Assembly (NCBI GenBank): GCA_021613335.1
Contig: JAJTWR010000437.1
Span: forward strand, 186,001 to 250,000
Reading direction: 5' to 3'
Length of the DNA stretch: 64,000 bases
Source of the DNA: Whitmania pigra
Lineage: Eukaryota > Annelida > Clitellata > Hirudinida > Haemopidae
The number at the start of each line of letters is the position of its first letter. The stretch's first letter is position 1. Below are positions 1 to 64,000 of this stretch, piece after piece. The position numbers and the translations under genes are program-made. The notes under the pieces were generated by a model, which worked only from the letters and a program-made list of their open reading frames with translations, was not told where the DNA came from and did no database searches.

Positions 1-164
1 TTGTAATAAATGGATTTTAGAAAGTTTGTAAAGCACTACGTTCTTATTGCGTTGTCTTGTTTATTAACTTTTTATCATTTTAAACAAGTTCTGGCTATGC
101 GGCCCTCGAGGAACTTTAGAAGTCATCACTTGGCCCGCGGAGCAATTTGAGTTTGAGACCCCTG
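1..164. mobile_element. Right end of a hAT-type DNA transposon, cut by the window edge
   Basis: The stretch ending gagacccctg at 155-164 has the look of a hAT terminus (the reverse complement begins CAGGGGTCTC), with a subterminal GC-rich block ending about 13 bp before it. The rest of the element lies to the left of the window, so its target duplication cannot be tested. Assignment rests on terminal-motif recognition only. Confidence 0.4.
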
Positions 165-488
165 GTCTACATAATGGGGAAATACAAAATATTGGTTAGA
201 TATGACCGATATTTTAGAAGATATTGCCATTTTTACATGGTCACTCTGCTTTTCAAAATTTGCTATCATTCGGCGAATAACCGACAAAAAGTTATAAAAT
301 TAAACAAAATCCCCTCGACAATGAAATATTCAACCAATGGCAAATGTAGTTTAATATCGAAAGTGATGGGCGTCTGAGTACATTATTTTATTTCAAATAT
401 TTGTTGTAACTTTAATTTCTAAACCTTACAGGAATTATGCGAAATATGCATTTGAATATTGATTCTTAATTTTTTCAACTTATCTCAG

Positions 489-591
489 TTTGTACCAAAT
501 AGCCTCTTCATGGTCATTCTCTGGAATACGAGACCCGGTATTTGTACCAAATAGCCTCTTCATTGTCATTCTCTGGAATACGAGACCCGGC
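489..591. repeat. Tandem duplication of a 52-bp unit
   Basis: Two copies of a 52-bp unit beginning tttgtaccaaatagcctctt lie head to tail at 489-540 and 541-591, differing at very few positions. The duplication sits at the edge of a minus-strand LINE fragment and looks like a local slippage or unequal-exchange event. Confidence 0.85.
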
Positions 592-935
592 TGACTTCAG
601 TAGGATCTACATCTCCAATACAAATAGGGGAAGAGAAATCGTGCACCCCACAGCTATTCCAACCTCCAGAAGCACCCACTTTATAGTGTGCGTCCTGGTG
701 GAAAACCGCATCATGATCTCGTTAAAGTATTCCTTAAGAATGATGGGCCTCTAATAGGTGAAATCTGTAACTGCTATGGCACTGACTCTTATGCGTTTGC
801 TAGGTCCAGCCACACGACATACAAACTCATTCGGTTCCTCTTGGCTCTCTGGATAGCTTCCCAGATCATCGAGGTATGCTCGATACAACAAGCTAACCTG
901 AAATCAGTGATATTCCAGTTTCGCAATTTCTAGGG
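500..935 (-). mobile_element. Degenerate LINE reverse-transcriptase fragment
   Basis: Read on the minus strand from about 930 downwards, short open stretches give reverse-transcriptase-like words: a segment with VVWLDLANAYGS (palm motif A, catalytic D) and, further on in another frame, GCTISLPLFVLEM (motif B-like region). Frameshifts and stops separate them, so this is a dead fragment. The clade cannot be fixed from this much sequence. Confidence 0.5.
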
Positions 936-1047
936 ATTACCGTTTCTATACAGGTTTTTTTTTTAATTTCAGTTTTTTTGAGAGCGTGTCTTTTAAAAAC
1001 GTTGTGCTGCAATTAGCCCTTATCAACAATTTTATGTGTCGTCTTAC

Positions 1048-1198
1048 CTGCGTAATAATGATTGAATTGGCTGACTCAAGTAAATCTTTCATATTTTCAG
1101 TATACATCATACTAATAAAGGGTACAAGGTGCACTTTTTCGCCATCGAAGTTGTAAGAAACTGGCCTACCTAGTAGAGAAACAACGGCCTCCCATTGG
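1048..1198 (-). CDS. Possible isolated internal exon, function unknown
   Basis: On the minus strand a pyrimidine-rich tract ending in cacag (just above 1198) is followed by a 50-codon open stretch containing SLLGRPVSYNFDGEKVHL and ending in ITQ, then a strong donor gtaaga just below 1048. Acceptor, open frame and donor together look like a real internal exon of about 151 nt. I found no partner exons on this strand within the repeat-rich flanks, and I do not recognise the protein. It could equally be a piece of an unrecognised transposon. Confidence 0.25.
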
Positions 1199-1360
1199 CT
1201 GTGGACAAAAAGAAACAACAGAGTGTCTCCATTAAACAGCCAGTGGGATGAAAGGAGAGCCTATAACTAAGTCGGTGAGAAGCTTCCTGTCAAGTCGGCC
1301 AGGCATAAACGGTGAAGCAAGTCATTGCCATTAAAAATGAATCAGTTAAAGCTAAATACT

Positions 1361-2978
1361 CCTGGACGCAAGACTGAATTGGTCGGCCCACGCAGAGTCT
1401 GTCAAGACGAGGTGCTCCAAGAGACTCAATGCAATGAAAGCCATCTCGGCAGTTCGTGGGGGGCGAGCAAATCCACTCTACTCACAGTCTACATAGCCAC
1501 CATCCGCTCCGTCCTGGATTATGGTTGCGAGGTAATCGACATGGGGTGCAAGCGGATCAGAGACACCTACGACAGTCTTCAGTACCAGGCACTGAAGATC
1601 TGCTGCGGTGCCATGAAGGGCACAAGTGCCTCGTCTCTGCGGGTGGGGTGCGGTGAGCTTCCCCTCGACCTCCGTCGTAAGAAGCTCATGGCAAACCACG
1701 CCCTCAGGTCGTTACAAATAACGAGCCTGTGAAAAATAAATATTTTATTTCAGAACCAAGGTCCCAAGTCGAAGCGAGGTTCCACTGCAGGATGATGACA
1801 AGAGGCGAGGAGCCCCCGCACAAGAAAGTCTAGTCCGTCATTCCAGCAGACCTCCTGGAAGACATCAGGGAGGAACCTCTCAGATGCCCTCCTTGGAGAC
1901 TGAGTAAACCGACGATCGACTCCTCGAACCTCTCCTTCGAAGCCGACTACCCTCTGCGGATGCTGGTGGAAAATAGAGGATATCCAGGGCAGCCTCCTCT
2001 GCTACACGGATGCCTCCAAGACCGAGGACAACAAGGCCGGAATTGGGATTTACATTCCAAAGAAGGAACCAAACATCAGTCTCAGGACGTCGAGTCACAG
2101 CTGCATTAGTTCCATCGAACTGGCAGCCATCGAGCGATGTTTGCTACATGTCAAGGACTCATATCAGGAGGAGTCCTTCGACATTGTCGTCCTAAGTGAC
2201 TCGCTTAGTGCCCTACAGGCACTAAAGGACGGCAACAATTATGCTCCTGATATTAAAAATGTACAGATTCTTATTTCAGATATTCAAGGGAGCGGCAGAA
2301 AGGTCAATCTCGTCTGGGTCCTTGCCCACGTTGGAATCCCTGGCAATGAGAAGACCGATGCCCTGGAAAAGGCAGCCACTGCAAGGGATCAGATAGACCA
2401 CCGGATCCCGGCATCTATCAAGGATGTCAAAAGGTCCGTGGCCCACAGCATCCTCCAACAGTGGCAAACCAGATGGGACGAGGACCCGCGAAGCCTACAT
2501 TATAAGAAAATAGAGAAACAAGTGTCGACGAAGAGCAAGTTCCAATGTGTCTCAAGGAAGAAGGAGGTTCTTATCTCCAGACTCCGAGTTGGAAAGTGTG
2601 CTCTGAATCAGCACTTGTTTCTCATGAAAAGGCACCCAGATGGAAAGTGTGCAAAGTGCCCTCAGGAAAACGAAAGTGTGCAGCTTTTCCTCATGGAATG
2701 TCCGGGCCAGTCTGCCCTGAGGAGAGAAATCAGATTGTATACAAATCTATCCGACATGACGTCCATGCTTAGCAATCCAGCAAGTGTGGACATCATTTAT
2801 CGGTGGATCTGCAAAAACAGAAGTGGCTTACTCTAAGCCCTTTATAATTTTACTATAATTAATTAATGCATTTTATTATTCTAATACTTTTCATTTTTTC
2901 TTACTTCCTAACACTAATTAAAGTCCAAATCATCTGAGTTACGCAACGGACTATAATCAAATAAATAAATAAATAAAT
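1361..2978 (+). mobile_element. 5'-truncated LINE copy (RT C-terminus, RNase H, 3' tail)
   Basis: This copy matches the 3' part of the long LINE at 37.2-40.6 kb. It covers the end of the reverse transcriptase, the RNase H domain and the Cys/His C-terminal motif (KCPQENE..LFLMECP), then the family's 3' hairpin and an (AAAT)n tail. Frameshifts and stops break the reading frame, the longest surviving piece being 2141-2836. It is bounded by an 11-bp direct repeat, agctaaatact, at 1350-1360 and 2979-2989, the expected target-site duplication of target-primed reverse transcription. Confidence 0.85.
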
Positions 2979-2989
2979 AGCTAAATACT

Positions 2990-3748
2990 TCATTTCAGAC
3001 GGCAGAAAGTCCAAGTCTCAAGCTAGGCTCCACTTCAAGATGAAGAAACGAGGGGAGACAACCCCGTACGAGAAAGTCGAGTCCCTCCTTCCTGCAGACA
3101 TCCTAGGAGATATCGAATAGGAAACTCCCACAATTTCTCTTTGGAGACTGAGGAAACCGGTGATTGACACCTCGAATCTCTCCGTCGCATCCGATACCCT
3201 CTGAGGAAGCTGGTAGCAATAGAGAAGATATGGGATCTCCAGAGAAGTCTCCCTTGTTATACGGATGCCTCGAAGACGACGGACAACAAGGCAGGAATAG
3301 GGATCCACATTCCGAAGAAAAACGTGAACGTAAGCCTCAGGAAGTCAAGTCATAAATTTCGTCAAACTAGCAGCCATTGAGGACTGTCTGATTCACGTGA
3401 AGGACTCCTATCAGGGAGAGACCTTCGATATAATTGTTTTGAGCGATTCGTTTAGTGCCTTAGGCACTAAAAGATTGCAATAATGATGCTCCTGACATTA
3501 AGAAAACCCAGTTTTTAATTTCAGATATCCAGGAGAGCGGCAGAAAGGTCGCCCTCGTCTGGGTTCCTGCACACGTTGGAATCCCTGGCAATGAGAAGGC
3601 CGATGCTCTGGCAAAAGCCGCCACTGCAAGGAATCAGATAGACCGCTGGATCCTAGCGTCTATCAAGGATGTCAAAAGGTCCGTGGCCCGCAACATCATC
3701 TAACAGATGAGACGAAGACCCGCGAAGCCAACATTACAAGACTAGACA
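2990..3748 (+). mobile_element. Second, older LINE fragment truncated at its 3' side
   Basis: Begins with the motif catttcaga and runs parallel to 39.38-40.13 kb of the intact LINE (linker and RNase H region, including VWVPAHVGIPGNEKADAL-like codons with lesions). It stops abruptly inside the C-terminal region and has no tail. It lies directly after the target duplication of the neighbouring copy, which suggests the younger LINE landed inside or beside this older one. Confidence 0.75.
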
Positions 3749-4566
3749 TTAGGACCGTTTTTGAAACCTAAATTAAAGTGTTCGAAACTTTTAAGACTTT
3801 TTCGCTCAGCCACTTTTTTTCTTCATATATCAGAGTGATGATTTTATGCAATTTGTGATGATTGTTATTGAAATTAGGAGCTTAGTAAAGGATTCCCCTA
3901 AGTATATCGTTTTACCTCACTTTCCCTTGCTCTAGTAGAGACTGAGCAAATTTCGGGTTCGGTGCCGAAACTCGTCATTTTATCATTACAATTAAATTAC
4001 AAAATCACTTTCATCCGGTTTCTATATTGTAGATTTTGTCAGTAAACCAATAGATCACCAACTTGTAAGAGGTGAATCTACAAATTTCGAGCTCTGAGTC
4101 TCTGGCAAAAGAGTAAAAGCCAAAAGAGCTTGTACTGCTCTTGAAATGGAATTCAATTTTACACTATTTAGCAGTGGCAAAGTTCAAAGGAAAATTTTTA
4201 ATGAATTTATTATATTTTGTTCACGATTTATTCGTAAAATGTAAAGGGTTCACTATATGTTAATAGATTAATTACCAAATGAGAACTGACCAACTACTAG
4301 TCAGGTTTACAATAATATTCTAAAAGCTTCCGCACTTCCATCCGAAAGACAAATACAGCAGTTCCCTTAGGAATGTACGAAAACAGTGAATGTTTGCTAA
4401 GGCAACTCAGGCTGTAAGTTTATCATTTTACGATTTTTCAAGATTGCGAAATTATGGTTTTTTAAAGCATAACACATGATACAAGTATTGTATAATACTT
4501 GATTGGACGTCAGCGGCCGAGGTATCAATCAATCAAGACATTCATTTTGATGATGCTCCATTCCAA

Positions 4567-4690
4567 TCCTTATTGGAATTGAATCGAATCGGCGGTCGGA
4601 CACCGCTTGACTGCCTGACCGTCTATTTGACGAGTCGAGTCGAGCCAGGAGACGGTCTGAACAAGACCGTTTGACTCGTTCTGCGTCTAC
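4567..4690. repeat. Dispersed repeat shared with 54.36-54.45 kb
   Basis: The words gtcggacaccg, cctgaccgtctatttgacga and gtcgag, followed by agacgg(t/c)c(t/c)gaac, occur in the same order here and at 54361-54447. The shared core is about 80 bp. No terminal repeats or coding capacity are visible, so the class is unknown. Confidence 0.7.
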
Positions 4691-5126
4691 TCGACTCGTC
4701 AAGAATTTTTTTCGACTTTAAAAGAGAGTCGAAATTATCCCATTATAAACCAAATAATTTTACAAAAAAATAAAACAATATTTTACATTAAAATCTTTAT
4801 ATCTAAAAAAGAATTTATTTTTCTGATCAATCGTAACGATTTAAAACGGACCATGGCGAGTCATGACGAGATATAGAGTCGTAATCAGTGGTGACGAGAC
4901 GTAACGAGTCATGACCTAGAAGTAGAACATTTTGGCGGGGGACCACACACTCAAACCGTTGGGCGGATATGGGGGGGGGGGGGGACAGTCACTAAAATTT
5001 TCATCGGAAGTGGTAGTAAAAATATATATTTTAAAATTTAAAATTATGGTTTAGGAAGTTTGGCGACGGTCACGCCAAACGTTTGTCCGTGCGCCGGTCT
5101 ATACCCAATAATCTCACAAGAGTTCC

Positions 5127-5133
5127 TATAAAT
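5127..5133 (+). promoter_or_regulatory. Candidate TATA box of the sodium channel gene
   Basis: TATAAAT lies about 150 bp upstream of the start codon at 5284. Distance and orientation fit a TATA-type polymerase II promoter with a 5' UTR of roughly 120 nt, but the surroundings are AT-rich and the match could be chance. An upstream untranslated exon elsewhere is not excluded. Confidence 0.25.
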
Positions 5134-5283
5134 CGCATGTAAACGCGACGCACATCCTCTTGTGCTACACCAGCATGGATATAAAGCATGTCGTTTGACT
5201 GATCAACAACGTTGCTTTATTCGCTGCAAAAGTAATCAGGTCATTCTATAACTAGTGTTATAAGATAAAGGTGTATTTGAATA

Positions 5284-8200
5284 ATGGAGGAAATTGTAGA
5301 AAAAGTTGTCAAAAGCATTATCAGGCCATTTACAAGTGAATCTCTAAAGAAGATCGAGGAAAAAATAGAGCTTGGAAAGAAGGAAAAAGATGCAGAAAAG
5401 GAAACAAAAGACACAAAAATGAAAAGGGCTTTAAAACAAAGCCAAAGAAGCAAGGAAAGACCAAATCCTGCTTTGTTGCCTGGGAAAAAATTTCCAGAAA
5501 AACTTGGAGAATTCCCTAAGGAATTGTACGGGAAACCAATCGAAGATTTGGATGAATTCTACAGAAACAAATATGTAATTTTTCCTTTTATGTGTTTTTG
5601 AACTTTTTTACATATGTAAATTAAAATTTAGTTTAATAGTAATTTATTATAATTTTTTAATAAGGTGTTTCACATTATCTTTCTCTAAGTTTTTATGAAC
5701 AACGTTCAAAGTTTGTTATTGAAGGTGATTATGCCTCAGTGAACGACATAATCTGCTCCACAATTCCCGTTTCGTAAAGTATCAAAAGTTTTCTATTTTA
5801 AGGCTAACTTTGATGAATCAAATTTTCTAATTGCTTATAACTCCTGAAATCTCCAAAAATTTCTATGATTAACTCAAACTTTTTAGCATTTATATCATCA
5901 ATGTCAAAGACAACGTTTTCATATTTATCTAAAACAGGGGTTTCTAACCTTTTCTATGTCCCGCATCCCCAGAAAACTTTTAATTTTGCATCCATGGTTG
6001 GGCACCCCTGATCTAAAACAAAAGACGAGTTAATAATTTGTAGACATTAAACATTTTGGCGAAGTGGTTTAAACATTTACTATTTCTGCAGACTTTCATG
6101 GTTGTATCAAAAGATGGGACGATGTTTCGCTTCAGCGCTACAAAAGCTTTTTTTCTCTTGAGTCCATTTACGAATTTGAGAAGAGGAGCTATTTATATCC
6201 TAACACATCCATATCCTTTCTTTGTTAAAAATCATGCAGCAGATGTTAATTAACTAGTGAGAAGCAGAATGCTATTGTTAAAAGAAATTATTTCAAAAAT
6301 GATCCCTTAACTTAAATAACATTTTTCAGTCTTATTATCATGACCGTCATTCTTGTCAATTGTGTTTTCATGGCGGATAATAGGGATGTGATTATCGCAG
6401 AGTGAGTTTTCAGAAAGCGTAAAATCGGAAGTTGTATTTTCAAATTTCATTTTATAATTCATTGCAGGTATGTTTTTACAGCTATATTCACAGCAGAAAG
6501 TATTGTCAGAATGTTGGCCAGAGGATTTATTTTGCATGAGTTCACATACCTCAGAGATCCGTGGAACTGGCTTGATTTTGTCGTGGTCACATCAGCGTAA
6601 ATGAAAAGAAATTGACAGTTTCATATGTTAATCATGAATCAACCTATAATACAAAAAATACTTATTCATAAATTATATCAAATCAGACAAGTACAAATAT
6701 TTAATTCAGGTATTTGCAGTTAATTCTAGACGGCAGATCATTTCTAGGTTTTCTAAGGACTCTCAGGGTGTTCAGAGCCCTTAAATCGGTGGCAGTTGTT
6801 CCAGGTGAAATGTTTTTACAACGTACAATTCATATATTTCGACTTGTTACAAAACTCACTTTGTAACTTTCAAATTAATAAATAAGGATTAAAACTGATC
6901 GTTGGAGCTTTGATGGAAGCAGTAAAAAGATTACGAGATGTGATATTGCTAACAATATTCATGCTTTCGGTCTTCGCTCTCATTGGCCTCCAGTTGTACA
7001 ACGGTAAATTATTGCGAAAGTGTGTGAAAAATCCAAACCCTTCATGGGCCGCTTATATTTCGCAACATCGTTTGTGGGAATTTCGAAATAATTCAGGTTA
7101 ATGAAAAAGTCAAAATTTTGTAATTGGTAATGAAGTTATGAAATTTATTTTATAATGTTGAAATAGATCATTGGTTGAAGCATTCATCTGGCACTTACGA
7201 AGTTTGTGAACCTGACGCTGCGTTTGGAAAACAGTAAGGCAACTGTTAATTGTTTTTATTAATTTTGGTGTGCGAGTTAATTCAGGGATCGGAAATGAAT
7301 CAACAACAAAAAACACATGTGTCACGCAGTGGCGTACCAACTGTTCTTGCCGCCCCCGCCCGCTCTTGACTGTTAATAATCCGTTAGCCTTCAAAATTTC
7401 GAAAAGCTCTCAAATATATATTTTTATGGAACTACAATCAAATAAGAATTTACAAACAAATTTTCCGAGCTTCCTTTCCGCAAAGTTTTTTTATATAACA
7501 GTTTCAAAATTTAGTCCATCGGCAAGTTCCCTTTCTGTAGAAAAGACGGCCAAGTCTGTCAGCCTTCGATGATCGAAGGTAGTAAGTTTTATTAACTTAA
7601 GTTTAGAGGTAGAGCGCTCTCATCTGGCTGCGATAATAGCCTGGGATAGGAAGATATGCAGCAGGATCACAGTATCCCAAGATGGTATCTCTGTATAAAG
7701 CTCATAAAGTTAAAGGAGCCCATCAATTTTATCGTTTCCTGAAGCTTCCACAAATACTTCAATCTTTTCCTTTTGGCGAAGAACTGTTCTTTCTACTATA
7801 TCTTCATCAACTACTACAAGCTGACACTAATAATTATCATCAAACAGGTGTGAGAACTTACGTATTTGTTTGCAAGACCATGAACTTGCTGAAATCTGCC
7901 AGACATTTCCTCAGTCAACTTATCGGTGACACACAGCATTTCCTGACTCAGCGTCAAATCCCAGCGTTGCGTACCAACTTCACATCCATTCTTTTCTTTT
8001 TGCGGATTCGACGCTCCATGCTTATATACATTTTAGAGCAGAGTTTTTTAGATTCGTCTATTGCATTGTCTCTTTCTACGGAATAACTTGATCAATCGAT
8101 GAGTTATACCAAATGCCTAATTGAAATCTGATCCTTCAAATGGCACAACACAAAAACTGGAGAAAAGGGTCGGCCATTTTTTCAATTTTTTAATTTTAAT

Positions 8201-8788
8201 ACTCCCTCAAAATGCCGCCCCTTGGCATGTTCCGCCTGGACAAACCCCCCCTACCGCCCTTCTCTTGGTATGCCACTGGTGTCGATCTCGACCCAGCTTG
8301 CACATAAGGCTCTCTGGGAAATGGCGATATATCTCTGGGTATTCTAAGTGACTCGGATTCTTATTCGTATAGCTTTATAATTATTGTATTTGTATAAATT
8401 ACATCTATTACAATTCCAGCTGTCCCGAGGATTACTCGTGTTTGGAAGTTGGCGACAATCCAAATTTTGGTTACACAAATTTTGATACGTTTTACTTTGC
8501 CTTTCTTTGCTCATTCCGCCTTATGACACAAGACTATTGGGAAAGTTTATATCAATTAGTGAGTCAATTTGTTTACTAAAAGGCAAATGATTCATGATGT
8601 AGAATGATTTATGTTTATTTAAGGTCTTGAAGGCCAATGGAAGCACTCACATGATATTTTTCATCTTTGTGGTCTTTCTGGGATCGTTTTACTTAGTTAA
8701 CCTTATTCTTGCTATTGTGGCGATGTCATACGATGACTGTAGAAAAAAAGAAGAGAAAGAAGCTGAAGAGGAACTTGCAGCTGCACTG
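5284..8788 (+). CDS. Nav1 N-terminus and domain I (exons 1-9)
   Basis: Exons as I read them: 5284-5574, 6092 to about 6223, 6330-6401, 6478-6596, 6720-6804, 6887-7096, 7167-7233, 8420-8558 and 8624-8788. They encode the cytoplasmic N-terminus, S1 ([11 protein letters not shown]), S2-S3, the S4 sensor ([15 protein letters not shown], four basic residues), S5, a short turret with several Cys, the P loop [14 protein letters not shown] and S6 ([18 protein letters not shown]), then an acidic coiled-coil-like start of the I-II linker. The residue after the filter Asp is the aromatic Tyr usual in tetrodotoxin-sensitive channels. The exon 2 donor and exon 3 acceptor differ by one base of phase, so either a non-canonical donor or a sequencing error lies near 6210-6230. 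Confidence 0.92.
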
Positions 8789-11700
8789 GTAACTCATCAA
8801 CTTTCGATTCATTAAGCGTCATAAAAACAAATTAAAAATATAAAAAAAAATTATTAAAATATTACATATTATTCATGTAACCTAATACAGTCAAATCTCG
8901 GTACTATGCCACCTCGCGACTATGCCACTCTTGCTATTGTACCAATACAATCAATACAAAATAAATTTATTATGCCACCCCTTACTCTCGCTACTATGCC
9001 ACTATTGTGTGACTGTTAAAAGGCACGAGTCGTGAAAAAGTCTGTATTTCTGCGCAGTGTTCGATTATTTATAATAATCTAATGACTGTATATATAAATT
9101 TACCTATCACTAAACTAAATTAATTAAATTTTATTTTAAAGTTTATTTTAAAATCTAGACGATTGTTATTCTTCGGCTGGTTCTAGAACCTTTTCCTTTT
9201 CAAACAGTCGTTCTTTTGTTATTTCTCTTCAAATTCAGCCCATAATGTCAACTCAGAAACGCAAGCGAACAGGCTTTACGCTGAAGGAGAAAAAGGAGAT
9301 CATCGATACGTTTTTATTTGAGAAAATAAGACCGCTTTTACAAACCCTCGCTACTATGCCACTCTCGATACTATGCCACTTTTTCTCGGTCTCGACAGGT
9401 GGCATAGTAACGAGATTTGACTGTATTAAAACGGAAATTTTCTTACATTATACAAATCGTTCTACAGGAAGAAGAAAAAAGGCAAATAGAGCTGATTGAA
9501 GAAGCAATTCACAAAAGTCCCTCTAACGTGTCTAATGTAGATGTTAGAAGAAATTCTGATTCTGGTGGCACTTTTGATATTTGTCACGCCCAATTGGAAC
9601 GTGTGAGGAATTTTCGCAATATTGTTAATAGATAGCATTGTTAATAAATCATTGAATAAGATAGTTAGAAATACGAACTCTTTATTTCATCAAAATATAA
9701 ATTTAGAGGCGTTTGTGAAACATGTCACTTAATCATGATTTAGATTTCATTGAATTTTTCCTGCTTTACCTCAACAAATATTTTTTTTATATTAATTGAA
9801 TCAATTTTGTAATTATTATTATCGACGAGCATTGAAAAAAGTTTGATTTATTTTACGAGTTCATCTAAAGATTCTGTTTTACATGAAGACGTCTTTGAAA
9901 GGAGCATCAACGTTCGATGTGTCTAATTCTTCACCTCCTTCCTTTGACTCTCAGGCGACAGCTCAACAACTCTACCACATGCTAAACAGGAGTCGGTAAA
10001 TACAAATAAGTTAGCTTTATCCGCCAAATAAGCCAAAGTTTGAATTTTCTTCATAAACTATCTAAGAGAACGAATGATTTACTTGTTTATTGACATTTAA
10101 ACATGTTCAAATAAGCTCGCTATTTAGAAGAGTTTGTTTTTCAGCAATCCATTTGCAGCGATTTAAGTATGTCTAAACGACGACTAAATTTGCATTTTAT
10201 AATATTAACCAACTTAACGCTTTTCTAAATGGGAAAACTGGAGAATAATGAGGTACTCCTTTAGACTAGACGCAAAAAAGGTCAACTCGTCTCCTCGAGT
10301 TGTGCGAAGGTTTGCTCTTTTTGGAAAAAACCGAAATTACATCTCCGGGTCCCGGTATAACAGGCTAAAATAATCCCTGTCCCAATTAGACCAGAGTGTA
10401 GTTTAGATAATTACTAGACTCGGAGTATAAATTCGCCCAGGCCATAATATACCCGAGTAAATAACCTAGCCTAGGCGTTTTTAACCCCGTGTGTATAAAG
10501 TGCGGATAAAGTATACTTTGGCCTGTTACACTGGGGCACCGATAAAAAAAAAACACTGCGCAGACATCATGATAATCCAAGAGCGGTTGTTTTGTAACTT
10601 TATTTTATTAAGCAAAAGAAAATTTTAAAAAATTAGATATTTAAATGCAGCAGCAGCGGATATAGTTTATAGGGAGTAAATACACTCAGCACAATATAGA
10701 TGGAAGTACTCTTTTTCCGATACCTTGGAACCTACTTAATTCGACATCGATTAACTCGCCAACCCTTTTAAACCGATGTTTTTGAAGTGGAACCCAAAAA
10801 TTTCTCTTTTTCACAGCATTGTCTCACCGGTTATGTCGAGTCCTTTAAATCGCCGAACCCTAATATCTCTTTTGGCGCCTCTGACGCATATGGCGCTTTA
10901 TAAATTAATTAATATTATTATTTGCACAAAAGAGGACCAAATTCGCCACTCGACATTTGTTATCTCGAACCTCGTCGGGTTTTGAAGTGGAACCGCCAAA
11001 TAACCACGTAATCGTACCATTTTCTCATCGGTTATGTCAATTTTTTTATGTCACCGAACCCAATTCACTCTTGTTGATCTTGTCTGAGGGATAACACGAG
11101 TTAGCTACCTAGTGGTTCCCCTAAAATAAGACCTTTTATAAAAGTAATAGCAGTTAATAAATTTACTGCTTCATATCAAGACTAAATAAGATATAAACCA
11201 TATAAACGCATTGTTTACTTCATTGAAATACATTTTATCAAAAAATTTATTCTAATCTCTTAAATGTGTCCAAACAACGGCACTTGTTTATTTATTATTT
11301 TTATTATTAACCGACGGGCCAATTTCGGTCTCTGAGTCAGATTTGTAATTTTTTAGTATTTACTCTTTCAGTATAACATTCTTAAATTTAATAAAAGTCA
11401 TGTTATCTATGTTAATATAATATTTTAATTTGTAAGCTTTACGAAGCACAAGCTACTTCCAGTGAGCCCAAAAAGGACAATGCTTGATGCTTCGGCGGGC
11501 AGCAAACCAACGTCTTCATTTGTTGATTCTTTATCACAAAGCACTTCACCTCTGCCGTCACCCAGATTATCATTTAATAGTATGTACGCGGTTTTGACGT
11601 GATACTAAGTTTTGCTGTATTATATCAGGGATTCCCAACCTTTTCAATACCCCGCACCTCAAAAATCTTTTAATATGTTCTCGAACCCCTACAAATTATA

Positions 11701-14700
11701 TAAGTAATATCTCATAAGAAGAAAAACAACGTATACTGAATTTGAGCAAAATAGTTGTATATGCTAAATATAAATAACATAAAAAGCAAGAAAAAAAGAA
11801 AATGAAGATTATTATAACAAATTTAAACACAAGCAGTACACACAAATTAAGTTCTTCAGTGTCTGTAAATTAAAATTTACAAACAAAAAAATAATAGCTA
11901 AAATTCAAAATTGTAGAATTCAAATGTAATTTGACTTGTTTGCTGCTATTTCTCAGATATGATATTGTCAAAACGTGGTGTTTTGTTAAATATACAGGCA
12001 GACATGCGGATCGCATGTGATTAGAGATGTGAGCGTGAAATATTTCAATTGTTTTATTTCAAAATGTTTTGTTCTTTTTGAAATATTTCAACACAAAAAA
12101 AAAACCCCAAAAAAACATAAAAAACAAAACAAAAAATTTATAACTTTAAAAATGAAGTTTTGATGTTCTAAAGAAACCACCCTTGTCCTGAAATAATTAT
12201 TTTTTAAGTTTCCCGATGCCTAGCTATATAATTTACAATTGTGCCCTGTGGTATAAGCACTTTTTGTGGCTTCGAAAAACTGTTCAGGCAAAAGGCCTTC
12301 CATTCCCGATAAAATTTTGAATGCCTCGATGAGGTCCCCTCTATTTCTTCTCTTTTCCAGAGTTGTTAATTTACATCTACTTAATCTTTCCTCGTAACTC
12401 AGCTTTCCAAAACCTTCTATCATCCTGGTTGCCCTTTTTTGTACTCTTTCCAACACTTCTACATCCTTTCTCAAATGAAGGTTCCACACTTGCACACAGT
12501 ACTCAAGGTGTGGCCTTACTAATGCCTTCTACAATCTCAGTATTACATACTTGTCCCTACTCACTAATGTTCTCTTTATCATTCCAAGTACTCTGTTTGC
12601 TATTTTAGCAACTTCCATGCACTGTTGAGATGCTTTTCCATTGTTCTGCATTATTACCCCCAGATCCCTTTCATGATTAGACTGCTCCAGAATGCTTCCT
12701 CCAAATACATGTTCAACTTTCGTGTTTTTGCATCCCATATGCATAATGGAGCATTTGCTTACTTTGAAAGCATCTGCCAATCTTCTGCTTATTTGAATAA
12801 CTTGTTAAAGTCTTCTTTAAGTATATCTAGTGTTTCAGTGCATATTCATTTATCCAAAATGATAAACGGAACCAACTCACCACAAACAGGGCTACAAAAC
12901 TGGTTTTTATCCCCCTAAACTTAAAGCTGTAAGCTTCTTCAGAAGGTAATTACAACTCTGAAGCAGAAGACTATTTGGTGAAATGGACTCAGAACTTGAT
13001 TTAAATTAGCACTGTTGCTAGTTTTGTATTATTTTTTTACTTATGTTGCAATAAACTTGTTTAACTAATCATGAACCATCACTTTTTAACAAATTTAAAA
13101 AAAAACAAAAAACCATAAAAAACAATAAAAAACCATAAAAAACTCATAAAAAACTCGGACCAAAAAAAACATGTTTTTTTTACATCTCTACATGTGATTT
13201 CAAGATTTTGTCTTTATTGGTAAAAGAGAACTAAATCCAAACTCGCATAAGTATTGCCTGAACTATTAAGTTTTTGCTGCAAAAATAATTAAATCTAAAA
13301 TTATTTAGTGATCTAATTAAATCTAAAATTAATTATTTTTACGGTTATATTCGCTATCTTTTTTTCTACGAAGTTGTGATAACATTATAGGACAAAACAG
13401 ACACACAAAATAAGCCCACAAAAAGTCCTGTGGACAAACAATCTCAGAATGCAACACAACCTGAATACTTGCTTAAAAAACTTACTCAAAAGTTTTCTTG
13501 TTTGCGGACCCCGGATCATTTCAGTATGTTATCGCAAATGGGATGAAGACACTTAGTGCCTTTTCATAAAGTCTTGGAAACATATTCCTTTGAATACCAA
13601 TAATCTTCCAAAGTCTTGTTTTCAAATTATATTTCAAGAGCACTGTCAGTGTCCTGACTATATTTAATTATTTTATTTATTTATTTATTGCGTTTTACTT
13701 TATGTCGCAGAGGTGTGATGAACATGATGCGGCGTTTTTGTAGTTTGCCTGGGACAACACAATTTAATGATTGTATGCGCGTTAAGCATCTTTTGCATGC
13801 CTTTGGTGCATGTGTATCTAAGGCGACAGGCAGACGACAGTGCAGCATTTAGCCTGGCGAAGCTCAGAGATAGTTTTGGTGACAGAAAGAGAGTGTGTGA
13901 GGCGTCGCGAGCGAGAGTGGCAGACGAGTTTTATGAGCGACTATTATAGAGATACAAAACGTACATGTTTGTATTTAGTTGTTTGCGGCTGCTTTCTTTT
14001 GCAAATGCAAAACGTCGATGATTTTGAATATATTCGCTTTGTAAATATTAGAATCTTGTTTTGTCGCTTCCATTTCACTCTGCTCGTTACGACATATCTC
14101 TATAGTAGGAAAAAAGAACTTTACAATACTCCTCTAAGGTCTTGTTTTCAAATTAAATTTAAAGAACACGATTTATCCACAGTTTAATAAGATCTTTGTA
14201 AAGTTCTCTGCTATATCTATGTTGCACTAAAAAAAAATGTTGCACTATTTGCCTGTCGCCTTATATACGCACGCACAAGGTCTTACTGCGCGTCCAATCA
14301 TTGAATCGCATGGTCCAAGGCAGACGACAAAAACCCCGCATCACGTTCATCACACCTCCGCGACATACAATAAAACGCAATAATTAAATAAATTAAAAAA
14401 CATATTTAAATATAGTCAGGACACTGACAATCTTCCTTCAGCTTTTCATTATCTGACATATTATCCAAATTTTAAGAATATGGATTCATGATCCATTCTT
14501 CTGAAACTTTCAATTCTCCATCGGCAAAATTAATTGGATAACTTAAGAAAAGTCGTCTTTTTCCATGATGGTTAAGTTTCGCATCCGCTGAAATTCTATC
14601 TCGCACTCCGGTTGGTAACCCCTGTATTATATAATTTGTTATAACGATATTGTAACATTATTTTACATATTATAGTTAAAGTGTCATTATCCTATATGAC

Positions 14701-17700
14701 TCTAGCAGATGTCACTAAACGAAATATTTAGGTGACAATTTCGAACAAAATCATAGATTTGAATTGTTCATTTGCTATCTTCCCAATGATTGCAAATAAT
14801 GAGCAAGAAATATTCCCAAGCAGTTTCCAGAAGCTCATTTCGACTTGATTCTCAAACCAGCGACAAGTCTTTTGAACTTCCGGAGGTCCACGTGACTATC
14901 GACTCCTATGACGACAATGTAGTTGTGAGTTTGTTGACGTTTCAGATCACTTTTTTTGCTTACACTGAGAAGTCCAGTTATGTAATATAATTAAAGTTGA
15001 TATTAAATTAAAAGTAGATTACCAAATTATAATTACATAAATTAATCATAATTGTTTGATGGGTAAGTTAAATGGATGAATAGTTTGCATAAAACTTTGA
15101 ATTTTAATTAAACTATATAGAATGCAATGCTCACGATTTACTTAAGGAAAGAATCGAAGAAGATAAAGAAGAGATTTCTTCAAAATATCTTCTCACTTCG
15201 ACTAATCTTATCAGAAGAGCTTCTATTGCTTCCAGCATGGCAGAGCTGGGCTACCGAGGTTCAACAGACTTAAATGATATTATAAGATATTTTATATATT
15301 TAAGCCTTTTAAATTATTTGCGGCTATTAATTTTAAACGTTATTTCATCTTCATGTAATTGTCAACAGATACTGAGGCTTTAAAAGAATTTTTGGAAACT
15401 TGCACACAAGGAAGATGTAATATTACTCACGCAATATCAGCATAATTAAATCTCTCAATTTAAAAATTATGTTTATCTTTTAGTATCTTTTAAAGATAGC
15501 AACATTTCTTGTCCTGAAATGGTTCTAATCAAGATTGAAGATTTTCTATTTGGCTGGGAATACCCACCTTGGTGGAAAAAAATTTGTTATCCAATAGAAA
15601 AGTTTATCATGGATCCTTTTGTCGATTTGTTCATTACTATATGCATTATAGCAAACACAGCTCTCATGGCACTTGATCACGCGGATATATCAGAGAATAT
15701 GGAATATACGCTAAAGACTGGAAATTATGTCAGTAATATTTCAAGAAAACTGGATTTCATCATCACCATTTTATAAAATTTATTTAAAACTAAACTAGCT
15801 TATTAAATAATAATCACAATCTTTTCCATTTTATTTCAATGTAGATATTCACTGGCATATTCGCTTCAGAAGCACTTTTGAAAATTCTTGCCTTGGGCAT
15901 GCTAAATTACATTAAAAATCGATGGAATATTTTTGATTTAACCATTGTCATCCTCAGCTCAATAGAAGTAGTTCTAAGAAAAATTAAAAGTTTTTCGATA
16001 CTCAGGTCTTTTAGACTGGTAATCGTTTTTATTGGGCTTCACAAGATGTTAAATTCCTTCTCCAATGTTTCAAATGTAAAATTACTTTTTTTTTTATTTT
16101 AGTTGAGGATATTCAAACTTGCTAAGTCGTGGCCCACGTTAAATTTATTAATTGGAATCATAGGAAGAACTGTCGGAGCCTTGGGTAATCTGTGTCTAGT
16201 CCTGGCAATTATAATTTTCATTTTTGCGGTCATGGGAGTACAGGTAGAAACGTTGGCTTTAGCATTTGTGGTTAAATTGTCTCAAAACTATATTTCAGTT
16301 CTTTGGAAAAGATTACGAAAAGGCAAAGCATCAAAGTGAATCTGTTTCGCGATGGAATTTTGTTGATTTTTCCCATTCTTTTATGATAGTGTTTCGAGTT
16401 TTGTGTGGAGAATGGATAGAATCCATGTGGGATTGCATGAGATGGTCAACGAGCTCCATTTGTATTCCATTCTTTCTTCTCACCATGATCATTGGCAATT
16501 TAGTGGTAATTGTGATTCCATTAACTTGTTAACAGTCTTTCTGTAATTAACTATTGATTTTGCAGGTTCTCAATTTGTTTTTAGCTCTTCTCCTGAGTTC
16601 ATTTGGCAACAATTGTTTCAACCAGGAAGAAAAAATTAATGAAGTCACAAAACTGAAGGAGGCAGCGGAGAGAATGCACAGATTCTTTCTTTATTTATTG
16701 TTCAAATGCCGACTCTTTTTTCGATATCTTCTCACAGGAAACAGTAGAGGTGATTTTTTTAAGTATAAATTTTAATAATTCAATCTTTACCATTTAAATG
16801 AGGTTTGCTTAATTGAAGTTAACGAGGTTCAGAAAGTAACAAAAGGAGGTGTCCTTTCTCCAGTATACAGCAACCTCACCCAGGTTGCAACGGTGACATC
16901 CAACGGTTTGTGAATGAAATATAATATATTTGGGAATGGCGTTCATTCTAATATTTCAATAATCAAATTTCAGATAATGTTGATAGCCTTCAAAAAAGTC
17001 TGCAAAATGTAAATATTCAATATTGATTAATATTGAATTATTTTTAAATGATGAGTAACTTCAGACATGTTTTGAATTCAGTCCAGAAATCCTTCGCCGT
17101 CAACATTATCAGATACTTCGGATTCGGAAGATTCGTCAAATGAACTGACATCTATTTACGGTTCCCGAATAAAAGAGGTGACGGTTGTCCACGTCAACTT
17201 TCCTAACAACTGTTGCCCTAAAACTTCAAGATGTGGAGGTCATTTCTTTTTGGCCTTATAATTTTGTTTACATAACGCCTTGCAAATACTGTCATACCTT
17301 AGAAATCTATAAATCACTGAAGCTGTCTATTTCATTCGCTCTATAAACAATAAGAGTCAGAACAATTTTGTTTTAGATTTGTGGTCTGCCTCAATGAAAA
17401 CTAAATGTGGTCGCAGATGGTGGGCCTTTCGGTGTTACTGTAAAATACTTGTGGAGAGCAAGCTATTTGAAATGTTCACAATTTTTATCATTGTTGTTAG
17501 CAGTCTGTCTCTCGTAAGTAGGTATTTACTGTTTTAGCAAATCAATTAAACATAAACTTCTTTGTCGTTTTGCCAAGGCTATGGAAGACAAAAACATTGA
17601 TTCCAAACCGCATTTAAAATCAACTTTAAAGAACTTGGATAAGATTTTCACCGTCGCTTTCACCATGGAGTTACTTTTGAAGATGACTGCTCGAGGATTC

Positions 17701-20700
17701 ATTCATTTTTTTAAAGATCCATGGTGTTGGCTTGATTTCATTATTGTGGCTGTGGGTAAAATGACTGGCATTTTCATCTCCATATATATTAGAATTAAAA
17801 TTCTAGTAATTATTAATTACAAGGTGTCCCTTGTCGTGGAAGCGGGAGAAAATACTGACCTTTCGAATATGGTTGGGTTTAGAGCATTAAGAACATTAAG
17901 GGCCTTAAGACCTTTAAAAGCTGTTGCACGATGGGAAGGAATGAAAGTTTGTGAATTTTAACTTTGAATTTTAAAACATCGTGGCAGCTAAGCAATGTAC
18001 ACTCTACGTTTCCTACTGCAGGTAGTTGTGAATGCTTTGTTCCAAGCCATTCCGGCGATTTTTAACGTTCTCCTGGTTTGTCTTGTTTTCTGGTTAATAT
18101 TCAGCATAATCGGCGTTACCCTATTTGCTGGGAAGTTTAATTTTTGTACAAACGACTTTGGCACAACTCTACTAAACAGCTCAATCGTGGCCAATAAGAA
18201 TCAATGCGAAATATTTAACCTGACTTGGCACACACCTAAAGTTAACTTTGACAATGTTGCCGCTGGTTATTTAGCACTTTTTCAAGTTGTGAGTTATATT
18301 TATTTCTTAAATTATGACTTTATTTGTTTTACTTGTTAAAAAATTAAAATATGCTTCTTAAACAATGTAATCATAGGCCACTTTTAAAGGCTGGACGGAC
18401 ATCATGAAATATGCCACAGATGTTACTGAGGTTAGATAAAAGTAAATTTTCCTTTGATATTCTTTCTAAGAGTTAATTATTTTTCTAAAATCTAACTTTT
18501 TCTAATATTTCTAAATTTGAGTTTAAGTTTTGTATTTTATTAGTACACTTAGAAAATTTTGGTTGCAGAAGGATGAACAGCCAATAAAAGATAATGCCCC
18601 GTCAATGTATCTTTACTTTGTTACTTTCATTATTTTCGGATCATTTTTTACCCTGAACCTTTTCATTGGAGTGATCATCGATAACTTCAACGTCCAAAAA
18701 AGAAAGGTGAGTGTTCCCGGTAGCAGTTTTGATTCTATTAACTATAACTGAAAACGCTAATAAATTACTGAAACAAAATCAGTTAATTGTAACTGTAACT
18801 GATAGCGCCTTAAATAAATGTAACTGCAACTGGAAAGTAGTACTTGATTATCTAACAAATCAAATCAGTTAATAGAATTTTGCATATCAGCATGACTTCA
18901 TTATGTAAACAACTATTTTTCGCAGACTTTTATATCTTATGCTGTCGTTTTGTTAGTGCCGCTGGCACTCCTGCTGAATATTTGGACAGTTTTTTGTGCC
19001 CATGTGATGTTTAATAAGACCGGATGTAATAACTAAATATGTTTTATAACGTGTGTAGATTATATTAGTGTTGTGAAAATCTATTTAATAAACAGGGCTT
19101 GCTGTTTTCATTTTGCAACATGTATGAAGTATTAAACTAGGTATATGTATACAAAAGACTGAAAATCACTGTCCGTTTTATCCCTTCGGTAGGGTAAAAT
19201 GGGCTACTTATGAAATACTGTAGTGTCGCGATTAAGTTGTTAATATATATTAAGAAATATTGAAATATAAAGATTATATATCATATTACATATTCGTAAT
19301 AAGTGGTCTTCTGGACTCCAGGTCCAGAATATTTTGACTATAATAAGCAGTTCGACAAAGTTTGACTCTTTTCTGCTGAGTTCTACTTGTTTCTTCTTAG
19401 CTCTGTTCGACTTAGTTTCTACTTAGTTCTACTCCGTGTTTTTCAAACCAATTTTACTTACTTGGTTATGAGGTTCTTTAAACAAAATTTCTTAAAAACA
19501 CAAAGAAATAGTTGACATAACAAGCACACATAACAATATCAATGAAAAACAATGCAAAGTTTTAAAAATGTGAATGTTCTTATTCTAACTCTTAATTGAA
19601 GCAAGTGTTCATAATAGGTGATTTTGATAGCTGAAAACGAATGGTTCAACATCCTGAATATTCAGGTCACCAGGTAACCCATTTTATCCCCAAAAGGGTA
19701 CCACGGATTTAACTAGAATGTGTGGCATTTTTTAACATTTTGACATTGTAAAAGTTCGACTCGTATAGGGGAAGAGCCTAACACATTAACATGTGTTTAA
19801 TGTTAAAGTAAAAACTGCCTATAGGGACAGTTTAACATTGCAGCAAAAAAATGACCCTATGAGCGGCTTTGCCCTATATCAAGATAAATAAAGGACAATT
19901 TACCACATTTGTAAACAAAATTTAGGAAGAAAATACTCAGCTATTTCAATTTATTAAAAAAAGCTTTTAATATTTTGACCCTTTCTGTATTGTCTCTCAA
20001 CTTTGCCTCCCAGACCTTGTCCTGATAATCTTTGATAATTCAAATGATGTCTTCTGTAGAAGGTGTTGAACTGGCATGGAATAATAGATGTTTATTCCAG
20101 GCTTCTTGGTGAGAAATAATCGCTAACGTAAGGTTAGGCTCGACATCGCTTTTTCTGGTTCAGCTTTAATGACACAAGCATCATTGCATCAATGTCACAT
20201 GCAATCAGTGTTGTGCAGTATCGAATTACATATAATTCGTTACTGTAATTAATTACATTTTTGGTAATTTTTACTTGTAACAATTACAAAAAAAAATTGT
20301 ACTCTTACTTGTAACAAATTACTATTTTTGGTCATACTTTTAATTCGTTACCTTTTTGGCGCAAGACGTTACAAAGTAACATAAATAACATTTTAAATTA
20401 GTTTAATTTATTTAAAAAATTTAAATTCTAGATTGTTATTCTTTGGTTCGTTCGAGAACCTTCCCCTTCCCGATCATCGCTCTTTGTTATTGTGGTTATC
20501 GCCGGTCGTTTTTGTTTTAAATCGGAAATTGTTGATTAGTCATACCGAAGCTTTTTTAATATATAATATTATATACATATAATAATATAAGATTTAATAT
20601 ATCGTAGTATGGATTCATTTGAAGCCATTTTTAGTGTCGTTAGCGAAGATAAGAGGAACAAGGGTGAAGATAGTCCGTGGCCGTATTTGAACAAAATGTT

Positions 20701-23700
20701 CAGATTTCAATCAAAGGAAAATCATATGAGTATGCATGCCTACTCTGCCAACAGAAACAAAAACTACATGTTCAGCATATGAAGGTTCTTCATCTAACTT
20801 GAAGTAGCACGTGGAACGCATGCATCCAACAGAATTTAAGGAATATGGGATATCTGTTGCCAACGGTTGTCAAGCTTGATGAGAAACTGGTAGCCAAAAT
20901 AGCATCTTCTAATGCAGCAAAGATGGACGAGCTTTGAGCTCTCGTTCATCTGATGATGTCATCCGATCAGATGACATGAACATTATTACTGGAAGCGATA
21001 CCCTGAAGAAATTATTTATCCAGTTGAACACTCCTCTGTCAGCTAGTGCAGCTGTTGAACGTTTATTCAGCTCTTCTGGTATGACAAAGAACAGCTGAAG
21101 GACCATAATGAGTGACAAACTATTCGAGGACTTAGTTATATTAAAAATTAACAAAAAATTGTGATTGTAATGTAATAAATAATAAAAACACCAAAAGAAT
21201 GCATTAGTTCAAATGTTATTATTTAATGACTGTTAGTACTAGCAGTTAATACCAGTAATTGTTTTAACGATAAGAGAAACAATTTCTTTTAAATAATACG
21301 GAATGATGTATATCACAATAATGGCGGCATCAAAGTTACTTGTAATTTTTACTTAAAAGTAACTTGTAGACGCTGTAACTTTTAACTTTTACTTGAGTAA
21401 ATTTTTGAGACAATACTCTTACTTATACTTAAGTAGCTTTTTGAGGTATTACTTTTACTTGTAACTAGTTACCGAAATGAGGTAATTTTTACAACACTGT
21501 CTGTTGCTAACGATTGTCAAGCTTGATGAGAAACTGGTAGCCAAAATAGCATCTTCTAATGCAGCAAAGATGGACGAGCTTTGAGCTATCGTTCATCTGA
21601 TGCTGACAGTATTGAAGACAGTTTCTTCAATTGCACAAGGTCAACTGATATTCTGATGCAGTATCTTCGAGACCGATCAGATGACATGAACATTATTACT
21701 GGAAGCGATACCCTGAAGAAATTATTTATCCAGTTGACCACTCCTCTCCCAGCTAGTGCAGCTGTTGAACGTTTATTCAGCTCTTCTGGTATGACAAAGA
21801 ACAGCTGAAGGACCATAATGAGTGACAAACTATTCGAGGACTTAGTTATGTTAAAAATTAACAAAAATTTTGATTGTAATGTAATAAATAAAAAAAACAC
21901 CAAAAGAATGCATTAGTTCAAATGTTATTACTTAATGACTGTTAGTACTAGCAGTTAATACCAGTAATTGTTTTAACGATAAGAGAAACAATTTCTTTTA
22001 AATAATACGGAATGATGTATGATCACAATAATGGCGGCATCAAAGTTACTTGTAATTTTTACTTAAAAGTAACTTGTAGACGCTGTAACTTTTAACTTTT
22101 ACTTGAGTAAATTTTTGAGACAATACTCTTACTTATACTTAAGTAGCTTTTTGAGGTATTACTTTTACTTGTAACTAGTTACCAAAATGAGGTAATTTTT
22201 ACAACACTGCATGCAATTTCACACCCATCATCATCATTCCCAACCTGGTCCACACATAGTGGGCCTAGTGGCTGATTTGGTGGACTGCAGAAAAATTTAA
22301 AAAATAGGTGGGCGGTGTGTTATTATTACTATTTCTTAACAAGAAAAAATATCGAGCTTAGACTTACAAATTTACAGGTTTTTCGATTCTAATTGATTGT
22401 ATTTCATAATTTCCAAAAGTAACCAAGTTTAAAATGAGCAATAATAAGTTAACAAGCTTATTCGACTTTCGGAAAACTCGCCTTTCTATCTGGGATTATT
22501 CGCCATTCTACATGTTAATAATTAATGATTAACTAAAAGTATTCTCTAATTTTATAAACATATATGCATAGAAAGAAATAAAATACCCTGTTTTATTTAT
22601 TTTTATGTTTGTCATAATAAAATAGATTCTTAGTTACATTCTTAAGTTGTATCAAAACGCAGTCGAATAGACTTGAACAAACAGACACAAATTGTGTAAA
22701 TGGCGAATTCGATATAATATGGTCGATAATAGAGTTTAACTTTGGCCCTTTTAAAAATACAGTTTTTTTTACAAATTTTAACAAATGGCTACTAAAAATA
22801 AACAAGATACTGAAAGCGATGTCCAGCCAACAAAGAAACAAAAGCATTACTTACGCTAGTATAACGTGACAGATTTGCAGTATGGATTTGTACCTATCAC
22901 TGATAAATCAAAGCCGTTTTGTCTTGTGTGGAACATTTTGTTGTCAAATAAAACCATGAAACATTCGAGATTAAAAGAACATTTGCTAAAAAAGCATCCA
23001 GATAAGCCAATTAGACAATTTCAGCATTCCAGAAAATGAAAGAAAATTTTGAAAAGCGTATGACATTTCCAATGTTTGCTCAAAAAGCAAATTGTTATAT
23101 TAAAAAGTGTCTCATTGCATACAAAGTTTCTAAGTTAATAGCAAAGTGTAGTTAGGCTCAGACAATTGTGGAGTAGTTGATATTACCTGTGTCTGAAATA
23201 ATGTCAACTGTATTTAAAATGGATGCTAGTAAGTTAAAATCAGTTGCTCTTAGCAATAACGCTGTATTTCGCCGCATTGATGAAATGAGTGATGATATTG
23301 AGGCTCAAGTATGCCTAAAACTTCAAGAAACAAAGTTCATTATTCAGCTTGATGAATCCACTTTCCATGATAATCAGGCACTGCTGCTAGCTTATGTTCG
23401 GTTTATAAAGGACAACAAAGTCTGGAAAGAAATGTTGTTTTGTCATTCACTGGAAACATTTTGCCAAGGAGAAAATATCTTTTCAAGTCTCATTGCAAAT
23501 GACGGGAAAGGCCCAGTTCAAAGGAAGTTCCACAAAGAAAAGATGCGAACTTCGAAACAAAAAGAAGAAAAGATCAGACGACAAAAATATTTCGCCAAGC
23601 TTCAAACATTATTTAGGAAGAATGCTTCAGCTGCTGCCAGTGATGGGCAAATCAAATCGCGATTCCGATTTAAATCGCGATCTAGGCAAGGTTACGATTC

Positions 23701-26700
23701 GATTTGAACATTGTTGGATTCGATTTTGGCCTCCGCGATTTTGATTCTATTCGATTTTCCCTTTTTTTGATTCGATTTGAAAAGTAAATGAAATCAAAAA
23801 TGTAATATTATTTATAAAGATGGTTATAAATTCTTAAATTTATAAAATTGGTTATATATTTTTAAATTTATAGAAATGGTTATAAATTCCTCGTTAAGTA
23901 AACATTGTTGTAGGCTACATGCTTCTTGTTCTACTTGTAGCTTTACCGCCTTTTAAATATGTCTGAGTTAGACAGCAGGAAATATAATGCTAAGAAGATT
24001 ATCTCAAGCTGCAGTATGGAAGGCGGTTAATGAAACTCTAGTTAAAGCCAAGGAAGTCAAACGCAGCTCAGGTGCACGTGTCCCTCGAATCACAGTTTCA
24101 CGTTCTTTGCTGCTTGAGCTTGTTTCTTTACTTAAGCCATTTGAAGAAGCAACACAGGTGCTGCAGAGTGATGGTGTCACAATTTCTCAAGTGATACCTG
24201 CATTAATTGGGATTGATGAAGCAATTGCAAATTGTAAAACTCAGTTAATTGCTTTGAAAAAAAAAACCTTCGTGCAGCTCTTCATAACAGATTCCAGGAA
24301 TCTATGAGAAGACCAGAGTATGTGGTCTCAACTGTGTTGGATAGTCGTTTCAATCTAGTTCCTTTTGGTACCACCCCGCTGCTTGATTATCATTTTATTG
24401 ACAGTATTGACAGTGGGTCACATAAAAGTACTACATTAATAATCCCATCAGCCAATGAGTCAAGATCTTCACATGGTGGATTCAATAAAGTCAGAAATCG
24501 ATTGTCATCGTCGACTGTGGAGTCATTGCTGCTCTTGAGGGAACATAGAACTGACTCAAACTGGGTTTAATGATTTTTTTTAAACGGTAATAAAACTGTA
24601 AAAATGTCATAAATGAATGTTGGCTGTTAATTTCATTGTGTTTTGCTCAAAAATTTGCGAAGCTACGGCAGCAGTAAATTTTTGAAGATTTGATTCGATT
24701 TGGGATTTGAACATTTGGGATTTGATTTGGAATTTTGAGATTCGACTTGAGATTTGGTTGTTGAGATTTGAATAATTTTACAGATGATTTGAAATTTGAC
24801 CATGGAGATTCGATTTGAGATTTGCCCATCACTGGCAGCTGCTCAGTTGGTTCTCCGTGAGGAATATGTAGACAAAAAAATGCAATATGGTTGGAGTGAA
24901 GATATTCTGAAGATGCAGGAACCAGTTACAAAATGGGAAGTTCAATTCGCTTTCCGAAGGTTAAAAAATAGTAGTCCAGGGCAAGATGGAATCAAAAAAT
25001 ATCATATCAGAGAATTCAGCTTTGATGATCTAGCTGCTTACATGTCCCTATGGTTGCTAGTGAGCATCGCTCCTGCTTCCTTCAAAGAGAGACTGGTTAC
25101 ATTGATCCCAAAAAACAGAGAAGCATCATCTCCAGGTGATTATCGGCCCATTACAGTTGGCCTAATAATGTCTCGTCTATTCCACCGCGTCTTGGCAAGT
25201 AGAATGTTCTCAAGTTGGTCACTGTCACCACGTCAAAAAGCTTTTTGCCCAGGAGATGGGGTGGCACAGAATATCTTCCTGATTAAATCAATTTTACAGA
25301 AAAAGAGAGAACGGCTTCAAAAACTGAACATGACATTCGTGGACGTCAGCAAAGCTTTCGATTCTGTTTCGCATAGATCTCTCCTAAGAGCTGCGTCCAT
25401 ACTCGGAACTCCACCTGTGTTGCTCAATTACATAAGTAGTTTATATCAAAGAGGAACAGTACGACTGAGGACGGACGATGGTCTCAGTGGGCTGGTGGCG
25501 GTAAACAGAGGAGTTCGTCAAGGAGACTCAATGTCTCTCATTGATCGAAATGATTACAAATGAATTGGATCAAACAATTGGTATTTCGAGCGGCAGAGAA
25601 TCGTCGTCAAAATGCAATTACATCGCCTTTGCCGACGATCCTGTAATGATGTCATCCACAGACATAAGAATGACGTATTGCTAGAACAGTTGGAATATGA
25701 AATGGCTGGCATTGGATTGAAATTGAAACCACTCAAGTGTTCCTCACTTCGAACGGAGACTCATAGCAGGCAGAAACTGTGGATCGTCAATCCCACACCC
25801 TATCCCAAAGTTCAGCATTAAGATATCCGAGCAATAGACATTTCCCAAACCTATAAATACCTTGGCATAGAAATCGGGTCGCGGCTAAAATTCATATCAC
25901 TGAGGGAAAAAGTTAAAAAATCAATTCACTCCATTTCGAGAGCTTCTCTTAAACCATCCCAGCGATTGTACGTGCTCCAAGTTCACTTAATACCAAGTCT
26001 TATCCACACATTTACGTTCGAAAATATATCTCTTAAAGCATTGGCATCTTTTGACGCCGCTATGAGGAAGGCAACAAGAAAATGGGTTTATCTTCCACAG
26101 GATGACCCAATACCCTCTTACTATACCCCTGTCAAATATAGTGGCATGGGAATTCCTCAACTTAAAGAATGGGTTCCACGTCTTCGCATCCAGAGATTAA
26201 AGGGAATTCTGTCCGAGTCTCATCGAGGAAACGACAACTTCATGGCCGACGTATTCAAAGATAACCTCATGTTGATGAATTAATTCAAAAAATTTGGAAG
26301 GGATGCCAAAGGATGCGTGGAAAAGAGGAGTTGCGGAGAGTTTATATCGGACGGTGGATGGATACGGTCTGCGCTCATTCTCCGGGGGAAGAGGCATAAG
26401 TGAGTGAATAACAGCCGCTGTCCCGAAGTTGCCATCTGGCCAATATATCAGATGTTTAAAAGTTCAAGCTGCAGCTCTCTATTGCAAGATGAAAGCTGCG
26501 AGATGGGGACATCAGATTAATACCGATTGCAGGTTGTGAGACCAATGAATATCTGGGGCACATGATCCATAAGTGTCCTATAAAAGAAGGACCCCGACAC
26601 GAGAGCACAACAACGTTGTGAAAATGCTCGAATGCGAGTTGAAAAAAAAAGAGGCTATACAGCAACAATCGAACCTCGCAGGATCTCAGGCCCTGAACGC

Positions 26701-29422
26701 GGGCATTAAAATTTGATGAGGATTTTCTTTGTCTCTTACAATTCCGAGTCGATTTCTTGTGCATTGATTGCTTTTGAAAGGCTGAGGGAATAAAGGAAAA
26801 TAATAAATTTATAAAGCGCCATGTGCCTATCGTCAGAGGCGCCTTGTGTCTTCGGTGTACCATGAAGTCCTGAGGTCTACAACGATGAATAGCGAACTCA
26901 CAAAAATTGGTGCAAATTGGTGTGTATCTAATATTTTATCTCTTAATGTTAAGAAAATTGTGTACATCTTTACAACCACCACATTCACATTGGCGACTCC
27001 TTACTATCTCGAGTTGACAATTGTAAATTTCTTAGAATCATCATTGACCAACACCTTACTTTCAAACCACATTTGATATCTCATTAATATATATATATAG
27101 CTTTATCACCTCGTCGATAGCTGTAACGTTATATTATTCCTTCATATTTTCAAATTTAAATTGTTATAATATAGTTTGGGCTTGCAATTATCCATTTTTA
27201 CCTGCTTCTCTTGCTTAAACTCAAAAAACTCAAGATTCTTAAAGTACATCAAATTAACCACTACCATGCCGGCATCTTTATGTACAAACTGCACCATCAC
27301 ATGCTTCCATACTTATATAATGAACTTATTGTAACTCACTCACCACTACATTAAATAACTTTTTATGAAAAAAAAATTTGTTATTATTGACTTTTGACCT
27401 TCCTATCTTTTTTGGGCACCGCAAAACATTTTGGGATTTTTTTTATTAAGTTTGAGAATATTACTTAACCAAATTTATGTCATAATTTTAGAAACACTAT
27501 CTAGATTACATAATAAAATTTTAGAAATTTTCATGGTGTATTAGTTAAGTTATCGTCAAAAGATGAGTACTTCCTATATATATATATATATTATTGGGCT
27601 GAGTGTATTTAAAGGTGTGTGCAGGAATCTTTGCATAATTTAATCAGGCAGGTGGTTCTTTGGACATGTTCTTAACAGAAGACCAAAAGAGGTATTATAA
27701 CGCCATGAAAAAGCTTGGATCCAAACAGCCTCAAAAACCAGTACCTAAACCCAAAGTAACATTAATTATTTTAATAGTTTAATAAAATAAAGTGATCAGA
27801 AACATGTCATCAATTCTACATAAATTTGTTTTTCAGATTAAATTTCAATTGTTCTTTTTCAACTTGGTATCGAACCAAACATTCGATGTGGCAATAATGT
27901 GCGTAATAGTCGTCAACATGATTTGCATGGCGGTCGAATATCACAATCAACCAGAAGAACTCGAAGATACTTTAGATTATATTAACCAACTATTTGTGGC
28001 TATTTTCACAATGGAATTTTTGTTCAAACTGATGGCTTACCGTTTTTACTATTTCAAACAACCGTGGAACGTTTTCGACTTTGTTGTCGTGATCATATCT
28101 ATACTTGGTAATTAGTTTATTAATGAATAATAAAAATAATAATTATTCCAATAATAACTCTGCAATGTTTCAGGCTTGGCTTTGATGACATTTGTGAAGC
28201 AGCATTTGGTTTCTCCAACATTAATTAGGGTAGTCAGAGTATTTAGAGTAGGAAGAATTTTGCGATTGGTTAAGAGTGCCAAAGGGATTAGAACATTACT
28301 TTTCTCTTTAGCTGTTTCCCTTCCAGCACTATTCAACATTGGATTGCTTCTTTTTTTAATCATGTTCATTTATGCAATATTTGGGGTTTCGTTTTTCATG
28401 AACGTAAAATACTCAAGTGGCATCGATGACATGTTTAATTTTGAAACCGTTTTAAATGGAATTCTCATTCTTTTTCAAATTGCCACTTCGGCAGGATGGC
28501 ACGGCGTACTCGAAGCTCTTCGGGCTGACTGCGACATTGATAACAGTGCTGAGAGGTAAAGAGGTTAATCTTGAGCGACATACGTCATAATTTATGCCAA
28601 CTTTGTTACAATTGTAGTTATTGTTGGCGTGGGGCTATGGCCGTTGCATATTTGGTTACTTATCTAATCATCAGTTTTCTTGTCATCATCAATATGTACA
28701 TAGCTGTCATCCTGGAGAATTTTTCACAAGCAACTGAGGATGTACAACGAGGCTTAACCCAAGATGACATCGACATGTACTATGAAACGTGGGAAAAGTT
28801 TGATGAAAAGGCTACGGGTTACATAAAACTCGAGAAACTGAGTGAGTTTCTTGATGCTCTAGAGCCACCCTTGGGAATTCCAATACCCAACTACTTCACT
28901 ATTATCCATCTGGATATACCCATATGCGAAGATGATGTTGTACATTGCGTTGACATTCTTGATGCTCTTGCAAAAAAATACCTAGGAACTTCAAAAGTAC
29001 GTTTAAATATCATGTCTTTTATTAAAACCACCGCAAAAATAATGACTTATATTTCAATTCATCAGGAAAGTGCCAGGGAGCTTGGTGATGTCAAAAAAGG
29101 CTCGGGAAACAAAAATTACCTGGCATCCACATCAACTCTGCAAAGACAAAGAGAAATATTCTGCGCTAAATTAATTCAGATTGTTTGGCGAAAACATGTA
29201 GAAAAGAAAAAAAAGGAAAGAATGCAGATCGAGAACGTTTTTGGATCAACTAATCAGATTTTAATTGAAAGACGATGTGGAGTCGATGTGAAAAACGTTA
29301 ATTCAGATTCATTACGAAATGAAGGAGGTTCGCCAAAGCGATGTCAAAAAATTGGAACGTTGGAATGCTCCCCACTCCTCATTGTAAATCCGTTCTATCA
29401 GCCAAACAAGTTTTATAATTAA
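5284..29422 (+). CDS. Voltage-gated sodium channel alpha subunit, Nav1/para type
   Basis: Pore-forming alpha subunit of a fast neuronal and muscle Na+ channel in the plasma membrane. All four repeats are present in order, each with six membrane segments and a re-entrant P loop. The selectivity residues are D (8532-8534, TQDYWE), E (16410-16412, CGEWIE), K (18386-18388, TFKGW) and A (28491-28493, TSAGW): the DEKA ring of bilaterian Nav1, not Cav. I place about 34 coding exons, total about 5.59 kb or 1,860 residues, a normal length for the family. The start at 5284 opens an N-terminus with the family motif RPFTSESL. The stop is at 29420-29422. Most introns are 50-110 bp; the large ones are filled by transposons. 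Two junctions (exon 2/3 and within the I-II linker) do not close cleanly in frame. No frame-destroying lesion is seen in the channel core. Confidence 0.97.
5935..6010. mobile_element. 76-bp hAT-type MITE in Nav intron 1
   Basis: Inverted ends caggggtttctaacc and ggttgggcacccctg bound only 76 bp, flanked by a perfect 8-bp duplication atctaaaa (5927-5934 and 6011-6018). The termini match those of the 3-kb hAT element at 11626-14624, which suggests the same transposase family mobilised both. Confidence 0.85.
7327..8278 (-). mobile_element. Degenerate hAT transposon (ZMYM1-like transposase remains)
   Basis: Inverted ends cagtggcgtaccaa (7327-7340) and ttggtatgccactg (8265-8278) bound 952 bp inside a Nav intron. 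The flanking octamers gtgtcacg and gtgtcgat agree only at the first five bases, so the duplication is eroded. On the minus strand around 7680-8090 broken frames carry words such as [20 protein letters not shown], reminiscent of the hAT transposases related to ZMYM1. Stops and frameshifts show it is inactive. Confidence 0.65.
8888..9423 (+). mobile_element. Non-autonomous pogo/Tigger-type element
   Basis: Ends cagtcaaatctcg(gt)tactatgccac and gtggcatagtaacgagatttgactg are near-perfect inverted repeats, flanked by TA dinucleotides (8886-8887, 9424-9425), the pogo/Tigger target signature. Further copies of the motif ctatgccac are scattered inside. At 9245 an ATG opens [19 protein letters not shown], the first helices of the CENP-B/Tigger N-terminal DNA-binding domain; the rest of the transposase is deleted. 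The element ends 44 bp before a coding exon. Confidence 0.85.
9468..15416 (+). CDS. Nav1 cytoplasmic linker I-II (about six exons)
   Basis: Recognisable by phase, splice motifs and continuity rather than by strong homology. Probable exons: 9468 to about 9602 ([18 protein letters not shown]), about 9889-9995 (KTSLKGAST), 11437-11579 ([12 protein letters not shown]), 14804-14924, 15121-15258 ([18 protein letters not shown]) and 15369-15416. Ser- and Arg-rich stretches such as RRASIASS resemble the kinase-site-bearing linker of other Nav channels. The 11579/14804 and 14924/15121 joins do not keep phase as drawn, so at least one small exon is probably missed. The 3.2-kb intron between 11580 and 14803 is almost entirely a nested transposon. 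Confidence 0.65.
10346..10540. mobile_element. Short inverted-repeat element (MITE) of unknown superfamily
   Basis: The left word gggtcccggtataacaggc and right word gcctgttacactggggcacc are imperfect inverted repeats about 195 bp apart. No target duplication is obvious and there is no coding capacity. Confidence 0.5.
10770..11090. repeat. Imperfect direct repeat in a Nav intron
   Basis: The series ttttgaagtggaacc ... tca(c/t)cggttatgtc ... ccgaaccc occurs at about 10783-10860 and again at about 10979-11062 in the same order. It looks like degraded DNA-transposon sequence; no terminus or coding piece could be defined. Confidence 0.45.
12022..13190 (-). mobile_element. hAT-type element carrying a LINE reverse-transcriptase fragment, copy 1
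   Basis: Ends TAGAGATGT and ACATCTCTA with a perfect 8-bp duplication catgtgat (12014-12021, 13191-13198). Subterminal zones are rich in short ATAAAAAAC words. The centre, on the minus strand (12220-12780), encodes the C-terminal part of a CR1-like reverse transcriptase ([29 protein letters not shown]) broken by one frameshift or stop compared with copy 2 at 33860-35037. There is no transposase, so mobility would have needed one supplied in trans. Confidence 0.85.
13644..14429. mobile_element. Long-inverted-repeat element nested in the 3-kb hAT
   Basis: Both arms, each about 150 bp, begin tgtcagtgtcctgac and continue through attgcgttttA, tatgtcgc(a/g)gaggtgtgatg and a GATGCGG word in opposite orientation. 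The middle has no convincing coding sequence. The length of the arms suits a foldback-type or long-TIR DNA element; I saw no clear target duplication. Confidence 0.7.
15484..16749 (+). CDS. Nav1 domain II (five exons)
   Basis: Exons 15484-15728, 15845-16018, 16103-16243, 16299-16505 and 16566-16749. S1 ([18 protein letters not shown]), S2-S3, S4 ([18 protein letters not shown]), the S4-S5 linker and S5, P loop [15 protein letters not shown] and S6 ([13 protein letters not shown]) are all intact, followed by an acidic, amphipathic start of linker II-III. At the insect pyrethroid positions the S4-S5 linker and S5 read Ile (16160-16162, M918 equivalent) and Cys (16193-16195, T929 equivalent). 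Confidence 0.95.
16819..18706 (+). CDS. Nav1 linker II-III and domain III (nine exons)
   Basis: Exons 16819-16905, 16974-17008, 17082-17238, 17377-17513, 17578-17751, 17824-17946, 18022-18288, 18377-18430 and 18569-18706. The linker is short and Ser/Asp-rich. Domain III S4 reads [19 protein letters not shown]. The P loop exon 18377-18430 carries TFKGWTDIM, with Thr (acg, 18395-18397) where nearly all Nav1 channels have Met or Ile. The turret contains N-glycosylation-type sites (NSS, NLT). S6 [16 protein letters not shown] is canonical. The intron 17752-17823 is 72 nt, in frame and free of stops, so its retention would lengthen the S3-S4 loop rather than break the protein. Confidence 0.95.
18707..20205. 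other. Left part of the 8.9-kb Nav intron, no feature recognised
   Basis: AT-rich sequence with low-complexity runs such as repeated gtaact/taactg words near 18740-18840 and gttcTACTT/CGACTTAG words near 19350-19440. No gene, terminus pair or coding remnant could be supported. Confidence 0.5.
20206..22209 (+). mobile_element. hAT element with BED finger and hATC remains
   Basis: Ends cagtgttgtgcag and tttttacaacactg with a perfect 8-bp duplication catgcaat (20198-20205, 22210-22217). Near 20610-20840 a broken frame carries a BED-type zinc finger (YACLLCQQ ... HVERMHP). The right part encodes the hAT C-terminal dimerisation motif ([16 protein letters not shown]). Most of the transposase body is missing, so the element is non-autonomous. 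The 3' part is duplicated in tandem (see separate entry). Confidence 0.88.
20860..22209 (+). repeat. Tandem duplication of the hAT 3' end including its terminus
   Basis: 20860-21499 and 21500-22209 are near-identical units starting tctgttgc(c/t)aacg and ending tttttacaacactg. Each carries the hATC-coding stretch. The first unit lacks about 70 bp that the second has (around 21605-21680). The element therefore has two right termini, one internal at 21499. Confidence 0.9.
22784..23510 (+). pseudogene. hAT/ZBED5-like transposase remnant
   Basis: From an ATG at 22784 a BED-like finger (KPFCLVW ... HLLKKHP) is followed, after frameshifts, by an open stretch from 23177 with [15 protein letters not shown], the catalytic-Asp neighbourhood typical of the ZBED5/SCAND3 group of hAT transposases. 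It ends abruptly at about 23510 where LINE sequence begins. Stops show it is dead. Confidence 0.65.
23510..26880 (+). mobile_element. R2-like LINE, 5'-truncated and interrupted by a hAT insertion
   Basis: Coding words run from 23525 ([10 protein letters not shown]...) to 23637, resume at 24843 after the hAT insertion, and continue to about 26400. Reverse-transcriptase features: [44 protein letters not shown] (motif A), [12 protein letters not shown] (motif B) and, after a frameshift at about 25545, IAFADD (motif C). Downstream there is a Cys/His motif (HMIHKCP). The architecture and word choice resemble the R2/NeSL side of LINEs with a restriction-like endonuclease. Several frameshifts and stops make it inactive. 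Confidence 0.75.
23638..24834 (+). mobile_element. hAT element inserted into the R2-like LINE
   Basis: Ends cagtgatgggcaaatc and gatttgcccatcactg are perfect 16-bp inverted repeats. The flanking octamers gctgctgc and gcagctgc differ at one base. The inside keeps a central transposase fragment ([20 protein letters not shown] at about 24120-24180; [15 protein letters not shown] from 24322) and long arrays of gatttGA/gattcga words beside both ends. The LINE reading frame on both sides joins up if the element is removed. Confidence 0.85.
26886..27350 (+). pseudogene. Decayed LINE reverse-transcriptase C-terminal fragment
   Basis: Words such as [18 protein letters not shown] and, further on, [12 protein letters not shown] and [20 protein letters not shown] in shifting frames match the thumb and connection region of a non-LTR reverse transcriptase, distinct from the R2-like element on its left. 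Many lesions; the family cannot be fixed. Confidence 0.55.
27648..29422 (+). CDS. Nav1 inactivation gate, domain IV and C-terminus (five exons)
   Basis: Exons 27648-27755, 27837-28107, 28174-28555, 28618-28996 and 29066-29422. The first encodes the III-IV linker with the fast-inactivation plug as MFL (27666-27674; insects MFM, vertebrates IFM) and the conserved [17 protein letters not shown]. Domain IV S4 has the usual long run of Arg/Lys ([19 protein letters not shown]). The P loop reads TSAGWHGVL, with His (28500-28502) where Asp is the rule. S6 is [19 protein letters not shown]. The C-terminus has an EF-hand-like region ([20 protein letters not shown]) and an IQ-like stretch ([17 protein letters not shown]) expected to bind calmodulin. 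Stop TAA at 29420-29422. Confidence 0.96.
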
Positions 29423-31168
29423 GCGCTACATAAAGAGACGGTCAATACCTGCTTCAATTATGAAACACTACGATAATCTTTGTAAATGTTGAAAGTAAAT
29501 CGTTCTTGGTGTTATCATTTGTAGTCATCCTTTAGCTGCACGAGGGACGTCATTTCAGAGGAAACCAGACTATTGCTCAAATGGCGGTAGCTCACATGGC
29601 AGTTGCTCACATAGATGCGCACATGGGCAATTGCTCACAATGACAGTTGTCTTCATAGACTCTTGCGCACATAGACTATATTATGCGCAAACGACATTTA
29701 CGCAAACTAAAATTTTTAACAAGTTAAATTAAAATGTTTTTGAATTTGTTTAAAATATCATTTCGTATGCGAACTTATGTTATTAAGTAATAAAAAAATA
29801 TAAGAAAAATATTAAACCTTATCTATTTTTATGTTCTCCTTAGTGAACAGGGCCGTATTTATAAATTGATCTCGTACAATCTCTTGTACAAATCAGAGTC
29901 GCCGAAAGAAAAAACAAGTGCCTTATGGTTAGATTTTTTCTGGGCCCCCTTTCCACCATTAGTCATATTTAGATGATTCAGTTGGAAAGTCAAAGACATA
30001 AAATAATATGAAGTTGCTCAAACTTAATAAAAAAAACTCTTGATTTGGAAAAATTAGGTGCATCTCCCTGGAAGAGGTTGAATTTTCTTTTCTTCCCTTT
30101 CAGCATCAAAGTAACAATAAAAATTTCATGCATAATTGCCCATTTGAGTTCATGGGCCCCCCAAACGTTTTTTAAGCCACGTTGCGGCGCATTGGCTGCA
30201 CCCCTTCTCGCGGGACCTGCTTCACTTGTAAAAGTTATTTGTTACTTTACAAAAAACAATAGTCAATAGAAAGCCTAATTAATTGCTTTTTATTTAATTA
30301 TTCATTTGTCCTATATCAATTTTGTTAAGAAATCGTTAATTTATTTGAGGATTTAATTTTTAATTATTTCATGGGAGGTTTGAACCCGTAAAGCTAGGAG
30401 GTGATAATTAAAAAATTTGAGTGCATCGTTCGCGCAAGAGTCTATGCAGGCAATTGCCTATGTGCGCAAGAGTCTATGCGCGCAACTGCCATGTGAAGGC
30501 AAAACTAACGGCTCCATAAGATTCAAAGGGTCCCGAATTTGATGTAATAACACCCCAATGGAGGACAAATTTCAGATTGTGAATTGGTTCTTATTAGTCG
30601 TTGTGAGCAATGGAAAGTGAAGGCAAGAGAATAATCACAACTGCAACCTATGTTAAGTAGATTTTTGGTGATATGGCTGGTGTACTTAATGTGAAATCTC
30701 GTTTTTCTTTAACAACCTTTAGGTCGTTGAAAAATGCATACATCAATTTTTAAACCACTGAATCATAATGGAGAACATTAATGAAATTCAATATTAAAAG
30801 AAATCACCATGCTTTAGTCATCACTAATTCACTTTGCCTCCATGTTGCACAGAATTGCCCAACATATCAATTTCAATATTTTACATAAGGATGTCTATTG
30901 AAAAGTACTGAGATTAAATAACAGTTGTTACTGACATGAGATGCATAAATAATCATTAGATGTGGATTAAATAAGCTAAGACTTCTCATATGGACCTACA
31001 TTTACAATAAAATATACGTTCTGAACATTTTGAGTTGTTTATGTGCAATTTCCTAAAAATAACAACAGGTCAGATGAAACAACAGCATAACATGATTATA
31101 TTAACAATATTAATTAAAAAATATACAGTAACCATGAACAAACCATTTTTTTGGAACAGAAAGACATT
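29423..31168. other. Intergenic region between the Nav gene and the TJAP1-like gene
   Basis: Apart from the inverted-repeat element at 29580-30500, I see AT-rich sequence without supported genes. The two genes on either side are convergent, so both 3' ends face this stretch. Confidence 0.6.
29580..30500. mobile_element. Element with long inverted repeats built from short iterated words
   Basis: Left arm (29580-29695) and right arm (about 30430-30500) share, in opposite orientation, CACATGGCAGTTGC, GGCAATTGC and CATAGACTCTTGCGCACATAG. The words are also iterated within each arm. The 0.75-kb centre has no convincing coding sequence. It resembles a foldback-type transposon. Confidence 0.6.
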
Positions 31169-32528
31169 TCATATATGCTCAACAGCAAACACTCGAGTTC
31201 TATGTACATGCGGAGTGAAATCCTTGCAATATTTCCATTCATCATCTGTCTGAATGCTAGCATCAACAAGGACACTCTCAACTAGGCACTTAGTACACAC
31301 CACCACTCTTCCTCTTTTTTCAATACTAGAATGATGCTTTGATAGAACTTGAGCTATTACAGAGATCGGAACTTCTTCATCATCCTCTCCTTCATTATTG
31401 TTATTTATCACCTTGGAAGTGGAATACACAATGGCTGTCGGGGGAAATGTTGGTATTGGAACCCTGGCTGGCCTAGATGCAGAGCTCTCAGGAAACTCCA
31501 TAATGGATTGAGTAGTTGAAAGATGATTCCTCACTCTGTATTGGATGTCAGGAGGTAACTGATAATAACAAAACCAAATGAATAGTATCATCCAAAAGTC
31601 ATCAGAAATGCTTTCATCATACCGCACTAAGAGATTGTGGCAAAAATGTGGAGGGTTTGCACTGTAGCAATTGGACTGCTAAATTGCAGTCGTTTCTGTA
31701 TCGATCCTAAGTAATTTAGAACAATTATTAAAAGGTCAAACAAAAAAATTAATCAAGACTGACAGCTGTGTCACTGAGATCTGATATGAAAAGTTTGGCT
31801 TCCAGAAGCTGAGAAGTTAATGAATGAACCTGCTCCTCCAATGAGGCTTTGTCCTTGTTAAGTTCCTCAACCTTCCAAAAACTTATTATTAACCAGGCAA
31901 TAATAACATGCAGCTAAATAATAAACAATTACTGAGTTCAAAAGATTACACTCCAAGGTGTGATTGTTCTTTTGTAATTTTTTATGACTATCCAGTAACC
32001 TGTTCAAACATCAATAAACATATTAACAAATCTATAAAACATTTAAAAGTGAAACTTATAAAACTCCATAAAAACGAAAATAGGGCAGCATAAAATAAAT
32101 CAAAATTAAAATAACACCTCTCATATCTGTCTCTCAGCTTATTAAAGTCATCTTGTAGCTTTGAATTCTCTTGCAAGAGTGCCTCATGTGCTACTGATGA
32201 CTCTCTCTGATATCTTAGCAAACAATTGTTGCTCTCTGCTAGCTTTGCCTTCAATTCTTCAACTTCCATGGCATGATGAAGGTCCACACTAACAATTAAC
32301 TTTGAAATGTAAAGAATACGAAAACAAGATTATCTAAATGTGAACCTGTCGCTCAAAGAGTTAGGGCATTTTTCGGTGAGAGATTCCTGAAATTAAAAAT
32401 CATTAGAAGTTAAATAAAGTGAAATCAAATTGATTATCTAAACTTGAAAAAGTATATAAATAATATAGTAAAAATGAGATTTATAAACAAACCTGTTTCA
32501 TGATAACCAAACTTGATGTTCTCAACAT
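31169..32528 (-). CDS. Coiled-coil protein, TJAP1/BEGAIN-like
   Basis: I assembled seven minus-strand exons that keep phase throughout: 32493-32528 (start ATG), 32346-32386, 32118-32288, 31933-31999, 31764-31871, 31623-31706 and 31169-31558 (stop). The product is about 298 residues. The first two-thirds are heptad-rich coiled coil (MEVEELKAKLAES, LQENSKLQDDFNKLRDRYER, LEEQVHSLTSQLLEAK). It is followed by NDCNLAVQLLQCKPSTFLP, which I associate with the tight-junction-associated TJAP1/BEGAIN group, then an acidic low-complexity segment and a Cys-containing tail (VVVCTKC). Introns are 63-118 bp apart from one of 106. In the family these are peripheral scaffold proteins at Golgi, junctions or synapses. 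The gene model is firm; the family name is from motif memory and less sure. Confidence 0.7.
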
Positions 32529-33859
32529 TACAACTGCAAATACAACTCAAATTCCACCAGCAACATATAAAAATAAAATATAATATTATTAAAATAATAA
32601 CATGATCACTCTTCAAAAGCTAACTAACTGAACAGCTAAATGAACTCACCAGCAATTACTACATAGCATAGTCTTATGTATGTGCACAGATAAGTTTTTT
32701 AAACTAAACTATAATTTATTTAGTAATAGCCCTTTTATTAACGAAAACAATCACTTGTAAAGATGCGACCAATCTTAATACTAATACTAATCCTTACTCT
32801 AATGTAACTATACAAATTAGAAGACCCACATTAACACGACTCCACTGAATATTAAATAAAAATAAATAGTATACGTACATTTGTAAGGATGTTCCCATAA
32901 TTCGTGAATATTAACATGTCGACTATACAGAAGCCAATTTAAAGATCTTACCAATCCATTAACCCGAAGCACAGTAAACCAGGCTGTTCAAAGGCCTTAC
33001 GAGCACGTCACAATCAAAATATGTCGTTCATTATTTTAGTTAGATAAGAAAATGAATTTTCGAAAATATTTTGTAACAAAGTAAAAATTAAATAATTAAC
33101 GTTATAACATTACCTTTTCAAGGTAAAAGTTTCTTAAAAACCAGGCTTATCCTGTGTAATCGGCTAAGACTTAAAGCCCTAATATCTCTCCCGGAAGTGG
33201 GAGGAGTCGCAAAGAGGGGAGGAGCTATGATCTATCACAAAAAGTGATGTGAAAAAATTAAATTGTTAACTTATGATGACCTTTAAGAAATTAGAGCAAT
33301 TGTACTTAAATTATTAAACCTTTCCGTATGTGGCAAATGAGGTGCCACATGATTTTTTTGAAAGCCTAATCATTTTTCAGAAAATGGGTCAGAAGCTCCT
33401 GCTGCCGAGATAATCTCTACAATTTTTGATGTTTTTCATTATTATTATCTTTACATGTTATCATAAATAGTAGCTTGCTATTCAGTTACATGTTGGAATA
33501 AATTTATGGATGCCTTCACTTTCTTAATTATCTCTCTTTCTTTACAAAGTTTTTAAAGATGCTTTCACGTTATCTTATTAAATATAAAAAAAATTCTTTA
33601 AAAACTTTGTAAAGTTTTAGCTAATACTTCTGTAGATATGGGAACTACACATGCTTCTTGGAAGCTACTTATAAAACTTCCAGGCATGCATTTTCCATAT
33701 TTCTAGTGTGTAATGGGACAAACAGCAGTCAGTACGTGATTTCTCTGTTCGTTGTTGCTAAGGAAAGAAGTCCAGCATTATATGGAATCGATAAGCAAAG
33801 GTCGTTGCAAGTCTCATCGATAACCATATAACTTGCGGTGCGTTACGATGAGGTAGGAT
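32529..33859. other. Upstream flank of the TJAP1-like gene
   Basis: AT-rich sequence that probably holds the 5' UTR and promoter of the minus-strand gene; several minus-strand donor-like and acceptor-like sites are present but no further coding exon could be supported. Confidence 0.45.
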
Positions 33860-35037
33860 TAGAGATGTGAGCGTGAAATATTTCAATTGTTTTATTTCAA
33901 AATGTTTTGTTCTTTTTGAAATATTTCAACACAAAAAAAAACCCAAAAAAAAACATAAAAAACAAAACAAAAAATTTATAACTTTAAAAATGACGTTTTG
34001 ATGTTCTAAAGAAACCACCCTTGTCCTGAAATAATTATTTTTTGAGTTTCCCGATGCCTAGCTATATAATTTACAATTGTGCCCTGTGGTATAAGCACTT
34101 TTTGTGGCTTCGAAAAACTGTTCAGGCAAAAGGCCTTCCATTCCCAATAAAATTTTGAATGCCTCGATGAGGTCCCCTCTATTTCTTCTCTTTACTAGAG
34201 TTGTTAATTTACATCTACTTAGTCTTTCCTCGTAACTCAGCTTTCCAAAACCTTCTATCATCCTGGTTGCCCTTTTTTGTACTCTTTCCAACACTTCTAC
34301 ATCCTTTCTCAAATGAGGGTTCCACACTTGCACACAGTACTCAAGATGTGGCCTTACTAATGCCTTATACAATCTCAGTATTACATACTTGTCCCTACTC
34401 ACTAATGTTCTCTTTATCATTCCAAGTACTCTGTTTGCTATTTTAGCAACTTCCATGCACTGTTGAGATGCTTTTCCATTGTTCTGCATTATTACCCCCA
34501 GATCCCTTTCATGATTAGACTGCTCCAGAATGCTTCCTCCAAATACATATTCAACTTTCGTGTTTTTGCATCCCATATGCATAATGGAGCATTTGCTTAC
34601 TTTGAAAAGCATCTGCCAATCTTCTGCTTATTTGAATAACTTGTTAAAGTCTTCTTTAAGTATATCTAGTGTTTCAGTGCATTTATCCAAAATGATAAAC
34701 GGAACCAACTCACCACAAACAGGGCTACAAAACTGGTTTTTATTCCCCTAAACTTAAAGCTGTAAGCTTCTTCAGAAGGTAATTACAACTCTGAAGCAGA
34801 AAACTATTTGGCGAAATGGACTCAGAACTTGATTTAAATTAGCACTGTTGCTCTAGCTTTGTATTATTTTTTACTTATGTTGCAATAAACTTGTTTAACT
34901 AATCATGAACCATCACTTTTTAACAAATTTAAAAAAAAAAAAAAAAAACCATAAAAAACAATAAAAAACCATAAAAAAACTCATAAAAAACACATAAAAA
35001 ACTCGGACCAAAAAAAACATGTTTTTTTACATCTCTA
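33860..35037 (-). mobile_element. hAT-type element carrying a LINE reverse-transcriptase fragment, copy 2
   Basis: Ends TAGAGATGT and ACATCTCTA with a perfect 8-bp duplication ggtaggat (33852-33859, 35038-35045). The body is nearly identical to copy 1 at 12022-13190. Here the minus-strand reading frame 34058-34612 is open for 184 codons, covering the reverse-transcriptase thumb and C-terminus of a CR1-like LINE ([20 protein letters not shown]). No transposase and no other LINE domain is present. Confidence 0.88.
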
Positions 35038-35045
35038 GGTAGGAT

Positions 35046-36200
35046 AGGTAGGGATTTCACCGCCTGATCAACGGGTTAGCCAACCCCTCGAGGAGTTTGA
35101 AAAAACGTTCGATGATGAGGCTTTCATTTGATGATGAACCCTGTCGGTTCGTTCCGCGGTAGGAATTTCTAAGTTCTGATATCCATAAAGCACTGAGTAT
35201 CATTAAACAATTCTGCCCTTTTTGGAACTCCTACTCCTTTATGATGGATCTGAGGTTTCAAGGAATGCAGTGAAGCAATTGTTTCCAGGCAATGTATGTG
35301 TTATTCAAATATTGATGTATCTTCTAGGATTTGTTTATAAATTACATATGTTTTATGGTCGTATTTGTTTTGAATTAGGCTTTAAAAAAGTAACAATTGC
35401 ATTAGGTTACTTTCTGTACTTGTGCAAGTTCCATCGCTCACTGTCATGGAATCGATGTATTTCTGAGCATAAGAACGGTGTTTTAAGACACCGACGACAA
35501 ATAATGATGTATCTGAATGTAAGTAGATCTATAGCATTTACAGATATTTTTGTTTTCTTGATATCTTGAAGAACTTCCTATCAGAGAAGGATTTTGTAAA
35601 ACGTGTTACTGCACTAATATCTAATGCCGCAGAGGTTGTGGCTACAGAAGGACTTTGTCACTGTTGGTGACAATAAGAGAAGGCATTAATTCTTATATAT
35701 GTGGATGGGTTATTTAAACTAAACTCTCTTGCATGCTGGATCAAAGAGCATAAACTGAAGAACACAGATGACATTATGACTGTTATTTCCTAAGCCAATC
35801 ACTGATGAAAATCTTTGCGCCTATATTTGGGCGATTCAATATTGAACAATTTAAAAAAATTCTATAAAACTATTCTGTAATAAACGACCGAGACTCTCCG
35901 CATGTCGGTGAGTATGACCTTCAAGAGACAATTTGCGAAGATAGGGCTTGACGGAAGACTGTAAATGTGAGCTCTAAGTCGTTTTGAGACACTCCACTCC
36001 AAATTGCGAATATGACAATGATCGGTACATTGTGGCGACACAATAAGGTCCTAAATGAAGTGGTGGAAGCTACCAAAACGGCAGTGGCCAAAGCAAATTC
36101 TCGCAAGATCGCGTTGCAAACGAAAGGTACACTTATTGCGAAAGGGCTTTTTAACAGGGACAATGGAGTATGAGGGAGGACGTCGTGCAAAGATTGATCA
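35046..36200. other. Unassigned sequence, possibly decayed coding
   Basis: Short plausible coding words (for example ELLLLYDGSEVSRNAVKQLF near 35222 and ILKNFLSEKDFVKRVTALIS near 35565) occur in different frames and are separated by stops. They may be a dead gene or retrocopy that I do not recognise. No termini or repeats define it. Confidence 0.3.
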
Positions 36201-36900
36201 CGTGAAATGAAACGTGGAACATGTCTCCATTCAGACTGGCCTTTGTCGTCCGCTCAATTTATGACTTGCTGCCCTCATGCGACAACTTGCAGAGGTGGAA
36301 AATCACCCAAGACGCCAAATGCACGATCTGCGGAGAGAGACTTTCAGACATGTCCTGTCCGGATGCAGTTACTCACTTGCTAACGTCCGCTTCACCTGGC
36401 GCCACAACCAGGCCCTCCTCGTGGCAATTGAGGCGATAAAGACTACCTGCTCTAGCTCCAACGATCAAGAATTTGTTTTCCAAAGAAAGGCTTACTTCCT
36501 GCGCGAGGGCGCCTCTCAGTTCAAGGAGCAGATGCAGAGCCAAAAGGAGACATATCCTTGAAAATGCCAATGATTGGAAAATTGCGGCCTATGTGGAAGG
36601 GTTGAGGCACTGAACCTATCCCTAGATGCTGACAAGAGGCCGGACGTGAAGTTGTCACCAACAATAGGGCAGACACGTTTGAGCTGGCGGAACTGACGGT
36701 GCCACGTGAAGACAGGATGACAATGGATATCTAGCAAATAAGTTACAAAGTCTGTTTCTTCGCCTTCGAGATCGGAGCAAGAGGTATGGTCGTCCAATCC
36801 ACTCACACCTTCCTAAGAGAAATTGGTCTTACCAGCAGAGTTAGATCGAAGGCCTTGGCAGACATGTCCAGAACTGCAGAAGCGGCTTCTCAGTGGATAT
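36201..36900 (+). pseudogene. 3' remnant of a LINE with a restriction-like endonuclease
   Basis: From 36221: a segment like the LINE zinc-binding region (CTICGERLSDM, then in a shifted frame the words SYSLANVRFTWRHNQALL), and further on, in pieces, ELTVPRED (about 36680-36710) and FEIGARGMVVQST. The order Cys/His motif, WRHN, ELTVP.E, RG matches the C-terminal restriction-like endonuclease region of R2/NeSL-type LINEs. Numerous frameshifts; not active. Confidence 0.55.
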
Positions 36901-37028
36901 GGTCCAAGAGAGATTGCAAGTGATCTCCCTCATCACGGCAGGTGTACCAAACGAGTCATTCGAGGAGCCATCTTCGAGGCTGGCACGTATCGCCGTGCTA
37001 GAATAAAAGCGAAGCTAGTCAAAATTAG

Positions 37029-37213
37029 CCAATGACGTTTTTTCTTTAGCCAGCCAATCAGAAAGCATCAAAGCCTCCCATTAATTTGGCGCGGTTTCAT
37101 AAGAGAAGAACTCTCAATGGAGTTTCCAGTCAAGCCGGAACGGCAATGCAACCAATGGGAGAGCTTCCAATGCGAGTCTCCTGGCAAGTCGGCGAGAACA
37201 AGGTCTATATAAG
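37029..37213 (+). promoter_or_regulatory. CCAAT-rich, TATA-containing promoter-like segment
   Basis: CCAAT occurs at 37029, 37054, 37152 and 37167 on the plus strand, followed by TATATAAG at 37206-37213, 25 bp before the truncated LINE begins and about 90 bp before its long open frame. Spacing and orientation are those of a polymerase II promoter of the histone or small-gene sort. Whether it is active, or simply a relic of another element, cannot be told from sequence. Confidence 0.35.
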
Positions 37214-37237
37214 TAGCTTGGTCCATCTCGAAGAGAA

Positions 37238-40200
37238 TTTTAAATTCAGGAGAGGCTACACACATAGCCCACAACGGCAGTCCGGCACCCCTTGATGTCT
37301 CGATGGCCTCACCGCACTGGGCGGCCAGGACCTCCTGGAAGGTTCTCCACACAGGCCTTGGCAGTGATCACCTCATCATTCAGATGACGATCAACGACAA
37401 GGCTCTCCGAGAGGACCTGGGACCAGCGAGACTAAACATGAGGACACTCAACTGGAACACCTTCGAGGCCAAGTGCTCCTCCCTCATCCTCCAGGAGCTA
37501 CCCACGAACAACCTGGAGGAGAACACGAGATTCATCACCGACTCCATCGCCAGTGCAGCCACAGAGAGCTCATCGATCTACAAAGGGCAGAGCAAGAGGC
37601 CTCTCGTCCCTTATTGGAACGACGATTGCAAGGAAGCAGTCAAAGATCGAAACAAGAAGAGAGCAGCCCACAGGCGACTGCGATCGGAGTCGAGCCATGA
37701 AGAATACAAGAGAGCGAAGGGTCAAGCCCAGTGGACCATCAAGAATGCCAAGAGGGAGTACTGGAGGTCACACTGCGCCAGCTTCGACGGTTCAACGGGT
37801 ATCGCCACTCTCTGGAGAGCCATCAAAGGGATGAATGGCAATCGCTCGGGTCCAAGAATCCCCCCGATCGCCTCCGACTCTGGGGGACCACTCGGAAACT
37901 CAGAGAAGGCAGACACGCTCGCCCGATCCTTTGCGCAAGCCAGCAGCAACGCGAACCTCTCCCCGCTCTTCGCACAAGCCAAGACTGCTCTCCTGCTGTC
38001 CCCGGCACTCTTCGTGCCAGAGGACTCCCCCATCTCTGATCCCATCAGCATTTCCGAAGTCCTAGATGCTCTAAGGAAATGCGGGAACTCCTCTCCGGGA
38101 CCTGACGGCATCCATTACGAGATGATCAGAAGGCTCCCAAGCTCCAGTCTCCAAGGGATCGTGGCCCTCTTCAACCAGTCCTGGCTTTCAGGAACGGTTC
38201 CCTCCTTATGGAAGAAAGCCACTGTCGTCCCAATCCCTAAGAAAGGGAAGCCTCCTGCTCTTCCTTCCTCCTATCGGCCTATCTCTTTGACTTCCACTCT
38301 CTGCAAACTCCTGGAGAGGGTGATTGCCACGAGACTCCGATGGTTCTTAGAGAGCGGTAACCTGTTGAACCAGTACCAAGCGGGCTTCAGAAGAGCCCGA
38401 GGCTGTGTGGATCACATAGCCAGGCTGACGCAGGACATCGCCGCATCCTCAACCAAGAAAAGGAAGACTCTCGCAGTTTTCCTCGACATGGAGAAGGCAT
38501 TCGACATGGTTTGGAGAGAGGGGATCATCGAGCAACTCTCAAGGATGGGCATCAAGGGGAAACCCTTGATGTGGATCCACAATTTCCTTCAGGATAGATC
38601 TATCCAAGTGAGGGTCGGATCCTCCCTCTCTGAACCGGTCACCCTAGAGAATGGCACACCACAGGGTAGCATCCTGAGCCCGTTGTTATTCATCATCATG
38701 ATGAACTCTGTTCCGGAACCGACAAACGGGGTCGAGCTGTCCATGTATGCCGATGACATTGCTCTTTGGACGTCCGGAACGTCCATAGAAGCACTGACAT
38801 CGAAAATGCAGAAACAGCTCGACAAAATGGCTAAGTTTCTATTTGCTAATGGTTTTAAGATCTCCGCATCTAAATCACAAGCAGTCCTTTTTTCAGAATA
38901 CCAGAATCAGACGAGGAATGCGGGCATCAGACTGAGGGTCGGAGCGGAGGAGATCCCCCTGTCCAATACAGCCACCTTTTTAGGAATCGTCCTGGACGCA
39001 AGACTAAACTGGAAGGCCCACGCAGAGTCTGTCAAGACGAGATGCAACAAGAGGCTCAACGCCATGAAAGCCATCTCGGGCAGTTCGTGGGGGGCGAGCA
39101 AATCCACCCTGCTCACAGTCTACAGAGCCACCATCCGCTCTGTTCTCGACTATGGATCTGAGGTAATCGACCTGGGGCGCAAGCAGATTCGAGACACATA
39201 CGACAGTCTTCAGTATCAGGCACTGAAGATCTGCTGCGGTGCCATGAAGGGCACAAGTGCCTCGTCTTTGCGGGTGGAGTGCGGTGAGCTTCCCCTCGAC
39301 CTTCGTCGTAAGAAGCTCATGGCAAACCACGCCCTCAGGTCGTTCGCTACCAATAATGTACCTGTTAAAAATAAATATTTCATTTCAGAGCCAAAGTCCC
39401 AAGTCGAAGTGAGGTTCCACTGCAGGATGAGGATAAGAGGCGAGGAGCCTCCGCACAAGAAAGTCGAGTCGGTGATCCCAGCAGATCTCCTGGAAGACAT
39501 CAGGGAGGCACCTCCCAGATTCCCTCCTTGGAGACTGAGAAAGCCGACAATCGACTCCTCGAATCTCTCCTTCGAAGCCGACAACCCTCTGCGGATGCTG
39601 GTGGCAAGGGAGAAAATAGAGGATCTCCAGGACAGCCTCCTCTGCTACACGGACGCCTCCAAGACCGAGGACAACAAGGCCGGAATTGGGATTTACATCC
39701 CAAGGAAGGAAGTAAACATCAGTCTCAGGACGTCGAGTCACAGCTGCATTAGTTCAATCGAACTGGCAGCCATCGAGCGATGTTTACTACATGTCAAGGA
39801 CTCATATCAGGAGGAGTCCTTCGACATTGTCGTCCTAAGTGACTCGCTTAGTGCCCTACAGGCACTAAAGGACGGCAACAATTATGCTCCCGATATTAAA
39901 AATGTACAGTTTTTAATTTCAGAAATTCAAGAGAGCGGCGGCAGAAAGGTCACTCTCGTCTGGGTCCCTGCCCACGTTGGAATCCCTGGCAATGAGAAGG
40001 CCGATGCCCTGGCAAAGGCAGCCACTGCAAGGGATCAGATAGACCTCCGGATTCCGGCGTCTATCAAGGATGTCAAAAGGTCCGTGGCCCGCAACATCTT
40101 CCAACAGTGGCAGACCAGATGGGATGAAGATCCTAGAAGCCTACATTATAAGTCCATAGAGAAACAAGTGTCGACGAAGAGCAAGTTCCAATGTGTCTCA

Positions 40201-40623
40201 AGGAGGAAGGAGGTTCTCATCTCCAGACTCCGAGTTGGAAAGTGTGCTCTGAATCAGCACTTGTTTCTCATGAAACGGCACCCAGACGGGAGGTGCGAGA
40301 AGTGCCCTCAGGAAGACGAAAGTGTGCAGCATTTCCTCATGGAATGCCCAGCCCAGTCATCCCTGAGGAGAGAAATCAAGATGTTTACAGGTCTATCCGA
40401 CATGAAATCCATGCTTAGCAATCCAGCAAGTGTGGACATCATTTATCGGTGGATCTGCAAAAACAGATGCGGCTTACTATAAGCCTTTTACAATTTTACC
40501 ATAACTAATTAATGCAGTTTATTATTTTAATACTTTTCATTTTTACTAACTTACTAACATTAACTAAAGTCCAAATCATCTCAGTTATGCAACGGACTAT
40601 AATCAAATAAATAAATAAATAAA
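37238..40623 (+). mobile_element. LINE copy A, 5'-truncated but otherwise well preserved
   Basis: Begins within the endonuclease region and runs to a hairpin-forming 3' end followed by an (ATAA)n-type tail at 40607-40623. Flanks tcgaagagaa (37228-37237) and tcgaagaaaa (40624-40633) look like a target duplication with one mismatch. This insertion appears to sit inside or just before the older LINE copy B. It shares family with the copies at 1.4-3.7 kb. Confidence 0.88.
37303..40482 (+). CDS. LINE ORF2: reverse transcriptase plus RNase H (EN mostly missing)
   Basis: An uninterrupted 1,059-codon frame. Residues 1-30 keep the last endonuclease motif (GSDHLIIQM). The reverse transcriptase follows: SSPGPDGIHYEMIRRL, PIPKKGKPPALPSSYRPIS, VFLDMEKAFDMVW (motif A), ENGTPQGSILSPLLF (motif B) and YADDIAL (motif C). 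RNase H appears in the last third (LLCYTDASKTEDNKAGIG, IELAAIERC, VVLSDSLSALQAL, VPAHVGIPGNEKADALAKAA), then a Cys/His motif CEKCPQEDESVQHFLMECP and stop. The RNase H plus apurinic endonuclease plan fits the I/LOA/R1-like half of LINEs. The start ATG is internal; the authentic N-terminus was lost by truncation. Lack of lesions implies recent insertion. Confidence 0.93.
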   Translation: MASPHWAARTSWKVLHTGLGSDHLIIQMTINDKALREDLGPARLNMRTLNWNTFEAKCSSLILQELPTNNLEENTRFITDSIASAATESSSIYKGQSKRPLVPYWNDDCKEAVKDRNKKRAAHRRLRSESSHEEYKRAKGQAQWTIKNAKREYWRSHCASFDGSTGIATLWRAIKGMNGNRSGPRIPPIASDSGGPLGNSEKADTLARSFAQASSNANLSPLFAQAKTALLLSPALFVPEDSPISDPISISEVLDALRKCGNSSPGPDGIHYEMIRRLPSSSLQGIVALFNQSWLSGTVPSLWKKATVVPIPKKGKPPALPSSYRPISLTSTLCKLLERVIATRLRWFLESGNLLNQYQAGFRRARGCVDHIARLTQDIAASSTKKRKTLAVFLDMEKAFDMVWREGIIEQLSRMGIKGKPLMWIHNFLQDRSIQVRVGSSLSEPVTLENGTPQGSILSPLLFIIMMNSVPEPTNGVELSMYADDIALWTSGTSIEALTSKMQKQLDKMAKFLFANGFKISASKSQAVLFSEYQNQTRNAGIRLRVGAEEIPLSNTATFLGIVLDARLNWKAHAESVKTRCNKRLNAMKAISGSSWGASKSTLLTVYRATIRSVLDYGSEVIDLGRKQIRDTYDSLQYQALKICCGAMKGTSASSLRVECGELPLDLRRKKLMANHALRSFATNNVPVKNKYFISEPKSQVEVRFHCRMRIRGEEPPHKKVESVIPADLLEDIREAPPRFPPWRLRKPTIDSSNLSFEADNPLRMLVAREKIEDLQDSLLCYTDASKTEDNKAGIGIYIPRKEVNISLRTSSHSCISSIELAAIERCLLHVKDSYQEESFDIVVLSDSLSALQALKDGNNYAPDIKNVQFLISEIQESGGRKVTLVWVPAHVGIPGNEKADALAKAATARDQIDLRIPASIKDVKRSVARNIFQQWQTRWDEDPRSLHYKSIEKQVSTKSKFQCVSRRKEVLISRLRVGKCALNQHLFLMKRHPDGRCEKCPQEDESVQHFLMECPAQSSLRREIKMFTGLSDMKSMLSNPASVDIIYRWICKNRCGLL

Positions 40624-40633
40624 TCGAAGAAAA

Positions 40634-43323
40634 TGCACCCCTCATCTCTCAGGCCATTGTTCGAGCTGCGGAGGCTTGCTCGCCAAAGCCCACAAGCAGC
40701 CGCAGAAAACAATCCGTCCCTTACTGGAACGAGGACTGCAAAGCAGCAATCAAAGAAAGAAATTGATGAGAAACCGCTTCCTAAAAATGAGGACAGTCGA
40801 TGCATTCACAGAATGCAAGCGGGCGAAGGGACGAACACTGGGTAGTCAGAAATGCCAAGAAAGACTGTTGGGAAAAATTCTGTGCCAGCTTCAACAGGTC
40901 AACGAACCTGGGCACCCTCTGGAGAACCGTCAAGAGCATGAGCGGTCACTCTCAAGGAGTTCGCATCCCCCCGATCTCCTCTGCTTATGGATCTCCACTG
41001 GATAACTTCAGCAAAGCGGAAATCTTTGCAAAAGCCTTTGCCTACGCGAGCAGCAATGCAAATCTGTCCCCGCACTTCGCAAAGATCAAGCAGAATTTGT
41101 CTTTCGATCTCGATCCAGACGGCTGGAACAACTCTCCTCTGTCCCATCCCATAGAAACGGCCGAAGTAATGGATGCCCTCGGAAAATGTGGGAACTCATC
41201 CCCAGGCCCCGATGGCATCCACTACGAAATGATTAGGAAACTTCCCCCACCGTGCCTCGAAAGCATTGTTTCCTTATTCAATCAGTTCTGGTCTAAAGGT
41301 CGTCTTCCTTCCTCTTGGAAAAAAGCGACGGTAATTCCCATCCCGAAGAAGGGCAAACCTCCTTCGGAACCGGACCCCTACAGACCTATTTTTCTGACCT
41401 CCTCTCTTTGCAAGCTCCTTGAAAGGGTGATCGCAGCAAAGCTCAGATGGCACCTAGAGAGTTTTGATCTCATCAGTCGAAACCAAGCCGGTTTCAGAAA
41501 AGGAAGAGGATGCTCGGACCAACTGGTCCGAATAACGCAAGACATAGCTGCCGCTTCCACAAAGAGGCAGATGACCCTTGGGGTTTTTCTGGATCTGGAA
41601 AAGGCCTTTGATATGGTGTGGAGAGAAGGAATAGTCGCAAGGTTATCCAAACTAGGCATCAAAGGGAGGATACTTCACTGGATAAATGACTTCTTAAAAG
41701 ATCGAACCATGGAAGTCAGAGTCGGAGCGACTTTCTCCAACCCTCTCACCCTTGACAATGGCACACCCCAAGGCAGTGTCCTTAGCCCGCTACTGTTCAT
41801 TGTGATGCTCGACTGTCTGCCCCAACCAGTGAATAAGATCAAGGTGTCTATGTAACCGACGACATAGCCCTCTGTACGACCGGTAGCGAGCTTTCTACCA
41901 TGAGGCACAGGATGCAACAGCACCTTAATCAAACAGAGAAGTTTCTTTCCTGTCATGGTTTTAAAATCTCTGTTAATAAATCATGTTCGGTTCTATTCAA
42001 CAGGAACAAGTCAAGGCTGGTCTCCTCCCGGACGACACTGCGCATAGCTGGGGAGGAACTCCCAATGACCCAATCGGCAACGTTCCTAGGAGTCATCCTG
42101 GACGACAAGTTGAGCTGGAACGCTCAAGCGACCGCTGTTAACAACAGATGCCGGAAACGCCTCAACGTGATGAGAGCTGTCGCAGGAAAATCCTGGGGAG
42201 CCAGCAAGTCCTGCTTGATCCACCTGTACAGAGCCACCATCAGATCTGTGATGGATTATGGGAGTGAAGCCTTTGACCTTAGCTACAAGCAGAACAAGAA
42301 GGTATATGACAGCATCCAATTCCAGGCCCTCAAGATTTGCTGTGGCAGCATGCCTGGAAGTGGAAATCTGTCGCTGCAAGTTGAATGCGGTGACCTTCCA
42401 TTAGACCTCCATCGAAAAAAGCTCACTGCAAATCATGCTATCCGGTCACTGGCCACTTCTAATAATCCCATCAGGGAATGTTATTTTGCACCTAATTTCA
42501 GGAATTCCAGCATCAAGGGCAAGCTTCACTGGAAAATGAAGAAGACCAATCGTCCATGCCTTTTTGAAACGGTGTCAGGTCTCCTGCCTGACTACATTCA
42601 AAAGGACAAGACAATTGGATGCCGAAGTTATCAGAGCACCATGGACACTGAAGAACACCAACTTCGACACCTCCACCCTGGCAATAGCGGCCGACGATCC
42701 TCTGAGGATGCTGGTCGCTAGGGAGAAGATCGAAGAAATCAGTGACTCCAGCCTGCTCTGCTACACGGACGCATCCAAGATGAAGGACAAGGCAGGGCTA
42801 GGAATCTTCATCCCCAAGAAAGGAGTGGAGCTCAGTATCAGAACTTCGCCCGATAGCAGCATCTCTGCAACGGAATTAGCAGCCATCGAGTCCACTAGAC
42901 ATTTCCTCATGGACTGTCCTAGTCAGGAACCCCTCAGACTGAACATCAGGTCGAAGCTCAAAATACAGACACTGGACTTGAAAACTATGCTTAGCAATCA
43001 CGCTAGCATAGATCTCATCTTCCAGTGGGTCCAGGAAAAGAGAAGAAACCTGATTTGATAAAGACTTCTGACTGTACATAAACTCTGTACATAATTATTT
43101 TGTGACAACGATTGACATGACTTACTTGATTTGTATATGTCATCACTTACTTAGTTTACCTATTTATGTATGTATGTATGTATTTATTTATTTATTTATT
43201 TTTTTTTTTTTTGGACTGGTTGCACCTCGATGTTCGTTGTTTCCTGTTGTTCTCTTCTGTTGTTGTCCCCGTCCTAATCATCTAGCTATGAAATGGACGT
43301 TAATAAATAACCAACCAACCATC
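40634..43323 (+). mobile_element. LINE copy B, related subfamily, broken
   Basis: Encodes the same protein plan as copy A at moderate similarity. The first open piece (40800-41855) runs through FLDLEKAFDMVWREG and ends where a small deletion destroys the Y-A-D-D motif region (around 41850). A second piece (41900-42721) covers the thumb, and a third (up to 43058) jumps from the RNase H start (ELAAIES) straight to HFLMDCPSQ, a deletion of roughly 150 codons relative to copy A. The 3' UTR contains a T-rich and TATG-repeat stretch (about 43165-43215) and ends near cgttaataaataacc. Confidence 0.85.
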
Positions 43324-43336
43324 TTCGGTCTAAGAA

Positions 43337-43391
43337 GTCCAAATCATCTTGGTTATGCAACGGACTATAATCAAATAAATAAATAAATAAA
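43337..43391 (+). mobile_element. 55-bp tail-only LINE insertion
   Basis: Consists of the copy-A-family 3' hairpin (gtccaaatcatc ... caacggac) plus (AAAT)n, nothing else. It is flanked by a perfect 13-bp direct repeat, ttcggtctaagaa, at 43324-43336 and 43392-43404. Confidence 0.88.
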
Positions 43392-43404
43392 TTCGGTCTA
43401 AGAA

Positions 43405-45408
43405 CTTTACACGAGAGCGCGTATGATATTACTTCAGTTTATTTAAATCGATTTCTGCGTCTCTGCGATTTTTGAATGGATAACAGGGATACGATGGACG
43501 ATGGTTTTCGTACCGTCGAAAATCGGAAGCGCAGGAGGGTAGAATCTTCTGCGTCTTCCATCACCGAGAGGCCGAAAAGAGAGACGAAGGTCTTCATCAG
43601 GATGGAGACGAGAAATCTGAACCAAGTCCGGGTTCAGAAACAGGTTAGTGCGGTTTTGGGTAATCGCCAAGAACGAGACCGAGATAGCTAAGCTATCTCA
43701 GGTCACAGAATTGGACGGAGTAGGCCGAAAGAAGGTGGCCACTTCGGTGGTCATTGTGAGTTTTGCGGGTGCAACGCCCGCTAAAGTTAAGATAGGCTAT
43801 CTTAGCTTTAAAGTTCATACGTGCGCGAGCCGACTCGCTGTTTCAAGTGCAACGGCTATGGGCACATAGCCGTTAACTGCCAGCATAAGGCAAAGTGCCC
43901 GAAATGTCTTGGGGAGCACTCCCTGAAAGAGTGCCAGACAAAGGAAATGACGGAGAAGTGCTGCGCGACTTGTGACAGTACCAGTCACCTTACTGGTCAG
44001 GCTGTCTGTCCGCAGCGCAAGATTGACCATTACCAAGGCCATGACCATTAGGGCCAATAAGCATATCAGTTATGCTAAAGCTGTCGAGAGAAGTGAAGCA
44101 GCGCCGGCACCTTCGGTCTCGGAGGAGATTCCTGCTGACTCAATAGTCAAACAAAAGTAAGAAAAGTAAGGCTAAGAAAGCTGCAGCAGGCACACAGCAA
44201 CCCGCTGCTCATGCAATTCCTAACACTAACGGTGGGGCCTCAGTCGGGTGTCTCGGCATTACTCGCCAAGTTAATTTTGAAAATTGCAGAGAGAATGAAC
44301 AAGAGGTTCCAAGGAGGAAACCAAGACCAGATGTTGGACGTCCTCAACCACGTCTTCCTCCTCGCCCTCGAGTGCATGCAGGAAGAAACTGTCACTGGTG
44401 CAGCCGTAGCTGCAATCAAAGCTGCGTGATGGCCCAAACAGTTCAACATGGATAATGCCATAAACATTATCCAATGGAATTGCCAGGGTATCAGTCCTAA
44501 AACCGGTGAATTCGTTTCCTTTTTGAATTCCTTAAAAACTTTGCCTGATGTTATCTTGCTCCAAGAAACTTTTCTGAAAAGCATACATACTTCAGACTTA
44601 GAGGCTTAGTGGAGTCGTTCGACCGGTCGGACGATGTCTTTCATGGCGACATCCTTACATGCGTCAGGGAAGGGTTGTCGTACAGGATCCTCAGTGCCAC
44701 TCGACCATGATCATCACGAAGTCAAGGCGGCTCAAGATCGTCAACTTACTCGCGCCTCCTAAGAAACCTTTTCAAGAGACTTGCTGGAAACCGTCCTGAA
44801 CCACCAAGACGCCATCGTATGCGGGGATTTAAATGCCCACTCTCCGATTTTCGGAGCTAGTCGCCCCGACGCGAGAGGTAAGATCGTGGAAGAATTAGCA
44901 CCTAACCTGACCTTAGTTATTTTAAATTCAGGTGAGGTTACCCACATAGCCCAAAACGGCAGTCCGTCACCCATAGACGTCTCGCTGGCCTCTCCGCATT
45001 GGGCGGCCAAGACCACGTGGAAGGTCCTCAACACAAGCCTCGGCAGTGATCACCTCATCATCCAGATGACGATCAACGACAAGGCTCTCCTCGAGGACTT
45101 GCGACCAGCGAAAATCAACCTGAGAACACTCAACTGGAACTCCTTCCAGGCCAAGGGTTCTCCTCTCATCCACCAGGAGCTTCCTTCGAATGACCTGGAG
45201 GAGAACACGAAGTTCATCACCGACTCCATCGCCGGTGCAGCCACAGACAGCTCTTCGATCTACAGGGGGCAGCACAAGAGACCTCTCGTCCCGTACTGGA
45301 ACAGCGACTGCAAGGGGGCAGTCAAAGACAGAAACAGAAAAAGAGCTGTCTACCGGCGACTTCGATCGGAGTCGAGTCTTGAGGAATATAAGCGGGAAAA
45401 GGGAAATT
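43405..45408 (+). mobile_element. LINE copy C: 5' half with ORF1 and endonuclease
   Basis: Provides the part missing from copy A. ORF1 (from the ATG at 43476, one frameshift near 43670) is basic and ends in three Cys-rich knuckles, CFKCNGYGHIAVNC, CPKCLGEHSLKEC and a third CATC motif (to about 44015). ORF2 starts near 44449 with endonuclease words IIQWNCQGISPKTG and ILLQETF, then after frameshifts CGDLNAHSPIFGASRPDARG and LGSDHLIIQMTINDKA (44781-45408). It breaks off where Gypsy-type sequence begins. Confidence 0.82.
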
Positions 45409-46428
45409 CAAGCAGTAATGATGGAAAATTTCAACCCCAAAAGATTCATTGTGAGAGAAAGGTTTAGATTTTGGACCGAGATAAAAAGGCAACCTGGCGA
45501 GACCATTCAAGAACTCGCGGCGAAAATTCGAACAGCAGCTTCTACGTGCGACTTTCCTAGTATTGAGGACACACTCGACGAAGCCTTGAGAACGAGATTT
45601 GTATGTTCTGTTGACAACGAGGCGGTTCTCAAGTCGCTTTTCAAAATTCCAGATGATGAATTAACTTTCAATCGGGCTGTTGAAATTGCTACGGAAGTGG
45701 AAGAATCTGCTAAGGTTGCCAAAGCCACAGTACACGGCACACCGGACGAACCGGTAATGAAAATGTTCAAACCTGCCGACAACAATCAAGAAAATGTGAA
45801 TTTCAAACCAAGACGCCAAGTACAGCAACTCTCTAAATTTCCATTCCCGAAAGGGACGTGTCCAAGATGTGGAACAAAAGGACACCACGCCAATGATTGC
45901 AGGCATGTCAAAACGGAATGCAACTTCTGTGGAATCATAGGACATTTAGAAAAAGCATGTTTAAAGAAAAAGTTCAAAAGAGAGAGAAAAGTGAATTCAA
46001 TCCATACAATTCCGAGCCACTCCCCTCTCGTACAAAAGTTACAAATTGGAAATTCAGAATTTGTTTTCGAGTTGGACAGCGGAGCCAGGGATAACTTTTG
46101 CTCAATGGAAGTGTGGAACAGGTGGGGAAAACCCAAGCTTATACCTTCCAGTACGAAATATATTTCCGCAACTGGGGACTCAATCCCGAACCTAGGAGTC
46201 TGCGAAATGATGGTTTCGACATCAGACCTTCAAGAAGTACCTCTAGAATTCAATGTCACCAAGTTGCCAAAACTCAATATTCTTGGCAGGAAAGCCATAG
46301 TTGAATTGCAAATCGATATGTCGGACTTGCTACGCAATCATGTTTTCAAGGTTGATGAAGAAACGGATTCAAAAACCGTCGAAAAAGCATGTCTTAAAAT
46401 TTGCCACGATTTCAAGTTTACGGAGTGA
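45409..46428 (+). mobile_element. Ty3/Gypsy gag-protease fragment
   Basis: One open frame of about 340 codons: capsid-like region (ERFRFWTEIKRQPGETIQEL), two zinc knuckles CPRCGTKGHHANDC and CNFCGIIGHLEKAC, then a retropepsin-like segment with FELDSGARDNF (D-S-G active site) and a stop at 46426-46428 just as the reverse transcriptase would begin. Reverse transcriptase, RNase H and integrase are absent. The open frame extends upstream into LINE copy C, but in a different frame from the LINE protein, so the apparent fusion has no meaning as such. Confidence 0.8.
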
Positions 46429-46583
46429 TACGGTTGTTATACGATAGGGATTGCGAGTTGGTTATATTACGGTTATATTACGTACTGGCCATTAGCGATA
46501 TTTAGTTCTAGTTTCTGTTCCTGAATATTTGACCGCCAATAAAGTTTTCTGTTCAACTGGTTATTGTTTCAAAGACCCAACAA
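46429..46583 (+). mobile_element. Possible 3' LTR of the Gypsy fragment
   Basis: Begins tgatacggttgttatacg right after the stop, contains an AATAAA at about 46541 and ends near cccaaca. The position and the TG...CA-like ends suit an LTR, but no second copy is visible in the window to confirm it. Confidence 0.35.
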
Positions 46584-46995
46584 TAGTCATCGGTATTTGT
46601 ACTTGTATTTGAACACGATAATTTTTTTCTAAGTACAGATTTGTTACCTGTTTCTTTGCAAGAGGCATTTCAACTCCACTTTCCTCACTGTCATTCCTTT
46701 TACGTTTACTTGCACTAGCAGCCTGGCCAGTTTTATAATTCTGATACTCTTTCGGGTAAATTTCCTGAAGTCAAAAGAAATTCAAGCTAATGAATTGTTG
46801 ACAAAACAATCTCGTAACCCTTATTGGTTTGAAAAATAAAGAAAAGCTCAAATCGAATGTGTAAAAGAAAATTAGAGCTAGATATAGTATTGCCGCAGAC
46901 CCAGTCGGACAAAATCGGCATTTTGCGCTGAAATTCTTACAATCCTGATGATTGTCTATGAAGCAAGTTTTCACTATAACACTATTCATTTTAAT
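46584..46995. other. AT-rich spacer, nothing recognised
   Basis: No gene, terminus or repeat relationship could be supported. Confidence 0.5.
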
Positions 46996-47830
46996 CAGTG
47001 TTGCCGTAAGTACTCCAAAAAATGTACTTAAATATAAATACAAAGTACCTGGGCTGAAGGTATTTATAAGTGCAGGTACAAGTACGTCTATAGACGTATA
47101 GGCAATGTACTTAAGTACCAAGGCGGAGTAATAAGTACGGGTTATCGTTAACATCCTGCACTAAAATGTGTAGAACTCCGACAGAACTGTGGAGACCGTC
47201 TGATAACTGACAAGTAAAGCAATGTCAAATAAGTTCAAGTATTTTTGAATGTAATTAAGTATAAGTACAAGTACTCTTGGGGATCTTCATTGATCAGAAA
47301 TAATATTCGTTATCTTAAATACAATGTCAATAGAAGTGTAACATAATTTATATTTATCAATATAAACAGAGAAGCAGTGTTTCAAAATATGTCACAGAGT
47401 CTGTTACGCTGAGGAGTCAGTAAGTCAGCTTAACTGAATAGTCTTTCAACAGGTGTAGATGAGGGAATGGTTGTGTTGAATTTGAAAAATGCATGTTTGA
47501 CTGATGGATACCTAGAAATAGTATGGTGTGTAATGTTGGAAGAATGACACCAAAATAAGCTACAGATGTGTCTTCTCCTTGTAAATAGAGCTTGTGCAAT
47601 TGGTCTCATTACTTCAATCCATTCTTTCAAGAACGTGAAATCTTTAGAGCTGAACTTTGGCAGCTGCAAGCGTTCCATCACGATATTAAGTTTGTCCTTC
47701 ATATCATAGATGGCTCTGTAACTGTCAAATTCAGAGTTCCAATGAGTCGAGTTTAGGTATTGTTCTCCCAAGTACATCAAACACAGCTGTTTTTGAATTC
47801 TGATGTGACGCATTGCTGAAACTGGGACAT
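46996..47830 (-). mobile_element. hAT transposon remnant with hATC domain
   Basis: Starts with a hAT-like terminus cagtgttgccgtaagtac and GTACTT-rich subterminal sequence (46996-47140). On the minus strand 47430-47813 encodes the C-terminal third of a hAT transposase (WIEVMRPIAQAL; IPSSTPVERLFS) with one frameshift. The opposite terminus was not found. Confidence 0.65.
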
Positions 47831-49156
47831 TTGCCAGCCACTGAACGAAACATTCGCTGGAAAGTCACATCACTTGCCAGTGCTTTATTGGCTTTCCCCG
47901 TTCAATATTTCCTAACTAAAAGTGTATTAATTATTTCTTAGGTTACTAGTATGTGGTGTTGTGGTGTGTGCAGTAAGGGGAATTGGAAAGAGGGCCTCCC
48001 TTCCAAATGGGCCCAGGGTCACCCACTGGCTTAATCCGGCATATAGGACTAGGATTACATCTAAGTCGAGTTTAGGCCCCATGAGATGGGGTTAGAGACG
48101 GTGCGCCACAAAGAGGCCTTGAAAAGTTGGAGAGCTGAGATGAAAATTAAGACATTTTTTATTTTTGTCTTTATATTTTATATTTTATTAAGTTTAAGCA
48201 AATTCATATCATTCTATTACTTTACACCTTTGGCTTTCAAACTAAGTCATCTAGATATCACGGACGTAATTTCAGCTTTTTCCAAGGGGGCAAACTTTGG
48301 AAGACGACCTTTTTTCGCTTCAAGAAAAATTCAGGAGGTTAACACTCGTAAAATATAAGGAGATGACCTTTTTTTGCGTCTAGTCTAAAATCAGGGTGGA
48401 GCCTCTACCCTCCCTCCCCCCAAATTACGCCCCCGCTAGATATGACTAGTGAAGGAAAGGGGGCCCAGTTAATAAGGGTTTTTCCTTTATTAACATTTTT
48501 GTTTTTGAGAACAATATGTTTAAACTTTCGGCTGTTTAAATAGCAGGGAGTGTCGTTTTTTTTTTAATTTTAAAATCTAGAAATGAAATGGATTTTTTAT
48601 TTTTGCGTTATGATGGTACCAGCACAAAACCAGCAATTGTTTAATGTTATTAAAGATGTTATTTTCAAAATATAGCTAAATAATAGCTTATATATAGTTT
48701 GTCTTTATAAATTGCCGGATAACCGTACCGCGATAAAAAAAAAGTTTGCGCCACAGTGCACGGCTTGTCTTGAGATTCTTGAATTTGACCCAGATATCGC
48801 TCTCGCAGCGGATTTGCTCTGGAAAACTTTGCAGGCATAACCAAGTTCTCTAACCTACAAACTCTAAAAGTATGTAACATTAATTCATAACACAAAGTGC
48901 TATTCGTTATAGACACCGTATGAGACAAGCCTCGATTAGATGTAAAAGTCAATAAATTCTACAAGAACAGTTCAATGATATTTAAAAAAATGTAAGCATT
49001 AAAGTGAAGAAATATATAATAGGCAATCATTCACGTAAGAGCTTTGCGTAAAAAAAGGCTCATCTCAAATGGTGCATCAAATTTGTAAAAATACTTCTTA
49101 TTATTAGGAGAAGGAATGTTTAATGCCTTGACAAGACTTGTATTCAGAAGTTAAAG
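47831..49156. other. Intergenic flank of the QSER1-like gene with repeat pieces
   Basis: Contains a repeat block at 48286-48440 whose right end matches that at 54540-54625 and reads like a hAT terminus (the reverse complement begins CAGGGGCGTAATTTGG or similar). The rest, including a GC-rich stretch at 47960-48120, is unassigned. The promoter of the next gene should lie just before 49157. Confidence 0.5.
48286..48440. repeat. Dispersed repeat shared with 54454-54625
   Basis: Both copies have ggggcaaact, actcgtaaaatat(a/g)agg, gatgacctttttt(t/a)ttgcgtct and a common end ccccaaattacg(c/t)cc. The copy at 54.5 kb is split by a 59-bp LINE tail insertion that this copy lacks, giving a natural empty-site comparison. 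Confidence 0.7.
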
Positions 49157-52100
49157 ATGGACCATTGGAATGACCAATACCATAATTTGTCCAACAAATC
49201 CATTCTAAATGATGCATCTCAGGGATCATTTAATTTGCCTGATATAGTTAGTCACCAAGAAATGACTGGTAGGCAAGCTATGTTTTATTTTATATTACAT
49301 TTAATATCAAACCATGCATGAAATTATTGTTAGGCTTTACATTGGCTTTTCTAATCTTTTGCCAGCTCATGGAACACTGTCTGGCTCTATTAACATAGGC
49401 ACATTTGAATCACATATTAACCAATTGGCTCCCAGTTTATTAAGCCAACATCTGTTTCAGCCTTGCAATCTTTTGACCACACATCACAAATTAGAACATA
49501 TTCAGTCTAATTCGATTGCTAATAACAAACATCAGAAGGCCCATCTGGTGCCTTCTGATATCTCTCGTGAAGATGTGAATGACATTTGCAAGCCTTGGGA
49601 TATTCCAACATCAATTTATAAGTCTTCCAGACACGATAGTACAGGATCAGCACCTTTATGCATCTCGAATGAAAGGGCAAAATTACAAAAAGTTCCACCA
49701 CCTGCCCATACTAGTAATAGACTAAATGCTACTCAAAGCAAATGTAAAAGTGCTTCTCTAACAATTAAGTCTTTTGGTTTACCCATTACATCAGAAGTTC
49801 AGCAGGATCAATTTTCTGTGAGGAATTTTACCCTCTCTAGCACTTCTGTTTGCCCAGATGCACAAAAAACTTCAGATACTAGTAATACCAAATTGCAGAA
49901 TCTTCTCAGTCAGCAGATGTATATTGAGGGATTTAATAGTCCAACCAGTACAAAAGCAATGAGTGATTTGAGCACTATTAGACTCAATCAGCCTTTGCAG
50001 TATATAACTGTGCAGCCTGCTAGTGTTGGATATGCTAATTCTATTGTTCTTCTTGATAAGAACCACATTGCAGGAAATCAAAAAATTGTGCAACCACAAT
50101 TTATAAGGACAGCTTTATACCAAAACCTTCATCCAACTCAAGGTACTAATATTCCTGTCTATCAATATTCACAATTAACAGAGCAACACTTACCAGTACT
50201 TTCACAGTCTTTTGTTGCAGAACCTTCATCAAACTTTATGAGCATAAATTCAAAAATTAGTGATTGCAGATCAGTTTATGGAAATTCCTATCTCAATGCA
50301 ATTGCTGAGCCACAAATTGCCCAGATGAGCATGAATTCTGCAGAAGCAGTTCAAGCCGTTGCCGATTCAACAACTAAACCCAAACGAGGGGTCCGTGGAG
50401 GAAGCAAATCTAATAAATCAAATGTGAAAATTATGCTAGCTAGTGAAACTCTTGATAAAAGAAAATTAAAAGACAAAAGGTGTGTATCTTATGCAAGAGG
50501 AGAAAGTGATCTAGAACAACAAATTAAAGTTTACCAAAATCAAAGCAATCAGCTTATAAGTTCAAATGAAATGATTTTTGAAAGGAACATGACAGCTCCC
50601 ACAACTTCTTCGCTGTGTTCTTTTGATCCCAATGTGTTTACACATGCATTTGATTCTGGAAATTTGACAAACATTGATCAAGAAAGTCTTTCTTGTGCCA
50701 CAAATCTTTTGAGCTCGCAGTTAATGAATTTTAGTTATGATAAACCATCTAATGAGCATGGCCAAGTGTTCTTAACCAATGTTTATGGAAATAGCTTTGT
50801 GAATCTTAATGTCATTAATAAAGAAAGCAGTGCTTTAGTATCTGCTGAGCAGATTAGAACAGGAAGGGAGGTTGCATTTTCTGTGGATAATGTAAATGGT
50901 AAAAAAGTTCCACATTTACAAATGAAAATTCATTTGGATGATGAATTCTCTCATCTTGTCAAAGATCCTATTCCATCTTCAGTTCCAAAAGTAACTTTTC
51001 AGCAAAGGCCAAATAAAAGAACTTTTGTTGATTGTTTTATTGACTTCCTTCAAGGGAAAAGACAAGAAACTCTTTCTAGCTTGACAAATGTACCCATTAC
51101 AAAGAAGCCTGATCTTCCAAAATACATACCTGATATCAGGAAAAGTAGTGAGTCAAATTCAACAAAACATTTTAGCAATCCCAGTCATATTTCTTCAACT
51201 CTCACCACTTCTGAATTCACATATGCGGTGAAAGCATTAGAGGATCCTCAGTTTATAAACCTAAACATGTCAAGTTGCTTGAAAGCAAAAAGGAGTAGAA
51301 AATTGAAACATAAGCCAGTAGTCAAAAGAGACAAAAAAAGGAAAGTTGATGTTAAATTTGAAGGTTATTTCTTTGGTTTTTATTCTAAATTTTTTTTGTG
51401 AATGTGGTTATTTGTCTGCTTTAGATGATATTTCTGATAGTAATTCAACAGATGTTATGGAGGCCTTTTATAATGATGGCTATGATTCTGGCAGTGATCC
51501 CCTGTGGTGCCCAGAGAAAGTATTTATTTATAATCCTTATAGCATGCAATATATATAAAGTCACAGTTTGATGAAATTGTGATTAGGCTATTACAAAGAA
51601 TGGATCTTCTGCCAACGAGAAATATTTACCTAAAAGAAGAAAATTAAAACAAACATTGGATGGTATGAGCACCAGGTCGGCTTTAAATACAAATTACTTA
51701 GAATGTAAAATAATCTTCAGATTTATCTAAAGAGCTGCAGTTCAATTGTCCAAGGATTCATTTTTAAATTATTTTGAGATTATTCAATTATTTGAAGGAC
51801 GCAGTCAGAATGTGCAATTCCCATCACGAAAAAGATAACCTCTTTCACTACAAGATACCAAGTTAGATGTCATAAAGATCCATAAATTTATCCATTGTAT
51901 TTTAAATTGATTTGTTGCTATTATTTGTTGAGGTTATTGTACTATACAAGATTATATATTTAATAAACTAAAATTTAGCTAATTTTTCAGAAAGGAGACT
52001 TCTTGATTGATAAGAAAGACTTGAATGTATTAGGTTCGACTTGTTATAATATTTGGAGAGTGGACAGCAATAGGCTCCTGCAGAAATATGAACCGCTCTC

Positions 52101-53640
52101 ATCTAGCGATGTAATTCTTCACCTACCGACATCCATCGTAAATATTTTAAGATGTTTTATATTGTTATTAATAAACTTGCAACATGTGAATGTTATAAAC
52201 AATTTTATCATTGCTGTCATAGACACTAATTAAAGTTTTCTTCAGTACTCCAGCTGGTCAGAAAACATGGTTGAGAATTATTCCTTGCTAAAAGTCCAAG
52301 CATCATTATCCAGAGCAAAAGCAATAAAAGTTGTTGATGTGATTAGAGAGGAGCAATTTGCCTCTCATAAAGACTCTCATTTACACAAAGAAATGAATAA
52401 GAAATGCCTTTCTTCCTGCTCCTGTTCTTCTATTCAACCCAGTCTACAATGTAATGCAAGGCATTTGTTCCAAGAACTTGATAGACAGTTGTATATTATT
52501 TGTCATTAAATTGTATTGGTTTTAATGGTCACATTTGTATTGCCAGAAAACTGCAAAGTGAATTAAATAATTACATTAGACAACTATTGAAACAACATCT
52601 TTGTTCCACCCACACTTCACTTCAATTTCCGGATGAGGATGTGGCCTCACAAGTACAAGTTACCAATATTAATGAGCTATTGAAATCTTGCAAGGACCGG
52701 CTAAGAGATAGTATCCATTGGAGCCCTGAGTTTCATGTCAGCTATTTGTTTCAAATCACATTCAACGTTACATGAAGCTTAATAGCTTAAAAAAGTGACA
52801 AGTAAATTTATTTGCAGGAGGAAGTTGAACAACATTCATTGATGACAATAATTGATTCTCACATCAGAGAATTAACCTGCCAAGTTGTATTGATGTTTCA
52901 GAATATTATAGTGACGAGAAATTAACTCTGTTTTTCTCTAGGTCAGTGGGACAGGAAAAGCAGAGAAAATTGTGAAACTCCATGGTGAAAAGTATCATCC
53001 TGAATCATTGCATGTCATCCAAGTTGTGGATGAGATTCATGCTAGGGTTACTTTAAAATGTAATTCTCATTGTGAATATAATTTAGTTAGTTTATTTTGT
53101 TTTTCCTCAGGAATTTCACATTAATGCTAACATTGTGAATAAGGTTCAGGCTTACCACAGAGTCCATGCATTGAAATTTCACTGGTTGAGTCAATGCTTA
53201 ACGAAGGTCAAAATCAGTCTTTTGAAAGGCTTTAATGGTTTTTAAATTTGTGGGAGCAATTCTCTGGAACGTTTTTTATTTCAAACATCCACTTGTATTT
53301 CATTTTTTATTGACTAATCCACTATCTCCATCTATGTTGTTGAAAATGTTGATTTATGGGAATTTGTGGATCTTTATGTTTCACAACTGATGGATGTTTT
53401 CTATTGACATTAAAATTAATTTATTGTTTTAACATCTTCAATTACAATATAAGGTAAAAGAGTTGAAGGAAATAGATGTTGCTAGTAGTCTCTTGCTAGA
53501 AGGCCCTCTGAAGGATGAGTTGTGGATGACTTCGGTATGTTTAAAAAAAGTAAATTTGTGCTTGGTTTAGCACTACAGTTCTTTTTCAGGTGACAAATAA
53601 CTTCATTCAAGCTTTGAAAGATAGTTGGGATGTTCTGTGA
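49157..53640 (+). CDS. QSER1/PRR12-like protein with DUF4211 region
   Basis: Thirteen exons keep frame: 49157-49268, 49366-51363, 51425-51519, 51587-51662, 51741-51811, 51991-52137, 52246-52487, 52547-52736, 52818-52883, 52942-53022, 53111-53206, 53454-53534 and 53590-53640, about 1,101 residues. The large second exon is low-complexity, rich in Ser, Asn, Gln and Thr, ending in a basic cluster (KAKRSRKLKHKPVVKRDKKR), as in a nuclear protein. An acidic segment (DISDSNSTDVMEAFYNDGYD) follows. The C-terminal part holds GDFLIDKKDLNVLG, YNIWRVDSNRLLQKYEPL and YSSWSENM, which I recognise as the DUF4211 signature of vertebrate QSER1 and PRR12. Human QSER1 is described as guarding developmental promoters from DNA methylation; the role here is inference. 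The start at 49157 was chosen because exon 1 splices in frame to exon 2. Confidence 0.78.
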
Positions 53641-54360
53641 TACAATGAGATTTCTTGCTTCTACTGGTGGTTTGCTTTTATATATTTATGTCTAATATTT
53701 TTGTAAATAACTCATTTGCTTTTGCAGTTGTTGGTTCACCCTGTGCTATTACATTTGCTCAAGTGATTCTAACTGATGATGAATGCAGAACAAGAATATA
53801 AATTTTGTGGAATTGCTATATAAATCATGTTCATTTAATTTTTGACATGTGTTGGGAGACCATGTTTTATTATATTTTAAGTTTGTTTTGTTGGGATACT
53901 GCATATCAGACTACTTTGCGATTTAGTGGTTTAATGGATCAATAGAATTTGTTGAATGAGTAATGGCTCGATTTGGTTTTTGTAATTTTGAGTTCAGCTT
54001 ATGGCCTATTATGTCAGTCAAGAAGCTATGTAGCCATAGCAACAGTTGAGAAAATGTGAGTCCCATTCTCTAGCTCAGGGGTCTCCAAAGTTTTTTGGCC
54101 GAGGCCACATTGATGACTTATAAAGTCTCAGCAGACCAAACGTAAAGGAAATTAAATTTACTAAATTGGGCTGAATTAATAAAAAGCTATTTAATGTGGA
54201 GCTATGATGCAAATTCAATTTACCAAACAGACAACTAGTGGATAACTGCAAAGAGGCTATTCCTGAGGTCTGGTGCAGCGCAAAATGCATTCGGAATATC
54301 AATAACAAGTGATTAACGCGAGAAACATGAAATTGATGACTTTCTGACGTTCTATCCTAG
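53641..54360 (+). other. 3' flank of the QSER1-like gene, with a hAT-like terminus
   Basis: Probable 3' UTR and spacer. At 54076 the sequence caggggtctccaaagttttt, followed by a GGCCGAGGCCACAT block, looks like the left end of a hAT element of the Charlie sort; no matching right end or duplication was found. Confidence 0.45.
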
Positions 54361-54447
54361 GCATCGGCAGTCGGACACCGTTTGACCACCTGACCGTCTA
54401 TTTGACGAGTCGAGAGACGGCCCGAACACGAATTTTCAAAATCCGTT
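54361..54447. repeat. Second copy of the dispersed repeat seen at 4.6 kb
   Basis: Shares gtcggacaccg, cctgaccgtctatttgacga and the following gtcgag/agacgg words with 4580-4665, lacking an internal CGAGT duplication present there. Confidence 0.7.
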
Positions 54448-54474
54448 TGACCTAGGGGGGCAAACTCTCGTAAA

Positions 54475-54533
54475 TAGTCCAAATCATCCTAGTTATGCAA
54501 CGGACTTTAATCAAATAGATAAATAAATAAACC
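54475..54533 (+). mobile_element. 59-bp tail-only LINE insertion
   Basis: Contains just the LINE 3' hairpin (tagtccaaatcatc ... caacggac) and an A/T tail. It is flanked by the 8-bp direct repeat ctcgtaaa (54467-54474, 54534-54541). It interrupts a dispersed repeat whose other copy (48286-48440) lacks it. Confidence 0.85.
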
Positions 54534-54625
54534 CTCGTAAAATATGAGGTGATGACCTTTTTATTGCGTCTGGTCTAAAATCGAGGGGTCGTTTCCCGCC
54601 CCTCCCCCCAAATTACGTCCCTGCA

Positions 54626-56082
54626 ATTACTCTCCCAGCTTACTTGACAGTTCAGTGCCAGTCGAAGAGTTCTTCTCTAGTTCAGGACTAATTTTAAGTC
54701 AGAAAAAGTCATCATTAACGCCTAAACTGCACATCCTTTGTTTACTATAGGTAAGCAAAATGGTTAGATAAAATAGTTAAATTGGTTTACTGGATTGCAA
54801 ACAGCCTCATATGGTTAATTTTAGTATATTTATTTATATTTTATTTATTTTATTTTTCTTTTTATATTTTTCATTTTTGTATTGATCGTTATTATTTTTT
54901 ATAATTTTGTCACAGTTGGCTATAATTCTTCTTTCTTTCAAAACCGTCTGCACTTCAATGACGATATTTCTTTTTCTGGTTCACTGTTTGCAATTTTTTT
55001 TAAATTTGTAGCTGCTTGAAAATGGAATCAAAATTTCTATCTACTTTGCTTAATTCAGTCTTGAACCATCTTATAGGCTCGTAGTATATTCATTCCAATT
55101 GTTTGCAAATATTCCGATAACGGCGTTGTGTGTTCAAATATTTTCAAAATAATTGTGCCGTTAGAATAAGTTCAAAACTTGTCAATGAATCTAACAGAGC
55201 TTTTGCTCTGTATCGACCATCATTATTGAACTTGTTTGATGTAGAAATATCATGAAATGATGAATGTAGCATGCCAATGTACAAAAAACCGATAACTTGG
55301 GTTTCTTGATTGGAAGGTTTGATGAAGAAATTTCCAAAAAAGTAAGAGCTCTGTCTTTTGCCCACCAACAGGTTTTATCAATTACATATATGTATTTCAA
55401 TTTGCTAAATTCACGCCAAACATTGAATCGTAAATATGATTCCCGAAGAAAGACTGCACATTTGTTTAAAACCCCAAATAAAGTAACAACTTAAACCGCT
55501 TTTTTAGTGACGTCACCCATTACCAAATTTAAGACACGGGCATAACACCATACATGAATCTGACCCGGAGAAGCTGCATTGAATCCATTGTTCGTGTTAA
55601 AAATAATATAATTTTGCGTTAAAATTGACGTTATAAATTGTTAAAATTGACGTTATAAATTATTAAAATTGCGTTATAACCATTGACGTCGAAAGCTTAT
55701 TATATAAATATATTTATACTCCTTATGTAATGATTTTGCTCTTTCAGTTTGGTTATTTTTAATGCAAACTATTATTTGAAGCTATTTATAATCAACGGTA
55801 ATATTAGTTAAAACTAAAAATATAATAACTTTCTTTTGGCAGTTGGCGGCCCAGTCCAAGCCTGTCTAGAGTTGGGTGTATGCGATGATGCAAGTGGGAG
55901 TAGTTTAGTTTCCTGCATTGTCTTGTTCAGAGTCCTACAAATACCATCGGCTCTACCGCAAGCTCGCAAAGCAACATGAACTGCGAAAAAGCCCGTGGTC
56001 GAGTCCCGAAAATTTCTATATCCGACTGCCGCTACAAATAAATTTATAAAGCCCATTTTGCATATATTAAGGCGGTGTGAAG
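54626..56082. other. Spacer between QSER1-like and ECM29 genes
   Basis: Mostly AT-rich with a more GC-balanced block at about 55830-56080. No coding exon could be supported. Contains a short tandem array at 55619-55680. Confidence 0.5.
55619..55680. repeat. 22-bp tandem repeat, about three units
   Basis: Units of ttaaaattgacgttataaat plus two bases, with the last one shortened. Confidence 0.85.
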
Positions 56083-56290
56083 AAGCCACTGAGAGCTTTC
56101 ATGACGGCTGTAGGCAAACTCTGGGTGGAGGCGATCGACATAACAAGGCCAATGAGAGCCTCGTATAGTCGAAGTTTGCAGGTGAAAAACAGATAACATG
56201 AGACATGAAAAAGCCATTGAGAGCTATCGCAGTCGCTCCAGTCCAGTCAGCAGTGACCGGCATAACAAGGCCAACGAGTGCCTCTCATAG
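56083..56290. repeat. Imperfect direct repeat of about 125 bp
   Basis: The words aagcca(c/t)tgagagct and cataacaaggccaa(t/c)gag(a/t)gcc occur at 56083 and 56139 and again at 56211 and 56261. The block is GC-richer than its surroundings and lies 0.5 kb upstream of ECM29. Origin unknown. Confidence 0.7.
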
Positions 56291-56787
56291 GAGGTAAGAG
56301 AAAGACAAAACCGACAGAAGCATCCGTGTGATCACCGGATGCGGCCCACCCTCCGAAAACGTAAGGAGATTCAAAGGGCCAAAACGTTTGAAGACGAGGG
56401 AAACTCCTCTGAGGATCCCTGTCGGAGCTCCAAGGCGGAGTAACAAGTAAATACATACACATACATACAGGTTGATCCGATTAGGCCATCTGACTTCTCT
56501 TGTTCTTTCAATTGTAAATGTCCATGAAACTTATTGAGAGATGTTGTTAAATGTAGGACTTTACAGTTATCATTTTTTCACTCGATAATGTTACAAATTT
56601 AAATATTTTGATTTTCTTCAACGTACCTTGTCAGGTTTTGCTTGCCAGTTTATTGCTTAATTTATTTGTTTTAAGAAAAGTTATAATAATTTAGAGTTAC
56701 TAAATTTCTTCACAAAATTTCAGACACTTCGTTATGAACGTTAAAGCTACGATTCACTTTTATTTGTTTTGGTTATTTTGCATCATC

Positions 56788-59700
56788 ATGGTGGAGAAGG
56801 AGCAAGAAATTCTAGGTTTGTCGTTCATTTGTAACTTAAAATAGTTTGGTGTGAGTTTGTGATATGGGAGCGGATTGCCTAAAATTAATAATTACTTATT
56901 TATAGCGCTTTTGGAACGGGTCTTTCTGAGACTTGGGTCTGCAGAAACAGACGAGCAACTTGAAAATACTTTGAGTAAATTTTTAGTTCCTGTAATATTA
57001 AAGTTGTCAGATCCATCTAAAGTTGTTCAACAGAAGGTTTTTGCTTTACTAAAATATTTGAATGGTGTTTGGTTATAGAGTCTGAGCACATTTACTTTTT
57101 GTCAAGGTAATGGAATTATTGGCACATGTGAACAAAAGAGCGAAGAATCGTTGTGTTATTCAATTTCCAGTGTCAGATTTGTTGAAGCAATTATCAGAAT
57201 CCCATTCGTCACCTTTTGTTTTTAACTTTTTGATGATTTATATAAAAATGGGATTCGTTCGACTTCTGCCAAACAAACAAATTGAATTACTGCCTGAACT
57301 CATTCATTGTCTTAGGGGAAAGTCTCTAAATCAACAGAATATGTTAGAAGTTTTATTTTCATGTATTGTTCATTACATTGATAATTTGTTTCAAATTTCT
57401 CAGGCTGTTGCAACTATTCATGAATAGCCTCCTGCATTTCAAGCTTTCTTCAGATGATCAGGAAAAACAAAACCATTTCCTGTTTAATCTCCCTCATGAC
57501 TTACATGAAATAATTCTCAACACTATGCTGAATTTTCTTTTCTTGCCATATAGGTAAGTTACCATACTTGTTTGGCCTTAATTTAACACGATTGCTCTCA
57601 AATTATGAATAATAAACTTGTAGCAACAAATTAGTTATAAAATGTCTTTTAGCATCTCTCAAGCGTATGGTGAAGTTCAATCTAATAGCACGTTTCCAGT
57701 CCCACCTCATGGAATGAGTGAATCATCACTGCGATCCCTCATTGGTGAGATACCATTGAAAAGTGATGATGTTGAGAAGGTAATAATGGAATATTTAGAA
57801 GTGAATATATATTAGTGTATTTGACATCTTCAATTTGTGACATGCTTTAGGAATGTTTTGTTATTATTATAGTATTGATGCTTATATTATTGCAATGTTA
57901 TTACAACTTATTGAATTGAATTGCTTATTGAATTGTTGTTAAAGATAAAAATCAGTATCATACAAATCATTGGGAGTGGAAAATTTAGGTCCCAGGATGT
58001 TTCATGTCATCTTATTGTTGCTTCGTCTGATCCTAGGCACACGTGAGTCAAACCTGATCATTTTTTTCATTGATTTAATAATTATATGAAGTGTTCAGGG
58101 TGTCAGATGCTGCCAAAGTGAAAATCAAGCAACTCATTGGGTTAGACCCTAATAGTCTTGTGACATCTTTGTTAATTGCAATCTTTGCATCGAAAATGCA
58201 TCATTTGTGTTTTTGTTTTTTAAGAATCAATGAGTGGAACAATTCAGAAGTTATCAAGAAGCTATATGAAGTATTCCTGGGAACAACTGCTGCTGAAGTT
58301 AGCATAAATTGAGTAATTTATTTAGTGATTTTGTCATTCAATGATAATGTTTGGTGGCTTTCAGAGGAATGTCAAGCCTACCGATAAAAAGATGCCATGT
58401 GGCATTCAGCTACGGAGCAAAATTATGAATATTTTTATCAAATGCAGTGAAGCTTCACAGCATTTCCCAGCTGCCATTCAAGTACTCAAATATTTTATGC
58501 TGAATTGATGTTTTAAATTTTTCACTAATAATTATAAATGCATGGCTTTAAGTAATTTGACTTCATTGTTGGTAATTATGCTTTCCCAGGTGGTCTATGA
58601 AAGTTTGTTTTCTACAAACACAAATGCAAAACTCAAGTTGTCAGCTGTTCAGTTTGTTCATCAAATATGTCTATTGTTGGTTGCATAATGATATTTCAAA
58701 TGCTTGAGGCTGATATTTGATTCTCATTACATGTTTTTAAAATAGCTCATCTCAACCACATTTTGATCTTATGGGTCCCTTGCTGAATTCTGCTATGCTG
58801 AAAGTTATTCAGAATGAAGATGAGGTTAAAATACAAATTTTCTTTTAAGTGATGTTTAGATATTTTACTTGTTTGAGCCAATAAGATTATTTATATTTAT
58901 TCTTTGGTTCTACATTATGCAGCCTGGTATATATAAATAAATGTGCTTTTTTTTCTTCAGGACAATAAGACCAAGGGACAAGCTTACCATGCAATTGGAA
59001 AGATAGGAGAGCGCAATCCAGAGATTGTGACAAAGAACTTTTCATTAGTGCAGCAGTTGTTTCAAGCACTTTCTGAGGTAATGAATATTTCTATAATCAT
59101 TTAGAGATTTAATAGCAATAACATACAGCTCACAATCACAACCATTCAGAGTAGAGAAGATATTACTTCATCTGTTCAAGAATGTTTGATGATGTTGGCC
59201 CCAGGATTTAGAAGACTTGAACCTGCTAAACTTCTGCAGTTGGAAGCCATCTTAATGCAGAACATTGAAAATGTTTGTATTAGAAGTTTTTTTATAATCT
59301 TTTTTATCATCATCATCATCATCATTTTTATTATTATTATCATTATTATTGTTGTTAATTAACCATGCTGAGCATATTAAAAAAAAAATATTTCAACAGG
59401 ACAGTGTTGCCAGTAGAATTGTTTCAGTTCGATGTGCCACTGTAGTTTTTCCACCAAAGCACCTTGTTTCAAGATATGCACTTCTTCTTGCTTGTGGTGA
59501 TGTGTTAGTAGGATCAAATCAATGCATTCCAGGGCTATTATGAATTAATTAATTATATTTAATATAATAATAATTAAGCATTATTATTTATATAACTATA
59601 GTTATAGTTAATTATTAGCATTATTATTTATATAACTATAATAGTTAATCATTAATAATAATGCTTAATTATTAATTAATAATAATTAATGATTTATTAT

Positions 59701-62700
59701 GAAGCAAAGAGGATGTGGTCAATGAAGCTCTCAAATCACTAAATGATGAAACACTTGGCCTACCTTCATTTGTTGATTTTATTCAATTCATACATTCTAA
59801 GGTACAATGTTAGGATTGCTGCTCTCCTATGATTTATCCATAATGTTATTTACTTGTTTTCCAGATGACTTCCAGACCTTCTACTGGAAGCATCAAGAGT
59901 CTGCCTTTTAAAAAAGCTTCATTCATTGAAGTTAATTTTTTGTTTTTTATTTATTATTTGATCGTATAATGGCTATTAACGTTTGTTAATGAATTTTGGA
60001 AATTTGATTCATTGCAGATGTTGAAGTTTGCACAGAGATGTTTGCGCAACGATGTATTGTCCTTTAATTCTCTATCACAGCTTAGTGAGCTGAAATCACC
60101 TCACATAGGAAAATATGTAGTCACTTTGAAATCATCCTATGCAATTCAACTTTTTGTTGATCTCCTTAAGCAATTTCTCTCAGTTCACATAGGTCAGTTG
60201 AAAATATTTTAAACTATCTACTATCACTATTTGATAATATGTTTTTTAGACACTTCGGTACTTCACAGTTTGCTCGAGATTGTTGCCATCACTAAAGATT
60301 TTTTGAACTATGAATTCTTTATTCATGAAACTTGGCTAAAGGTGAGCCTAAATCAGATGTGAAGAAATCATTTTATAATAATCAAATTTGTGGCAGGAGG
60401 CCATATTTGGCACAGTGGAGGAAGCTTCTAAATATGCTGCAGAGTTGTTCTCTCTGGTTGTTACTCAAAACAAATCATTACAAGATCTTCAGCCAATTAC
60501 TCGGGAACTAGTTGCAGATTTGTACATACAGGTGTGTGAGGGAAGCTGCTATGATACTGATTTCAATTTTTTAATAATCATGGGAGGTTTACACCAACAG
60601 AATCCAGAAAAGCAGCGTGGGTCCTTATTTTGCTTTGGATTTCTTATGAACAAAGTCATGATGAGCATGAAGCAAAGAACTGAGAGACCTAACATATCCA
60701 CTGAAGATAAAACATTGTTTGAAAAAGCCTTCTCATTTATTGGTTTGTTGAGCTGCATATGCAACTGTTTATTAGCTTTAAGTCACTTTGTTTATAGTAA
60801 TATGCACAGTGTCAGAGGTGCCAAATTGTTATTTTATAAATCATTTATTCATGCCATATTTTGTTTAATTTCAGCAAATACATTAAAGGACTCTAAAAAA
60901 CTCTCTCTATATCTTGCTGCTTGCTGTTGTTTTAGTGAGTTGGCGAGGTGTGGCTGGTGTGCATTAATTCCTGAGGGCAAAGATGAGAAGGATGATATAA
61001 GTAACACTAAAAGATCCTTTATTCAATTGCTAATTGGTAAAATTCAGTCATCTAAGGATAATCAAAAGGTCTTTTTGAATTTTTAATATTTATTTAAGTG
61101 TTTCTCATTTTTTATGTGAAATGATCAGGTGAGGGAAAGTGCTGCTCTCTGTTTGTCAATGATGTGTGTGGGGGAGGAGGATTTTAAACATAAACAGCTC
61201 ATCATTGAGGGGCTCATGCAAACTGCTGAGGTAGCTTTGCTTGTTTGATTCTAAGCTTTATAGATTATCTTATTGGACATCTAATTTGAATAGTGGAATG
61301 TGTTCAATTGCACATATTTAAATATTTTACAGACTAAGCAGTATGAATTACACTGTGTTGTTGGTGAAGCACTGGTTATTGTAGGACAAGGTTCAAAATC
61401 ATCTGCAGGTCAAGACAAATGGACAAGTTTTGAAGAGGACATAAAAGTATGAGATAATCAGTTATCATCTCAAATAAATGTTAACTTCCAACTATTTTAA
61501 AATTCTTGATCTTGGCAGCCTGCTTCCAATGAATTATGCAGTGACATGAATCTGATATTGGATGTTATTTTAACCAGATATCTGAAAAGTCCCAATCCAA
61601 ATATCAGACAAGTTTGTAGAGTTATTTATTATCTGATAGAAAATATTTCTAGGAATGAAATCTTTCAGGCTGGGTGCATTTGGCTATTGGCTCTTGTGAA
61701 GAAAGTTGGGGAATGGCCTTTGGTTCAGAATCAAATACTGAAAGTTCAAGCTGCTTTTATATCCTTGCTTGGAGAAAATGATGGTATTGAGATTATTTCA
61801 CTAAAGTTTAACTTCAGTTGTATAAGTGAATTTACCATTTTTAAGACCTCACGCAAGATGTAGTATCAAGAGGGCTTGCAGTGGTATATGAAAAGGGCGA
61901 TGAGGAAGTGAAAAAAGAGCTTGTAGCATGTCTCATTGATTCATTAATGAGCAACAGGAAGTAAGAACATTTGTAATTTTAAGGATGATGTATACAAATT
62001 TAAAAATATTGCGATGACACTTAGTTAACACTAAGTATTGAAAGGAAAATAATTCTTTGATGTTGAATTTAAAGGAGGAAGCTTGATATTTCAGAAGACA
62101 CAACAAATGTTTTTGAGGAAGGAAGTCTTGGTAAAACTCCAGAAGGGTAATTATTATTTATTATAAGTTCTACTCACATGTTGCATGTAAAAATCAACAA
62201 CTTTCTTGCAAACAAGCTTATTATTTAGTTTTCAATTTAAACCTTAAATGGCTTGACAAATCCTTGGGACAGCTGCAATAACTTAAGGAGTTAAGCTTAT
62301 TAAAGTATTTGGAAAAGAATTTCTATCAGTGTGCTATATTCTAATGTCCAACTTCTTGTAGCTTCTTCCCCACCTTTCTTAATATGATTTTAAGAAAAAA
62401 CATAAAAAAAAAAAAAAAAAGCATAAAAAGCATTATATCCATTTTGTTCATGGGGGTGTTTTTAGTGAATCAGATTTGTTCCATGATTCTACAAATCCAT
62501 ATAGGGATGAAATATTTAATATATTAATTTATAGTTTTCTTTGAGATATTTTGATTTGGATAAAGTATTTCAGCAAAGAAAGAAAAGAAATCATTATAAG
62601 TTGAAGCTGCTGAAAGTGATTGTATTTGTTTTGAAGGCAGAACATTTCAACTTATAAAGAACTGTGTTCAATTGCTAATGATCTCAACCAGCCTGACTTA

Positions 62701-64000
62701 ATTTATAAATTCATGAATTTGGCCAATCATAATGCATCTTGGAACTTGAAGAGAGTATGTTTTAATTTTGATTTAGTGACTTCATTTTTATGCATGTTTT
62801 TTGTCCATTGTCCAGGGAGCGGCACATGGTTTTAGCACAATTGCTTCCCAGGCCAGTGATCAGCTTGCTCCATTTCTTGATAAAATTTTGCCAAAACTCT
62901 ACAGGTATCTTATGGTTAATTGTTTAAAATCTCTTTCACTAACATCTTCATGATTTAGGTAATTCACATGCAATAATCTTTGAGATATTTTATAGCATGC
63001 AACACATTTTTCACATAGGTTCCAATTTGATCCAAACCCTCGTGTAAGAGGTGCCATGCAACAAATATGGAGTGCTCTTGTCATTGATCAGGACAAAATG
63101 GTAGAGATAACTTCTTGCCTCATGAACATATATAAATTACAATGTATTTTATTGCAGATCAACAGGTATCTGAAAGAGATATTGGTAGACTTGGAGTGCA
63201 ATATGACTAATCCACAGTGGAGAGTTAGGGAATCCAGGTTTTTTGCACATATTTCCTAGTTCATTAGATATTGAATTAAATCCTTTTGTCACTTTTATTA
63301 CATTTTATTTTGATAATTTAAAGCTGTCTTGCCTTGAATGATCTTGTTAAAAACCATCATCTAAAGGATGCAGAAGACATTCTTCCAGATCTTTGGAAAA
63401 CTTCATTTCGTGTATGCGATGATATCAAGGTGGGGCACAGTAACCTTAAATGTTATTTTTGTTTTCTTATTATTATTTTTATTATTATGTGTTGCATTGG
63501 TTGTGTAATTGTTGCACAGGAAAGTGTCAGGAAAGCTGCAGACCTAGCCCTCCAATCTCTAAGCAAGGTCTTAGTCTTTATTTATTTATTGATTGTAAAA
63601 TTGGTTGTTATTGTTTTGAGATTCAATTTAGACGACCATAAAAATGTGTGATGCCAGTTCAGGCATGAGTTCATCTTCCCAAAAAACCATTTCACTTGTC
63701 ATCCCTATGCTTCTGGATTTTGGACTTTCAAGCACTGTTGATGAAGTTCGATCCATTAGGTGATGATGATCATGATGTTTGTGATGATCTCATTTATATT
63801 TACTATGTATGTTGTTAGTCTCACAACACTAATGAAGATGAGCAAATCATCAGGAGAACTCTTAAAGCCACATATCACTACTTTGGTCACTGCATTGCTC
63901 GAGTCCATTTCTACTCTCGAACCCCAACTGCTCAACTATCTCAGTCTTCATGCTGCCTCCAATCAATCAACTCTTGATATGGTATATTTCTTATTAAATG
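56788..64000 (+). CDS. ECPAS: Proteasome adaptor and scaffold ECM29 (5' part, continues past the window)
   Basis: Long HEAT-repeat protein that tethers the 26S proteasome, monitors its assembly and links it to motors and membranes. Exon 1 (56788-56815, MVEKEQEIL) joins exon 2 (56906-57036) to give [20 protein letters not shown], an almost diagnostic ECM29 N-terminus; exon 3 from 57107 continues [14 protein letters not shown]. Later landmarks are [11 protein letters not shown] (57945-58042), VARQ-type HEAT repeats, LGKTPEG (about 62130-62150), [19 protein letters not shown] (about 62690-62750), [20 protein letters not shown] (63018-63076), NPQWRVRES (about 63210-63237) and [14 protein letters not shown] (to 63981). 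By comparison with the human protein this is roughly the first two-thirds. Introns are tiny, and several are in frame without stops. One join near 57370-57450 is not resolved. Confidence 0.95.
59560..59705. repeat. AT-only, partly palindromic and tandem repeat in an ECM29 intron
   Basis: gcattattatttatataact is repeated at about 59579 and 59619, and inverted forms (aataatgctt, taattattaa) follow to 59700. It can fold on itself; no wider meaning is evident. Confidence 0.7.

Follow-up and report, generated by a model that had tools for sequence, protein, structure and literature searches.

The Nav1 sodium channel gene in the window (the whole stretch of 64,000 nucleotides that was analysed), here designated C365, is, with a probability of about 0.7, one of seven Nav1 genes in the genome of what is most probably a leech, with a Thr/His pore that would be resistant to tetrodotoxin (TTX) and saxitoxin (STX), while at least one sister gene has a canonical toxin site and is presumably sensitive; this reading is based on sequence. 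The pair is the condition now found in a single paralog lineage whose toxin site has been reworked, and it points to a pharmacology divided within a gene family and not to a toxic diet. The Nav1 family of this leech is predicted to hold both sensitive and resistant members. The Thr/His pair alone is no indicator of toxin exposure: a toxic diet does not follow from resistance-type residues in a single Nav gene, and the other Nav genes are to be read first. The seven-gene pore map and the differing residues of the ortholog in another leech are new, and the occurrence of the Thr/His pair elsewhere and of Thr in leech channels was already known.

Structure of the window gene and residues of its pore

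Gene C365 extends from position 5284 to 29422 of the forward strand, from start to stop codon, in 23 exons. The joined model comprises 402, 299 and 805 residues in its three blocks (1506 in total), with zero internal stops, and is without the linkers I–II and II–III. The N-terminus and domain I (5284–8788) are encoded by exons 5284–5574, 6092–6210, 6321–6401, 6468–6596, 6710–6804, 6887–7073, 8420–8558 and 8624–8788, the donor at the end of the last of these being picked by eye. Domain II (15492–16697, outer borders approximate) comprises exons 15492–15728, 15845–16018, 16103–16243, 16299–16511 and 16566–16697, and domain III (17418–18706) exons 17418–17513 (start approximate), 17578–17751, 17824–17946, 18022–18288, 18377–18430 and 18569–18706. 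The III–IV linker with the inactivation particle MFL, domain IV and the C-terminus (27648–29422) are encoded by exons 27648–27755, 27837–28107, 28174–28555 and 28618–29422. All these features lie on the forward strand.

Splice sites were consistent across the joined exons, including one AT-AC intron of the U12 type (6211–6320, forward strand) with donor ATATCCTT and acceptor AC. GT-AG splicing of 6210 to 6321 was rejected, as it gave zero in-frame solutions, and AT-AC fits. The U12-type donor ATATCCTTT of this intron is common to the paralogs C152, C110 and C327. Domain III is followed by an intron of 8.9 kb with transposon remains (18707–27647, forward strand; next exon from 27648), in which the Pfam scan recognized a reverse transcriptase ORF at 24793–25560 (RVT_1, 48.9 bits); hAT-like pieces were also seen in this intron, judged by eye only. 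Over ten ORFs of the window, the scan gave one reverse transcriptase above the cut-off and one below, and seven of the ten had no family. At 60382–61083 an ECM29-like ARM repeat exon scored 20.2 bits, below the cut-off of 27, and is probably the next downstream gene.

The selectivity filter of C365 is formed by Asp, Glu, Lys and Ala in domains I to IV, respectively, the D-E-K-A ring of Nav1, in a protein of four homologous domains; Nav2 channels lack the domain III Lys. The particle MFL of the III–IV linker is hydrophobic, as in Nav1, and both sequence searches and trees placed C365 among the Nav1 proteins. The best-scoring solved structures (query cut to 1366 residues) were Nav1.5 chains, followed by other Nav1 chains.

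By direct reading of the DNA, exon 18377–18430 translates to ATFKGWTDIMKYATDVTE, with the loop ATFKGWTDIM, in which the outer-ring Thr of domain III (codon ACG, 18395–18397) lies three residues past the filter Lys (18386–18388). From 28485 onward the translation is TSAGWHGVL, and the outer-ring His of domain IV (codon CAC, 28500–28502) lies three residues past the filter Ala (28491–28493). The domain I Tyr adjoining the filter Asp (8535–8537) is a canonical aromatic residue, and the outer-ring Glu of domain II (16419–16421) is also canonical; the four codons are on the forward strand. These readings bear out the initial annotation, which had claimed the Thr and the His at these positions together with an intact DEKA ring and a domain I Tyr. 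The parallel that it had drawn with the blue-ringed octopus holds as well, the Hapalochlaena lunulata channel reading Tyr, Thr, His and Ser.

When 20 Nav1 proteins from animals other than leeches were aligned with C365, the domain III column contained Met, Ile, Val, Thr or Gly, and the domain IV column was Asp in 17 of the 20. Rarity was estimated from two protein searches, the best 120 of each giving 179 different proteins, many of them isoforms, of which 178 had four readable loops. Among the matches listed, Thr and His occurred together in 1/178 (H. lunulata), the domain III Thr was present in 11/178 and the domain IV Asp was absent in 6/178. In C365 the extracellular loop that joins the domain IV P-loop to S6 (28538–28640) is short and ends in YCWRGA, most other channels having a DCG-type motif.

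Nav1 loci of the genome and their relationships

The window is part of an assembly of 178.2 Mb in 381 contigs and is located on contig 365. A search of the genome with the domain IV exon gave seven strong matches (70–100% identity) and two weak ones (39–43%), and the domain III exon of another paralog returned the same seven loci, together with five other matches of 26–41% identity. A single-gene reading was ruled out by both exon searches. When 23 pieces of the window gene were compared by tblastn with the six other loci, all four domains were partly recovered in each, with zero stops in the aligned parts; C328 lacked a match to the two N-terminal pieces and C327 a genuine one to the piece for S5 of domain I, the piece for S6 of domain II was weak or missing in most paralogs, and runs of N are present in the sequence taken from C110, C328 and C327. 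Seven is to be taken as a count of candidate loci, and expression of each as a gene is not claimed.

The five toxin positions of PMC12732450 are given here in the order domain I aromatic, domain II outer ring, domain III, and domain IV with the next residue. The window gene C365 reads Y/E/T/HG, C32 F/Q/I/DG, C152 C/E/A/DM, C110 N/D/M/DS, C328 Y/D/T/DL, C177 F/E/M/DG and C327 C/E/T/DS. Six of the seven paralogs are changed at one or more of the five positions, and one, C177, is canonical at all of these TTX positions of the literature. His is found in one paralog (C365) and Thr in three (C365, C328 and C327). C32 departs from the canonical set only by the domain II Gln, a residue that a passage of PMC8307532 offers, as a hypothesis, to explain why oyster nerve is of intermediate sensitivity to STX. 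The domain II loop of C110 fits the family only from RILCGEWIDNM, the preceding IAN being a misfit (gene-sense 27605 onward, contig 110) which a border between exons or a fault in the assembly may explain.

Of the 20 non-leech rows, 19 have the inactivation particle MFM and the remaining one (Pecten) has LFM. MLM is present in four of the seven leech paralogs (C32, C110, C328 and C177) and in the Helobdella protein 109965; LFM is found in C152 and C327, and C365 and Helobdella 89291 have in common the unusual form MFL. Loss of the central Phe might result in slower inactivation or a persistent current.

Most probably the animal is a leech. Two of its seven Nav1 paralogs have orthologs in the leech Helobdella, and the genome has members of the destabilase and hirudin families, which are typical of leech saliva; destabilase exons gave 12 matches in the genome and none in 14 control genomes, with an exon cluster on contig 220 (1836102–1854948), and one hirudin-family exon was found on contig 1 (784192–784248; 19/64 positions; 28.8 bits, cut-off 25), also with no match in the 14 control genomes.

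The protein search with C365 covered 5.8 billion proteins, of which the best 120 were taken. The closest among the matches listed was Helobdella robusta HELRODRAFT_89291 (70% identity over about half the query), followed by Capitella, a second Helobdella protein, Tubulanus and octopus; the second search, with C152 as query, gave no further leech proteins among the matches listed. In a maximum-likelihood tree of 29 sequences, from which the toxin columns had been removed, C365 paired with Helobdella 89291 (support 100/100), C110 with Helobdella 109965 (100/100) and C152 with C327 (94.6/98), and the leech channels formed one clade against Capitella (98.7/100). The C365 lineage, which has the longest stem within the leech clade, was weakly placed beside the C152/C327 pair (49/83). 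A FastTree tree gave the same pairs; the domain III loop of C32, having scored below the E cut-off, was represented by gaps in it and was restored for the maximum-likelihood tree and the parsimony steps. The two Helobdella orthologs pair with different paralogs, so that at least one Nav1 duplication is older than the split of the window leech from Helobdella.

In Helobdella 89291 the residues of domains I, III and IV are Ser, Met and Asn, respectively, the domain IV Asp being absent but replaced by another residue than in C365. Regarding the number of Asp losses in the lineage of both genes, GAC to AAC, GAC to CAC and AAC to CAC are one-base changes each, and one or two losses both cost two steps.

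Predicted pharmacology and alternative explanations

According to PMC12732450, a change from Met to Thr makes TTX block approximately 15-fold weaker and one from Asp to Asn 40- to 300-fold; removing the aromatic residue of domain I weakens it up to 2500-fold, and the domain II change from Glu to Asp approximately 3000-fold; Thr together with Ser in Varroa gave 1000-fold, as stated in a section of PMC7656900. For Asp to His, a measured effect on block was not found in the literature consulted. C365 is substituted at positions with a measured TTX effect, as it has the domain III Thr and has lost the domain IV Asp. Replacement of Met or Ile by Thr, and of the acidic Asp by His, would each loosen the grip of the toxin, so that block of C365 is predicted, by the effects in other animals, to drop hundreds-fold or more.

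Duplication in the leech lineage would have been followed by separate reworking of the outer ring in each paralog, the loss of outer-ring residues being presumably tolerated by sodium conduction. Different neurons may use different paralogs and thereby fire TTX-blocked or TTX-resistant spikes, and at this paralog level a dietary toxin would be unnecessary.

Parsimony steps at the five positions were counted and compared with the other 63 P-loop columns by random draws of five columns (n = 20000). Nine leech tips required 18 steps over the five positions, six times the mean rate of the other columns (0.60 per column), with the filter and other loop residues fixed; a sum of at least 18 was obtained in 0.0001 of the 20000 draws. 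Nine molluscs, on a tree of similar length (2.23, vs 2.29 for the leeches), required 13 steps, a value reached in 0.0027 of the draws. In leeches and molluscs alike these five positions stand out, with only a moderate surplus in the leeches, and their lability is as much an argument for tolerance as for selection. The corresponding arthropod value is excluded, its clade having spanned all 29 tips of the tree.

Exposure to toxin was one of two explanations offered in the initial annotation, by which the animal would make, eat, or live in or on something bearing TTX or STX. A leech feeding on or living with carriers of TTX or STX, in which selection fixed Thr and His, would agree with the presence of the same pair in the blue-ringed octopus, a TTX carrier, and with the changes found somewhere among the five positions in six of the seven paralogs. 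The claim is nevertheless not supported with a canonical C177 among the seven Nav1 loci, since the animal as a whole would be unprotected if its nerves or muscles rely on C177. The existence of another, sensitive Nav1 gene doing the neuronal work had been named as grounds for abandoning the claim; C177, canonical at all five positions and presumably sensitive, supplies this in part. Moreover, the changes are unlike between paralogs, the ortholog of a second leech carries different substitutions, and the word leeches was absent from the best 10 of 44 papers found on newts and TTX. Toxin exposure is accordingly considered distinctly improbable. Neutral drift, the alternative offered in the same annotation, would mean that variation of the outer ring is unconstrained in this paralog family and that the pair is without physiological or selective meaning, whether block is lower or not. 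The mollusc result, the frequencies of Thr and of Asp loss among the matches listed and the long stem of the window lineage are in its favour; the concentration of 18 steps at five positions next to a fixed filter and otherwise fixed loops argues against it, as do identified leech neurons, which vary in toxin block according to a passage of PMC9092978. The changes differ paralog by paralog and are not animal-wide, and drift is regarded as unlikely. An assembly error or a pseudogene, with the pair outside a working gene, could be suspected from the use of a single assembly and from the transposon remains and reverse transcriptase in intron 18707–27647, but it is hardly compatible with 1506 residues without stop or frameshift, consistent splice sites including the AT-AC pair, the existence of the Helobdella ortholog and the recurrence of Thr in C328 and C327, and its probability is minimal.

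A wider reading of the divided gene family is held tentatively, at somewhat less than even odds. Toxin sites would have split after duplication into sensitive and resistant ones by at least four separate chemical routes (a domain I Cys or Asn, a domain II Asp, a domain III Thr and a domain IV His, known elsewhere in mammalian heart, pufferfish, clam and octopus), the window lineage would keep resistance across leech families while its residues turn over, and this would be the molecular basis of the TTX-resistant leech neurons on record since 1976. Several data weigh against the main reading, that of a pharmacology divided within the family: the same five positions vary in molluscs, where plain tolerance explains much, and the window lineage is weakly attached within the leech clade. 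For the CNS transcriptome of H. verbana, a passage of PMC6054404 records no more than three Nav contigs, and a study cited there ascribes a TTX-sensitive component to Retzius cells. In addition, docking work cautions that one substitution need not give equal resistance in every channel (PMC12732450).

If true, a family divided in this way would account genetically for the leech neurons whose firing in TTX has long been on record; each paralog has a definite predicted pharmacology, which can be matched to identified neurons, and an old question becomes testable.

Leech neurons and comparison with other Nav1 channels

Sodium spikes resisting tetrodotoxin were reportedly described in a leech neuron in 1976, STX is said to separate two Na potentials in Retzius cells, and nociceptors reportedly differ among four leech species. 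As summarized in part of PMC9092978, T and P cells have TTX-blocked Na channels and Retzius cells do not; the predicted sensitive and resistant paralogs would fit these recordings.

Four Nav genes have been reported in H. medicinalis (Blackshaw 2003) and three in H. verbana, according to a portion of PMC6054404 in which a leech Nav gene family with cell-specific expression is also reported. The leech studied here is alike in having such a family but differs in its seven loci, the comparison being one of gene number and not of pore residues. Thr was seen in Nav channels from jellyfish to leeches by Du and colleagues, and the possession of three Nav1 genes by a copepod was described as unusual, in passages of PMC5660226. 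Two reviews assign one Nav1 gene to invertebrates (parts of PMC4436565 and PMC6259924), a statement that the seven loci of the leech genome contradict. In the literature searched, which left subscription journals mostly outside, no title announcing the pore residues of a leech Nav family was found.

Varroa VdNav1 shares with C365 the Thr and a non-acidic domain IV residue (Ser), and Bdelloura candida, a flatworm, has the same Thr/His pair by report, both according to a section of PMC7656900; they belong to other phyla, and the Varroa channel was measured while the resistance of C365 is predicted. The Hapalochlaena channel resembles C365 in its pore, with the domain III Thr, domain IV His, domain I Tyr and DEKA ring, but has Ser after the His where C365 has Gly. 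Furthermore, the octopus carries TTX, and the altered leech gene is one of seven, with one other canonical.

Vertebrate Nav1.5, Nav1.8 and Nav1.9 are TTX-resistant family members, so that there, too, the toxin site is not the same in all the Nav1 paralogs of a single genome. The Nav1.5 chain has the domain I Cys, as in the leech paralogs C152 and C327. The duplications are independent, the leech clade being separate, and C365 differs in keeping Tyr and being altered in domains III and IV. Among the collected proteins, Nav1 sequences of Tachypleus tridentatus from two contigs have domain I Phe and Leu, respectively (rows P0014, P0154–P0156 and P0171), that is, more than one Nav1 type.
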